From Xanthostigma xanthostigma (Eukaryota > Arthropoda > Insecta > Raphidioptera > Raphidiidae), in assembly GCA_963575645.1 (NCBI GenBank), contig OY754469.1:40692753-40756752 (forward strand): 64,000 bases of DNA, given 5' to 3'. Position 1 is the stretch's first letter; each line of letters opens with the position of its first letter. Shown piece after piece: positions 1-64,000 of the stretch. The notes beneath the pieces are model-generated. The model had not been told where the DNA came from. It ran no database searches and saw only the letters and a list, made by a program, of their open reading frames with translations. Position numbers and translations under genes: made by a program.

Positions 1-337
1 CCTAGTTATTGACTTTACAGACGGCAACCCTACCTTCAGTAGGTCAAGTTCACGGATAAGGATGCATTTATGTGCTAATATGCTTCCGAGAAGGAAAAAA
101 TATAGGTCAAAAAGTACATCCTAATTCTTTTGTAAGTTCAGTTATTTTGTCAGCGATAGCGCCACATGCAAGCACATCCACATTCCATAATAATCAACAA
201 AGACAAAAAACGGATTATTAAATTTACCTTAAAATTATATCTATAAAAAAATAAAATAATTGTGTCCACCGTGGAAATAACTGTGTTCACCGTGGACATA
301 TCTAGTAAACAAAAAAGAAATAATCAAATCTTTGATT
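1..337. other. AT-rich sequence, no gene seen
   Basis: No open frame or RNA gene is visible. The only structure is a doubled CACCGTGG motif near 262-300. The stretch runs into a Penelope-like foldback at about 338. Confidence 0.6.
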
Positions 338-715
338 AACGTCTGATTAGAACTCTTCAATAAATAAAATTATCGACCAATTTTTCTGACAACGTATTAA
401 CAAAAAAATATATAATTAATACTTTAACATTTCGATCCGGATTTGGATCTTCTTCAGAACTGATCTAAAAAATAATTAATATTTAGTTTCTAATTAGTTT
501 CTTTATAAAATTCCTTCAAAATTATTAATATCGAAATATTGAAAAAATAATATTTATAAAAAAACTAATTAGAAAATAAATATTAATTATTTTTTATATT
601 TTTTAGATCAGTTCTGAAGAAGGTTGAAATCTAGATCGAAGCGTAATGTATTAATTATATATTTTTTTGTTAATATATTGTCTGAAAAATTGGTGAATAA
701 TTTTTTTTATTGAAA
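338..715. mobile_element. Penelope-like foldback (family A), pseudo-LTR pair
   Basis: Two inverted arms face each other around an AT-rich centre. The outer parts match as inverted copies (aattttatttatt side against the aataaataaaatt side), and the inner parts carry the motif atcagttctgaagaag in both orientations. Related sequence recurs at 33937-34285, and one orphan end lies at 43925-44003, so it is a dispersed family. The CTGAAGA...GAAA block in each arm resembles the hammerhead segment known from pseudo-LTRs of Penelope-like retroelements. No reverse transcriptase is left. The PLE assignment is inference from that block and from the related element at 26018-26782, which retains endonuclease coding sequence. 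Confidence 0.55.
425..457 (-). ncRNA. Hammerhead-like ribozyme core in PLE arm
   Basis: Read on the minus strand: CUGAAGA, one extra A, a 5-bp stem GAUCC/GGAUC closing loop AAAUCC, then GAAA followed by UGUU. The canonical hammerhead has CUGANGA, stem II, GAAA. The extra nucleotide before stem II departs from the strict consensus, so activity is doubtful. The partner arm (614-641, plus) has a degraded GAAG in place of GAAA. Confidence 0.35.
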
Positions 716-1445
716 AAAGAAATAAACTAATATAGGCAATTGGCCTACCGGTCTCGTTGGGTCCGGGCCTACCGGGAAAACTCCCAAAATCTCTGAGGGC
801 CCATTCGCCCCTGGTCACATTTATTTTCATGCTTTAGTGAGTTTTATAAATCTGCGGCTTTTTTGACACGTTTAATAATTTTATACAAAACAACTAAACA
901 ATAAAACGTCACATATTAAATGTTCAAAAGTTGAATATTAACAGAACAGCCAGGTGAATAAATTTGTTACTAACTAGTAACTACAAAACGTTCAGCTGAA
1001 CTGAATATAAACTTTCTAGAATATATAAAATAAGATACATTTGCGTTGATAAATTGTTTTTTAATTAATAAAACACTTTTTAACGAGTTGCATAAACATT
1101 ATTAAGGAAAATTAAATGTATAACTAAGTTTCTTTAATAATTTTTTGATACTTACGTATTATTCTATTTCACTACCTTAACACGAACAAACTTTATACAA
1201 AACTTTGTTTTGTTAGCCTACAGAAATATTTAATGTTTACAAAATATTATTCCCAAGGCGTTTCCAAAAAGTTTTCTTCGGAAAATCGGATATATTTTTT
1301 TGTTGATTTATCAGAAACTTTGTTTGTGCGTATCTATCTGTAGGTAGTTTTTATGTACATTAGAAACCTACATATCCATTGCCTGAACAAATCACAATTT
1401 GTACAATACACAGTTGATTCCTGCCAATTTTCATTTTATTAATGA
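716..1445. other. AT-rich spacer with a short GC-rich repeat patch
   Basis: No gene seen. At about 742-815 a GC-rich patch contains two copies of ggcctaccgg about 23 bases apart, which looks like the remnant of a repeat I cannot name. Confidence 0.5.
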
Positions 1446-1530
1446 CTAGTGGTCCGGTCCGGATTCGCCCGAATTTGTAGATTGCTACCATTTTTTCGTA
1501 TCGACGTTGCAAAATTGGTTTTCACAAAGT
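1446..1530 (-). mobile_element. Helitron-like 3' end, family 2, truncated
   Basis: On the minus strand the element ends in CTAG followed by T, the usual Helitron terminus. The adjoining sequence (gtccggattcgcccgaattt, then gttgcaaaattggtttt) matches the family at 40805-41031 and 11316-11478. The 5' part is missing. Confidence 0.55.
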
Positions 1531-1885
1531 AAATTAGTAAAATTAATTAGTAAATTAGTTTAAATTTTGGATAATGTAAATCTAAAGAAAAAAGCATGTG
1601 TGTGTGTGTCTGCTCCGAAGCACGACTGGAATTTACTCCTTAGATACGCTGTGTAACGTATTCTATCTCAGTCTTTTGCACGTTAAATCCTACATATATA
1701 ATATAGGTATGTTAAAGTTATATGTTAAAGTTATATTTTTGTTAAATCTTTTAAATGGTGCATTGTAATTTTTAATGACTATGATAATGTTCAAATTTTA
1801 AACTGTGATTTAAAAAAAAAAAGATAATTCTTAATTTAAGTGATATTATATTGCATTTGTTCTGACGCTATTATACCTACTCTGG

Positions 1886-1922
1886 TTCTTAATAAAGATG
1901 CTATTCTATTCTATTCTATCTA
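1886..1922 (+). repeat. (ATTCT)n tail
   Basis: After aataaagatg comes a run of attct units. A microsatellite tail after an AATAAA-like signal is typical of the 3' end of a non-LTR retroelement, but no coding remnant is visible upstream. Confidence 0.5.
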
Positions 1923-1949
1923 AGTTTGTCTCTAGACATATATACAAGA

Positions 1950-2300
1950 CTAGCGGTCTCGCTCGGTTTCACTCGAGTGCAAAAAAACGAACGGGGGAGG
2001 GACATGAGTACGCACGTTCATCTTCGTTTATCGAGATGAATTTCGTGTCCAAATTTTATGATGATCGGAGTTACCGTTCAAAAGTTTTTGTCGGACGGAC
2101 AAATTTTGAGTTATATTTGACATTTTTCATTGATGCTCCGCTCCTATTGGTCGTAGCGTGATAATGTATATAGCCTATAGCCTTCCTCGATAAATGGGCT
2201 ATCCAACACAAAAATTTTTCTTCAATTTGAACCTGTAGCTCCTGAGATTAGCGCGTTCAACCAAACAAACAAACTCTTCAGCTTTATATATTAGTATAGA
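1950..2300 (-). mobile_element. Helitron-like non-autonomous element, family 1, full length
   Basis: On the minus strand it starts TCTATACTAA and ends CTAG, with A before and T after, the AT insertion site expected for Helitrons. A CG-rich hairpin sits just before the CTAG end. The interior contains the block gcctatagccttcctcgata, also found in the copies at 6462-7227 and 26960-27308. It is too short (351 bp) to encode a Rep/helicase and is non-autonomous. The open frame running across it is fortuitous. Confidence 0.75.
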
Positions 2301-2640
2301 TTAGTCTAGCATCGGACGAGTGTAATGTATAATAATAATAATAGTCCATCTCATTCTTTCGCACGTTAAATCTTACAGATATATATGTTTATCTCTTTTG
2401 AAGCGGACGAGCGCAACGCCACACTTGAAGCGGCGGAGCGTAACTCGTCACCAATTGATTTTACTGCTCATAAAATTTCCGTACCGGGTCTTATAACTCA
2501 AAATCGTTTCTTAAGGAGTAAACTCCAAAAACGAAACAAGTGAATAAAGCGTTTACAGGGTTCATGTTTTTTCATCTATGAAACATAGGTATGAACAAAA
2601 AACACCTGCCGCGCGGGTGTTTGCATGTATTCATATAATA
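2301..2640. other. Spacer between Helitron and GC-rich island
   Basis: Contains a short aat microsatellite near 2330 and a patch with gaagcggacgag and gaagcggcgg near 2400-2440. No coding frame is supported. Confidence 0.5.
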
Positions 2641-2880
2641 TATAGGTAGATAGATGAACGTCGGCACTCATTTGTCCCCGCTCGCAGTCTCCAACGTCGC
2701 CGCTACCACCACCACTGACGCCGCCGTACATTGGCTGCAGGAGGCGGCGCAGGTCGGTCCGCCGCCGCGACCGATGATCGTCACACGACGTCGACGTCAC
2801 CTCGCCGACGCGCAGTGTTTAGACAGCTATCGCTTGCGTCGGTTATAGAGCGTCGTTGTATACGCGGCGTGATTCTCTCT
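2641..2880. other. GC-rich island, possible exon or promoter
   Basis: This 240-bp block is much richer in G+C and CpG than its surroundings. Open frames run on both strands: plus 2654-2848, and minus 2576-2800, which has a glycine-rich run. On the plus strand a pyrimidine-rich tract ends in cgctcgcag at 2691, and a GT follows gcggcgcag near 2754, which would define a short exon. I recognise no protein family in either frame. It could equally be a CpG-rich regulatory region. Confidence 0.3.
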
Positions 2881-4890
2881 TAATACCTGCAGCATATAAG
2901 ATATAGGTATATACATGGTCTACACCTACGACTTTATACTAACTTCTCTGATCTTTATACATTCCGTGCTTTGTGCGTCGATTTATTATACGAAGTACAC
3001 GTGGGGCGTGAATTCAGAGTAGGCGTACTGACAGTTGATATAATTATTTGCTCTAGCGTTTTGTATTTTGTTTCAAACAGTCAATATTTGTATTCGATGT
3101 TTATGAAATATTGTATTCTAACACTAAACGTTTAAAAAAAATTGTGGTGAGACTTTATTAACGCGACGATTTCTGTGACAGTTAAATTAAATAGGTGTCT
3201 TAATTGTTTTGAATGTTTATATATTAAAAAAACAATATAATATTTTTGTTATTTCGAGCACATTTTGAAGAAACATCAGTCATATTTTCTTAATTGTGTC
3301 TGTTAAAATTGTGCGTGATAGAAAATAATTTAACGCGGTAAAATAGTATTCATTCAATCAATTCGTGGACTAAAAATATGTTAAAATTGTTGCAGTAAAG
3401 CTTAAATACTATATCGACAGCTTTTGGCTCTAGAAAATTTTTTAAGTGACTCGATAGTCAAAGATTATCAAGAAATATAAATTTTGTAACAATACAATTT
3501 TGTACTAACTGTTATTAAGAAGTGTTTGTAAAATATAATCTTATTTGAAACATTTTTGTTCGTGCAGTAAAAGCTTTGAACGTTTTCATTCATAAATATT
3601 TGCGTAGTATTTATAATTAATAAGAAAGACTGTATTTATAATTGCCACTGGCAGTATTAAAAAATAATAAATAAATAACAGAGTTTCTGATTTAATGGAC
3701 TAAAAGGGTATTAAAGTACGAAGGTAATTTGTGAATAAATTAAATGTTACTTTAATTCCTCTGCTCCAATTTTTATTGAAAACAACATTTTGTATGTGAT
3801 ACATGTTTTTTTAATTGCTATTTTTATTTTCTTGTAGAGTTTTTTGGTATACAGCTGAAACTTGTACTAAAAATGACCATTTTTTATAACGAAAAATCTA
3901 AATTACCAATATACCATGTCTAATTGGAGCCTAGCTCTATAGAGTGGTGAATATATTAAATAAATAACAGGGTACATCAGAAAGTCTTAGCAAAATTTTA
4001 AGGATTGATTTAGGGTGTCGAGATAGCGAACACTGAGTCAAAAAAAACTTCAGTGCTGTGCGGATTGAGATTATTACAGACTAAATTTGGAAATTTGATT
4101 GGCAAATAAATTAATCAATACCGCAATATCTACAAGTAAATTGCGAAACAAGTGTGCCTAATTAAATATAGTTAAACTTCACTAAGTATGAATTTTAAGA
4201 ATTATCACCGAATATATATTATGTATATAAGTAACGTCTTTGTCATTGTTTGATCGTACGTTCACCATACCATTCTTGTTACGATTGTCTGTTACACTTC
4301 TGTACATGTCGCTATTAGTCAATAGGTGGCAGAGTTTAGTTCAACACAATACTAGTGCACACTAAAACTGAAGGCACGCCACTGAACAACACTATAATAT
4401 ACTTTACATAATTGTCTGTAGGTACCTATTTATGATTGCTTGTAAATTCATGCTTTTCAATATTAATTTTTTGACACAGTAGTAATTTCAACGTGTGCCA
4501 TTGAAAGGATATGATGAAATGTAGTGTTCGTAAATTTTTGAGTATTTATTTCTAAATCATTAATAATAAAATATCTTAGGTTTTAGTAAATGTAGATTTG
4601 AAAAATAAATTATTATGTTCACTACCTAACTTAACACGTCTTTCAAATAATTAAACATTTACTTTATAAACAATTAACGCATCCGAAATTAATTTAGTTT
4701 TTGTGATTGACTAATAAAACGAGTACCTATTAATAAAAATTTGTTATTAAGTTGGACTTAGATATATTACAAAGGATCACCTAAAAATATTGGTAAGTTT
4801 TTTTTAAACATAATCTAATTAAATTATTTGTTAAATGTTTTAAAAATGGCTTTAACATAGTTTTGATTTCTTCGCATCCATAATGTACCT
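2881..4890. other. Two kb of AT-rich DNA, no feature recognised
   Basis: Stops are dense in all frames and no inverted repeat, RNA gene or repeated family member was found. It is the longest quiet stretch near the left side. Confidence 0.5.
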
Positions 4891-4892
4891 TG

Positions 4893-4960
4893 TACATATA
4901 CTTTTATACTATACTATACTATACTATACTATGCTCGGTATATATATATATACCGAGCAT
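4893..4960. repeat. (TATAC)n microsatellite with adjoining perfect palindrome
   Basis: A run of tatac units ends at about 4930 and is followed by a perfect 30-bp palindrome (4931-4960) whose arms start atgctcggta around an alternating TA core. Such a sequence can form a cruciform. Confidence 0.8.
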
Positions 4961-5027
4961 AGGAATAAAATCGCAATCGAACCATTAGGGAGCAAAAATA
5001 TACTTCTGTCTTGTTTTAAGCCGTAAG

Positions 5028-5125
5028 CACTGGCGTATCCAGGAGGGAAAAACAAGCACGTGGAACCCGGCTTAAGAAATTTCTAATTTGCTCCCTCCTG
5101 GACCAAAAGCTGGGTACGCCCATGT
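5028..5125. mobile_element. Small inverted-repeat element (possible MITE)
   Basis: The ends are imperfect inverted repeats: tggcgtatccaggaggga on the left, and ctccctcctgga with gggtacgcc on the right. The interior is about 50 bp. No target duplication could be fixed. Confidence 0.35.
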
Positions 5126-5512
5126 TAACGTCATAGTAAAAGACAAAGTTTTTGAAACAGAGATACTTTATTCAGTTTGAATGCAAGTACATCAACCAAT
5201 CCTATCATCGGAGAAATCAGGGAATTACATCGAAGAAAGAGACGCAGATATATTTTTTTGATACGCTTTGTTGCTTTCACTCACCGCACATTTAGTAGAT
5301 AGACAATGATTCATATAGTAAATTATTAAATATATGACCTTGTTCTGAATAGTATAATTTATTGATTTCAAAGTTAAATATTCTGTTTTTATATAGTATA
5401 CTATACTTTATACCCAGTACAAAATACAAGTATAAAGAATAAAAATGCAATATAATTAATATTTTGCTTGACACCTTTCTTCGTGAGTATTCTTGTGTGA
5501 TTTTAATAAAAT

Positions 5513-6123
5513 TAAAAAAAATTGGTTGTCTGTAAAGTCGGTTTACGGACGATAGTTTTACGTGATAACGTATTCCGTAATACATAACCTAAATTTATAT
5601 AATAATTATAATAATTCGAATCTATGATATTGCATCTTTCGCTTCAAATTTAGGTTAATTTTATTTATTTAAATTACTCACCATATAATATTTCTTAATA
5701 AATAATAAATAATATATTCTTCCGTATTTATTTTAAGTCTCAAAGATTAGCTGTCATAATATTTATAAAACAATTGTTTCACTGTTTATAATATAAAATT
5801 CCAAAACCTACTTACAATATTTAAGTATTTTCATACGTCAAAAAATTGATTTTTATAATGATAAAATTTGTAAGAAAACGATTTTTTCGAGAGATGAGAC
5901 CTAGCTAAAACGATTTTTTGCCCCCCAAAATCCCTTTTCAGTAAATTTCATCCAAATCGTTAGGGCCGTTTTCGAGAAAAGCACGCACAGGGTCAGGCGG
6001 AACGTTACGCGTTACGAACGTTAGGAACGTTACGTTACACTTTTTAGAACATGCAGCCGGTGTTTTATCAATTTATAAGATTGGTGATTCATCAATTTAT
6101 AAGACGTTATCACGTCAAAAAAT
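5513..6123 (-). mobile_element. Dispersed repeat family T, copy 1
   Basis: One of four copies in the window (also 12141-13154, 21635-22200, 40031-40694). Shared marks are ttacggacgatagtttta near one end, acgtgataacgt/acgttatcacgt as inverted sub-terminal motifs, and gaccctgtgcgtgcttttc in the interior. Copies 1 and 4 run opposite to copies 2 and 3. I cannot assign a superfamily, and no coding remnant spans the copies. Confidence 0.65.
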
Positions 6124-6461
6124 ATGATTTTTTTGCGTTACGCCCCTCTCCAAAAAAAAAATATCTAGGCCCTTGTGCGGTATACAAATGATGATTTTTG
6201 TAAAGAGTGCTGAAAGTCGACATTAAAACTGTCAGATAGTTTTCAATCGGCGCGCAGGATGACGCCACTTTCGGGTACTTTCGACCCGGAAAATGTTGCC
6301 CAATGGACGACGACTTTTGCGCATGCTCGAATTTCATTTTTCATTTTTTCTATATACATAGACGTTGCAAGTATTAATAAAAGTACTTACCTAAAATTAA
6401 TAAAACTCTTTAAAATTGAATTATAACTTATTCGTAATTAATAATAATTATTAATTACGAA

Positions 6462-7227
6462 TCTATACTAATATATAAAGCAGAAGAGTTTGTTTGTTTG
6501 TTTGTTTGTTTGAACGCGCTAATCTCAGGAACTACTGGTTTGAATTGAAAATTTTTTTTTATGTTGGATAGCCCATTTATCGAGGAAGGCTATAGGCTAT
6601 ATAATATCACGCTACGACTAATAGGAGCGGAAAATCAATGAAAAATGTTGCAGGATGTCAGTCAAAATTTTTCACAATATACTTATATTCAGGTGAAATG
6701 CCCTAACTGAATATCCCAATATTAGCGGCACACGAACAGTAGATCGGTTAACTCAGTCGGTAGAGCGCTCGACTCTTAATCTCAGGGTCGTGGGTTCGAG
6801 CCCCACTTTGGACGAATATGTTTTTAATGTTTTTTTTTTTATTTTCTACATTGCTTTCTTCTAAGGCTATCATTTAAATTTATTTTAGTTTTATTTACGA
6901 CTAATTAAAATTAAATAAATCTAAATAATAGCTCATTTGAAAACTATTACAGTACCTATATATAAAAATAATTTTCCTACAGTGTTTTCAATTAAATATT
7001 TATTATATTTATTGATTTAAAAGAAATAATTATTACTTAAAAAAAATATTTTCATCAAAAATGGAGGTTTGAGTTTAAAATAAGTAATAAAGCAGGGAAC
7101 TGCCGAAAACTGCAAAAAATTAGGACCCAACATTCATCTCGGTAAACTAAGATGAATGTGCTTATTCATGTCCCTCCCTTCCCCATTTGTTCTTTTGCAC
7201 CCGGGTGAAACCGGACGGGACCGCTAG
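6462..7227 (+). mobile_element. Helitron-like element, family 1, with extra interior sequence
   Basis: It starts TCTATACTAA at 6462 and ends CTAG at 7227, with A before and T after. The first 200 bp and last 110 bp match the family 1 copies, but roughly 6665-7105 is foreign and contains a tRNA-Lys-like sequence. It is about 415 bp longer than the other two copies. The foreign block is either an element inserted into the Helitron or captured sequence. Confidence 0.7.
6742..6814 (+). tRNA. tRNA-Lys(CTT) pseudogene
   Basis: A 73-base cloverleaf can be laid out with anticodon CTT in loop CTCTTAA. The T arm is perfect (GTGGG/CCCAC around TTCGAGC), with box B GGTTCGAGCCC and a near-consensus box A. 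The acceptor stem has mismatches at the second and seventh pairs and several G-T pairs, and the anticodon stem has three mismatches. A run of T follows at about 6820. The decay marks a pseudogene. It lies inside a Helitron-like element, so it may be a captured gene or a SINE head. Confidence 0.75.
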
Positions 7228-7255
7228 TTAGTTATAATTCAATTTTAAAAATTTA

Positions 7256-7378
7256 TTGGAAGTTAATATTAATAACATTCTAAAAAAATAATCTTCCGAT
7301 TATATTCAGAGAAAACTGTTTTTTCTGAATGTAAACGGAAGATTATTTTTTTAAAATGTTATTAATATTAACTTCCAA
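7256..7378. mobile_element. Short perfect foldback element
   Basis: Arms of about 50 bp starting ttggaagttaatatt are inverted copies with only a few differences, and most of the centre also pairs. The DNA or a transcript would fold into a single long hairpin. It lies 28 bp after a Helitron end. Confidence 0.75.
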
Positions 7379-7977
7379 TTTTCCTGCTAAGCTAAGGAAA
7401 ATATATTAGAGAAGAGAGAGAGAGAGTTAATGTAACAATACTTCCTACGACATTATAGTCCTGCGTCAAAAAGTTATAGATTCGCGTTTCGGGAATAATG
7501 GAATTATGGGAAGAGCTTTTACGTTAATGCGGCGCAAATAGGAATCCACAATTCGACGCTGTCTAAAGATCATTCGATATTAACAGACATTATTCGATTA
7601 TAAATAATATGCTCGAATTGCGTGCCTTGTACCAATTATAGTTATAAATATTAAATTAATTCTTTAACTGTGTATGCTTGAGCATTATATGAAATATATG
7701 TGTGTTCCATTAAACAGTTTGTTTTATTATTAGCACTTAACATTGGTAACATAGTCATTAGTCATTCATTATCCAGTACCTAAGTATGTACAATTTTCTG
7801 TATAGGTAATGACGTTATGAATTAATATTTTGTTTTATTCAACACGAAAGTAGCTTGAGCTTTTTATTTCGATACTGTTTCGTCTTGTACGGGACAGAGA
7901 CAAGACCCAATGATTACCAAAATATTGAAAATTTCAGTTGAAATTTTAAAGTACACTAAATAAAAACGTTGTCACTT
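7379..7977. other. Spacer with a short GA run
   Basis: A (GA)n tract lies at about 7410-7425. The rest is AT-rich with no recognisable gene, repeat or RNA. Confidence 0.5.
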
Positions 7978-8376
7978 CCGGGTGTCCCAGAAGTCACGCA
8001 CTTCCTCGTAGGGATCGAAAGAGAAAATTATTCTGAGACGAAAAGTTCCTAGCCATTTTTTAATCAGACGCATAGATAATTAATTATTAATTAATGAAAG
8101 TGACCAATCAGGAGAGATTTGATTTGTTTTCCGATTTTATTTGTTTTTCTCCCGTATCTTGGATAACTGTCTTTATTAAAAAAAACATCCAGTGACTGTC
8201 GGGAGAAAAACAAATAAAATCGGAAAACAAATCAAATTGCTCCTGATTGGTCACTTTCATTAATTAATAATTAATTATCTATGCGTCTGATTAAAAAATG
8301 CCTAGGACCTTTTCGTCTCAGAATAATTTTCTCTTTCGATCCCTACGAGGAAGTGCCTGACTTCTGGGACACCCGG
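7978..8376. mobile_element. MITE with long inverted repeats
   Basis: Starts ccgggtgtcccagaagtc, and the right end is the inverse of the same sequence. The arms are about 170 bp, nearly identical, and separated by about 55 bp containing gataactgtctttatt. No coding capacity. The gtgtccca start resembles that of the palindrome at 53515-54429 but the interiors differ. Confidence 0.8.
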
Positions 8377-8787
8377 TAGAACTAAATGTCTCTTTTAATG
8401 TGAAACATCTAATGATGCGTTTGGATGGCAGTAAAAATGTGCAATTGACGCGACATTATGATGATACGTCGTTACGTCTTTTAGTTACTAGTATTTCGTT
8501 AGATGACAGCGCTTGCTGTGTGTATGCGTTGGATTATAACTTTTGTTGACGGCGACATCTACGTTACTACAATAGTCACTTATGTGGCACTGCTAGTAAC
8601 TTAAAGTTGCAGTGTTCATATGTCATTTCCATCTTTGCTGCCAGCACAATTCCCAGCAGTGATACCAGCGGCAAAATCAGCCTCGTGTACAGTGGGCTTT
8701 ACTTGCGTGAACAGCATTAGCGTTTTTTCTTATCGTCTGAGGATATACTTCGAGTTAGTGGCGTCCCATTTGAATTACCCGTCAATT
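8377..8787. other. Unassigned sequence with a 113-codon open frame
   Basis: An ATG-started frame begins at 8620 but runs on into the dispersed repeat at 8788, so it cannot be a normal gene end. The first 55 codons are alanine- and serine-rich and unrecognised. Confidence 0.35.
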
Positions 8788-9350
8788 AAAAAAACGGCCA
8801 AGTGCGAGTCGGACCCGCGCATCGAGGGTTCCGTAGTAGGTATGCAAATAGTTCGTCCTTCACAGCAATCGATTCTCGAAGATTTTTCCCGCTTAGCCGT
8901 CGAAAAACATGTCTCCATACATCGACAAACGTTGCGGTTAGTTCGCGAACTAAGCGTGTAATTGCAATGAGTTCAGATGGACTACTGAAGTTTATTGTAC
9001 CTCGTGGCTATATCTGATAGCCTAGTCGTCGTACCGTGTTGTATGCGAGAGTTCTCGTATTGTGCTGTATAAACGCACCGGTAGCGAAAGCTTGTTTTGT
9101 ATTAGAACTGTTACTGTGTACGTGCGTAGCATGTTGTTGCGGTTTAAAAACATTATTTTTTTCTGCGATATTACTACAGATTTACGGTTTTCGGATTTTT
9201 CCCTTTACTTGTGCTATAAGATATTGCTTCTTGCCAAATTTCATGATTCTAGGTCAACGGGAAGTACTCTATAGGTTTTGACAGACAGACGGACAACAAA
9301 CTGATTCTATAAGGGTTCCCTTTTTCTTTTTAAGGTACGGAACTCTAAAA
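8788..9350 (+). mobile_element. Dispersed 'gccaagtgcgagtcgga' repeat, copy 1
   Basis: Starts with an A-run and ggccaagtgcgagtcggac and ends with ggtacggaactctaaaaa. The inverse of its start, tacggaaccct, appears at its end, so the termini are roughly inverted. I recognise this family from many insect genomes but cannot name its class with certainty. Open frames across it are fortuitous. Confidence 0.65.
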
Positions 9351-9903
9351 AAACTGGTCAAGTGCGAGTCGGATTCACACATGATGGGTTCCGTATCATC
9401 GTACAAGATGTAACACTATGTACTTTTTTCACGCATGACCATTACCAGCTTAATCGGAAATGTTTTTTTTTTTTTAATTTACATGGCAGCCATTTTGAAA
9501 TTTGTCATCTTGGTTTTATTTTTCATTCTCGTGTATTTTTAATATGACTGAACACGCATGCCCAATTTCAGCTTAACCGGAAATTTTTTTTAAATTTGTA
9601 AGGCGGCCATTTTGAAATTCGCCATCTTTTTTTCTTTCATTTTCGTATATTGTTAATAAGACTGAACACGCATGCTTAATATCAGCTTAATCGGGGATAT
9701 TTTTTCTAATTTGCATGGCGGCCATTTTTAAATTCGCCATATTGGTTTTTCATTATTTGTTGTTATAGCGGCAATAAAAATACTCACTTTGTGAAACCTA
9801 TTAGGGTTCATCAGATACTGCCTGCTGACAGACAGAAGGACGGACAGCGGAGGCTTAGTAATAGGGTCCCGTTGGACTTCTTTCGGGTACGGAACCCTAA
9901 AAA
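9351..9903 (+). mobile_element. Dispersed 'gccaagtgcgagtcgga' repeat, copy 2
   Basis: Head-to-tail behind copy 1 with no spacer: the first copy's A-run tail is the second copy's start. It ends ggtacggaaccctaaaaa. Its interior differs from copy 1 because it contains a three-unit tandem array (9455-9765). Confidence 0.65.
9455..9765 (+). repeat. Three tandem units of 114-123 bp
   Basis: Unit starts are at about 9455, 9578 and 9692. Each unit has cggaaat or cggggat, a T-run, ggcggccatttt, and a block containing gactgaacacgcatgc. The units lie inside repeat copy 2. Confidence 0.7.
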
Positions 9904-10499
9904 TGAATTCAAGGAATCCCTCAAACTGTAAATACTGATTAGACGCTCCTCAACAACAAACAGCTTTCATTCTATAATGAGTAGAGAGTCAAGGCTTTTT
10001 TGATGAGCACTCCAGAACCGTGCTTGTGGCTATTGTTGTTCGCTTTTAAATTATCCCAATAGGAAAAATAGAATCAGTGGAGGGGGTGCTGTAAACTGCT
10101 GGCAACATTGTTTGGACGTTCGTCAACGACAGACAGCTTTCATTCTCGTCTGAGCAACGTTAACCAAACATAACGGTTGTTTGTGTATGGAGTGAACGTT
10201 GAACAGATTTGCTTCGGGCTATTGTTTTATAGCATTGTCATTCTCTTTGTAAGTCTCGGTTATCTCTTTCTGTCTCGTTTCATCTCTCTTCATGGCGCGA
10301 ACAGGAACGTTTGTTTATAGCAGCATTTAATCATAAAAAAAAGCATAATGAGAGAATTTCAAACGTAAATATCCTATTACATCAATGGCCGAAAGCTAAA
10401 ATCACTTATGTCGAGTTTTTGATAATTTTTACCCGACTACGGCAAGGAAGGGTTATGAGTTTAGCAGTCTGTATGTATGTAGCGCGTAAATAGATCCTC
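9904..10499. other. Unassigned spacer
   Basis: Two related blocks ending in agctttcattct are seen near 9962 and 10137, suggesting a degraded internal duplication. No gene is supported. Confidence 0.4.
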
Positions 10500-10640
10500 T
10501 GCAGTTCTTATCCAATTATCACGCCGGCGTTCGCAATGCCATGATTCGGATATACAATAAAGTGCCGGAATACATTAAAAGGTCAATCTGTATAATTTAT
10601 TTTATAAATAAAGGCTATATTATTATTATTATATTATAGC
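10500..10640 (+). mobile_element. LINE 3' end, 5'-truncated
   Basis: The frame around 10535-10590 reads RIYNKVPEYIK, matching the conserved C-terminal 'YNKLP..IK' segment of insect non-LTR retrotransposon polyproteins (compare 51808-52014). An AATAAA-like signal and an ATT-repeat tail follow at about 10607-10635. The strong truncation is usual for LINE insertions. Confidence 0.5.
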
Positions 10641-10919
10641 GATTACTATATCTTTTGGTGGGAAAGACTAGTGGCTGTAGGGGAAGCCTAAATAATTTCA
10701 TTTAATATAATGACCCTTGGTTCGAATAACCCATTAACGTCACTATAAGTAAGACTTCAAAGGTGCCTAATATAGTTATAGGTAATGTAATTTTTTACAC
10801 ATAATGGCCGCTTTATTGGTATCTCGTTATTCAACTTTGAAAATGTCTAGTTTTATAATTTGAAACTCATACTAATATTAGAAAGAGAGAGTGCAAATTT
10901 TGTGAGTTTGTGTATATAG
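10641..10919. other. Spacer
   Basis: No feature seen apart from AT-rich single-copy-looking sequence before the MITE. Confidence 0.4.
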
Positions 10920-11292
10920 GGTGACCGGTAATTGCTCGTATTCTTTATCATTTGGGGCCCGGAAATGCGTCATATTTTTATGATAATGACACTTCTGTGA
11001 AGAATTTTTATTTTATTTATTGTAAGTTTTAACACACAACATAAATCTGGGATTTAGCTTTGGGAAGGTTGGCCAATTAGTAAGCTATCATATCATGGAA
11101 AAATGCAGGCCAAAAAGTGGGATATATATATTTTTTTAATTTTTAACTCCCAAAATTCGGATTTTTGTAAAAAAAAACCGAAGTAGATTTTCTCGTTAAT
11201 GACGCATTTCCGACCACCAAGTGATAGATGTTAAATCATTCCAAATTAGTCATAGTTTCTTCCTCCGAAAGGAATACGAGCAATTACCGGTG
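10920..11292. mobile_element. MITE, 'accggtaattgctcg' family, copy 1
   Basis: Terminal inverted repeats: accggtaattgctcgtattc at the left and its inverse at the right. The interior includes taagctatcatatcatgga and an inverted gcgtcat pair. Copy 2 lies at 38493-38885 with the same interior. Confidence 0.75.
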
Positions 11293-11315
11293 ATTTCCGA
11301 AACCACTGTACTTAC

Positions 11316-11478
11316 CTGTTTGAAAAATTCTTTCATCAATATTTAGAATGGACCTACAGGATGGACATAGGCTATATATTATCGAGTTAAAATAAAATCG
11401 CTTTTCCTGGAGCCAATTTTGCAATGTAAGTCGACGGAAAAAACGGTGTCAATCTACAAATTGGGACGAAACCGCTAG
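11316..11478 (+). mobile_element. Helitron-like family 2, 5'-truncated
   Basis: Ends gaccgctag-like: CTAG at 11475-11478 followed by T-like context. The interior aggatggacataggctatat and ccaattttgcaatgtaagtc matches 40805-41031 inverted. The TC start is missing. Confidence 0.6.
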
Positions 11479-12140
11479 TATTTAATAACTTCAAATAGAA
11501 AAATCAATAGTCATTTTACCTCTCAATAAAGTTTATGAGCGTCTTAAGTTGTACACACTCTATATTATATAATAATATGTTGTATATAAAATGTCCACAA
11601 TAGGAAAATCGCGTGCGTCTAATCTGGCGTCATAGGCAAGCGTGTTGGTTTGCAGTGAGCAAAGTGTATTTATAATTCAAATACACGACTGATAACTGAT
11701 ATCATGATATGTGAGAATATTGTTCTATTTATACGTTACGTACCTACATAATGATTATATAATGATAATAATTAACTGCATTAATCTGTAATTTAATCCA
11801 ATTTTCGATTCACACTCGCGTTTTATTCTATAAAAAAAATATTGTACGTATATATAATGGTAAAATGCAAATTATATATACCTACTACATTTGTAATGTT
11901 TTGATGTCGATTTTCAAGTTTTGTTTAGCTGGAAAATATTATACCTAATATTTCTTATACCTAATTATATAAAGCAAGAATAAATAAATTAAATTTATGG
12001 GCTATGTGCAGGGAGGCGGAGTTACAAATTTTTCGATACGAGCATTTGTGGTGAGCACTAGGGGAAACTTCAAGCTCAAATTTTCCGTATGTCAGTGAGC
12101 AATGTTTATTAAAAGTGAAAATAGTTATAATTTTATGAAG
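11479..12140. other. AT-rich spacer
   Basis: Nothing recognisable. A minus-strand open frame at 11961-12215 straddles the edge of a repeat and is judged fortuitous. Confidence 0.5.
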
Positions 12141-13154
12141 TTTTTGACGTGATAACGTCTTATAAATTGATGAATCACCAATCTTATAAATTGATAAAAC
12201 ACCGACTGCATGCACGAAAAAGTGTAACGTAACGTTCCTAACGTTCGTAACGCGTAACGTTCCGCCTGACCCTGTGCGTGCTTTTTGCTAATTTCTCGCT
12301 CAATTTAAATCAGATCGGTTTGAAACCAGTCTTAAACGAAAGAGGAGAACATTTTACATAGATTTCGTATAACAGAATTTGCCTAAACAGTTTTTTTATA
12401 CAAATTTATATAGAAAAATATTTTATACAAATTTATATAGAAAAATAGCTGTATAAATGCAATGTTGTCTAATGCATGACGCGACGCGGTCGGTCGTCTT
12501 TGTTTGCCGTACATGGAAATTAGAAAATAACGTATGTCTTGTCTTAACATGAAAACGGCTGCATTTCTAATGTTTAATTCAATTTTTTGACATTAGTATT
12601 TTGTGAAATGCAACGCCTTCTAAGTTAACTATTAGAATAACTAATTATTATTAGAACATAATACTTTGACAGTTGCAAACGTCACTTTTGACATTTCTTA
12701 TCATTCCGACACCAAGGATAAGCGGATTGAAACCAAATTTTGGGAGGATGTTTGATATGCAAATATGAAGTGGCCTATTGTTTTTGGGGAACATCGGCGC
12801 ATGCGTAAAAGAATATATCTTTTATAATGATGTTTTATATAATAATAATATAGTTTTTAAAACGGTTTTTACTCTATCTATTTTTACTAGAAATTTTTGT
12901 AAATTTTTTGGGGAAAATCGGCGCATGCGCAAAAGAGATACATGCCATAGTTGTTTTTTATATAATAATAGTGTACTTTTTATAGTGTTTTATTATTCTA
13001 CTTAATAAAATTTACCTAAATTTGAAGCGAAAGATGCAATATCATAGATTCGAATTATTATAATTATTATATAAATTTAGGTTATGTATTACGGAATACG
13101 TTATCACGTAAAACTATCGTCCGTAAACCGACTTTATAGACAACCAATTTTTTT
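12141..13154 (+). mobile_element. Dispersed repeat family T, copy 2 (longest)
   Basis: Starts tttttgacgtgataacgtc and ends with cgtaaaccgacttta. At about 1.0 kb it is the longest of the four copies and holds an interior shared with copy 4 (gcgacgcggtcggtcgtctt, near 12480). It has two blocks with ggcgcatgcg (near 12797 and 12911). The open frame at 12778-13005 lies wholly inside and has no recognised domain. Confidence 0.65.
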
Positions 13155-13184
13155 AATTACAAAGAAAACATAGGAAAACTAAGC

Positions 13185-13260
13185 GATCTGGAAATGCTTG
13201 TTGTGTTCCGGGCTGTTGCGCTGATGGCGATTTAAGTAAAATAAAGACCAATGGCGCCCT
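13185..13260 (+). pseudogene. Possible THAP zinc-finger N-terminal remnant
   Basis: The frame reads RSGNACCVPGCCADGDLSK. A CCVPGC start is typical of THAP domains, found in P-element-type transposases and in host proteins derived from them. Only the first cysteine pair can be seen. The downstream C-x-x-H part is absent, and the match could be chance. It immediately follows repeat family T copy 2. Confidence 0.25.
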
Positions 13261-13289
13261 AATTTGACATTCCGCTGTCAATGTAAATA

Positions 13290-13425
13290 AATTAACATTA
13301 GTTTTCCTTATTACATTTTTTTTGACACATCATGGCCAACTAAAGTTTTTGACTTATCACCTTAGAAACATGTCGCGATTTCCATAAAAAGTGAGTTCAA
13401 TAATTCTCTATTACCCACTAGCGGC
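13290..13425. repeat. Inverse copy of 19560-19680
   Basis: About 130 bp including acacatcatggccaactaaa and gacttatcacc is found inverted at 19560-19680. The family is otherwise unnamed. Confidence 0.65.
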
Positions 13426-13777
13426 GCTAGTAGGCTTCGTGCACACAGCCTATAATAATCCGAAATATTTCTTTTAAAATAATTTGTTTCATTAAGTATC
13501 CGAAATTTTAACACTATCCCAATTAATTTTGTGATCACATTCAAATTTGTGTTTTTTTATGACATATTTAAAAGGGTGTAATTTGTGGTTGCTTTGGTGT
13601 TCTTTTATTCTTGTTTTAAGAGATCTTTTAGTTTGACCAATATAGTTCATTTCACAACATTATGTTTTTGTAATGTATTAAGTTTACTTTTCCCTTTTTA
13701 ATAATCTTGTCAAGTTTATTATTAACTTAAAAACCGTTTTTATATTAAAATTTAATTTATTTCTTAAAATAGTAATA
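13426..13777. other. Spacer
   Basis: AT-rich. A minus-strand open frame (13362-13544) overlaps the repeat at 13290-13425 and is not supported as a gene. Confidence 0.45.
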
Positions 13778-13822
13778 CAGTATATATCGGTTATAACGAC
13801 AACCGATATACATATTATACTG
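13778..13822. repeat. Short imperfect palindrome
   Basis: Inverted halves cagtatatatcggtt and aaccgatatacat...actg surround an 8-bp centre. It is too short to classify. Confidence 0.6.
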
Positions 13823-14135
13823 TATATAGTATCCCTATGCGTAACAAAAACTAAGAAACGTGCGAGTTCATTATTTTAAATTAATTACCCTGAAGCCTCA
13901 GCTTGGAGCGTAAATCCAGTCAAAAGAACTACTGACTAACACACTGACCTCTGACATAGCTAGTGCTGACTAGACGCAAATTCTGCTGGCTGGATGCAAT
14001 CCGTTTAACACTCGTTGTCAAGAAAATGTACTCTTAAATTAAAATAGGACTACCAACGTGAGATGATATCGGAAATATCGATATGAAAATTAAACTGGTC
14101 GTTATTATCGATGAAATTGTTTACAAGTGGGTACA
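13823..14135. other. Spacer
   Basis: No gene or repeat recognised. Confidence 0.45.
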
Positions 14136-14440
14136 GTACTCGCCACGAATCTAAAAGGCTCGGAAGTTAGATGCGAATGTGGGCTTGCGCTTGTACAGCT
14201 TATTGGAAAACTACAAACTCGCAACTCAGCAAAACTAAAATAACAATAACAACTTGACAATAGCGTACTCGACTGTACTTTAAAGCAGGAAAGCGACAAG
14301 TGACAAAGGCAGCGAGCGATCACGGCCAATCACCGACGAGCGCACGTTCCGTGTAGGTAGCTGGGAGGTGGTGGGAGTCTCGTGCCTGTGCGACGCTGTT
14401 TGTGACTAACTTCCGAACCTTTTAGATCCGTGGCGCGTAC
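14136..14440 (+). mobile_element. MITE, 'gtacgcgccacg' family, copy 1
   Basis: Ends are about 35-bp inverted repeats (gtactcgccacg at the left; tccgtggcgcgtac at the right). The interior contains gagcgatcacggccaatcac. Full copy 2 lies at 48741-49056 and a truncated inverse copy at 36861-37128. Two flanking bases vary here, but the 48741 copy is flanked by TA, suggesting a Tc1/mariner-type MITE. Confidence 0.75.
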
Positions 14441-14755
14441 TGTACTTGGTATATCACATACGTATGTATTGGCAACACAAATTGATAGTAACCGTCAGTC
14501 GGGTGCCTGTAATTTCTGTCTAGCTAGCCAATTTAGTGTACTAGTAAAATGTGTCTTCATTACGAAACGTGCCGATCTAGTGTGCGGTATCGTACAGGTT
14601 GCAGGTTTTTGCTGTGCAGGTCGTTCAGGTTTATGCTCAATTATGAAGTTTGCCACATTTTTTACTAAATAATCACAGTCTTAAAATTACAAAACAAAAA
14701 CTTTTGTAATAATTAAAAAAAATAACAAAGTTTGACAATTCTCCGCGCTATGCCG

Positions 14756-14860
14756 TCACGCGCCACACGCTTCATATTTGTAGCAGGTAACTGAATCTTC
14801 CTGTTTAACTGGTTCAATTGCACGGACACCGTTTGTAGCTGATTTGTGACCGAAACTCAT
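14756..14860 (-). CDS. Short ORF downstream of the heat-shock modules
   Basis: A 34-residue frame with an ATG start begins MSFGHKSATNGVRAIEP and includes a CYKYEAC segment. It is the first long ATG frame about 0.4 kb downstream of the duplicated promoter module on the same strand, after a G+C-richer leader (14870-15130). The function is unknown. It may be the start of a decayed retroelement gag or a chance frame. Confidence 0.25.
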   Translation of the reverse strand: MSFGHKSATNGVRAIEPVKQEDSVTCYKYEACGA

Positions 14861-15165
14861 TATACTTCAAAACCGTGCTTTATCTGATGATCCCTCGAGC
14901 CCTGCGGGTCGACCATAGCTCTTCACCACGTTAGACCGGTGCGTAATTGACTCACTCCGAGATCTCGTAACATCCTCTTGTCTCCACTGCCTTTGCGCCT
15001 ACAGTACTATTATACCCGTACCGTGCAGCTAACTCTAACTCAGCGCTTCTCTTACTACAGCTTAAAGCTGCATCTGTTACCGTGAATAGACATAAATACA
15101 AACTTCCTGCTATTGTGGTGGCTGTCTGTGTTTTATTCGTCTACAGTGCGTTCAACATAACTTGT
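14861..15165 (-). other. Leader-like sequence downstream of heat-shock modules
   Basis: This stretch is clearly richer in G+C than its neighbourhood. An AATAAA signal occurs on the minus strand at 15132-15137, about 146 bases after the nearer predicted start site. That would fit either a short polyadenylated transcript or the R-U5 end of an LTR. No primer-binding site starting TGG was found after it, so the LTR reading is unproven. Confidence 0.35.
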
Positions 15166-15282
15166 ATTTTCCATAAAATAATAACTACTACGCACACAGA
15201 ATATTTATATCACGGTTCTCTATTTATTTATTTAACGCCTAGTTATGTCGCTCGTGTACTTTTCACTGTCACTGACACTGAC

Positions 15283-15361
15283 TGAATCCTTCCACGCTAG
15301 CGCTGTTTATATAAGTACTTAGGCCGCGTTCTGGAATGTTCTTCGGCATTCTAGAAGCTTC
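15283..15361 (-). promoter_or_regulatory. Heat-shock-type promoter, unit 1
   Basis: Read on the minus strand: TTC/GAA triplets form two perfect three-box heat-shock elements at 15349-15361 (TTCTAGAAGCTTC on plus) and 15329-15341 (TTCTGGAATGTTC on plus). The TATA box TATATAAA follows at 15306-15313, then an initiator TCAGT with its A at 15283, 30 bases from the start of the TATA box. This is the spacing and order of an arthropod RNA polymerase II heat-shock promoter. Its transcript would run leftward into 14756-15165. Confidence 0.65.
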
Positions 15362-15478
15362 AGAATTCTTCTATAATAACACTAAACTACTATGTACACA
15401 GAATATTTATATCACGGTTCTCTATTTATTTATTTAACGTCTATTTATGTCGCTCGTGTACTGTTCACTGTCACTGAC

Positions 15479-15557
15479 TGACTCCTTCCACGCTAGCGCT
15501 GTTTATATAAGTACTTCGGCCGCGTTCTGGAATATTCTTCGGCATTCTAGAAGCTTC
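15479..15557 (-). promoter_or_regulatory. Heat-shock-type promoter, unit 2
   Basis: Same arrangement as unit 1: heat-shock elements at 15545-15557 and 15525-15537, TATA box at 15502-15509, initiator TCAGTCAGT with its A at 15479, again 30 bases from the TATA start. Its transcript would read through unit 1. No coding sequence lies between the two units. Confidence 0.65.
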
Positions 15558-15560
15558 GGC

Positions 15561-16229
15561 ATTCATTTATGACGTTCCGGTAACAATGTTCACACACTGT
15601 CTATGCAATTCCGACAACAATTGTTGTCTACGCGGCTCTAACAACGATGCAAATATTCCATTATCGTGGTTTGTCAGTTGCAACTTGCAAATTCCTCTAA
15701 ATTTACTTAATATAATCGAACATTTGTGAACACAGTGTAAATGTTCAGTCATATCAAAATTAAATTTATTAGGTTCAAACTATATTAAGGAGATTGTATG
15801 CTTTAGTCCCGATAGCCATTTACCTATTATGACATCAATTTTACATTTATAGCGGGTTTCACAAACATTGGATAAACACCGACCCAGGAATTAATCTTCG
15901 TTTATTTTCATTTAATAACACGCATTTGAACAAAGACAGATGAGTATTAAAACGAATTATATATATTGTTTGCAAAATTTATCACCATTGTTTTAATTGA
16001 ATTCTGCTCAATACCTATTTAAAAAATATGAATTTTTAATTTTGTAATGTTAAAGTGCATCTCTGTAACAAAGCTAGCCGCCAATATTATATTTTACGCG
16101 GTAATAATTTTAGTTTTTTACACCAATACAGTAGATTTCGTTTATAATGTTTCCGCAAACAACTAACCATCGTTTGTAACAAACATCACAGTTTAGTTTT
16201 TTAGAGGTAATAAAAGAATAACTATAGGT
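15561..16229. other. Sequence upstream of the heat-shock modules
   Basis: A 61-codon minus-strand frame (15567-15752) ends just upstream of unit 2 but matches nothing I know. The rest is AT-rich with no recognised element. Confidence 0.4.
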
Positions 16230-16230
16230 A

Positions 16231-16754
16231 CAGAATGATTTTTTAAGTTGATTCTTCTTTTTTAACAGCGTGTAGATATCAAATAGATGAACAAATATTT
16301 TAAGTAACTTTTTTTATTAAAATTCAAAAATAAGAGAGAAATAGCCTTTTAAGGTTTAATTAAATTTTATTTAATTAATTCAAAAGCCCGGCTAACACAC
16401 GAGAAAAAAATGATAGCACGAGTCGGAAATGCATCCCAAATAATTCGCGGAAGGCCCTTATCGCTACTACAAGAATGGCTACGTCGACGCACGCATCTTT
16501 GTGTCCAACAAAACGGGCACAACTTCGAACAATTTCTGTGAATACTTGATAATGACATAACATATTTGTATAATGACATAACATAACACCAGGAGTCAGG
16601 ACCGACCTCAAAATTTGATAAAATTTGATAAAACTTTGGAAGCTCGTTCCTCTTTCATTTTCGAGTTTTGATAAAAAAGTTACTTGAAATATTTGCTGAT
16701 CTATTTGATTTCTACACGCTGTTAAAAAAACGAATCAATTTAAAAATCACTCTG
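16231..16754. mobile_element. TA-flanked inverted-repeat element (Tc1/mariner-type)
   Basis: Starts CAGAATGATTTTT, ends AAAAATCACTCTG, and is flanked by TA on both sides. Sub-terminal inverted blocks (aacagcgtgtaga / tctacacgctgtt) extend the inverted repeats to about 110 bp. The centre has overlapping open frames on both strands (about 16367-16611), but no transposase motif could be read. Confidence 0.6.
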
Positions 16755-17638
16755 TATATTTTTTTCAAAACTCTATTCAACGTGTTATAATAGTAGTTTA
16801 TGAAATACATACATTTTCTGCACGTATTTTCTATAGAATAGCTGATTTTCATATCATAATAATTAATGTACATATTTGTAATATTTTTGACAGCTAAGTT
16901 CGGCCATATTGGAATCATATGTCGAATAGCAACGCCTATATTGCTCTCTTTTGCTCCTTAAATGGCAACTAAAGAGATTACTTTTGTTTTACTGCCTGAT
17001 ATACAGCTATGAAAAGCGACAATTTCATGGGAGGTCGTGTAAAAAAATTTTCTTAATTATGTTAAGAAACGTTGCTCTTCATTTTCATATGTAATGCGTT
17101 TGTCGCCTTGAGAAGGTTGGGTAATTTAAGGAAACTTTGGTGATGACTTTAGTCGTTGGAATGGCGCCTCAATTACAGAACTGCTTACTTTACACAAATT
17201 TTAACGAGCTCAAATGAACGCTGTTTTCAAGCTGAGTGACGTTGTCAATTATAATACGCAATATCTTGCGGGAATTGTCAGTAACATATGCCGAATAAGT
17301 TTCATTATATGGGCTTGTACGCAGTCCTGGTCTCGCATCCACTAAATGAAATACAAATTATACGTTTAATTATTTATAATTCTGAAATTCACGCATGTTG
17401 CTTGTCTACACGCTTAGTGCCTATTCTAGTCGTTGAAAGTCTAACTGGAAAACAAATAAATTAATTCATAAATCGTTTCGAGTCTCGCTATTTTGTGGGT
17501 ATTGACATGTATAGCAGTGGCGGGTGTTTTGCGGGGTTAACTGGTTGTACCTACCTCCAAACACGGGCTAGGAATGAGGAGGGAGAGGGGCGAGGTTAAT
17601 TTAATTGTTGATCATATCCGTGTTTAAAGTTTTATTTA
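16755..17638. other. Spacer with one dispersed block
   Basis: Positions 16812-16856 (ctgcacgtattttctata, then gctgattttca) resemble 35311-35360, so part is repetitive. A G-rich patch (ggaggg) near 17578-17596 is the only other compositional feature. Confidence 0.4.
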
Positions 17639-18008
17639 TCCCATCAAAAACATAAATGTAAAAAAAGGGGCCAAGTTCTCGAAAAAATTGTGTTTTGTTA
17701 TCTTAAAAAAAATAACTGAAATGTAGAAAATATGCCAAGTTCCTTGATACACGTTTTTAACAGTGTTTTGATAAGCGGAAGTGATAAATTTACAGACAAA
17801 CTTGGCAAGTTTTCATTAAAGAAGTGTACATGAGACATTGAAAACTTGCCAAGTCCCACAATATTTTTTCCGCTTATCAAAACACTGTTAAAAACGTGTA
17901 TCAAGGAACTTGGCATATTTTCTACATATCAGTTATTTTTTTTAAGATAACAAAACACAGTTTTTTCGAGAACTTGGCCCCTTTTTTACATTTATGTTTT
18001 TGATGGGA
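17639..18008. mobile_element. Foldback MITE with 150-bp arms
   Basis: Begins tcccatcaaaaacataaatg and ends with its inverse. The arms are nearly identical over about 150 bp and include gataagcgga and ccaagttccttgatacacg. The centre is about 60 bp. No coding capacity. Confidence 0.8.
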
Positions 18009-18191
18009 TTTCATAACTTTTTGTTCAGATTTATGTTAAAATTTCTATTACGCTTCCAACTCCCACAAGAAATTCTTCCAGTGCAATAAAAAAAATTGGA
18101 AAATGAAGTAAATAAATATCAAATCGAATATTAAAATATCAATAATATTAAAATTAAAAAAAAAAACAAACATCATAAAAATATGTCTCAA

Positions 18192-18259
18192 CTTGCCCGG
18201 GATTTGAACTCGGATCGCGAGCTTGTAAGTCGCGTACGTTAACCATTACACCATACGAA
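18192..18259 (-). tRNA. tRNA-Val(TAC)-like sequence, probably pseudogene or SINE head
   Basis: Both polymerase III boxes are intact on the minus strand: box A TGGTGTAATGG and box B GTTCAAATC. The anticodon arm reads CGCGA...TCGCG around CTTACAAGC, with TAC in the expected position but a nine-base loop. The T stem has one mismatch. The acceptor halves do not pair. T-runs follow within 25 bases. It could still be transcribed by polymerase III but is unlikely to be a working tRNA. Confidence 0.6.
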
Positions 18260-18262
18260 TGC

Positions 18263-19880
18263 TGTCAATGCACGCGCCTTATAACAGTATAGTAGCTGTC
18301 ACACCTTTTACGTGTACTAGATGTGACCAACCCTTTTTCATCGTAATAATCGCATGGCATAGGAACGCGTAGGTGCCGAACCGAACAGAGAGACGACAAA
18401 CGAATGAACATTTATTTTTATATATTATTAGATATAATTATATTTCATTTGCGGAACTTAGGAAGTCAATCACTTGAAACTATCAAATAGATAATTTGGT
18501 GACCCGTTGAACATAGGTGTTGCTCACGCCTTTTTGATGATCTATGAATCAGTCAGTGAATCTCCAAAATCGTGATTTTTGGACACATGTATCTTGGAAA
18601 CTATTCCACTTAGACATCTGAAATTTGGAATACACCTTCTTTTTGGTAACCTTAACTCACCTGCAAAAATTCAGTTCTGTAACGTGACTATAGTCCCGGA
18701 GATATAGGGGGGTCGAAAACGGCTTGAAATGGTTCGTGTAAATATAGACTTGAGTGCGAGAACTTGGCCGGGCGCACGCTGTGCGCTATGATTCACTTTT
18801 TTCCAACAGCAAACTATAACATACACTGTAACACTAATCACTACTGCTACAAGCCGTGCGTCGTGTAGTATCATTCATGTTCGAGTCGATCTGTCCGAGC
18901 CGATCGGCCCGAGTCGATCGGTCCGAGTAGATCCGATGCGTGCGATGCTTCACAATAGTTTCGCGACCGTCTCGTCATATATCCAGCGGTTACAAAGTCA
19001 CACCCACACACACACACGCGCCACGCACGTAACGTGTCGTGCCCAGGTATGTGCGTTGCGTAACGAGGCCCGTGTTACATGGATTTACTGATTTTAAACG
19101 GGAATGATGAATACATTAACACGATCTCTACATGCCTCCTAGTACCTTCAACAACATTCATGCTTTCACAGAAACGATCGCAATATAATGAATGCATGTT
19201 TATTCATTATTATATAATTTGCTTCGTTATGTAATTTTGCCATGTTCAACTTACAGATTTATAATACACTAACAGAGATTGTGGTTTTGTATTTCAAACC
19301 GTTAAGTCCGTGCAAAAACTAATTTAAAAGCGATTTTGCACCTCGGGTGATTGTTTCAGAAATGATTAATAAAATTAGGATGTTTTTAGAGTGCCGTACC
19401 AAAATGATAAAAAATGAGCCTTTTCGAGGTCTGTCTGTTTGTGTATGTTACTATTGACTTAATATTTGAGATAGTTCTAATAAAAAGGTCAGACGTAAAT
19501 AGAGTCTGAATCAGAGTAAAAAAAAACTTATTTTAGAGGCTGTGTGCGCCGCTTGTGGGTAATAGAGAATTATTGAACTCACTTTTTAAAGAACTCGCGA
19601 CATGTTTCTAGGGTGATAAGTCAAAAACTTTAGTTGACCATGATGTGTTAAAAAAATGTAATAAGGAAAACTGATGTTAATTCTATATAGGTATATAGGC
19701 TATTTAAAATGAGTGCCCTAGGAGAATTTTAAGGATTCTATTTAGGGTTTTTTTTTGTAAAAAAAAAAAAAAACAAGTGAGTCGGCTGCTGTGGCCATTA
19801 TCACTACAAAATGATTACAGTGGTTATCATCACAATACAGCTAAAATTACAAATTTATTAATAGGTATTTAGGGTTTATT
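18263..19880. other. Unassigned, with short tandem motifs
   Basis: Around 18877-18935 the motif cgagtcgatcgg or a close variant occurs about four times. A (CA)n run lies near 19004-19016. 19560-19680 is the inverse copy of 13290-13425. No gene is supported. Confidence 0.45.
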
Positions 19881-20620
<740 letters not shown>

Positions 20621-21634
20621 TTTTTAGTTGTTTGCCCAATCAACAACTTCTCTAATAACTAAATAAACTTCTATACATTTGTCGTATTTTTTATGACAGT
20701 AATCATAATAGAATATAAAGTTAGCATAACGCAAACGGTTTGAACTTCACTACGTAGTACATACATTATATAATATTTACAGTTATGAACACACATTCTA
20801 ACTTTGGTAATAAATGTATGTAGGTTAAATGTTAAATATCAAACATTACGTAGGGAAAATTGTTCTTCATTAAAGAGAGAAACATTTAATAGTTGACTTT
20901 CATACGAGAAGTGCAAGTGCACTTTATGTGCATAAAAGTGCAATTAATACCAAATTAATCTCGAAGGTTTTTCTCTGGTAACCGTAGACCAAAGCGAAGT
21001 TTTTTTTTATTTTTACTGGAATTCTAATTTAGTTCATCTACATAATATAACTTGTGATGATGTGAAAAACCATGTCGAGAAAGTAGTACTTTGCTAATAT
21101 ACATGCATTTTGGTACTCAAATGTCTCGTTAATAATAGATACACTTAAATTTGTTTCTGTAAAAAATAAAAAAAAAATTCCAGCCAATTGGGCGGCGGGA
21201 CCATTCCAACATTTAATACGCGGGTAATGGCTAGTGTTTGATATGATATTTGCTATTCGTTACCATGGTTATCTACATAATATGTTCCACGTCATGTAAA
21301 AATTAATCAAAGGATGCTTAACTAGTTTATTTCTGACAGATCTACAATACAAAAGAACAGCTGATTGTTTTTATTTTCAAAATATATCCGAAACTATAGT
21401 TTAGAAAACAAAAATTTCTTGAAAAAATAAATAGAATAATAAGCCGTTATGAAAAGGATATAACAAAACACCGTTACAGCATATATCTCTTCTGCGCATG
21501 CGCCGATTTTCCCCAAAAACAATAGGGTTCTTCATATTTGCATACCAAACATCCTTCAAGAAATTGGTTTCAATCCGCTCATCCGTTTGTTTGTATCGTG
21601 CTCACAGACTAACAGATGCACAGTTTTTACATAA
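20621..21634. other. Spacer with a dispersed block
   Basis: 21237-21300 (tttgctattcgttaccatgg and following) resembles 50510-50580. A block with gcgcatgcgccgattttcccc (in two parts) at 21494-21515 resembles the interior of repeat family T copy 2 and joins directly to family T copy 3. Confidence 0.45.
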
Positions 21635-22200
21635 TTTTTTTGACGTGATAACGTCTTATAAATTGATGAAACACCGGCTGCATGCACGAAAAAGTGTAAC
21701 GTTCCTAACGTTCCGCCTGACCCTGTGCGTGCTTTTCTCGAAAACGGCCCTAACGATTTGGATGAAATTTACTGAAAAGGGATTTTGGGGGGCAAAAAAT
21801 CGTTTTAGCTAGGTCTCATCTCTCGAAAAAATCGTTTTCATACAAATTTTATCATTATAAAAATCAATTTTTTGACGTATGAAAATACTTAAATATTGTA
21901 AGTAGGTTTTGGAATTTTATACAAACAGTGAAACAATTGTTTTCAAAATATTATGACAATTAATCTTTGAGACTTAAAATAAATACGAAAGAAAGAAAGT
22001 TAAAATAAACAATTATTATTATAGGTGGTGAGTATTTTAATACATAAAATTAACCTAAATTTGAAGCGAAAGATGCAATATCATAGATTCGAATTATTAT
22101 AATTATTATATGTAGAATTTAGGTTATGTATTACGGAATACGTTATCACGTAAAACTATCGTCCGTAAACCGACTTTACAGAGAACCAATTTTTTTTTTT
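21635..22200 (+). mobile_element. Dispersed repeat family T, copy 3
   Basis: Runs from ttttgacgtgataacgtc to cgtaaaccgactttacag and ends in a T-run. It lacks the long interior of copy 2 and instead shares ggggggcaaaaaatcg with copy 1 (inverted), so two internal subtypes exist. Confidence 0.65.
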
Positions 22201-22646
22201 GATTCGGGGGACCTCAAAACGAAAAGATATTGTGAAATTTTGAAAAGTACCATTCCCCACTTGTGGGTTGGAATAGTACAAAAGTGAAGTTAATAAGAGT
22301 GTTAAAAGAGCTCAACTCTCTTAAAAATTCCTAGTTTCTTTTGATGAAGAATTTTCCATTGGTAAATTTTTAAACCGATTAATTCCACAGTGAAACACAA
22401 GAGGTTGGTTTTTATAGACCTGTGCAGATGTATTATTCAGTCCTTGTAACCACAAAATAAACGGCTTATTCCAATTTGTTGTGTTTGTCGTGGCTTACAA
22501 AAACAAAACGAAACATCTGTTATTTTTTTTTACATTTACATGTTATTAGAATTTCTGCAGATGTTTGTAAATTGCAAGCTTTGTTACTTTTTTTAACTAT
22601 CTTATATTGACAAGTGCGATATTTTCTGATATATTGTATTTGAACA

Positions 22647-22680
22647 CTAGCGGTCTGTCCCGGTTTCACTCGGGTGCGAT
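22647..22680 (-). mobile_element. Helitron family 1, 3' end only
   Basis: CTAG terminus with the family 1 hairpin region (ggtttcactcgggtgc on plus), truncated after 35 bp. Confidence 0.6.
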
Positions 22681-22815
22681 AATTATATTTTGTGTTATCG
22701 GAAAATTGTGAGCGTCCTAAGATATTCAAGGTTAATCAGTTTTTTTGAAATATCTCATTTCCTTTGCCTCAAATCGTATTTGCATTTACTATATAAAAGT
22801 TATAGAGTATAAGTA

Positions 22816-22995
22816 AAAATAAAGAATAGTTACTTCTTACCACAACAGTTTTATTAGCGGATGTACATTTCGGGAGCTATGCTCTCATCTTCAGCAAACA
22901 CTAAAAGTTTAGTCTTTGCTGAAGATGAGAACATAGCCCCCGAAATGTAATTCCGCTAATAAAACTGTTGTGGTAAGAAGTAACTATCCTTTATT
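22816..22995. mobile_element. Penelope-like foldback (family B), copy 1
   Basis: Two inverted arms of about 85 bp (ccacaacagttttattagcg and its inverse) meet at a short centre (actaaaagtttagt). Each arm contains a CTGAAGA...GAAA core. The right-hand flank of the family reappears at 23711-23750 in inverse form to 46300-46335, so the family V element at 22996 was inserted into this copy. Confidence 0.65.
22860..22894 (-). ncRNA. Hammerhead-like core, family B
   Basis: On the minus strand: CUGAAGA, U, stem GAGC/GCUC with an extra mismatch, GAAA, then the self-complementary AUGUACAU and C. In a hammerhead the last bases would be stem III and the cleavage-site nucleotide. The plus-strand partner lies at 22919-22945. 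Confidence 0.4.
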
Positions 22996-23126
22996 AGTGT
23001 ATTTGCCATAAGGCACTTACACTATTGGCGTCGGTCGGATGGCGGTACCTAGGGGTCGGAACAAAATTTCTCGACGTTTCATAACTTTCTAAGAAGTTTG
23101 GCACCATTTTTGGAAATGTTTATATA

Positions 23127-23187
<61 letters not shown>

Positions 23188-23703
23188 ATATGTGCAGGCT
23201 ATAACTTTCGAAGGAGTTAATTGATTTTAACGAAATTTGAACCACATGTTGAAATCCATCACCGCACGAAGCCTATTTAAAATGGGCCAAATCGGGCCAT
23301 GTTAAGGGTGGTATTTAGGGGTTGAAAAAAGTTTTCGGGCCCAAAAATACCGAAAAAATTTTCGGAACCGTTTCAAATTTGAAATTTAACCCTTTAGTAC
23401 TTATTAAAATGTGCTGCTAAAATTTTAATAAAATCGGCCCGACAGGACCGGACTTACAAATTTTATGAAAACACAAGTTTCTGATATGGATTTACATACT
23501 GAAGAGTGTATATAATTTGGTACAGATGTTGAATTGATATGTAGCATTGAAATTAAGTAAAAAAATGTTGTTTTAAGGGTTGTATTAAGGGGTAATTTTT
23601 TTTATTTTGTCCAAAAACAAAGTTAAGTTCATATAATAGAGCCACACTGCTTATAAAAGCAAATACACTATATTGTTGGCAGGGTTTCGCACTGCGACCC
23701 GGA
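22996..23703 (+). mobile_element. 0.7-kb element of family V, copy 2
   Basis: Same start and end motifs as 19881-20620, with the AT array shortened. It sits inside a family B Penelope-like element: the sequence left of it ends ...actatccttta and the sequence right of it resumes the family B outer flank. It is therefore younger than that copy. Confidence 0.7.
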
Positions 23704-23886
23704 GTTTTTTTTTGTATTAACCACAGTGCTCTTAATATTTGTATATAGAGTATAAGATTCTCTACAAATTTCGTCGTAACCAATTTTTTATACATTGAAC
23801 CGTTTTTCAGATAGCAATGTCAATCGCGAATTCCAGTCCATATAAATATAAATTATAGGTATAACTATAAATATAATTGGATGGAG

Positions 23887-24165
23887 AAATAGCGGCTATG
23901 GATCAATGAATGCTGTACTTTGTATTATTCATTTAATATATTATCTTACGTTTCGGCACATTGTTTATTGCCATCTTCAGAGATTCTAATTATAAAATAT
24001 TTGTTAATTTAACCTTGAACAATGCTATTTTTTTACTATCTTCTACTACAAAATTTGTAGAGATTTGCGATCCTTAACGAAACGTAAGATAATATATTAA
24101 ATGAATAATACAAAGTACAGCATCCATTGATCCATAGCCGCTATTTCTCCATCCAATTATTTCGA
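23887..24165. mobile_element. Penelope-like foldback (family C)
   Basis: Left arm 23887-23985 and right arm 24076-24165 are inverted copies (ctatggatcaatgaatgctg against its inverse). The left arm carries a complete CTGAAGA...GAAACG core on the minus strand. The right arm keeps only the GAAACG half. Confidence 0.6.
23947..23980 (-). ncRNA. Hammerhead-like core, family C
   Basis: Minus strand: CUGAAGA, U, stem GGCA/UGCC with a ten-base loop, GAAA, CGUAA. The ACGU after GAA is self-complementary, as in known short-stem-III hammerheads of Penelope-like elements. The following base is A, an allowed cleavage-site base. Confidence 0.4.
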
Positions 24166-25218
24166 TTAAGGATCGCAAATCTCTACAAATTTTGTAGTAG
24201 AAGATAATATAAATATAATATAATAAATAGTTAATAAACTAATATTTAACGAATAATTAAGTTAAAAAACCGTACTATGGACTGAGATTGTCAATTGTAT
24301 GGCTGAGCGCTCCACACTCTTCGCGCTCTATCTCAAAACGGTTAAAATTGTTTGTGACGAAATTTGTAAAGAATTTTATACTCTACAACTTTTATAATAA
24401 ATGCAAATACGATTTGAGGCAAAGAAAGCGAGATATTTCCAAAAAACTGTTTTTCTCGAGCTTTGACCTTGAATATCTAAGGACGCTCACATGTGACCTT
24501 ATGAGACTTTTAAGATAACATTTAGAACGCCAAAATAAAGGTTTATACAAACATTCAGTTTATTCCGTTTCATTCCGGGGGTGTCCCCTTTTTTAGCTTA
24601 TTTGACTGCAGTATATGTAACTTGTTTGTAATGATAGGGTCACTCGAGCGATGGTTAACACTCGTGATAACATAATGTCACTCCTCGTTGAAACGAGATA
24701 CATAAACTACTGTTTTAAATGGATTTTAATTTTATTTATGACATGGTAATTTATAAAATACATTTAATTTATAAGTTATTAAATGAATTAATAACACATA
24801 TTTTCCGTTGTCAGAAAACCACAAAATTTCACTGGGTAGAAAATGCAGAGTTAAAATCTCATAAACAGAGTGTAAACACAGAACACAGACGTAAAGTATT
24901 TAGAGACAGTAAACGCAGACAACGGGAAATAATAAAATATCTTTCAGTAAAGTAGTCTTGTATCTCGAGCGTGCTTTGCGCCAGTTATAAGCCGCAAAAA
25001 AACATCGCTCCGCGCTCTTCCCTTCTTCATCTTGTGCTTAGATCATTCTGGTAAATATGTAATTTCTCCTACACCAACACAAATTGAATATATACGTTTG
25101 ACTTTATTCTTTTATTTATCGTTTTTAATATTATTTTTTTCGTGTGCTTTCTTTTTATAAAAGAAAACCGAGATATTATGTCCAAATATGCTTCTTTCCA
25201 AAGAGTTTTAGTAAAATA
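24166..25218. other. Mixed old repeats, no gene
   Basis: 24166-24205 is an inverse copy of 24035-24076. The segment 24340-24430 (aatttgtaaagaattttata and following) resembles 22740-22810 and 23750-23800 inverted, so an older repeat family is scattered here. The 78-codon frame at 24719-24955 is basic and unrecognised. Confidence 0.4.
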
Positions 25219-25300
25219 CTAGCTGCACCCGACCACAAGCTGCAGTAACCCAGTTTGCGTGTGTTGCTGTTACGTTCAACAGATGGCGCTCCCGTTGTCG
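25219..25300 (-). mobile_element. Helitron-like 3' end, third family
   Basis: CTAG at 25219-25222 preceded by A, followed inward by a stem-forming gcacccgaccacaagctgc region. The 5' limit is unknown. Confidence 0.4.
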
Positions 25301-25529
25301 TAAAATATTTAGTATAGCGTGTGTTGCTTTAAAGTCGGGGTATATTTTAATGACATTTTGAGCTTAATAATATAATTTAATTTACTTATGGCCATATTCA
25401 TTGAATACAATTAAAGATAGAAATTACTAATCTTTATTTGTTCCAATAAAATTTGCTTTCAATTCACCAACCAAATTATCAGGTAAAATAGTTAGTTAAA
25501 GAATAAATACACATTGCACTATATCTCCC

Positions 25530-25700
25530 GGAACTCTAGCACCAAAATTTCTAATTTTAATATAGAAGTGAATATAGGGCTATTTTTTATATAATTTTTG
25601 TGTCTCTTAACTTGTATTATAAATAGTAGAAAAAAAATGTTTAGCCCTATTTTTACCTTTAAATTAAAATTAGAAATGGTGGTAGATTCCGGAAGATGGA
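25530..25700. repeat. Imperfect hairpin
   Basis: The inverted halves contain tttctaattttaata and atagggctatttttt, and their inverses, around a 60-bp centre. Possibly a MITE; no target duplication was defined. Confidence 0.45.
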
Positions 25701-26017
25701 ACTTTTTTGTAGGAAATTTTCTGCTCTGTCAGAATCTTTTTTGTGATTTCATATATCTGCAACAGTTTTTGAGATATTCGCAAAAAACCAAACCCCTCTT
25801 TTATTAAAATGTTTATAACTTTTGCTGTTTTTTCGTCCCCTACTTTAATATTTTCAAAAAGTTTCTATAGATGTCATTCCGAATCGAATGCACCATGATC
25901 ATAATTTTCGGTGAAGGAGGACTGGAATTCATCAAAAAGGGACATGTAAACTAGATTATTATCTCACCCCTTCAAGTCAGTCTGACCGAAATTTTGTATT
26001 TTAAATATTGTGAAAAT
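25701..26017. other. Spacer
   Basis: No gene or repeat recognised. Confidence 0.4.
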
Positions 26018-26782
26018 CATAAATAAAAAATCGCAGGATTGTGGACAAATATTAGATTTATTAATTGTACGACGTTTCGTCTATAAATTTAGACTTTTTC
26101 AAGTACAAATAGAAAATTATTAAAACAATAATTATGAAAATAAACATTAATTACTAACCATAGCAATTAACAAAAGTTAAGGTACATAAGACAAAAACAT
26201 GGCAACAAGTAATGTATAAATTTTTTAAACAATAAAAATAAAAATTAATAGGGGCAAACAAGACAGTTACTGAAACATAGAATTTACCAACACAGAATGG
26301 ACTGTAGAAACATAAATTTATTAAGTGATAATAAGACCGCGTTGTCATCTCATCATTTCGACACTGGACATAAATTTCTATTTAACGAAGTTCAAATACT
26401 AGATAAAGAGTCAAATTGGAAGAAACCTAATATCAGTGAAATGTGTTTTATTAGAAAAAACAATTCTATTAATTATAGAACAGACACTTAAAATTTAAGT
26501 GGTCAGTACAACTATATTATGAAATTGAACTAACTTTCGAATTTTTAATTAATTTTTATTTTTATTGTTTAAAAAATTTATACATTACTTGTTGCCATGT
26601 TTTTGTCTTATGTACCTTAACTTTTGTTAATTGCTATGGTTAGTAATTAATGTTTATTTTCATAATTATTGTTTTAATAATTTTCTATTTGTACTTGAAA
26701 AAGTCTAAATTTATAGACGAAATGTCGTACAATTAATAAATCTAATATTTGTCCACAATCCTGCGATTTTTTATTTATAATT
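26018..26782 (+). mobile_element. Penelope-like retroelement remnant with inverted pseudo-LTRs (family D)
   Basis: Arms 26018-26258 and 26549-26782 are inverted copies. Between them, in the plus sense, lies a fragment of the GIY-YIG endonuclease end of the PLE polyprotein (26252-26491). Each arm contains a hammerhead-like block with gacgaaacgtc (left, minus) or gacgaaatgtc (right, plus). Inverted pseudo-LTRs flanking a truncated coding region are a known PLE arrangement. This copy anchors the PLE reading of the other foldbacks. Confidence 0.75.
26252..26491 (+). pseudogene. PLE GIY-YIG endonuclease C-terminal fragment
   Basis: The frame opens GQTRQLLKHRIYQH, matching the GIY-YIG motif block 'VG.T...L..R...H', followed by a cysteine in MDC and later HHFDTGHKF, typical of Penelope-like endonucleases. 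It ends after NSINYRTDT, a normal PLE C-terminus, then a stop. The reverse transcriptase and the GIY/YIG beta strands are missing, and one extra G lies near 26251. Not functional. Confidence 0.8.
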
Positions 26783-26959
26783 ATCTCGATGGACACGATA
26801 TCTAATATATATTGTGAAAATCTGTCTTGCCAAAATGAGTTGATGTTTTCAACCCAACTAGTGCATATTTAGGGGTTGATTACTCCTAGAAACGACTGGA
26901 ATTGGTGATACAAAATGTCATTTTCGTTGTTTGCATTGATTAAAGTACATTATAAAATA

Positions 26960-27308
26960 CTAGCGGTCCCGCCCGGTTTCACCCGGGTGCAAAAAAACAA
27001 ATGGGAGGGTACATGAGTACGCACATTCATCTTAGTTTACCGAGATGAATGTTATGTCCAAACATGATGATCGGAGTTACCGGTCATAAGTTTTTGTCAG
27101 ACGAACAAATTTTGAGTAATATTTTGCAACATTTTTCATTGATGTTCCGCTCCAATTGGTCGTAGCGTAATATTATATAGCCTATAGTCTTCCTCGATAA
27201 ATAGGCTATCCAACAATTTTTTTTTTTTCAATTCGAACCAGTAGTTCCTGAGATAAGCACGTTCAATTAAACAAACAAACTCTTCAGCTTTATATTTATT
27301 AGTATAGA
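26960..27308 (-). mobile_element. Helitron-like element, family 1, full length
   Basis: Minus-strand TCTATACTAA start at 27308 and CTAG end at 26960, AT target site. The 3' hairpin is the cleanest in the window: CCCGG, GTGAAA, CCGGG about 9 bases before CTAG. Confidence 0.75.
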
Positions 27309-28149
27309 TGTCACTTCCACAACTAAATCAGCTTCCAAAAAGTTCCGTAGCTCTTGGTCTATTAGTACAATATATTAAACGAAAACATAGAATCGCGGCT
27401 CGATGTGGCAAATTGTTAGCAAGTGGGTTGCAGCATAACGTGAATCAGAGCGGTCTATTTATAAATTTCTGTTTAGTGTATGTAATATTACAGTATTGCA
27501 ACGCGGTGGTTTTACGTCTGTCTTTAAACGGCGTGTGTCAGTCATTACTCAAATTTAACTATTTTGCGTATCAGAAACTGGAACTGGAAGAACTTCAATG
27601 CATTTCTACATCTAATGATTATATTTCACGCATTCTATTTATGATCAAAAGAAAATAGTGCCGTGTCCACATGACTCTTTATTGGGAGCTGGCTCCGTGC
27701 GCTCCGCTCACTAAAAAGAATCGTTCAAAGGAGCGACACTAGACAGTACGCGCTATACAAGAGTGCAGACTGCAGAGGTGTGAACTGTCATCATGCATGT
27801 TCAGGAATCACGTAGCATTGGACAGCACACTCAGCTCTGAGCTCATTTTAATATGATTCTGATCTTATATTATTCGCATTTCGGATAAACTATAAAGTAT
27901 AATGAAAGCTTAACAATAATAATGTTTATTGTTACAATATTATATCTTTGTTAACGACGTCAATGAGAATAGTTTAAGTCATTGTAAGCTTAGCACTATT
28001 ACACTTACAGTGTGTCATTCAACACTAAATGACTCAGTAAAGATAACTCCGTACGTGCAAAATTCACTAGTGTCTCTGTGGCCTGTAATGTGTGCGCTCT
28101 GTAAATGTGCGAATGCAACAGTATACAGAACAGCTCAGCACAGACAGAG
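27309..28149. other. Spacer with a 116-codon open frame
   Basis: An ATG frame starts at 27308 exactly at the Helitron edge and runs to 27658. It has no recognisable domain, and in so AT-rich a window a few frames of this length are expected. Kept only as an unassigned frame. Confidence 0.35.
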
Positions 28150-28554
28150 CAATGTCGACATTGACCGGTCAATGTCGACAATGCCCGAGCAACAACGGGC
28201 AATGTCCGAAATCGGACAAGGTTCAAAAAATAGATTTTTATAAACATGAAATGCTGACATTTGATTGTATCTTTAGCATGATAAGTTATCATTAACGCTT
28301 TATGGAATTCTTATCACTGATATCAACTATTGAAGAATATATTTTTCAGCTTTCTATTACAATTATTACTTATTATTTTTCAATAGTTGATATCAGTGAT
28401 AAAAATTCCTTAAAGCGTTAATGATAACTTATCATGATAAAGATACAATCATATGTCAGCGTTTCATGTTTATAAAAAATCTATTTTTTGAGCCTTGTCC
28501 GATTTCGGATATTGCCCGATGTGGCTCGGGCATTGTCGACATTGTCGACCGTAA
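28150..28554. mobile_element. Foldback element with 180-bp arms
   Basis: Arms contain tgtcgacaatgcccgagc, tgtccgaaatcgg and gataagttatcattaacgc, with inverse copies on the right. The centre is about 45 bp. The outer part of each arm repeats gtcgaca motifs. Confidence 0.75.
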
Positions 28555-29434
28555 CATATAGATTCTTGTGAGTTGTGATACTGTATTTAAGCTTTGAGAA
28601 AATACCGTTTAAAACAATTAATTGCATCTATTTGTAATCTTTTTAGAAATAAGCTTACATTGTATATAATTCTAATATTTTAATTATTATATTTGAATCC
28701 CTGTTAACCATTGTTGAGTGTGTATTTCTCCAATTCTATGTTTACCGACTGGGATGTATTTATAATAAAAGTAAAACCGAAAACAATGGCTCGTTCTAAG
28801 AACTAAAACAACGCGATGAGGAGGAGGAAAAAAGGACAAACTTGTTGAAGTTCAATTGTGCTCATTTAATTAGAAATGTTCAGAGAATTAAATTATATCT
28901 TAAACAAACAACGACTGCTCTTGCATTACTGGTTCTGAATAATAAGAAAAGCTCTGAAAGGTACGTTCACCACTGACAAAGAGTTTGTGATTAAATAAAA
29001 TAATAATGTATAATTGCTACTTTCCTCAGAGGAATAATAATTAATATAACTTTGAACAACTTTACTGCTCGGCATAAAATACGCCGGGCATAATCCCAAT
29101 CAGGGGCGTACACAAATTATTCTGTAGATGTCCTTTTCTATTTTTTAGTTAGATTGCTTCATTACGCCCATCAGATTATCTTGTCTTAAATAAAATAGTG
29201 AAGCTTAATAAGGTTCTTTGTCATCACAATTTTCGCTTGAACTCTCATAAATTGAAAGTTATTTAGATCGAGTTTTCACTGTAATCTTTAGCTTAAGAGC
29301 CAGTACGGCTTACAACACATATTATAATTATTCTGAATTTTTTATGTTATTTATAATAATATTATAAGCCTATATTTATGATGGCAGACATTTCTTTCGG
29401 TTGTAATTATTAATTACATAAAATAAAACAATTA
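28555..29434. other. Unassigned AT-rich sequence
   Basis: Includes ggggcgtaca near 29103, an inverted relation to gccgggcata that may be a tiny MITE edge. Otherwise nothing. Confidence 0.4.
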
Positions 29435-29928
29435 CATTGTAACCTCTTTATAACGAATCTCAAGGGACCAAGCATTTTCTTCGTTATAAAGAGTTTTCGT
29501 TATATGGAGGGAAGAATGAAAAATAACCAAATTTCACCTAATTAATTTATTCCAAACACATATAATCTGTTAACTTTGCCTGACGTTTTTTGCTATGCCA
29601 ATATTTGTTTAGTATTTTATTAAGTATCTTTTGCATGTCTTAAGATGTGGTGGAATCATCTTCATTAAACAATAGGAATTTTTCGATAAGTTTGGCGGCA
29701 TCGAGTACTTGTTGAATAGTTAGTGATGATTCAGAATCGTCCTCTTTACGTCTGTAAATATTTGCTGACGCCTAAATATGAGCATATTTCTTCGTAATAG
29801 AGAATGGCTGTTGCGCTATAAAGAGGGTATTAATGTATGGGTTTTAAGGTAAACCAACCAAACTGTAAAGATTTCTACGTTATAGGGAGTTTTTCGTTAT
29901 AACGATCGACGTTATAGAGGTTACACTG
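29435..29928 (-). mobile_element. pogo/Tigger-like element, copy 1, internally deleted
   Basis: Terminal inverted repeats CA(T/G)TGTAACCTC...TATAACG with TA on both flanks. It retains a decayed piece of the transposase C-terminus on the minus strand. A second copy lies at 50723-51249. A block attaattacataaaat also occurs on both outer sides (about 29407 and 29934). Confidence 0.7.
29572..29748 (-). pseudogene. pogo/Tigger-type transposase C-terminal remnant
   Basis: The minus-strand frame reads an acidic KEDDSESS run, then IQQVLDAAKLIEKFLLFN and later ILNKILNKYW. An acidic stretch followed by a helical 'AA..I..FL' segment is characteristic of the C-terminus of pogo/Tigger/CENP-B-like transposases. 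An in-frame stop interrupts it and the DDE catalytic core is absent. Confidence 0.65.
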
Positions 29929-30950
29929 TATTATTAATTACATAAAATCAAAGATAAATTCCAAGCAAGAAACTTTGAGGTTATACGTAAAAACACGAAT
30001 GATAGCTGTTCGCGACTATTAGCTAAAGTGCAATAGGGTTGCTATGGAAACGACATCTAAACAACAGTTGATTGGTTGTTTTTTCTTTACTACCGCCCGA
30101 ACGTACGAACTTCCCGCGTTGATGCGTGTAATCCCACGAAGGCGTAAATGTCAGACTTTCTGCCTTACAATTGATGCCAAAAGTATGCACTTTCGATCAA
30201 GGTATGAAGAAAAGAATATTGGACCAGAAAACTGGTCATTGTATGACCATAAATGTCGTATGAGCAAATTTTACTGCGCAAAAACGTTTGCTGTGTATAG
30301 TCATAAATAAATTAGAGCGTTTTAATACTGCACTCGTCCAGTGTACGTCGCCACCACTACCTTTTGACGTTGACTCGGGGTCGCGGGCGCTTTGTATTCA
30401 TTGTGGTATTGTAGTATATTTCTATACAAAAAAAAAAACACATTCAAACTTCGGTGGTTGCATCACATATTTTTTCATATACAATAAATTGGGTCTTAGC
30501 GTGTTACAATTCTGTTGCGGTGTTCTGCTCTGTTTTATTTGTTCCGTTTTCTTATTAATAATAAATAAAAGAATGTTATGTTACATTTTAAATTTAATAA
30601 AAGTGGATTATGTACATTGTTATTACTCCATAATGCAGGCATTTCAAATGGCGAAATGTAAACGCATAAGGAATACTTTAAATAGGCCAGTAAAATGACG
30701 AACTCAGTTTCCACTAATTCGAAAATTAGAAGAACTTTTCCATGGTTAATATATTGAATTTTGACAAGATACAAACAAAAAACTGATGAAGTACAGTTTT
30801 TTTAACTCTTTTTTTAATGTTTTTTAACAAGTTCCAGTTATCGCACGAATGTGCAATTTTGACAGATTGTGCATACCTACTAACTTATATAAATGTTTCC
30901 TCGTTAAAGACTTGCTGCTTACACTGCATTACTAAGAGCTGTTACTGTTT
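29929..30950. other. Unassigned, with chance open frames
   Basis: Frames at 30044-30310 (ATG start, 88 codons) and 30288-30698 (136 codons, no ATG start) show no known domain. An A-run and low G+C argue against coding. Confidence 0.4.
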
Positions 30951-31735
30951 TTCTGTAAGCTTTCTAAATTTCAAAAGTATATTAAAGAATTCAATTTTTG
31001 CAATTAAGAAAACCGGAATCTGTCGCGCGGAATTTTTGCAAAATCATCACGTTTACAGAAAAAAACACGCTGAATGATGAATCCAATGAGCACAAACAAA
31101 CGTCTGTAAGTCTTTTGGTTTAGAAGTTATTTGCATTTATATAGTTTTCAGAAAATCATATAAAACCTTCGAATGGCCGTATAGTTTCCAAACTAAAAGA
31201 AATACGGACGTTTGCTTACGCTCATTGAATTCATCGTATTTTTTCTGTAAACATTTTCAATTTCAAAAGCATATTAAAGAATTCGATTTTTACAATTTTT
31301 TCAAGGCATATCCCTTTTAAAAAAATGCGATTTTTGACGAAAACCAGAATCTGTCGGAACTTTTGCAAAATCATCATGTTTATAGAAAAAAAACGTGCTG
31401 AATCCAATGAACACATAAACAAACATCCGTATATATTCTGGTTTAGAAGTTGTTTGCGTTTATAGTTTTCAGAAAATCATATAAAACCTTCGAATGGCCG
31501 TAGATTCCAAACTAATAGAGATACAAACGTTTGCTTATGCTCATTGAATTCAGTGTTTTTTTCTGTAAGCATTCTCAGTTTCAAAGGCATATTAAAGAAT
31601 TCGATTTTTGCAAGCTTTTCAAGGCATACCCCTTAAAAACTGAGATTTTTGACGAAAACCAGAATCTGTCGGAACTTTGGCAAAATCATCATGCTTATAG
31701 AAAAAAACACGCTGAATCCAGCATGGTCTTAAAAC
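30951..31735. repeat. Satellite-like tandem array, three units of 315-332 bp
   Basis: Landmark ccagaatctgtcg recurs at about 31014, 31346 and 31661. Each unit has tattaaagaattcgatttt, aaaatcatcatg, and acaaacgt in one orientation and, further on, the inverse (acgtttgctta). The unit therefore contains an internal inverted pair, as in arrays made from MITEs. The third unit is cut short at about 31720. Confidence 0.75.
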
Positions 31736-33259
31736 GTCGTGTATCGTCCAAAAAAGTTTCAAATTAAAATAATAGCATTTAACCACCCCTCTCTCTCTTT
31801 ACAAGTAACGTCACTGACTTAGTGGCGCACGAGCTAGTACTAAAAAAAAAATTAACAAAATTTGACCCACTTCTCAAAAAGGTTCGCCATCACTGGTCTA
31901 GAGGAATCATCAAAACTCATCTTAAAAAAAATAGAACGTATTATTTTTTGGCAAAAATTTCTTTTAATATTCATTTATGCTAGGTTGTAGAATGGATTGT
32001 TAAAAACTCTGATTTGACAATGGTCTTATATTGTGAGCATACATATTTATCCGTATGAAAAGCATTTCTGAGTTTTAAATCGATCTTGCTCGGAAAATAA
32101 TTGATCGATTGAAACGATATTTTTGTTAAAATGTACATACGTGTGTTTAGCATCGTTTTTTGTACAGTTTCCACTTCAAAACAACGTTTTTTACGCATTC
32201 TGATCAAAATTTAGCTTGAAAAACGGTATTTTTCTATGTTGAAAAATAATTTGTTTTTATGTTAGTAGGTACAATCTAATGTTCGAGATGACAGGAAGTT
32301 TGAATACGATGTTAAACTGTTTCTGATGTATGAATCACAGTCTAAGGTCATTGTCAATTTACTTTTTTGAAAATCCTTTTTGCAACCCAGTATTAGTGCA
32401 TTTTACCAATTAGTTTGTCCTAATACGTTTAATATACAATTTAATATCCACAAATTGTCACGTATTGGTCCAAAATTCCGATAATTAAAAGCTTAAAGTA
32501 TTATTAGTTCGCCAACAATAATAGAGTTAGTTACTGCTAAGGGAACAACATAATACAAAACAGTAATTTAATCAATTAACACTAAACAATGAACATTTAG
32601 GTATTTTGTATGTATTATCGCGTGATTCAACTTTGCTTTTGAACAAAATCAAATATGCATATACAGCCGTCGGATACATATTTTCTGCTTGCATTTGGAT
32701 ATTCTAAATGAGTTACTAATATAATTAATTTATAGTTAGTGAAGTCAGTTATAAATAATTATACATTATTGCAGTTTGAAAATGAATGAAATTAAAATGC
32801 ACTTATTTCTGTATATGAGAGGCTATCGCAATCAATATCAATACGATTAACGTTTCCAATAAACTGTTTTCAATTTTTACGTGGTTTACGTTCGAATTCT
32901 ATGGTAGTGTAACACAGACCCCCCAGCAGGCGACGACAAAGAATTTAGTGAGACAACAATCGGCTAGTCATTCTAACAATGACACACATATTGTTGTGGG
33001 GCAACAATCGGCTTGTTGTTCTAACAATGATACATGCACGATGCGCCATCAGAAACAGTATGGTAAATCTACACAAAAGCAGATTTTGATTACATTAGAA
33101 ACTAAACAAGCAGCAAATACCCTTACCTCTTTCTGATCTCCGGATAAGAAATTGTAAAAAACGTCTTTTCAAAATGTTTTTCCTATATTGCTTATTCAGA
33201 AACTACTAAAAAAGAACGAGCAGAGTCGCGGGTACTGTTAGTATAAAAAATATGTGTTA
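31736..33259. other. Spacer with a hAT-like end and an open frame
   Basis: aggttcgccatcactg at about 31879-31894 resembles a hAT terminus, also seen at 34904-34918, but no partner end is visible. A frame open from about 32812 to 33136 contains an imperfect 60-bp duplication encoding RQQSAS..NNDT and GQQSAC..NNDT. I cannot assign it. Confidence 0.4.
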
Positions 33260-33300
33260 CTAGCCGTTACCCGCGTTAACAGAAACTTTATTTTATTTAT
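33260..33300 (-). mobile_element. Helitron-like 3' end
   Basis: CTAG at 33260-33263, then a short stem region with gttacccgcg. The inner limit is not defined. Confidence 0.35.
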
Positions 33301-33936
33301 TATAGGTAATAATTATGTCAAAAGTTAATATTTTTGGAGTTGAAGTGGTTCCCTCGTCCAATTAAATGCTTCCCGAGAATTGTTTATCTATTGTTGTTCA
33401 GAATTCTTGGCAATCCTCGGAATGATTTTATTTCAAGTTGCTTGCAAAGAAATGTAAGCTAATATAAGAAGAAAAAAAAAACCTTCGCTTGGTTTTAACG
33501 GTTGATTGTATCAGTTCGTTCGGAAGCTGGAATATTTAAGCTATATTAAGCCTGGATTTTGTTATGTTTTGAATCAGTTTAACTTAGTGCCACAGGGCAA
33601 CGAACGAGTGCACAAGATATTCATGTTCATAATTTCATGTACCTATTTGTGGGGGCGTGTTAAGTGTAGCGTTGCTTTTGTGTTGTGCGCTGTTCTACTG
33701 AAGTTATTGTAACTCGGTATATATAAATGTACTCTACATTAGGCGGCCGGTGTATTCTGAGAATTAACAACGTAAAATGCTTTATACTTTATAGGACAAC
33801 TCGACTGAAAGCCGGGACATGTCGACCGTGTATTGAAGTATATGCTAGAACAACTTTAGTAAAAATAGTTAGCTGTAAAAGTTTTTAAATGGAAGTAGCG
33901 GTTTCTCTATATGAGCGCTGCAAGACAACCAAAATC
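33301..33936. other. Spacer
   Basis: No supported gene. A 68-codon frame at 33506-33712 has no recognisable domain. Confidence 0.4.
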
Positions 33937-34285
33937 TTCAAATCTTTGATTAACGTCTGATTAGAATTCTTCAATAAATAAAATTATCGACCAATTTTTC
34001 AGACAAATATATTAACAAAAAATAATAATTAATACATTGACGTTTCGGTCCGGATTTGGACCTTATTCAGAACTGATCTAAAAAATATAAAAATAATTAA
34101 TTTCTAATTCGTAATTAAGAATATTCGCTTTAAGTTTTTAAATTATATTCAAATATTCACAAAAAAAATAAAAATTCATTATAATCAAATTTTTGATTAT
34201 AATTTTAAAACTTAAAGCGAATGTTTTTAATTACGATTTAGAAATTAATTATTAATTATTTTTATATTTTTTAGAAATTGTCTTT
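33937..34285. mobile_element. Penelope-like foldback (family A), copy 2
   Basis: Starts caaatctttgattaacgtct exactly as the copy at 338. The left arm carries the cleanest family A core. The right arm lacks the outer half and the GAAAC block. Inverted aatcaaa/tttgatt sequences mark the centre. Confidence 0.6.
34039..34070 (-). ncRNA. Hammerhead-like core, family A
   Basis: Minus strand: CUGAAUA, A, a perfect 5-bp stem GGUCC/GGACC around AAAUCC, then GAAACGUC. The GAAAC-GUC end, with ACGU self-complementary and C at the cleavage position, fits the short-stem-III hammerheads of Penelope-like elements. The U at the sixth core position (normally G) would weaken or abolish activity. Confidence 0.4.
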
Positions 34286-35036
34286 ATTATAATCAAATGT
34301 CAACATTTTTAAAGTTGGAATGGTCTCGTCGCCCAATTAGGCTTTTGAAAAAAAAATAATTATCGATTTTTTTATTGTATTTTAAAACTTTATTATAAAT
34401 AATATTGATAATCGATGCGAAAAACTTTCAAAAAACATTTTTTAAATTAATTATAAGCAATTTAAAATTGATAAAATATTAAAAAAAATCACGTGACTGC
34501 AAACGCACTAAAATTGTTTTTGACAGTTGTGACGTCATAATGGTAAAATGTATATACGCAGTATACTATCAATGGCTTCTACATGTGTATTGACTAAAAC
34601 ATTATGACGTCACATTATGTTCGGGAAATGTCGGCGCGTTCTCGGAACTGGGTACAAAAATTTATTTTTAATTTGATATAACTTTTGAATTATAACGAAA
34701 ATAAAAAAAAGAAAAATAGTTTTGTTATAAGACTTATATACGATCTTTCCATTTATGACAAAAAAAAATTCATTCAAAAGCCCAATTGGCTGGAATTTTT
34801 TTATCTATGTTTGATTCATTTTTAAATTTCTTTGGCTGCTTGTTGGCACGTCATGCCTACATTAATTATTTTTGAAAAAAAAAATTGGCACGTAGATGTA
34901 AAAAGGTTCGCCATCCCTGATATAGATAGCGCGTTGACGGCTAATGTTTGACGCTTTTGTCAAGCGCTTATCTTCAACGTGCTGGAGTTCATTGGTGTCA
35001 TTAGATTAATTAACAGTGTCGGTGTTTTCTTTTCAG
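34286..35036. other. Spacer with hAT-like end
   Basis: AT-rich, with aaggttcgccatccctg at about 34902-34918, similar to 31879. A possible intron upstream of the candidate exon that follows. Confidence 0.4.
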
Positions 35037-35180
35037 GTGTTGCATAACTGCACGCACGCCTGTATGCAAATTAACTAGTGGAAGAAGAGGAGCAGGAAGA
35101 AGAAGTGGCGCTGCAGTTAAGTGAACAGGATCGCTCTAGTCAAGAGCTTACTGTCTCCCTTTCGCCCGTTCCACGTTGCG
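35037..35180 (+). other. Candidate exon with strong splice signals
   Basis: A pyrimidine-rich tract ends in ttttcttttcag at 35036, and the donor is GCG followed by GTAAGT at 35181. The 144-bp interval is G+C-richer than its flanks. All three frames have a stop, but after the last one a frame reads LVEEEEQEEEVALQLSEQD and on to PVPRC. It could be a 5' untranslated exon, or a coding exon entered at the later AG near 35091. No family recognised. Confidence 0.4.
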
Positions 35181-35499
35181 GTAAGTTAATCTGTTTTTGT
35201 TGCACCGCCTAGCTTTAGAAATCAATGCGCTTTTCGCATTTTGAGTGGGTATTTTTCATCGACCTTGAGCTCATATTCTCGAACGAGTCATAAGATCATA
35301 CCGAACAACATACATGCTACATTTTTTGCACGTACCTTCTATACAATGGCTGATTTTCACATCTTTTTTGTACTTATGGGATCACCTGTGTGGTTCTTAG
35401 CTATAGTTGAACCCGGTAGGTGGCACTGTTGTCGAGATCCAGAATTTTTTTTTTAATTTTCTGATCAAAATTTTTTATATAAGTACTGTGTAAACTCCA
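35181..35499. other. Putative intron start with dispersed block
   Basis: 35311-35360 resembles 16812-16856. An open frame here (35241-35456) is not supported. Confidence 0.35.
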
Positions 35500-35870
35500 T
35501 TTAACGTCACTCGATATAACGACAAACTCCTTAAAACGTCTAAATTACTATGCTCTATAGTCTATAGTAACTAGTTGGTTTACCTTGTTTCTCATACAAT
35601 GATACACTCTAAATAATGACACACCCACTTTAAATAACGACAACAATACGTGATCATTAAGCAATAAACAGAACTTGTTTGTTATTATGTTGCTTTGTTG
35701 TCGGCGTCATGCGTACCAAAGATTCTAAGAAATTCGTTTTTTGTTTGTTGGGATTATCGATAAGTTATCATATTCTTAGCTGCCCATCAACTTGCAAACT
35801 GTGAACATGGCGAGTAACAGAAAATATTTGTGCATTGTGGAAAAAAATTATTATATCTTCTCTTCGTTTA
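35500..35870 (+). mobile_element. Possible pogo-like 5' end
   Basis: ctcgatataacgacaaactc resembles a pogo-type terminus, and an ATG frame MASNRKYLCIVEKNYY follows at about 35808, where a transposase start would lie. No partner terminus was found and the frame is short. Confidence 0.25.
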
Positions 35871-36860
35871 AGGACGACTGCAGAAAGTGCACAGTCCCTT
35901 GAGTGTCGTTGTATTTTTTTTCATTTTACAAACTAGTGCAAAAAGATGTTTTACGGGCAAAAAAAGCTGCAATTTTATAAGGGCTCGTGCAAAACGGGTA
36001 TTAACATTAAACGTACGAAATTTTGTCAGCTACAACTTTCATGCATGGAAATTTTTCGCACGACCAACTCTTTTCGAGATATATAAGAAAAACCAAAAAA
36101 AAAAACCTTTAAAGTGACCTGAGGATCAAGGACTTTTAATATGTATTTACCCACGACGGAACGGAGCAGGTATATGCGTTTAGCCTAAGAGATTGTGTGT
36201 TTGTAAGCGTGTTAGTTTGTTTGTGCACTCTAATGTCGCCATTTATCTGGAAAACGGTTTGATCAATTCAGATGCGGTTTTCTGTAAATGGTTTGTAATT
36301 CATCTGCGATGGTTCTTAGACAGATATTACGATGGTAACGCTCCAGGGGATGCTGCACTGCACAAAAAACCATAACAAACGTGCTACGCACAAACAGATC
36401 TAACAAGCGTTCGTTAGTAGTGGTTTTTACAGCAATACACATAGACATTTATTACTAATCAGTCCAGACAAAATCCTGAAGTCAGGTTTTCTGCTTGTTG
36501 ACTTTCCGGCTAGACGACTCTTTAGAGCATTCATTAACTAAACTAATTGATGCCATAAATTGTAGGTTGGTGAGTTTTCAAATTTCCATAGCTCATTACA
36601 CTGATATAATTTATTTTTTTCATTTATCAAACAGCTCGCGTGTTTAGTGCACATGGTTTTATTATTGTTAGACAGAATACAGAAAGTATTTAATCCTTAG
36701 CATGCTGTCAGTGCTATACATACATATATTATGTATTATGGTTGTCAGTATAACTACAGTATTAATATGCATGCGATACGTGGTTCGTCCGTTCTATAAT
36801 GGCGTTCAGATCACTGGCGTTTTCAGAGTACAAATTAATTTCTTAATAATTTAATGTATA
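35871..36860. other. Spacer
   Basis: No gene or repeat recognised beyond short chance frames. Confidence 0.4.
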
Positions 36861-37128
36861 ATACGCGCCACGGATCAAAAAGGTTTGGAAGTTAGTAACA
36901 AACAGCGTCGCAAAGGCACATTTTAGCCGTTGTGACTCCCACCACCTCCCAGCTACCTGCACGGAACGTGCGCTCGTCGGTGATTGGCCGTGATCGCTCG
37001 TTGCCTTTGTCACTTGTCGCTTTTCTGCTTTAAAGTATAGTCGAGTACGCTATTGTCAAGTTGTTATTGTTATGTTAGGTTTGTTGAGTTGCGAGTTTGT
37101 AGTTTTTCAACAGACTGTACAAGCGTGA
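36861..37128 (-). mobile_element. MITE, 'gtacgcgccacg' family, truncated inverse copy
   Basis: Starts atacgcgccacggatc and contains gtgattggccgtgatcgctc, the inverse of the other two copies. The far terminus is lost after gactgtacaagcg. Confidence 0.7.
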
Positions 37129-37155
37129 GTATACTCGAACATTTATTAAAATAAA

Positions 37156-37378
37156 ATTATGAGAAGTCTCGGATACAGCACGGTACGACAGCTTGGCTAT
37201 TAGATATAGCCACGGATCCACGCTACAGTTCGCAACCTATGTCGATGTTTTCCAACGGAAAAGCGGGAAAAATCTTCGAGACTCGATTCTCGAGATAGAC
37301 GGACTATTTACATACCTACGTATAGTGTATACGGAACCTTCAGTGCGCGAGTCCGATTCGCACTTGGCCGGTCTTTTT
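37156..37378 (-). mobile_element. Dispersed 'gccaagtgcgagtcgga' repeat, copy 3, 3'-truncated
   Basis: On the minus strand it starts ggccaagtgcgaatcggact and shares with copy 1 the interior ccgtggctatat and cgtaccgtgctgtat. It ends near 37156, so only the first 220 bp remain. Confidence 0.65.
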
Positions 37379-37468
37379 ATAGTTTTATCATTCCAACACA
37401 ATGTGGTAATAATTTATGTCAAAATTCACTTATCAAATTTTACAATATTTTTTCTTTTCTACTGAAAG

Positions 37469-37538
37469 AGGGAAATCGAGCCTGACGACAGTTTCCACCA
37501 GGCCTTGTCGAGCGAACTGCACATTGTCATGAATGTAG
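37469..37538 (+). other. Candidate short exon
   Basis: A long pyrimidine tract (tttttcttttctac) precedes the AG at 37467-37468. Donors are available at 37535 (GTAGGT) and 37539 (GTACGT). One frame is fully open and reads EIEPDDSFHQALSSELHIV, with balanced composition unlike the surrounding AT-rich frames. I do not recognise the protein. It lies 2.3 kb downstream of the other candidate exon on the same strand, but joining the two with the first donor leads quickly to a stop, so they may not be neighbours in one transcript. Confidence 0.35.
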
Positions 37539-37541
37539 GTA

Positions 37542-37858
37542 CGTGTGTATGTGAATATTATGTAGATGTTTGGTGTTTGCGAGCGGCGGAGGCAACGCAA
37601 AACACAGTGAGCTTATAAACCGCCGACAGGTACGAAAGTCTCCTACTAACGCAATATCATACCTGTAATATAATAACGAGCAGGAGACACGATCGAAACG
37701 TACACTGCAGGCCTCCTACGTCTCGCCCCGCCGCTCTATCCACGTTGCGAAAATGCTTTTCTCGATTGCGTAGGCGGACTTCTAAATATATAGCGTCGAA
37801 AATGCGAAATTGTTGATCTGTCACTTTCTTTTTGGAGCATGTCGTGTTAATACTATAT
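37542..37858. other. Moderately G+C-rich spacer
   Basis: Contains gagcggcggaggcaacg and ctcgccccgccgctctat, G+C-rich for the window. No open frame is supported. Confidence 0.4.
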
Positions 37859-38403
37859 GTGTTACGGTCTATACCCGAATTCGGTCAATGACCGAAATAA
37901 ATACGCAAAACTAGTTTTGACCAACGAATATTGCCCAAACCCGAAATCTTACATTTAAACGGGTATTGAGTGTTATAAAATGAGCAAAACTAGTTTTGCG
38001 CATTTTCAGTTGGACAAAACTAGTTCTGCTTGTTTCATTCAATCAACGTCCGAACCCGAATAAAAGTAGGGTTATGTTCTTGTTTACTTATTGAATTGTT
38101 TCCCTGAGTGTTATAATTAATATAATGGTGGGATATTCAGTGTAATAATTAAGTGAAAATGCAAGGTGAATTCGAGTCTCAACTAGTTCGGCTATGGGAG
38201 GCTTCTGAAACATAATTTTATGACGAAACATAATTACCTAATTACTACACTAAGTGAGGTTAAGAAAGAAAATTTGTTGAAACCTGAATTAAAACCTCTG
38301 TCTGCTAAACAATACAGAAGAATAAATCACTTCGATATAATAAGTATCGTTGATTCGGAAAAGTTAATTAAAAAACGCAAAGAAGAAAGGCCACTCATGT
38401 AAG
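37859..38403 (+). mobile_element. Ginger-like element, copy 1, left half
   Basis: Begins TGTTACGGTCTATACCCG, shared with copy 2 at 55021. Sub-terminal ACTAGT palindromes lie at 37910, 37989, 38019 and 38182, most as aaaactagttttg. A decayed ORF follows. The right end is not identifiable. Confidence 0.5.
38159..38403 (+). pseudogene. KRBA2/Ginger-type integrase N-terminal fragment
   Basis: Starts MQGEFESQLVRLWEASE, then stops and frame breaks, continuing LSAKQYRRINHFDI and DSEKLIKKRK. This resembles the start of KRAB-A-domain-containing-protein-2-like proteins of arthropods, which derive from Ginger-type integrase transposons ('MQGEFE..L..L.EAS', then 'QYRR...FD', then 'EKLIKK'). The integrase core is missing. 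Copy 2 gives an independent reading of the same fragment. Confidence 0.5.
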
Positions 38404-38492
38404 ATAGAAACTCGGGTTAGTGAAAAACTCATCAGCGAAAAAGAGATCGTAGTCCCTCGAACTCCTGCTTATCTAGGTTCCACTGTATATCT

Positions 38493-38885
38493 TAGTAATT
38501 GCTCGTATTCCTCTCGGGAGAAGAAACTTAACTAACTTTATCACTTGTGGGTCGGAAATGCGTCATTTTTTAAATGATAATTTTTATTTATTGTAAGTTT
38601 TAAACACACAACATAAAATCTAATAGTAAATTTCGTGGTTTTTAGCTTTAGAAAGGTTGGCCATTTAGTAAGCTATCAGATCATGGAAAAATTCAGGTCA
38701 AAAAGTGAGGATATTTTTTTTTTAAATTTTAACTTTCAAAATTCGGATTTTCGTTAGAAGAAAAACGAAGTAGATTTTCTCGAAAATACGCATTACCGAC
38801 CCACATGTGATAGATTTTTAAATTATTTCAAATTAGTCGTAGTTTCTTCTCCAGAGAGAAATACCAACAATAACCGGTCAGCCTG
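38493..38885. mobile_element. MITE, 'accggtaattgctcg' family, copy 2
   Basis: Matches 10920-11292 in interior blocks (taagctatcagatcatgga) and termini (gtaattgctcgtattcc; the right end decayed to aacaataaccggt). Confidence 0.7.
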
Positions 38886-38898
38886 TATAATATATAGA

Positions 38899-39080
38899 CT
38901 AGCAGCCCGATTTGACTTTGCCCGGATTTCTAGATTGCCTACTAAAGATAACATGTTTGATTGCATAAGGAAATTAATACTATTGTTGGGTTGCAGAAAA
39001 GATTGTCTAAAAATTTGATTTGGCAATGACCCTAGATTATAATTACAGTTTCCATACATCAGGGTCTACTGTATTCAAAC
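38899..39080 (-). mobile_element. Helitron-like 3' end, another family
   Basis: CTAG at 38899-38902 and a hairpin-capable ccgatttgactttgcccgg. The inner part (caatgaccctagattat) resembles 32336-32360, so the family is dispersed. Confidence 0.4.
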
Positions 39081-40030
39081 TAGATAATAATAGAACATTC
39101 GATTGTACACACAAAAAAACCCATCGTCTACTGCAATCGTGAAAGAAGCGTCAGGTAAAATACCATTGATGTAAGTCTGAAAACCAAGAAGATTTTGAAC
39201 CTTTAATTAATTCGATTCCAAAATCGAGTAGGTATGTATTAAATACTCGGCGCAGAATGAAAAATCCATTAATTCGCGTGAATACTTATTTTTCCAGTCC
39301 GCCTACTGTTTTTCAGAAGTATACTGAATTTGTATGTTTGCGATGTAAAATGAAGATACGTATAAAAAATATATGATAGTGATACACGAAGCTGTTTTTT
39401 TTCATTCAAAATAAAATATTTTCATATATAAAAAGGTATTGGCATTTTTTCATCAATTTTCTGTTTTGGTATTTTTCAAGGCGTTTTTTAATTGTACAAA
39501 ATTACATGAAAATATTTATATGCGTATTATTTATGCAAGAGAGACTTTTTGATGTGATACAATGCATTTTTTTTTGTTAAAAATTTAATAAATTTTGGAT
39601 ATACCTGTGAAGAAAATCTTTAAAACGTGACAAATAATTAGTTTCAACCCGATCGCGATGCACCGAGTATTTCTTTGTTTGGTTGAAGTGCGTCGGGGAC
39701 CGATTAGACATTAGTATTTTTGTCATTTTATATTGGTGTTTATGAACTAAATATTTCATTCAAACCTAGCAATAATCGCACCTTCAGGTCAGCTATAACT
39801 AAAAGAGAATAGTTATTTCTTATTTTTTAAAGGTTTTCATTTTTTCAGTTTTTTTTTTTTAATTTTTCATTAAATATTTATTTAATGTTTTTTGAACTAA
39901 CTAATCAAAATTCAAAATTCGAGCTCTAACTCGGAAGTTTCTATCTGAGTTTTCTACACAAATTGTGATGAGAGCTGACGATATTGGTACCGGCTGAACC
40001 GATTTTCATCAAATACCAGCTTTCAAACGA
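39081..40030. other. AT-rich spacer
   Basis: No gene or repeat recognised. Confidence 0.4.
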
Positions 40031-40694
40031 AAAAAATTGGTTGTCTGTAAAGTCGGTTTACGGACGATAGTTTTACGTGATAACGTATTCCGTAATACAT
40101 ATCTAACCTAAACCTCCCAAAATTTGGTTTCAATCCGCTTATCCTTGGTGTCGGAATGATAAGAAATGTCAAAAGTGACGTTTGCAACTGTCAAAGTATT
40201 ATGTTCTAATAATAATTAGTTATTCCAATACTTAACTTAGAAGGCGTTGCATTTCACAAAATACTAATGTCAAAAAATTGAATTAAACATTAGAAATGCA
40301 GCCGTTTTCATGTTAAGACAAGACATACGTTATCTTCTACTTTCCATGTACGGCAAACAAAGACGACCGACCGCGTCGCGCCATGCATTAGACAACATTG
40401 CATTTATACAGCTATTTTTCTATATAAATTTGTATAAAAAAACTGTTTAGGCAAATTCTGTTATACGAAATCTATGTAAAATGTTCTCCTCTTTCGTTTA
40501 AGACTGGTTTCAAACCGATCTGATTTAAATTGAGCGAGAAATTAGCAAAAAGCACGCACAGGGTCAGGCGGAACGTTACGCGTTACGAACGTTAGGATTT
40601 AGGAACGTTACACTTTTTCGTGCATGCAGCCGGTGTTTTATCAATTTATAAGATTGGTGATTCATCAATTTATAAGACGTTATCACGTCAAAAA
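40031..40694 (-). mobile_element. Dispersed repeat family T, copy 4
   Basis: From aaaattggttgtctgtaaag to acgttatcacgtc. Its interior (tccgcttatccttggtgtcg; cgaccgaccgcgtcgcg) matches copy 2 inverted, so copies 2 and 4 form one subtype. Confidence 0.65.
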
Positions 40695-40804
40695 CATTGT
40701 AATTGGTTCATCCGTTTTGGAGCTACGATGCCACAAATAGACAGACAGACAAAGGCTTCAAACAACACACCTCTTTGTACACTAGGGTTTAAAAATATTT
40801 TACA

Positions 40805-41031
40805 CTAGCGGCCCGGTCCGGCTTCGTCCGAATTTGTAGATTTTTCGCCGACTTACGTTGCAAAATTGGTTTCCACGAAAAGCGTTTTTATTTTAACGCG
40901 ATAATATATAGCCTATGTCCATCCTGAAGATTCAATCCAAAATATTGGTGAAACAATTTTTGAAATAGGATAAGTCGTTTCGGAGATTACCTCCTACATC
41001 CAAACTTTACGGTTTTATAAATTAGTATAGA
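40805..41031 (-). mobile_element. Helitron-like element, family 2, full length
   Basis: Minus-strand TCTATACTAA start at 41031 and CTAG end at 40805, with A before and T after. At 227 bp it defines the whole of family 2 (compare 1446 and 11478). Confidence 0.7.
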
Positions 41032-42087
41032 TGGAAATATAATATGGCACTTGTTACATAAGACCTGTTTTTTAATGAGCTGAAGTAAGAAAAATATTTT
41101 TTCAAGATATCTGTCCCCCTACTTTATGTGGATATTTAGTTGAAAAATTATGTATGACAGCACTCAACATTTGAGAATATTTAATGTCTGAATTCGTCTT
41201 CTTCTATGAGTATTAAAGATAGCATTTAAGCTTAATCGACCTAACTTTTGTGCTTGTTGAGATGTACTGCAAACTTCTTGAAGTTTGAACGATTTTCCGT
41301 ATGGCGCATGCTGGTCTGATTGTGAAGTAGCTAAGGTGTTTATAGTTTAAAATGTTCAGTTATTCGTATGCCGTCGTGTAAAATGTATTTTTGCAACAAA
41401 ATTAAAAAAAAATAGTATTATTCTCAGGACCTTAACTAACTCTTTTGGGGCCCTGGACAACACCTTAATATTGGCCCCACCTGCAATATATTTTATTCAA
41501 CTCATGCGCGTTATTCAAGTTTTATCATGCCTAAAAACCGAACCCTAAATAGCCATTTACCGACTGGTGACAATTACTTGTCATAACTCAATGAAGATTC
41601 CTACTAACTCGGCCATTGTGGAGTAATGAAAATAAACGTAACTATTTTCTGAGTCGTAACGAAATAGTAGGTAACAACAACTCCGTTGTTACCCATTGAG
41701 ACTAAAATTGAGAGGCCGAATGTTTTCGACATGGAGTTTATTCATAACCGGCTAACCTCAAACCAAAACATTGAATCGTGCTGTTTGGTGCTGTTAGTAT
41801 TGACAGTTTTTTTATAAAGAAATAAATAGATATTTACAACATCTCATTATAATTAAAACATGAATAACGCGCAATTGTTGAATAAAATTATGGGCGCAAC
41901 TTGTAGGCTAAGTCATGACCTGTCAGCGCGATGAATGACTTAGACTACTAGTTACGCCAATAACTATTAGGAAAGAAATAATAATAATAATGCGTTTAAC
42001 GACTTTATGTCATAACAGACGCCATCCGCACCATTACCATTTTCCATCTATCACACTTCCCGTTATTATCTACATTTTTAAACTCCC
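41032..42087. other. Unassigned
   Basis: A block with ggggccctggacaac and ggccccacc near 41450-41480 is compositionally odd. No gene. Confidence 0.4.
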
Positions 42088-42318
42088 ACTTAATTAATAG
42101 CAATGAGCGAATGAAGGGATTTTATTATATTAGGAAAAGGTAGGCACATTTTGATCATAAGAGTTTGACAGGTAATCGGCCATGGCCTTGAATAAGGAAT
42201 CATGGAAAACCTCAACAAGATGGCCGAGGTTGGCGAGAGGCAGCAGGAAATCTGCCTCCGCCGCCATTCGAACCCGGTACCTCTCGAAAGCGAGTCTAGT
42301 ATTCTCACCGCCATGTTC
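42088..42318 (-). mobile_element. tRNA-derived SINE, 5'-truncated
   Basis: On the minus strand ggcggtgagaatactagact and ccgggttcgaatgg give a tRNA-like head with a near-consensus box B, followed by a body with ggcggaggcagatttcc and a tail. The head lacks a full box A. The overlapping open frame on the minus strand is not a gene. Confidence 0.5.
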
Positions 42319-43048
42319 AGTATTTTAGGAAAGAAATAAAGCTACTTATTTCTCTAAAATACTATTTTTATAATAGTACAACAAAAAAAAATTTTTTTGG
42401 AGAGAACTTGTTTAGCTAAATATTATGTTTCCACTGATCTCTACGAATATTTTTTAAATTTATAGTTATGTGTATTTGCCTTGTTTTTTTTAGCTTAACA
42501 TATTACTTAGTTTTAATGTATTTGTTAATACAGTCCTGTGCTATTATGTTTACAGTATAAAGAGATTCCATCACTTAAGCATAATATAGACATAGGTACA
42601 TGCGTTTGTAATGTTTAAATACTGCCTATAATTGTGTATCAAACAATCTAACCCCTTTAATTCATTATTTAGATAGCGTAGTACGATAATATGATATAAC
42701 AAGTTGTCAATTGTCACGGAAATGTTTACGTATTATTATATTTGATATAAATGGGTTGCCCCTAAGTAGTTGTGGCAGCCGTAGCCTGGTCTTATACATA
42801 TGCATACGGGGGTTGGGAAAATTATCCAAATTTGAATATTATTCACTAACTAACGTGTATGAAAATAAGAAGAAATCCTTTCCTAAAAATTTTAAAATTC
42901 ATTTATTTATATATTTAGAGCGCTTTCGGACATAATATTAGCCCATCTTTAGAATTAGTTTTTTGATAAAAATCACTAAAATTATCACAATAAATTTAAA
43001 TTAAAAATTATCACTGTAAAGAGCACATTACAAGCTGGTTGCCTATAA
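42319..43048. other. Spacer forming the left arm of an outer inverted repeat
   Basis: 42858-42930 (ataagaagaaatcctttcc and following) is inverted at 43590-43680. The pair encloses the PIF-type MITE, so an older foldback element was probably split by it. Confidence 0.45.
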
Positions 43049-43428
43049 AGGCCCCCATACACCTCGTTCTTTTTTGGCAGTTTTAACCGCACGGATAAAA
43101 CTGTACGGGTAAACACGAACAACGACCATATCCATACACTAGGCGTTGTTTCGTTCAGTTTTTCTGAAGTCGTCGCATCATCTGAACTGCTTTGATGGAT
43201 TCTACAACGTTACAGAGTCGAACAAAACCCGTCCTTTTTAACTGCGTCGTCACACACACGGGCCGACTTGAACGACACGTTCAAAATGGACGGTTTAAAT
43301 CAAGCAGCAGCAGATATTTTTGAACGCCGGTAAGAAGGACGGTTTTTGGCCACACACCGACCGTTTTACCCGTACAGTTTTACCCGTGCGGTTAAAACTG
43401 CCAAAAAAGAACGAGGTGTATGGGGCCT
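43049..43428. mobile_element. PIF/Harbinger-type MITE
   Basis: Starts AGGCCCCCATACACCTCG and ends with its near-perfect inverse, flanked by the 3-bp duplication TAA (43046-43048 and 43429-43431). Inverted repeats exceed 45 bp (ttttggcagttttaaccgc). The 3-bp TWA duplication and the GGCCC...ATACAC end are typical of PIF/Harbinger. No transposase motif seen. Confidence 0.75.
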
Positions 43429-43924
43429 TAACAAACTGATAAAAATAAATTCCAAGTATAACCTCTGTTGTCCTTGAAGAATTAAAATTTTAAAGTTTGT
43501 AATGATTAATACTATTCAGATAAAATTTATTATTATTCAAATTGTCCATAATTATATTAATATTTTTTTTTGTGGCTGTGATTTGATGACGTCTAAGTAT
43601 TAGATAAATCAAATAAATGAATTTTAAAATTTTTGGAAAGGATTTCTTCTTATTTTCATCTTAAATTTCCAAATTAATGGCGTAATTGAAAAGTTAACCA
43701 ACGAGTAGTAAATGGGTATGATGACAGTATAAAAGAATCAAAGAATAAATGGTTTTAGAGAAAAAATGTGTTGAAAGGATTATAAAAAATGACCCAGTGT
43801 TAATATAAATATTGAGATTAATAAGATTTTTATTAAAATAGAAGTATAAAATACTGCAATCGACCATTTTAACTGAAACACCGAATGACGTCACGCCTAT
43901 GTAAATCAAAGAGAATAATATATT

Positions 43925-44003
43925 GGTCTGAGAAAAATTGGTCGACAATTTTATTTATTTGAAGAGTTCTGTTCAGACGTTAATCAAAGATTTGAAGAAT
44001 ATA
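43925..44003 (-). mobile_element. Orphan end of Penelope-like family A
   Basis: Inverse of the family A start (agacgttaatcaaagattt on plus). The ribozyme-like block is absent. Confidence 0.5.
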
Positions 44004-46329
44004 AACACTTGAGTAAATAATCAGCATGTCGCTTGAATTTTTGTTGCGACCATTCATTTCTGCATCATTTAATTAGTTGATTTGTTTATTATTCGTGGTT
44101 TTCCGACACTAATACTACGATATGGACGTTTTAAGACAACATAAAAATTAGAGTCAAAATTGATTATTTTTTTAAACATACAGCTTGCAAAATTTGTCAT
44201 AATACATTTTACAAGTTTTGTTTTTTTTTTTAATTCAAATGTATATGGCGGTTTATCTTTGAGATAATTTGTTTAAAATGGAAAATGTCTGCTCACTACC
44301 ATCAAACATTAACTTCTAACCTAGCTAATGTCTTATTATTGGATCGAAAATTTACAGTTAAGTACTACAATATTTTATTAGACAATGCTGATTGTACGCT
44401 TATCAACTTATTAAAGGAAGAATAATTTCCATGTTTTATTATTTTGAAATAAACACATCAGTTTGTAGCATTATAAAAATAAAAAACCTAAACATATTTG
44501 AAACTTTGAGTATTATATCAGATAAATATATATTTTGTAATAGTAAGTTATCAATTTGTTTCGGAAAAGTATTGGAAAAATTGTAAAAGAAATCTGGAAT
44601 TGTTTGTAACAAGCAATTGTTATATATGAGAAGAAACTTCATTTTGCCAATATTATATTCTCGCAAGTACACTGGTTGCTAAGTTTATATAATTCCACCG
44701 AGAATATATAAAGCTTTCAATTTCCTCATCCTTAGTTGGTATATTTTCTTACACACAATAACGTCTTACCTCGCTGGTGGTGTGTTTACAGTTGATACAT
44801 ATTAATTTAAATTTATGTATACAAGATAAGGTCGCTTTCTGGTATGGCACACTGCCTATATAACCCCAACTTGCTATTGGCCAAGGTGAATGATTTGCTC
44901 CAAGTTCATTTTGACGTCGTCAAAGTAATTATTCATTAGATTACTTGAAAGAAATGTTTTATGTCAAAATAATATATGTATCTATTTATCCTTGCATATT
45001 TGCCTGCTAGACTGGCTCGATTTTCATGAAACAAACGTCGAACGATTCCTCGACCAACGGTCATTGATGTTTGATTTACTTTGACTGTCTTGTTTAGTTC
45101 ATTTTAGTTCGCAATCGAATTTCCTGTTTTTTGACGTAAAACTTCTTTTCGATTTATGAGATTGAAAGTGTAACGAAACGCTGCAAAGAAATAGGGGCCT
45201 AGGAGTGAAACCGTGAGGAACTCCGCCAATGTACGTATACTTAATACTGCTTTAGGCTACGGTAGATGAGATGTATAGTGGCTATCTCGTACGAAAAACG
45301 TCGTATGTTCCGTCAGTGCCATATTTTTTTTTGGTTTTTTCACGATCAATTATTCGACCTATATATTTATTCACATATTTTTTCAATTCTTCCATTCCAA
45401 CTCCACAAGTTTAATTTTCAAAATTTTACAATATTTTTTGTTTTGAAGTCTCCCGAGTCCAAGAAAACATATTTTTGGAAAAAGTCTGGTCGTCTGTTTT
45501 TCTGTTTGTTTATTTGTAGCACGATACAAGCCAAACGAAACGAAATTTTGATAAAATATTTGTCTTGTGAATATAAAATGCCTTGTTGTTTTTGGAGAAA
45601 ATCAGTGCATGCGCAACGAGATAGGCTACTACAACGTTGTTTTTTCTATAATAATGCTCACTTAATGTCATAACCATTTATTATTTGATTTACTTTTGCA
45701 AAAAACATTTTCTTTCTCTCTCCGCTCTCGTCTCTCTCTGTAACCAGTTCTACTTCTGTAATGCGTAGTGTAAAATACAGTTTCTTTTTTGAATAATTTT
45801 TTTATATAGTACTATAATTTACATTAAAAACTAAGTCATTATTTTTTATTTTATTTGTTATTTATAATATTATTTTTTATTTTCAAAAATGCTATATATC
45901 TGATGTTCTACCTCTCTCGTTCCGACAGCTTCTAAGCTCTAAATCTAAAACAGAAAATTACAGCAAAAACTGCATTTATGATATAACAGTAAACTTTCAC
46001 TTGTTGTACAGTACAGAGTTTATCCAAGAGGCGGATGAAACTGGTAGACCCTTTGAGCGTGTTATTGTATCTTTACTAAATGTAAAGATAATAAATATAT
46101 AGGAACTTACATACCTAGGCACTATGCGCCTCGCATTCTTTAATGAAGTTGTAATAATTATGTTAATTAAGTTATTAATTTGCAAGTTTATTTGGATTAT
46201 AGATATTAACGGATGAATTGATAAATATGATGGGTAATTTTAAAATATTTTTTATGAAAACCGACTTAATAAGAAGTTAACTTTAGATTAAAATAAAAAT
46301 ATTAAGAGCACTGTGGTTGAAACAAAAAT
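44004..46329. other. Large unassigned interval with one relic
   Basis: 45570-45670 (ttgtttttggagaaaatca, gtgcatgcgcaac) matches the interior of repeat family T copy 2. The 135-codon frame at 45266-45673 runs into it and is fortuitous. Nothing else recognised. Confidence 0.4.
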
Positions 46330-46665
46330 AAAAAATAAAGAATAGTTAGGTACTTCTCACCACAACAGTTTTATTAGCGGATGTACATTTCGGGAGCTAT
46401 GCTCTCATCTTTAGCAAACACTTTAGTATGATAAAATTATACGGGATACAAGGCTAAATATAAAAACAATTTTAATTCACTAGAACATCATTTAATCGTC
46501 AACGTTTCGGCAGAAAGGAAGGGACCTATAACAAATAAATAAAACATCTAAACTTTAAACTTAAAATTTTTAGTTTAGTGTTTGCTGAAGATGAGAGCAA
46601 AGCTCCCGAAATGTACATCCGCTAATAAAACTGTTGTGGTAAGAAGTAACTATTCTTTATTTTTT
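46330..46665. mobile_element. Penelope-like foldback (family B), copy 2
   Basis: Arms of about 85 bp (gttttattagcggatgtaca and inverse) around a 160-bp centre containing cgtttcggcag. The longer centre shows that copy 1 has an internal deletion. Confidence 0.65.
46585..46619 (+). ncRNA. Hammerhead-like core, family B, best preserved
   Basis: CUGAAGA at 46585, an extra U, stem GAGC/GCUC around AAA, GAAA at 46608, then self-complementary AUGUACAU (46611-46618) followed by C. Apart from the extra base before stem II, all conserved core positions of a type I hammerhead are present. Stem I pairing is weak by eye. Confidence 0.45.
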
Positions 46666-46912
46666 AGTTTTATTTAAACATTAGGTTATCTATTTATGGA
46701 TATTCAAAAAAAATCATCTTTTTTGTCACAAAATGTCGACATTTCATATCATTTTGAGAAACTACACCATTTTTGAAAATATAGATTTGTTGTTTTTAGT
46801 TTAGTTCTACATAATAATGACGTATTAGTCAGTTTACATCAAATATAGAACATAAAATTTACATTATACTTCAGGAGTGCTGGGTCAGTTTGTCCTAGTA
46901 TACGACTATTAA
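46666..46912. other. Spacer
   Basis: No feature recognised. Confidence 0.4.
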
Positions 46913-47191
46913 AGGGATCTATACACAGCCAAACATATTTGACGAATCAAGTTTTCCACAGACAATTCAAGTATATTGCGCAAGCTTTATTTCAACTTGA
47001 TATCCCGAAAGAGCCAAATCAGTGAACATTTTTGTATAATAATAATAATTACTCTTGTCATCGAAACAGTACCAACAGATGAAGATACATAAAAAAGGTT
47101 TTGGAGCAGTTAATTAATATTATTGTCTGCATGGTACAACAAAGTCACCAAATTTGTTGAGCCTCTGATTTGCGTATAACGGTTGCAAGTA

Positions 47192-47678
47192 CACCCATCC
47201 CCCGATTTACACGGTACTTGTTTTACACGTTTTCGCTTTTACACGGTTTTCCAAATAAGTTTTTTTTTTGTTTTTATCGCACTCTACTAAATGCTACTGT
47301 GATTGAACACGTGCGCTGTGTACACATCTCACGGGGAATCCCGAGCTTATGTGCTGACTTGCTGCACACGCACACTATGTCTGTATTTCTTCGCATAAAA
47401 TTAAAGTTTTATTTTTTGTTCTTCTGTTTAATGTATTGTAATTAAATAAAAAAAACAGTGTTTCCGTAATATATTACATATTTTAACCTGTCAATGCATT
47501 TTATTTTTATTTTTGTGTACACCTAAAAATATTGAAAAAAATCACAACTGTTAAATAGCAAAATTATGCATTTTCTGCAAGCTTTTCGATTTACACGGTT
47601 TTGACTTGAAAATTTTTAATTTTCGATTTACACGTTTTTCTCAGGAACGTATCTACCGTGTAAATCGGGGGATAGGTG
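47192..47678. mobile_element. pogo-like MITE
   Basis: Starts CACCCATCCCCCGATTTACA and ends with its inverse, flanked by TA at 47190 and 47679. Additional ttacacg motifs are repeated inside both ends. The 91-codon frame at 47170 starts outside the element and is not supported. Confidence 0.65.
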
Positions 47679-47687
47679 TACTTGAGT

Positions 47688-48299
47688 ACGGAAGCCGGGT
47701 TGGCTCATTGGTGACTAGTGGAGTAGTGGCACCGCACACGGCCACTTCCAACATGTTAACGCGTGCACGCGTTAACATGTGTCCGTGTGCGGGATAAATG
47801 CAGATTTCTATCTTATCCTGGAACGGTAATCGAGCTATCTCTGTCTTTTAACTGTCAAATTCTGTGAGCAGCGTTACTTTTTGCATTGAGGTTAGGCGTA
47901 GCTGAAGTTTTGTTTATAGTGAAATAAAGTAATAAAGAATTTCAAAGTAAACATTAGAAAAGAGTTTATTGTTCATCACAGGTAATTTTACGGTAACATT
48001 TTCATTTTTAATTTTAACGAAACTCATTTCTAATGTTTACTTTGAAATTCTTTATTACTTTATTTCACTATAAACAAAACTTCAGCTACGCCTAACCTCA
48101 ATGCAAAAAGTAACGCTGCTCACAGAATTTGACAGTTAAAAGACAGAGATAGCTCGATTACCGTTCCAGGATAAGATAGAAATCTGCATTTATCCCGCAC
48201 ACGGACACATGTTAACGCGTGCACGCGTTAACATGTTGGAAGTGACCGTGTGCGGTGCCACTACTCCACTAGTCACCAATGAGCCAACCCGGCTTCCGT
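47688..48299. mobile_element. Near-perfect 612-bp palindrome with 8-bp target duplication
   Basis: Starts acggaagccgggttggctca; the right end is the inverse. Arms of about 280 bp differ at only a handful of sites. The 8-bp duplication ACTTGAGT is perfect (47680-47687 and 48300-48307), as made by hAT- or P-type transposases. Each arm also contains a 30-bp perfect palindrome with centre gcgtgcacgc. The near-identity suggests recent origin or active arm conversion. Confidence 0.8.
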
Positions 48300-48740
48300 A
48301 CTTGAGTGTTTGTAAGCAATACTCAAGCACACTTGACACTTATTGTACAACTTATTATTAATGCACAAGTATGCTTGACGAGCATCGTTTTCCACATGCA
48401 GTCATTTTGTGCAAATTTTATTACATCTCGATGCTTCGGTGGAGCAATATGATGGAAGCTGTTTGTATAGCAATTATTTTTTCTCTTTATTTATACTTAC
48501 CGTATTGTGATAATGGCCTTAGTTGCTGATTCGCTTATTTTGTTTTCAAAATAAAAAAAAAAATTCTCTTGCATTTGAAATAAAGAAATCAGGGAAAACG
48601 AAAAAAAATGACGTTAAAGTGTTTTTAAGAACTTTTTACAACCGATATTCATTTTGTCTACATAAAGCAAACCATTCCACGCCAAAATTATTGGGTTTTT
48701 GATGCATTGTTAATGAGTGCAAGAATACATTGAACGTATA

Positions 48741-49056
48741 GTACGCGCCACGAATCTAAAAGGCTCGGAAGTTAGATGCGAATGCAGGCTTGCGCTTGTA
48801 CAGTCTGCGTTGAAAAACTACAAACTCGCAACTCAACAAAACTAAATAACAATAACAACTTAAGACAATAGCGTACTCGACTGTACTTTAAAGCAGGAAA
48901 GCGACAAGTGACAAAGGCAACGAGCGATCACGGCCAATCACCGACGAGCGCACGTTCCGTGCAGGTAGCTGGGAGGTGGTATCAACGGCTCTAAAATGTG
49001 CCTTTGCGACGCTGTTTGTGACTAACTTCCGAACCTTTTAGATCCGTGGCGCGTAC
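48741..49056 (-). mobile_element. MITE, 'gtacgcgccacg' family, full copy
   Basis: Starts gtacgcgccacgaatctaaa, ends with tagatccgtggcgcgtac, and is flanked by TA. It best defines the family (compare 14136 and 36861). Confidence 0.75.
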
Positions 49057-49224
49057 TATGTAAACATTACCACACACTGTAAGCAAGCTTTGCGCAATCA
49101 TTATGATTGACGGAAAAATATCAAACGTGGTTTGTCAAGTATCTTTTATCAGATCCATGGACTATCGAAATGTTTGCGCAGTTGCAGTTTGTAAATCAGG
49201 CTTGGCTGTGTATGGGCCGCTTAA

Positions 49225-50355
49225 CAATCCATTTTGCTGTGAGCCTCAGCAGTAAAAGTAATTCATAATATTATACAGAGAGAGGTACACGTGGCATGCA
49301 TATACGACATGCAGAGCCGACGGACGGATACGATATCGTATTGATACTCTGTGACGTGTATGATTTATATTGGACCATAAACTTCCGTCAACTCACTCCT
49401 TCCTTTCAAACTATATGTATATTACTTTACATACATGTACGTGAGTATTACCTGTACGTTATGTTCATACATACAGGCTGTCCATCTTACTTTGCTATTT
49501 TTGCAACAAAATAATGTGTGAAATTGTTTTTGTTTTCTTTGAAGAGTGTGACGATGAATTTGGAAAAAAAATAAATAAAAAGTATTATTACCTAATTAAA
49601 TTTCATTTACAATAAATTAAATAAGATGTCTTTAACAATCAAGAAACCAAATATTAGAATATCTAAATATAACAAATTTGATACCATATTTAATAAGTTG
49701 ATAATGTCCGTCAATAAAACTAAGATGGATGCATAAGGAATTGACATGAATTTAATTTTAATTTTGTAAGTATAAATCATAAATTTAATTTGATGACTGA
49801 TTTTATATCATAGATTAAAATTGTAGATTCTGATGATGGGCGATTCCTAATTCTCGAAAGCGCTCAATTTCCATAAAAGAAAAATTTAAATTTTTTTTGG
49901 AATTGTTTTTTTTAACGAACCTACATTATGTTTTTGTTTTGTACAAACTTGCCATATTGAGACGAAACACGGCAGCGACAACAATAGTGGAGCCTTCGGC
50001 TTCACCTTTACGTAGTTTGCTTCGTAAGACTGCGCCCCTCTCGACAGCGACAACAGCAGTCAGTTTTGAACAGATTTTTTTATATACCCGTACTCCCACC
50101 ATCAAAGTACTGTACTTCCACCATGTACTCATATTTAACCAGTTTATTTACGAGTTTTATTTTTTGTGAAAATAAAATATGACCTGTATTACTCAGGGGT
50201 AGTGTAGTGAAATAATTTTTAGAATCGGTTCGGACTTTTACCTCTTTATATAGATATAAAGAGGTAAAACTTGTTTATAGGGGAAAATTTTTCACTAATA
50301 AAAAGCTGTAGCTATATAACATTCAACATTTCTTATTGATTCAATATTAATTATA
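49225..50355. other. Unassigned spacer
   Basis: Contains two opposite-strand open frames (49897-50169 and 49926-50132) with no known domain, covering a G+C-richer patch gcagcgacaacaatagtgg. A small inverted acctctttatatag pair lies near 50235-50270. Confidence 0.4.
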
Positions 50356-50722
50356 GTCTAAGATCCCGATTTGGCCCGATCTTCACCCATCGAGTTTTCT
50401 GATGAAATTTGAATTATAAAGAAAAATTGACTTGGTTGACATTCAATTTCGTGGCACAGCTATTTTAATAGAAAATTAAAGTTGTTAATTTAATTTTATT
50501 TATTTAGTATTAAATATTATATTTGTTATTCGTTGCCATGGTTACCTACATATAATATGTTCCACGTGTTCGCATTAAAATTATCTACATTTTCATATAA
50601 TATGACAATATATAGAAAACCCTATACCTAACTGCAAAATAATAATTCGAGAGTCCCTGTCTACCTGCAGTTGTATTCCAGGAATAAAAATGTCGACCAA
50701 ACTTGGACATTTTATATACATA

Positions 50723-51249
50723 CAGTGTAACCTCTTTATAACGAATCTCAAGGGACCGAGCATTTTTTTTCGTTATAAAGAGTTTTCGTTATATGGAGGG
50801 AAGAAAGAAAAATAACCAAATTTCACCTAATTAATTTATTCCATGTAGTCTGTTAACTTTGCTTGGCGTTTTTGCTATGCCAATATTTGTTTTGTATTTT
50901 ATTAAGTATTATGCATGTCTTGACTCTTGGGATGTGGTGGAATCACCTTCATTAAACAATAGGAATGTTTCGATATGTTTAGCGGCATCAAGTGCTTGTT
51001 GAATAGTTGATGATGGTTAAAAATCATCCTCTTTATCATCTTCTTCATCTTCATTTTGTTGTATAAAAACAATTACACTGTTAAATACGCCTAAATATGA
51101 ACATATTTCATCGTAATAGAGAATGGTTGTTACGCTATAAAGAGGGTATTAATGTATGAGTTTTAAGGTAAACCAACCAAACTGTAAAATTTTCTACGTT
51201 ATAGGGAGTTTTTCGTTATAACGAAGGACGTTATAAAGAGGTTACACTG
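50723..51249 (-). mobile_element. pogo/Tigger-like element, copy 2
   Basis: CAGTGTAACCTCTTTATAAC start, inverse end, TA on both sides. It matches 29435-29928 throughout but keeps an extra aspartate/glutamate-coding run near 51030-51060. Confidence 0.75.
50857..51060 (-). pseudogene. pogo/Tigger-type transposase C-terminal remnant
   Basis: Minus-strand frame: QQNEDEEDDKEDD, a stop, then TIQQALDAAKHIETFLLFN and STTSQES. Same domain as 29572-29748 with different lesions, so the two copies decayed separately. Confidence 0.65.
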
Positions 51250-51484
51250 TATTTTACTTTCAATTGGTAATAAATTTATCTGACAACTCTATAACTATAT
51301 TTCAGAAATAAAATCAACAACTTTAATTTTTTAATTAAAATAGCTGTGCCAAGAAATTGAATAGCAACCAAATCAATTTTTCTTTATTAATACATTATAT
51401 TATCAAAATTCAAATTTCATTAGAAAACTCGATGGGTGAAAATCGAGCCAAATCTGGATCTTGTACTATTACCACATCATTTAG

Positions 51485-51807
51485 AAGCAGTGAAAGTAAA
51501 GCTTAGCATTGTACTGTACTGTATAGTATATAATATTAGAGGTTCATATATTTACAAGTGATTAACCTAGTGCCGGTGTGCCCTACCCTTGTATACACAG
51601 CTTGTTATTTATACACCTACATGTTTCCGAAAAGAAAAACAATATGAATCGATCGTGAATATATGAATAATGACTTTTAGTGACAGATAGTATGGCCACG
51701 CAATTTACCAATCTTTTCCAATCCATTCATAACTTTACTTTGTTATTAAAATTTATCGATTCATAAGCGCGGAGACTTTTAAAAATCATGATATTCATTA
51801 AAAGCTC
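51485..51807. other. Spacer
   Basis: No feature recognised. Confidence 0.4.
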
Positions 51808-52130
51808 ATGAGCATAACACGCGCGAAAAAAAACTATATTCTAAACCCAACTCATGTTAACGTCGACGTAACAAATAAAATTTTAAAGGTCTATAACAAA
51901 TTACCCCCTAGACTGAAAAAACTACCAATAAAAAAGTTCAAGCAAGATCTCAAAATTTACTTAAAAATAAATCGTTTTTATTCAGTGAGAGAATGTTTTA
52001 GTCAGCCATATTGATATTATTTTTTATTTTTATTGTTTTCTCTTGGAAATTGTTAATGTTGACCCATTCAGCACTGTAGTCAGTCTGATGGAATAAATAT
52101 ATATTATTATTATTATTATTAACTATACTC
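51808..52130 (+). mobile_element. LINE 3' end with ATT tail
   Basis: The frame 51808-52014 contains LKVYNKLPPRLKKLPIKKF and ends with NRFYSVRE, matching the conserved C-terminus of insect non-LTR retrotransposon reverse transcriptase proteins. After the stop come a short 3' region, GGAATAAAT and an (ATT)n tail ending near 52128. It is 5'-truncated: no catalytic domain remains. Confidence 0.7.
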
Positions 52131-53514
52131 TTGTACGAAATATATAGGGAAAGTTTTATGATATTGCAAAAATTGGATTTTCAGTTTTTGGTGACTTTAC
52201 GTGTTTTCAAGTTCCCTGGACCCAAAAAAGTGGAAAAAATCTGATTGCAGTTTGTCTGGGATCTAGATGCGATCGCAGAGAGACATGCTACAGAGTTACG
52301 AGCACATGGGCATTTATATATAGTTTTTTAGTAAAACTTATAAATGCCATGGCTTCTAAACATTCAAAGATAAAGAAGTGGGAGTGGTAGAAATATTTTT
52401 AACGCAGTGATTTACAAAACTGGGCGCTGCAGCGATCTAGGGGGGCGGTGATGGCCACATGCGCATTTGGGGGAAATGCATTCTGAGTTTAATAAATAGT
52501 TTCATAATTTCAAACTTCAATGTTTCTAATCTACTTACATCTTTCTTTACAATATTTTACCAAAAAGGTAGAAACATTAACTACATATGATATATATCTT
52601 TCTGTTTAATTTCTATTAAAATTAAAAAAAAATTTCCAGGGAGTAATATTTTTTCTGGAAAGGGGGTAGTAGGTCAAAGAAGTTAGTGATTCACTGGTTC
52701 AACGCAATTTTTTATATAAGAATAACCTCAGTTGTAAGTCATTTGTAAACAATATCTAATTGCTTTTTAGGTTTTTTAAATGAAAAAAGTGAGAAGGGTT
52801 TCTCCTTTTTAAAAAACTGAGAGATTTTAGTTTTGTTCAAAGAATATTTTTTTCAATAAGAAAAATGTCATAATTCAAAGAGAAACTAAACCGGCATAGT
52901 GTGTTCTATTTCGAGAAAAAAACACGAATTATTATAAAAGTTTTGAAAATTTATAGACCTCGCATTGTAAAATAACAAACAGACAAATAATGTAGTCGTG
53001 TAACATAAAAATTGTCCTACTTTCTGTTAAAAAATATTGTTACGTGTTCATAGAAAATATTTTGTTGAAAACGAAAATTTTATGTGACTATAAGTATCTG
53101 CATGCAAAACATTACATTTTGTGCCCTGAAAACATCCAGACAGTGCGCTTTTCACTATGGTCGGAGTAGGGAGGTAGTTATAAACAGGAATGTATGTGAC
53201 ATATGCCCGAGGAAGAATACATTGCATAGAGCTGGAGTACATCTTGTTGTGTACTGTACATAACACTGCTCCAGCCAGCTCTAGCGGTTTCGGTCTCGAA
53301 GTGCTCAATTCTGTGCCACTGTGGCGCTAATAAATCAACGTTGTGCGGCATTTATAGCTCCCACACTATGTGACCACCGCGCAGGTATCATGAGACCGCT
53401 ATAGAGTGAGCGCTGCATGTCCTTAACTTGGTGGCACACTGGCTAACCGAGACTTCCAGAGGGGCTCTGACTCTTCCCAAACTGACTCTCAGAAATATAG
53501 ATGTATATTGTATA
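52131..53514. other. Unassigned
   Basis: A G-rich patch lies at 52438-52475. The minus-strand frame at 53048-53308 has no known domain. Nothing else recognised. Confidence 0.4.
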
Positions 53515-54429
53515 GAGGGTGTCCCATTAAGAATGGGACATAGAACAACCGCAGATTCTCCAATTCAAAATAAAACGATTAAGCGAAATATGTTTAGATA
53601 AAATGTTACTCGTTTCCGAAATACGGGATGTTGAAGTTGAAAACTGAAAAATTAATTATTAATGTCCATAATTTTTTTAATACACCGTATAATTTTACTC
53701 AAATCGGCACACTTGTTAAATATCATAAAATGCACCTAACAATACAAAAATAGTTCAGTACGCCCTACCAGTGGCGTACGGCAGGAGTAAGTAATGCTTG
53801 TACCCCTTCTAAATGTTACGCCGCTGTCTAAATTTTAATTTTGACTATAATTTTAAGTTTTTTGATATTTTCTAAGTCAATAATGTACACTTGTTAGTTT
53901 GTTGTAAAGCCATTGGTTTTCGAGATATTCGCAGTTTTTTTAAGACAAAATTGTAAAAATGAATACTTATTATTAATAATATCTAATACAAATAAAAAGT
54001 ACATGTCTATCTATCTTTAACTGCGAATATCTCGAAAACCAATGACTTTACAACAAACTAACAAGTGTACATTATTGACTTAGAAAATATCAAAAAAATA
54101 AAAATTATAGTCAAAATTAAAATTTAGACAGCGGCGTAACATTTAGAAGGAGTACAAGCATTACTTACTCCTGCCGTACGCCACTGGTAGAGCGTACAGA
54201 ACTATTTTTTTTATTGTTAGGTGCATTTTATGATATTTATGCCGATTTGAGTAAAATTATACGGTGTATTAAAAAAATTATGGACATTAATAATTTTTCA
54301 GTTTTCAACTTCAACACCCCGTATTTCGGAAACGAGTAACATTTTATCTAAGCATATTTCGCTTAATCGTTTTATTTTGAATTGGAGAATCTGCGGTTGT
54401 TCTATGTCCCATTCTTAATGGGACACCCT
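53515..54429. mobile_element. 915-bp palindromic element
   Basis: Arms of about 430 bp starting agggtgtcccattaag are inverted with few differences. Recognisable blocks are ggcgtacggcaggagtaag, gaaaaccaatg and cgagatattcgcag. The first 30 bases of each arm themselves form a hairpin (gtcccatt/aatgggac). The centre is under 80 bp. No coding capacity. Confidence 0.85.
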
Positions 54430-54434
54430 GTATA

Positions 54435-55018
54435 CAGTATGTAAACACGTAAGGTGCACATAGGGAAATTAACATTGGGAAAAAATGACGGGATCAGAGT
54501 GAGCCTTGAAATCTTGTTTTTCAATTTGACAGATAATATTCTTTTGCAAAATGAATGTGTATACAACTGAAGAAAATATTTAAATGATTAACAACATAAT
54601 CGGACTTTTTTTATAAATGGGACATTAAATTCCGAAAAAGTATACTACCGAAGAAAATATTCAAATTATTACAACATAATCGGACTTTTTTATTAATGGG
54701 ACATTAAATTAACAAAAATACTTAAATATGGTGCGAGATACCAGTCAGACAATTTTTGAATGAAATGTTTCCAAACAGATGGAGTTGTTTTTTTGTTTTA
54801 TTTTTGTACAAAAAAAAAATAAAATAATGATTTATAAGAGCTTTTTATTATTAAAAAAGCCAAGTAAAATAAAAATAAATCAAAATAAAATAGAAATCCT
54901 CAAGATTACCACGATAATTCAATAGAAATAACAATTGATGCAGTCATGGCTAACTCTGATCCAAGTATTTTTTCCCAATGCTAATTTCCCTATGTGCACC
55001 TTACGCGTTTACATACTG
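54435..55018. mobile_element. TA-flanked Tc1/mariner-type MITE, copy 1
   Basis: Starts CAGTATGTAAACACGTAAGG, ends with its near-inverse (gcgtttacatactg), TA on both sides. Separated from the preceding palindrome by only five bases. Copy 2 at 62683-63602 carries an insertion. Confidence 0.8.
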
Positions 55019-55020
55019 TA

Positions 55021-55668
55021 TGTTACGGTCTATACCCGAATCCGGTCAATGATCTAAAAAAATGCGCAAAACTAGTTTTGACCAACGAATATTGCCCAAA
55101 CCCGGTATCTTACATTTAAACGGGTATTGAGTGTTATAAAATGAGCAAAACTAGTTTTGCGCATTTTTAATTGGACAAAACTAGTTCTGTCCATTTGTGA
55201 ATGGACAGTACTAGTATGGCATCGGAATCTTCTTTGCATTTTTTAATTAATTTTCCACATTACTGAAACTTACTACATCAAAGCGATTTATTCTTCTGTA
55301 TAGTTGAGCAGACAGGTTTTAATTCAGATTTCAACAAATTTGCTTTCTTAACCTCACTTAGTGTAGTAAGGTAATTATGTTTCGTCATAAAATCATGTTT
55401 CTTTGTATCAGAAGCCTCCAATAAGTGAACTAGTTGAGACTCGAATTCACCTTGCATTTTTACTTAATTATTACACTGATATCCCACAATTATATTAATT
55501 ATAACATTCAAGGTAGGTACATAAACAAGAACATAACCCTACTTTTATTCGGGTTCGGACGTTGATTGAATGAAACAAGCAGAACTAGTACTGTTCGTTC
55601 AAAAATGAACAGAACTAGTTTTGACCAATTGAAAATGCGCTAAACTAGTTATGTAGGTATTGGATACA
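55021..55668 (-). mobile_element. Ginger-like element, copy 2
   Basis: Abuts the preceding MITE's TA. The left end is TGTTACGGTCTATACCCG. Eight ACTAGT palindromes lie at 55071, 55150, 55180, 55210, 55429, 55584, 55614 and 55643. The two halves are partly inverted (both have gcgcattttcaattgg-like blocks), and a minus-strand ORF fragment sits between. The right terminus has lost the outer TGTTACGG block and ends near GGATACA, where Ginger elements would end in ACA. Confidence 0.5.
55212..55457 (-). pseudogene. KRBA2/Ginger-type N-terminal fragment, second copy
   Basis: Minus-strand frame: MQGEFESQLVHLLEASDTKK then HNYL and LSEVKKANLLKSELKP, then a frame break before an EKLIKK-like segment. It is open where copy 1 has stops, so the ancestral N-terminus can be recognised although neither copy is intact. 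Confidence 0.5.
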
Positions 55669-56265
55669 CAGTCTGTTGTGTCATTTTTCTACAAAATTAA
55701 TTTGCTGCGTTGAGAAAAGTTTTAAAAAACCCAGACGATGGAACCTAGACGATGTCTTCGTGAGTATTCTTGTGCGATAATAAAACTTAAAAAAATATTG
55801 ATTTTTTTGCTTTACCTCTTTCCTCCTAGAAAAAATCTACACTCTTGTGAGTGGAATCAGACTACTTTTCTATTTTGTCCAGCTAGATCTGGGACGCTAC
55901 TCGGCCTCGCTAGTGTGCTTGAAGCTTTAGTCGTAACGGGAACATGCGTTATGCGATGCCTTCTCGCCCGTTATAATTCACTGATCTGTGTACACAATAT
56001 ATTACACGTGTGTGTTGAGGTCTGTGGGACACCCTCACCTGAACTGGTGGAACTATAGAATACCTACTCTACTCATTCAAACTATTAACCGCGGTTACAC
56101 TGTGTGCTATTGCGACTTTGATAATAAAAGATTGTATCTTTCATAATTTGGTTTGTGGATTATAGTTGGAGCGGCGACCATCAAAAATGGTTCTGATTTT
56201 ATATAGAAGATGAAACTTTCAGAAGAGATTGTACATATAATGACTTAAAAAGTCGTTACTATGAG
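55669..56265 (+). other. Possible LTR fragment
   Basis: TGTGTTGAGGTCTGTGGGAC begins at about 56012, an AATAAA lies at about 56123, and ttggagcggcgacc at about 56167 could be a primer-binding site. These would fit a solo or truncated BEL/Pao-type LTR, but no terminal match or duplication was found. The 106-codon frame at 55738-56058 is unsupported. Confidence 0.25.
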
Positions 56266-57034
56266 ATCACAGTGACTGTTATTCCGGTTACACAAAAATC
56301 ACAGTGAAAAATCATCGTGACTTTGTCACGTCGATCACTCACATCACAATAAATGTTTGCTAGTTTTTAGGATTTTTTAGTTGATTATCGTTACAGTTGT
56401 CACTCCGATCACGAATACACCATTTAGTAATAGGTTGTCATCTGATACGGCGTTACTTGTCTGTTATGATGTTTAGATGCAAAGATATAGTTAATTCAAA
56501 ATAACCTTCACACTTGTACAGGCTTAGGACTGTCGCATTTGATAACATAACATAAATATTCTTTTTTTCATGGGGAAACGGCAATCAATGCAAGGTTTTT
56601 TGCGATGCGTGAGCTGTTTTCTCTTAAACATTTAGCGGCATTATATTTTTTGTGCCAAATTTAAAATTTTACCTAAATGGTTAGAAAAAGCCGTTTACAA
56701 GCCGCAGCTTTGTGTTGAACGACATACGTTACTTTGAAACATAGATCTATTGGAACTTGGAGCGAGCGACGTGACTGCGGTGACATGAAACGACATACGT
56801 TACTTTGGAACGTAGATCTATTGGAACTTGGAGCGAGCGTTGTGACTGCGGTGACATGAAACGACATACGTTACTTTGGAACGTAGATATCTCGTCAGAT
56901 CATAGTGTCATGTTTGAGCGACAGTGACTGCGGTGACATGGAACGACATACGTTAGTTTGGAACGTAGATATCTCTTGTCAGATCACAGTGATTATTTTA
57001 GACGGCTTGTCACAGTGATTTTTTCATCGTGAAG
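56266..57034. repeat. Minisatellite with flanking TCACAGTGA motifs
   Basis: Landmark gacatacgttactttg starts at 56721, 56792, 56863 and 56945, giving units of 71, 71 and 82 bp. Each unit also has gtgactgcggtgacatg. The palindrome TCACAGTGA occurs twice on the left (56267, 56299) and twice on the right (56984, 57010), with catcgtga beside each outer pair, so the array probably lies inside one element. Confidence 0.7.
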
Positions 57035-58185
57035 TTATTTTTTCCCCAACTCTAGTGAGAACCTATTCTATTGTAGCAAGTATTGTTACATTAACTCTCT
57101 CTCTCTCTTTTGTAATATTGCCAACATTAATTTTCCTTAGCTACGCTGGAAAAATGAATGTTGTTATAATTTGGAAAAATTCAATTTATTGATTACCTCA
57201 GTTACATCAGTTTACGAATTGTTCATAATTCAACTAAAGCGTTTTATTAATTTTTTAAAGTAAGAACTTATTAGTTCTTACGCTATAGTCCGCTGCACAC
57301 GAGGCTGGATTTGCCGCTAGGTTCCTAGCTAGACTTCACTACTAGTTTTCTAGCGCTGGTTTTCTTGATTGCTCGGCTTACACGTGACGTCTTTACAAGC
57401 TTGCTCTGCAGGTAGATTCGGTGCGCGCGCAGTGATAAAACGATAACAAAAGTGGATGTTTATTGTCTCTGAACAGAACACACACTATGGTATAGTGTTT
57501 GTTTGTGGGCGTTTGTTCAAGTCGCCCACTGCTTCCTGATTGGTTCTTGCTCATACCTAGCAGCGGACCTAGCAAGAAAAATAGCCTCTATTCTAATTTT
57601 AAAACCTATCTTGTGAGCTAGCAGGCGAGCTCGCAGTGACGTCATTTCCAGCTTCGTACCCATGTCAAGAGGGTTGTGGAAAAAAAGTAATTCGTTATAT
57701 TGGGGCGTCCGCCGTATTGGATTTATGCCTTATCAGGCGTGTGTAAAATTTCAAAGCTATATTTTAAATTTTGATTGCAAGATTTTACTCAAACTGACAG
57801 ACTGACAAACATTGTAAGTTAAATAAAAGCTTGTGAAAAGTCAAATTAGGCTTGCTCCTAGTGGAAATTGTGATGGACATTGCTTGATTTATTCGAACAC
57901 GGCGAGGTAACACAAGTTGGTAGAAACGAAAGACTAACTTTCTGTCTCTCTCATCAATAATTCATCAGACACATTGCACACCTGTCTCGTTGTGGTGAAC
58001 TGAGATATTAGATACGTATTAGTTGACGTTTGGAATTAAACTGCCTCAAAATCATTTTAAAATCTGTGGATAATAGAATAGAAACTTTATATAATATGAG
58101 CTATTGAATTTTATTTACTTTCGAAGAGCGAGATACAAGTTCAAGGAGTAACAAATAGATACTTAGTTGTCAAATTATGACCTAC
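57035..58185. other. Unassigned, partly G+C-richer
   Basis: A (CT)n run lies at 57096-57110. 57290-57640 is G+C-richer with several ctagc motifs and may be a MITE, but no clean termini were found. No gene. Confidence 0.4.
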
Positions 58186-58193
58186 GTTTCAAC

Positions 58194-58739
58194 TAGTGAT
58201 GTGCCGGATCGTTAAAAATGTATATCCGCGGATACGGATCTGAATACGGATATTTGGTTTCAGGATCCGCGGATACGGATACGGATCTTAACTTTCTAAT
58301 TAGAGTACGCGGCGGTAAATACTGCACATCGACCTTTGGAAAGAGACTATCTGTTATGGGAAAAAGTTATTGACCTCTTTAAGAGTTAACTCTCATAACA
58401 GATTGTCTCTTTCCAAAGATCGATGTGCAATATCTCATTATAAAGATAGTTTTTTAGTACCTTTGAGTTATGTACTATTGTTATGGTACTCACTACGATA
58501 AATTTTTGCAATATAAAGGTGCCAAATACGATTTTAAGAAATAAAAAATAAACTGAATGGAATTTAATAGTTTTTCATTATTAACTAATCACCTATATAT
58601 ATAAAATTTCATCATGAATTGAAAATTAATAAGGTAAAAGATCCGTAAAAGATCCGCAAAAACTAACGGATACGGATACGGATCTTTCTTCTCCCTCGGA
58701 TATCCGCGGATACGGATACGGATATCCGGCACATCACTA
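58194..58739. mobile_element. hAT MITE with perfect 8-bp target duplication
   Basis: Inverted ends TAGTGATGTGCCGGAT, and a perfect duplication GTTTCAAC at 58186-58193 and 58740-58747. Sub-terminal regions on both sides are packed with ggatacggat and atccgcgga motifs, as in hAT transposase-binding regions. The centre has an inverted ctttggaaagagac pair. No transposase. Confidence 0.85.
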
Positions 58740-59333
58740 GTTTCAACACTTTAAGTGTTTTCTCCAGGACCTTAAAAATGGGCAAACTGTATGCATTTAA
58801 TCAATATCGTAAAAATAATATGAATACAGCAAAAACTCGTTATCCGAGGTAATGTGCACGGAAAAAAAATTTCAGTAAAAATTACCATTAAATTTACGCT
58901 ACTCGTGGGACTCTATGAAATTCTTGTTCAAATAACTTTTTTGTTACAATTATTCACAAGCACAAAGTAAAAATCAAAAAAGTCAATAATTTTTACTGTA
59001 AGTTAACGGTAATAAATAAGGAACGTGAAAAATTAAAAGAAAAATGAATATTTATTTAAAAATTTAAAAAATTACTGAAAAACCCAATAAGAAAATTTAC
59101 CGGAGTCTCCGGTAATTATTAATATTAATAGTATCCCTCGATGTACACTACGATAATTTTTATGATGAATTTAACAGTAATTTTTAATAAAATTTTCTTT
59201 CCGTGTGGGGAGGAGATACCTCGGAAAAACAAAAACTCGGAAGAAATGAAAAATTGGAAAACTTTAGTCATTTTTAAACGCTTTATATTAGCTTGGGTTG
59301 TAAGTAACTATGTATGTATGTCCGTAACGGAAT

Positions 59334-59755
59334 CTTTGAGCATAATTTTCACCAATTTCCCGAAGTCTGATTAATTTGAAACTTTGCATACGTATCAAGG
59401 ACCGATGACAATGCAATAATTTGATAACAGTTTCCCATTATCCTTATTAGGACCCCCAGGATTAATAAATTCTTTTAAATCTTTGAGCATAATTTTCACC
59501 AATTTCCCGAAGTCTGATTAATTTGAAACTTTGCATACGTATCAAGGACCGATGACAATGCAATAATTTGATAACAGTTTCCCATTATCCTTATTAGGAC
59601 CCCCAGGATTAATAAATTCTTTTATAGATCCTCAGATTAATTTGAAACTTTGCATACGTATCAAGGACCGATGACAATGCAATAATTTGATAACAGTTTC
59701 CCATTATCCTTATTAGGACCCCCAGGATTAATAAATTCTTTTATAGATCCTCAAA
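59334..59755 (+). repeat. Recent tandem triplication, 147-bp unit
   Basis: Unit landmark ctttgagcataattttcacc occurs at 59334 and 59481 (147 bp apart). A third, shortened unit starts at gattaatttgaaactttgc (59635). Copies are virtually identical, so the expansion is recent. Confidence 0.9.
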
Positions 59756-59771
59756 CTAAAAAGTGAAAAAT

Positions 59772-59987
59772 AAAATATAGTTTAAAAAAAACTAAAAAAC
59801 ACGCTTTATATCGGACTAAAAAGTAAAAAATAATTGTTTTAAAATAAGCTTAAAAAGCGTTGGGCGCTCGATGTACGAAAATGTGGAACAAAGCGCCCCA
59901 CGCTTTTTAAGCTTATTTTAAAACAATTATTTTTTACTTTTTAGTCCGATATAAAGCGTGTTTTTTAGTTTTTTTTAAACTATATTT
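59772..59987. mobile_element. Near-perfect hairpin MITE
   Basis: Arms of about 100 bp (cacgctttatatcggact; aataagcttaaaaagcg) are inverted almost without mismatch around a 20-bp centre. It directly follows the tandem triplication. Confidence 0.8.
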
Positions 59988-60230
59988 TTTTATATAGGTA
60001 CATAATTTGAAATAGTAGAATGAAATTTTATCACAAAACTGTATAAATAAAAGTGTCGTACAAATAAATAAGCAGCAAAAAGGCAAAATACTACGCGAGT
60101 ACAGAATATAGGCATAGCGGCTTTATCCGTTTTATCTGAATTTTTCGGTATTATCCGATCATACACTCAATCAAGTGCTCGGATGAGTCCGTTGCCTCGG
60201 ATAACGCGGAGACTCAGTTGATCGAAGGCC

Positions 60231-61488
60231 GGATAAAGGAGATTGTACATGCCAACAACGCGAGATGATTAAATCTATATATTTAAAACACAAGCCCTAA
60301 ATCTCTAGACAATCCGCCAGCCATCCCTACTAAACCGATTGACACAATTTTTTTTTAAACTGAAGCCTTTAGTCCACAGATATGTTATCGCTATTTTTTT
60401 TTTGGTGAAATTTCTTTAAAAGGGGTGATTTCAAGCGATAATAGTAAAAAAGACGAGGGGGTAGCGGGGTCAAGAGGAACGTAAAGAGAGAAAATCCTTC
60501 GATGTTCACGAGACATGAGTGTGAGAGAAATGCAAATATGTACGTATGTCGGAGATTTTACAAACAGTTTGACAAGTCGACTTTGACAATTGAAGTGTAT
60601 ATTTAAATTAGTTAGTTTTTTAGCGCAAATATTCCAAATATTAATAGACAAATAAATTTTATTTTATTTTCCAAACAATTTAAGAACGTGTAAGTTCATA
60701 TTAATTTAATGCCAAAATAGAGTTTTTAAATATTACGTGGACTGTACCAAGTCTAAAATTTGGTCTCAGATCAGAAAAAAATAGTGAAAATCGTAAATGT
60801 ATCAAATGAGGTTAGATTTTCTAAAAATGAATTGTGACAGCTCTTGCGGGGTAACCATGACAACGATGAACAGATCTTATACATTTTCTTTGAATTTATA
60901 ATCAATTAAATATAGAGACAACTTGATAGGTCAAGCTAAATCAAAAGAAAAATAACTGTAAATGGAAACTAAAGAGGAATAAAATTATTGTCTATAGGTC
61001 TGTATCAAAATATCGATTTTTGAAAACAATATGAAAATACATGCAAAAGGTTTTGCACGGGTACACTAGTTCTAATAATTTTTGTTAAATTAAACGCGAC
61101 CTTATAACGTCGCATAGGTGCGTTATTATAATAGATGTATGAAAATTTTATGAAAATGATAAAAGACATATCGAATGACAAAGGGATGGTAGGGAATCTT
61201 TGAGTCATTGTTATTGTATGAATACAGTTTATAGCGATATGAATATCTCGGTACGGTGTCCATTCATCACGCACAGCGTGTGTATATCAACTCGGTGTTT
61301 GACCTCACAGAATTGTTCGCATAATCCTGAGGGACATCTACTATTGATGTCCGGCTATGATTGTTGGGCCCACATTATATGGATGTACGGGCTGGGTTAT
61401 GATATACGTGCTGTCCATCGAAAAATAGTACACTTTAACTCTCCCCGCGTAATTCCAAATAATGTTTTGTAAGTATGAATATAAACAG
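60231..61488. other. Unassigned, with one exon-like frame
   Basis: Around 61307-61455 an AG after ttgacctcac opens a plus frame reading GHLLLMSGYDCWAHIIW, followed by a weak donor GTAATT. The composition is unlike its surroundings, but no family is recognised and no second exon is seen. Confidence 0.3.
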
Positions 61489-61820
61489 TAGAGCTGTAAC
61501 AAACCGTATGTATTCGTTACTGAGTTACGGGGACTCGAAGTAACGAATCGTTACTTTCAAATTCATTTCGTTACTCGCATTTGTCGTATCCATGTCAGTT
61601 CGACTCGTTTGATGCAGTTATACGTTATACGAACGAAGTCATACCGTATCACGTATGCGACGCGCCTCGATGCGATGGTACATGCTTGATGCTGTTAGTA
61701 CACGATTGTATGTCGTATGAAAAGTAACGAGTAACGTAACGATACGAAAGTAACGGATACTGGTTCTTTAAGTAACGAGTACATACGGGTACACAATTTC
61801 TGGTTACTTTTACAGCTCTG
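61489..61820. mobile_element. hAT MITE, second family, perfect target duplication
   Basis: Ends TAGAGCTGTAAC and gttacttttacagctctg (inverse). Perfect 8-bp duplication ATAAACAG at 61481-61488 and 61821-61828. The interior repeats cgttac/gtaacg many times near both ends. Non-coding. Confidence 0.85.
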
Positions 61821-62682
61821 ATAAACAGCGATGGTTCGGTAGTTAAAATAGAAACAATTTGAATTTCCAGAAATTCGGATTACCGAACATATTGTAACAA
61901 AACTTATTCGTGATGGGAAATGTTTATGTACAATAACAAACGTTTTACAAAACAAACTAAAGTACTTCTCTATAACTTAACAGAAACATAACAGCAAATT
62001 CTAACTGATAAAATAAAAGAATAAGTAATAAAGAATATAAAGTCACTATTTGTGTACACAAAATATTTACTACACAGGAACACAACTAAATTAATTTATC
62101 ACACTTATTTATTAACTATATATAATAAATTATTTACGATAAACCAGCTTTATATAATTGAAATCAATGGTATATTATACCGCACTCCGTACTAGTTATT
62201 ACACAGTTCATTTATCTATTTATCTCAGCAGTTACCTGAGTACTGTTGACTGAATAATTGTTGTTACAACTATTTGTCGAATGTTATTTCGATGAAACAC
62301 CCTGTATATGACCGACTATGTCACTGAGTTCGCGCACGCCGTATTTATAGGTGCTGGTTACGCCTTCGCGCGATTTCTTGCACGTTCCAAAAAAATCTAC
62401 CTGTAGTCATTGTTGTGTTTTGCGAGAACATTCGATAGAACACATTAGCGTCTCAGCTGGGGGGAACGTGTAACAATGTACAGTACGTCAGTAATTCATT
62501 CCATCTGTCTATGCATTCGATATGATTGTTATAACGAACAAATATAACTTCGATTAGGACAGAATAAAAGATCAAGTAATCATATTTAATACTGTGAAAT
62601 GCAACCAGAGAGAGACAATTACATGCAGTGTTTTAAAGAGTAAAGAAAGAGCGTAGTATAATATACAGTATGTTATAATATA
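61821..62682. other. AT-rich spacer
   Basis: No gene seen. Near 62665 a short cagtatgttataatata block duplicates part of the MITE start that follows. Confidence 0.4.
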
Positions 62683-63195
62683 CAGTATGTAAACACGTAA
62701 GGTGCACATAGGGAAATGAACATTGGGAAAAAATGACTGGATCAGAGTGAGCCTTGAAATCTTGTTTTTCAATTTGACAGATAATATTCTTTTGCAAAAT
62801 GAATGTGTATACTACCGAAGAAAATATTCAAATGATTACAACATAATCGGACTTTCTTTATTAATGGGACATTAAATTCCCAAAAATACTTAAATATGGT
62901 GCGAGATCAAATATCTCCGCCTATTTGTGTTGAACCTAAAGACATTGGTCACTGATTTACCAACGCACATACATCATACCAGTCAGACAATTTTTGAATG
63001 AAATGTTTCCAAACAGATGGAGTTGTTATTTTGTACAAAAGAATTAAAATAATGATTTATAAGAACTTTTTATTATTAAAAAAGCCAAGTAAAATAAAAA
63101 TAAATCGAAATAAAACAGAAATCCTCAAGATTACCACGATAATTCAATAGAAATAACAATTAATGCAGTCAAGGCTAACTCTAATCTAAGTATTT

Positions 63196-63538
63196 AGATG
63201 AGTTTTAGTTACAGTTAATGTAAGGAAACAATTTCACCTTTGATTCACTCATAGCTCTCACTTCTGTATTGGTTCATATCTAGCGTTAACTAATATAATT
63301 GGCTCTCGCATGATGTGAAAAAATCGGTTACCAGTGCTATAAATATTAGAATGATAGTTTGATAGTTGTGTCACTTTGGTGTAATGTAACACAGTCCGCC
63401 GCGAGAGTGGAAAGATTCGGGGTTCGTATCCCGACGGTGACATTGTTTGAAATAATAACTAATTTTTCTATGTTGATAGCATTGTAACAATGGGTGTTTC
63501 TTAACAATTGTAGCAAACAGTAGCTACTCTATAAATAA
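63196..63538 (+). mobile_element. tRNA-like SINE inserted in the MITE, 16-bp target duplication
   Basis: Flanked by identical tctaatctaagtattt at 63180-63195 and 63539-63554, whereas copy 1 of the MITE has a single, slightly different version there. A 16-bp duplication points to LINE-type target-primed insertion. The tRNA-like part is central rather than at one end, which is unusual for a SINE. Confidence 0.65.
63370..63441 (+). tRNA. tRNA-like sequence within the SINE
   Basis: The acceptor halves GTCACTT and GGTGAC pair for six positions. The T arm is perfect (TCGGG/CCCGA). Box B is GTTCGTATC, one base off consensus. The anticodon arm is irregular and gives no credible anticodon, so this is a SINE component, not a tRNA gene. 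Confidence 0.5.
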
Positions 63539-63602
63539 TCTAATCTAAGTATTTTTTCCCAATGCTAATTTCCCTGTGTGCACCTTACGCGTTTACATAC
63601 TG

Positions 63603-64000
63603 TATAATTTATTACTGAAGATTGTATAATAACCTCTCGAGATATTTTAATAATCGAATAGCTCGACTATTTTCACTTGAAATATTCTCATCTCTAGTAA
63701 AAATAGAAATTCAGTTCAAATATAAAAAACAGCCTGTATTTTGTAAAATCTATGTATATTCATACGCACAAACAACAAAACACATGATTGCTCTTCGTGT
63801 ACATAATATTACACAAGTCCCGTGTGTTTCATTGTTTTAATCTGCAGTCGTCGAACATTTATATTACGTAACGTACTACGGCGCTCTTGTTTATTTTCAA
63901 ATTATGCCTTAATTTATTAACGTAAACTTTTTTATTTATCAATTTCGTTCGTATCTTTACGGTGGAGGCTTGGCAAAATTGCACACTTTTAACCTATATA
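63603..64000. other. Right-end spacer
   Basis: AT-rich. The 72-codon frame at 63622-63840 has no known domain. Confidence 0.4.

Follow-up and report, generated by a model that had tools for sequence, protein, structure and literature searches.

The question raised by this locus is what a complete heat-shock promoter, present twice in tandem, is doing in front of DNA that holds no heat-shock gene. The window, i.e., the whole stretch of 64,000 nucleotides that was analysed, contains two promoter modules arranged as a direct repeat on the minus strand. All the components described in the earlier note (two perfect three-box heat-shock elements or HSEs, TATATAAA and TCAGT per unit) were present in both:

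15385..15570, minus strand: upstream promoter module, direct repeat
15183..15374, minus strand: downstream promoter module, direct repeat, 93.5% identical to the upstream module over aligned bases
15525-15537 and 15545-15557, minus strand: exact three-box HSEs of the upstream module (sequence scan)
15329-15341 and 15349-15361, minus strand: exact three-box HSEs of the downstream module (sequence scan)
15515..15557, minus strand: in-phase HSE array of the upstream module, seven of nine alternating GAA/TTC pentamers
15329..15371, minus strand: in-phase HSE array of the downstream module, seven of nine pentamers
15502..15509, minus strand: TATATAAA (TATA box) of the upstream module
15306..15313, minus strand: TATATAAA (TATA box) of the downstream module
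15477..15481, minus strand: TCAGT initiator-like word of the upstream module, with the A at 15479 as predicted start
15281..15285, minus strand: TCAGT initiator-like word of the downstream module, with the A at 15283 as predicted start

Counted from the first T of TATATAAA, the A of TCAGT is 30 nt away in both modules, exactly the distance given in the earlier note. Each pair of HSEs is a single in-phase array in which GAA and TTC alternate at 5-bp steps. The exact three-box HSE occurs four times in the 64 kb, always within the two modules (0.93 expected), a number reached in 2 of 100 shuffles of the window. For the arrays, the comparison was with 100 first-order Markov sequences as long as the window, in which the best in-phase array had five boxes once, four in 56 cases and three in 43, vs. 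seven of nine in the window. A heat-shock promoter is expected to have three or more contiguous inverted nGAAn units ahead of its TATA box. The window modules have this arrangement and so, in part, do the sibling LTRs described below. The modules share 174 of 186 aligned bases with 6 gap columns (90.6% identity counting gaps); the core is repeated at 196 bp and the transcribed-side part at 202, owing to a small indel. It had been argued that conserved elements within a diverged spacer pointed to function. This argument fails, since units that are 93.5% identical would share their elements anyway and give no evidence for conservation of elements over spacers, and since one in-phase GAA, beside the TATA box, is kept in the upstream module and has become TAA in the downstream one.

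No heat-shock protein reading frame was found downstream; 15 ORFs of at least 100 aa in the window and one of 34 aa had no Pfam match above cut-off, the nearest hsp70-family match on contig C6 was ca. 35 Mb from the modules, and a search of the window with Rfam gave no family at gathering score. The DNA that would be transcribed is the following:

14450..15182, minus strand: flank that a transcript would read into, outside the element (genome similarity search)

Over its full length this flank matched only its own locus (40 of 214 candidates scored), and the other 39 matches covered a dispersed repeat of ca. 65 bp alone, so a transcript could run into unique DNA. This short repeat is located at 14569-14637 of the window and is 83–90% alike in the 39 genomic places scored. 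Other repeats surround the locus. A MITE-like element with 40-bp inverted ends lies at 14131-14445 and has relatives at 36856-37125 and 48736-49059, as well as in three of the fetched loci (L011, L014 and L023). Two near-perfect palindromes, at 53505-54440 (91%, ca. 940 bp) and 47685-48302 (95%, ca. 620 bp self-complementary), are probably foldback or MITE-type elements.

The search for copies covered 623 Mb in 28 contigs and located the repeat in many places. With the unit as query, and 40 of 594 candidates scored, there were at least 42 matches on many contigs, a number that includes two in the window itself; with a whole LTR copy there were at least 41 (40 of 2357 scored). The copies begin and end abruptly at common points, with TGTAAC on the left side and GTTACA on the right, as seen in the alignment of 18 of the 20 fetched loci (L011 and L027 were left out). 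Both ends were paired in 11 of the 22 loci given to the script. Seven of these paired copies measure 446–489 bp, one 390 and three, which have inserts or extra modules, 615–1006. They are flanked by a 4-bp target duplication that is exact in eight, has one mismatch in two and two mismatches in one; the letters of the exact ones vary (ATAT, ATAC, GTAT, TTAA). Inside, the order is HSE array, TATA box, TCAGT repeats, A-rich leader, T-rich stretch, AATAAA and CA end. The common ends, the target duplications and this internal order together identify the repeat as an LTR and, as far as sequence can tell, the complete copies are solo LTRs. Ty1/copia elements usually make target duplications of 5 bp, and the 4 bp found here point, tentatively, away from that group. 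Helitrons are DNA transposons that are not known to make target duplications, and the 4-bp duplications do not fit an HSE-carrying Helitron.

Aligned to the genome copies, the window locus runs from 15651 to 15373 and then, for the second unit, from 15374 to 15183:

15183..15651, minus strand: probable decayed solo LTR with the promoter module twice, lacking the 5' start of U3 and the 3' part (alignment to genome copies)

The window copy is thus very probably what decay has left of a solo LTR, from a putative Ty3/gypsy-type lineage, with its U3 built as a heat-shock-type promoter. One guess of the earlier note was that an LTR retroelement had escaped recognition here and that its U3 was duplicated. 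This is borne out by the LTR ends and 4-bp duplications and, in sibling families, by a primer site, paired LTRs and pieces coding for gag, protease, reverse transcriptase and integrase. The AATAAA that it placed about 146 bases downstream is there, but lies outside the recognisable LTR. Identical 36-mers had suggested a young subfamily, which was discarded, as the copies are only ca. 68–82% alike over alignments of at least 200 bp. A same-strand pair 7.6 kb apart on contig C1 was considered as a full-length element but interpreted as two separate solo LTRs; in L009, which covers some 4.5 kb following the first of them, the ORFs measure 60–122 aa and no retroelement coding was recognised by eye. 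A purine tract ahead of the LTR gave three matches, of which only that at L049 was tract-like, and no retroelement coding was seen upstream by eye.

The connection with coding retrotransposons comes from the sibling families, whose LTRs align to the window-type LTR at 68–89% over the 3' part. The LTR 3' end followed by 0–4 bases and TGG had 80 matches, vs. two for the reversed controls, with peaks at spacers of 1 nt (37) and 3 nt (37), and with 2 and 4 matches at spacers of 2 and 4 nt. In most of the 3-nt class, the LTR end is succeeded by the target ATAT and then by GG. In the 1-nt class, of which 8 of the 37 places were fetched (first part only), the primer site TGGTGTCAGG stands one base after CA in seven of the eight; L059 does not continue. 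By inspection, TGGTGTCAGG appears able to pair with the 3' end of a Leu-type tRNA. At L056 the primer-site region runs on, past the LTR, into an apparent complement of the 3' half of tRNA-Leu, which by inspection gives the impression that the element has taken up a copy of its primer tRNA; a tRNA gene at this place was considered and ARAGORN found none.

Several of the places lead on into stretches coding for protein. Three of the loci were searched with Pfam and gave matches above cut-off to SAP and Asp_protease_2 (L052), RVT_1 (L053) and rve (L055), with Retrotrans_gag just below cut-off in L052, where a CCHC knuckle was recognised by inspection; these gag, protease, reverse transcriptase and integrase domains come from pieces at separate loci. 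The gag-like protein of L052 starts with the SAP domain (Pfam E 1.5e-11). The LTR of L052 has a partner on contig C1, on the same strand and 6.1 kb away, with a printed identity of 100%, and a second element with paired LTRs 6.1 kb apart was found on C4. Both are young full-length elements. Motif reading and the 4-bp duplication point to Ty3 rather than another superfamily, which we regard as a putative assignment. The suggestion to look through the genome for further units and a paired LTR thus gave many copies, and paired LTRs in sibling families but none for the window subfamily, which was seen only at solo length, with no full-length copy found; three candidates for a primer site beside a window-type LTR end (L080-L082) were all false.

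We have also examined how far the promoter extends through this lineage. A TATA-anchored scan covered the window and 36 loci, 33 of which had originally been found with the promoter core or the whole LTR as query; 39 of 41 LTR modules had 4–7 in-phase boxes. L011 was not included, L012, L015, L016, L049 and L051 yielded no LTR module with the TATA pattern used, and two TATA words that lie outside LTRs, in L010 and L015, were set aside. As a reference, five or more boxes were found in 7 of 3000 random 52-mers from the window, a null that includes the feature itself. The first TCAGT was 24–39 nt from the TATA start in 40 of the 41 modules and absent in one. LTRs were also picked by their ends, regardless of the promoter, which avoids the bias of those queries. 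Among those picked by the 3' end plus ATATGG (20 of the 23 places with CAGTTTTGTTACAATATGG were fetched, 600 bp each, L061 being chosen for ATAT on its right side), 8 of 20 contained an exact three-box HSE, against a mean of 0.09 and a maximum of 2 in 200 Markov trials; in the remaining 12 the U3 may lie beyond the 600 bp fetched. Among those picked by the 5' end, it was present in three of three, L049 included (Markov mean 0.005). L061 is of the window's family and has no near TATA word, and the other seven positives are of sibling families and have the HSE 14–19 bp before the TATA word. The promoter is present in more than one sibling LTR family.

The earlier note had named random loss of HSEs or TATA in the genome copies as counter-evidence. 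Such loss was found in part, some copies retaining only 2–5 boxes and L049 having lost its TATA, as is expected of decaying solo LTRs, while the exact HSE persisted in the end-picked samples at the frequencies just given. Genome-wide, allowing up to three mismatches, the window-type core word had 200 matches and the sibling-type 547, with none for either reversed control; in this total of 747 core words not every box is kept in all, as the three mismatches permit, and tandem modules are counted repeatedly. An HSE-TATA word from the flank of L045 had one match genome-wide. In the list of 36-mer matches (80 of 84 rows with 1–2 mismatches, leaving out four rows of a C6 tandem array and not using exact and 3-mismatch rows), the HSE boxes were only a little less variable than the spacers, with 2.9 vs. 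6.2 mismatches per position (3.6 when one position is left out), and the degenerate in-register triplet, with 2.7, was no more variable than the boxes.

The LTRs fetched beside internal regions (L052-L059) are different, with the exact three-box HSE in none of the eight. L052 and L054, of the paired-LTR family, have a weaker array, TTC GAA ATC GAA, in which three boxes stay in phase and the one that they enclose has changed, then TATATAAG and then TCAGTCAGT. L055 has three scattered boxes, L056 two and a near-box, and L057 and L058 no recognisable HSE array. The last two, whose LTR carries a minisatellite-like run of AACAGTGAATGAATGACAGTGAA-type units, are 99.9% identical, as in a young family. 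With coding-adjacent LTRs that have a weaker array or none, the strong heat-type promoter, best seen in solo LTRs, may reflect past activity.

Promoter doubling is found elsewhere in the lineage. L027, L035 and L038 have two modules each, L042 two that are 162 bp apart and 96.8% alike, and L048 (C6:46733500-46735200) is a solo LTR of ca. 1 kb with five tandem modules at ca. 134 bp and a TTAA target duplication. These are five of the 36 loci, a proportion that gives no rate, as L035 and L048 were picked for their multiplicity. Junctions and periods differ among them, the range being one to five units, and in the window the junction is the following:

15354..15380, minus strand: tandem duplication junction; as a 27-mer with up to three mismatches it has one genome match, the window itself

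A single double-promoter subfamily can be discarded, since the junctions differ between copies and that of the window is unique in the genome. The differing junctions and periods indicate instead that whole promoters have been multiplied more than once, which may have taken place in reverse transcription or after insertion. Such repeated multiplication of a whole core promoter inside an LTR is an unusual route of promoter evolution.

The relatives of the window copy appear to have scattered hundreds of heat-shock-type promoters, and the pattern suggests that these elements placed their expression under the heat-stress response of the host. HSF trimers would bind the in-phase array upon heat shock, or in germ cells with active HSF, RNA polymerase II would start at TCAGT, and intact elements would in this way produce their genomic RNA. 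Copying of the element would thereby have been, or still be, coupled to host heat stress. We propose tentatively, at slightly less than an even chance, a Ty3/gypsy-like insect lineage hard-wired to the heat-shock response, with an HSE-TATA-initiator promoter common to several diverged LTR families and to the 747 core words, evolution by promoter multiplication (up to five per LTR) and heat-coupled retrotransposition. The doubled module of the window would then be a relic which, if still active, would give rise upon heat to RNAs of the minus strand that begin near 15479 and 15283 and run into unique host DNA.

A possible alternative, to which we give a lesser but appreciable chance, is that the HSEs serve a germline or developmental HSF, i.e., that HSF, active without stress, switches the element on in the oocyte or embryo, at a stage from which new insertions are inherited. 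Germline expression generally benefits retroelements. PMC10745035 refers to HSF as being needed in oogenesis and early larval life of Drosophila; the array, however, is of the multi-box type used in heat induction, and the present data do not tell the two uses apart. That the copies are non-autonomous TRIM- or MITE-like elements unrelated to coding retrotransposons is unlikely. The window subfamily is indeed known at solo length alone, and the coding-adjacent LTRs are devoid of exact HSEs, but the sibling LTRs share the 3' part, LTRs with this same 3' part adjoin the primer site and the gag-pol pieces, and the succession of TATA, initiator, AATAAA and CA end has the polarity of an LTR.

It also seems quite improbable that the host took over the window copy as promoter of a stress-induced non-coding RNA, with selection keeping the doubling, in spite of two intact modules placed ahead of DNA that matches only itself over its length. 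Neither Rfam nor Pfam lends support, the other copies have multiplied too, each with its own junction, so that doubling is a habit of the repeat, and nothing marks an adoption by the host, even if the copy could provide a stray heat-induced RNA start. Hardly credible, finally, is a captured or duplicated host hsp promoter whose gene was lost. The order of elements is that of insect hsp promoters, and the hsp70 promoters of the same genome (L029-L033, five readable of six fetched) resemble the LTR in that HSEs or box pairs are followed by TATA and a leader. A remnant of a host gene is contradicted by the dispersal of the copies and by their LTR ends, the five hsp70 promoters have only short words in common with the LTR (best blastn E ca. 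1), and the nearest box pair is ca. 62–68 bp before the TATA in them vs. ca. 23 bp in the LTR. The comparison covered hsp70 promoters, and capture by an ancestral element, for instance from a small-hsp gene, is still conceivable. If the heat-coupled reading is true, this genome offers a natural collection of promoters that respond to heat. Among models of stress-induced genome change, heat-responsive retrotransposons hold a leading place, with the well-studied case in plants, and an animal lineage with hundreds of such promoters would allow testing the relation of heat to transposition and the recruitment of neighbouring genes by solo LTRs.

One of the closest known systems is ONSEN/COPIA78, which, like other heat-responsive COPIA elements of Brassicaceae, has clustered nGAAn boxes in the LTR according to PMC5059998. 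There the heat response of COPIA elements is described as having arisen repeatedly, the strong site of ONSEN as a duplication of a proto-site, and the solo LTRs and fragments of ONSEN in Arabidopsis as without functional sites and not heat-responsive. Both systems are LTR retrotransposons with HSE boxes in the LTR. ONSEN/COPIA78, as portrayed in that source, is a plant Ty1/copia element, whereas here the lineage is animal and Ty3/gypsy-like, has hundreds of core-word matches, and combines HSE, TATA and initiator in one module that is itself multiplied. In Caenorhabditis, Helitrons carry HSEs and spread them through an animal genome (PMC6927752); unlike these, the present elements are LTRs with 4-bp duplications and an attached core promoter. 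For Drosophila, passages of PMC10745035 list predicted HSF sites in the copia and gypsy LTRs, as single matches without a GAA/TTC array, and report that under chronic heat only Tirant rose among the elements measured. Copia, gypsy and Tirant are insect LTR elements too, but no multi-box array with TATA is shown for them in those passages. In the open-access literature, subscription papers being mostly outside its scope, our search found no animal Ty3/gypsy lineage with such a promoter. A heat-type promoter in an LTR is thus known, and what appears to be new is the variant described here, an animal Ty3-like lineage with a complete hsp-like core promoter, multiplied repeatedly and present in hundreds of copies.
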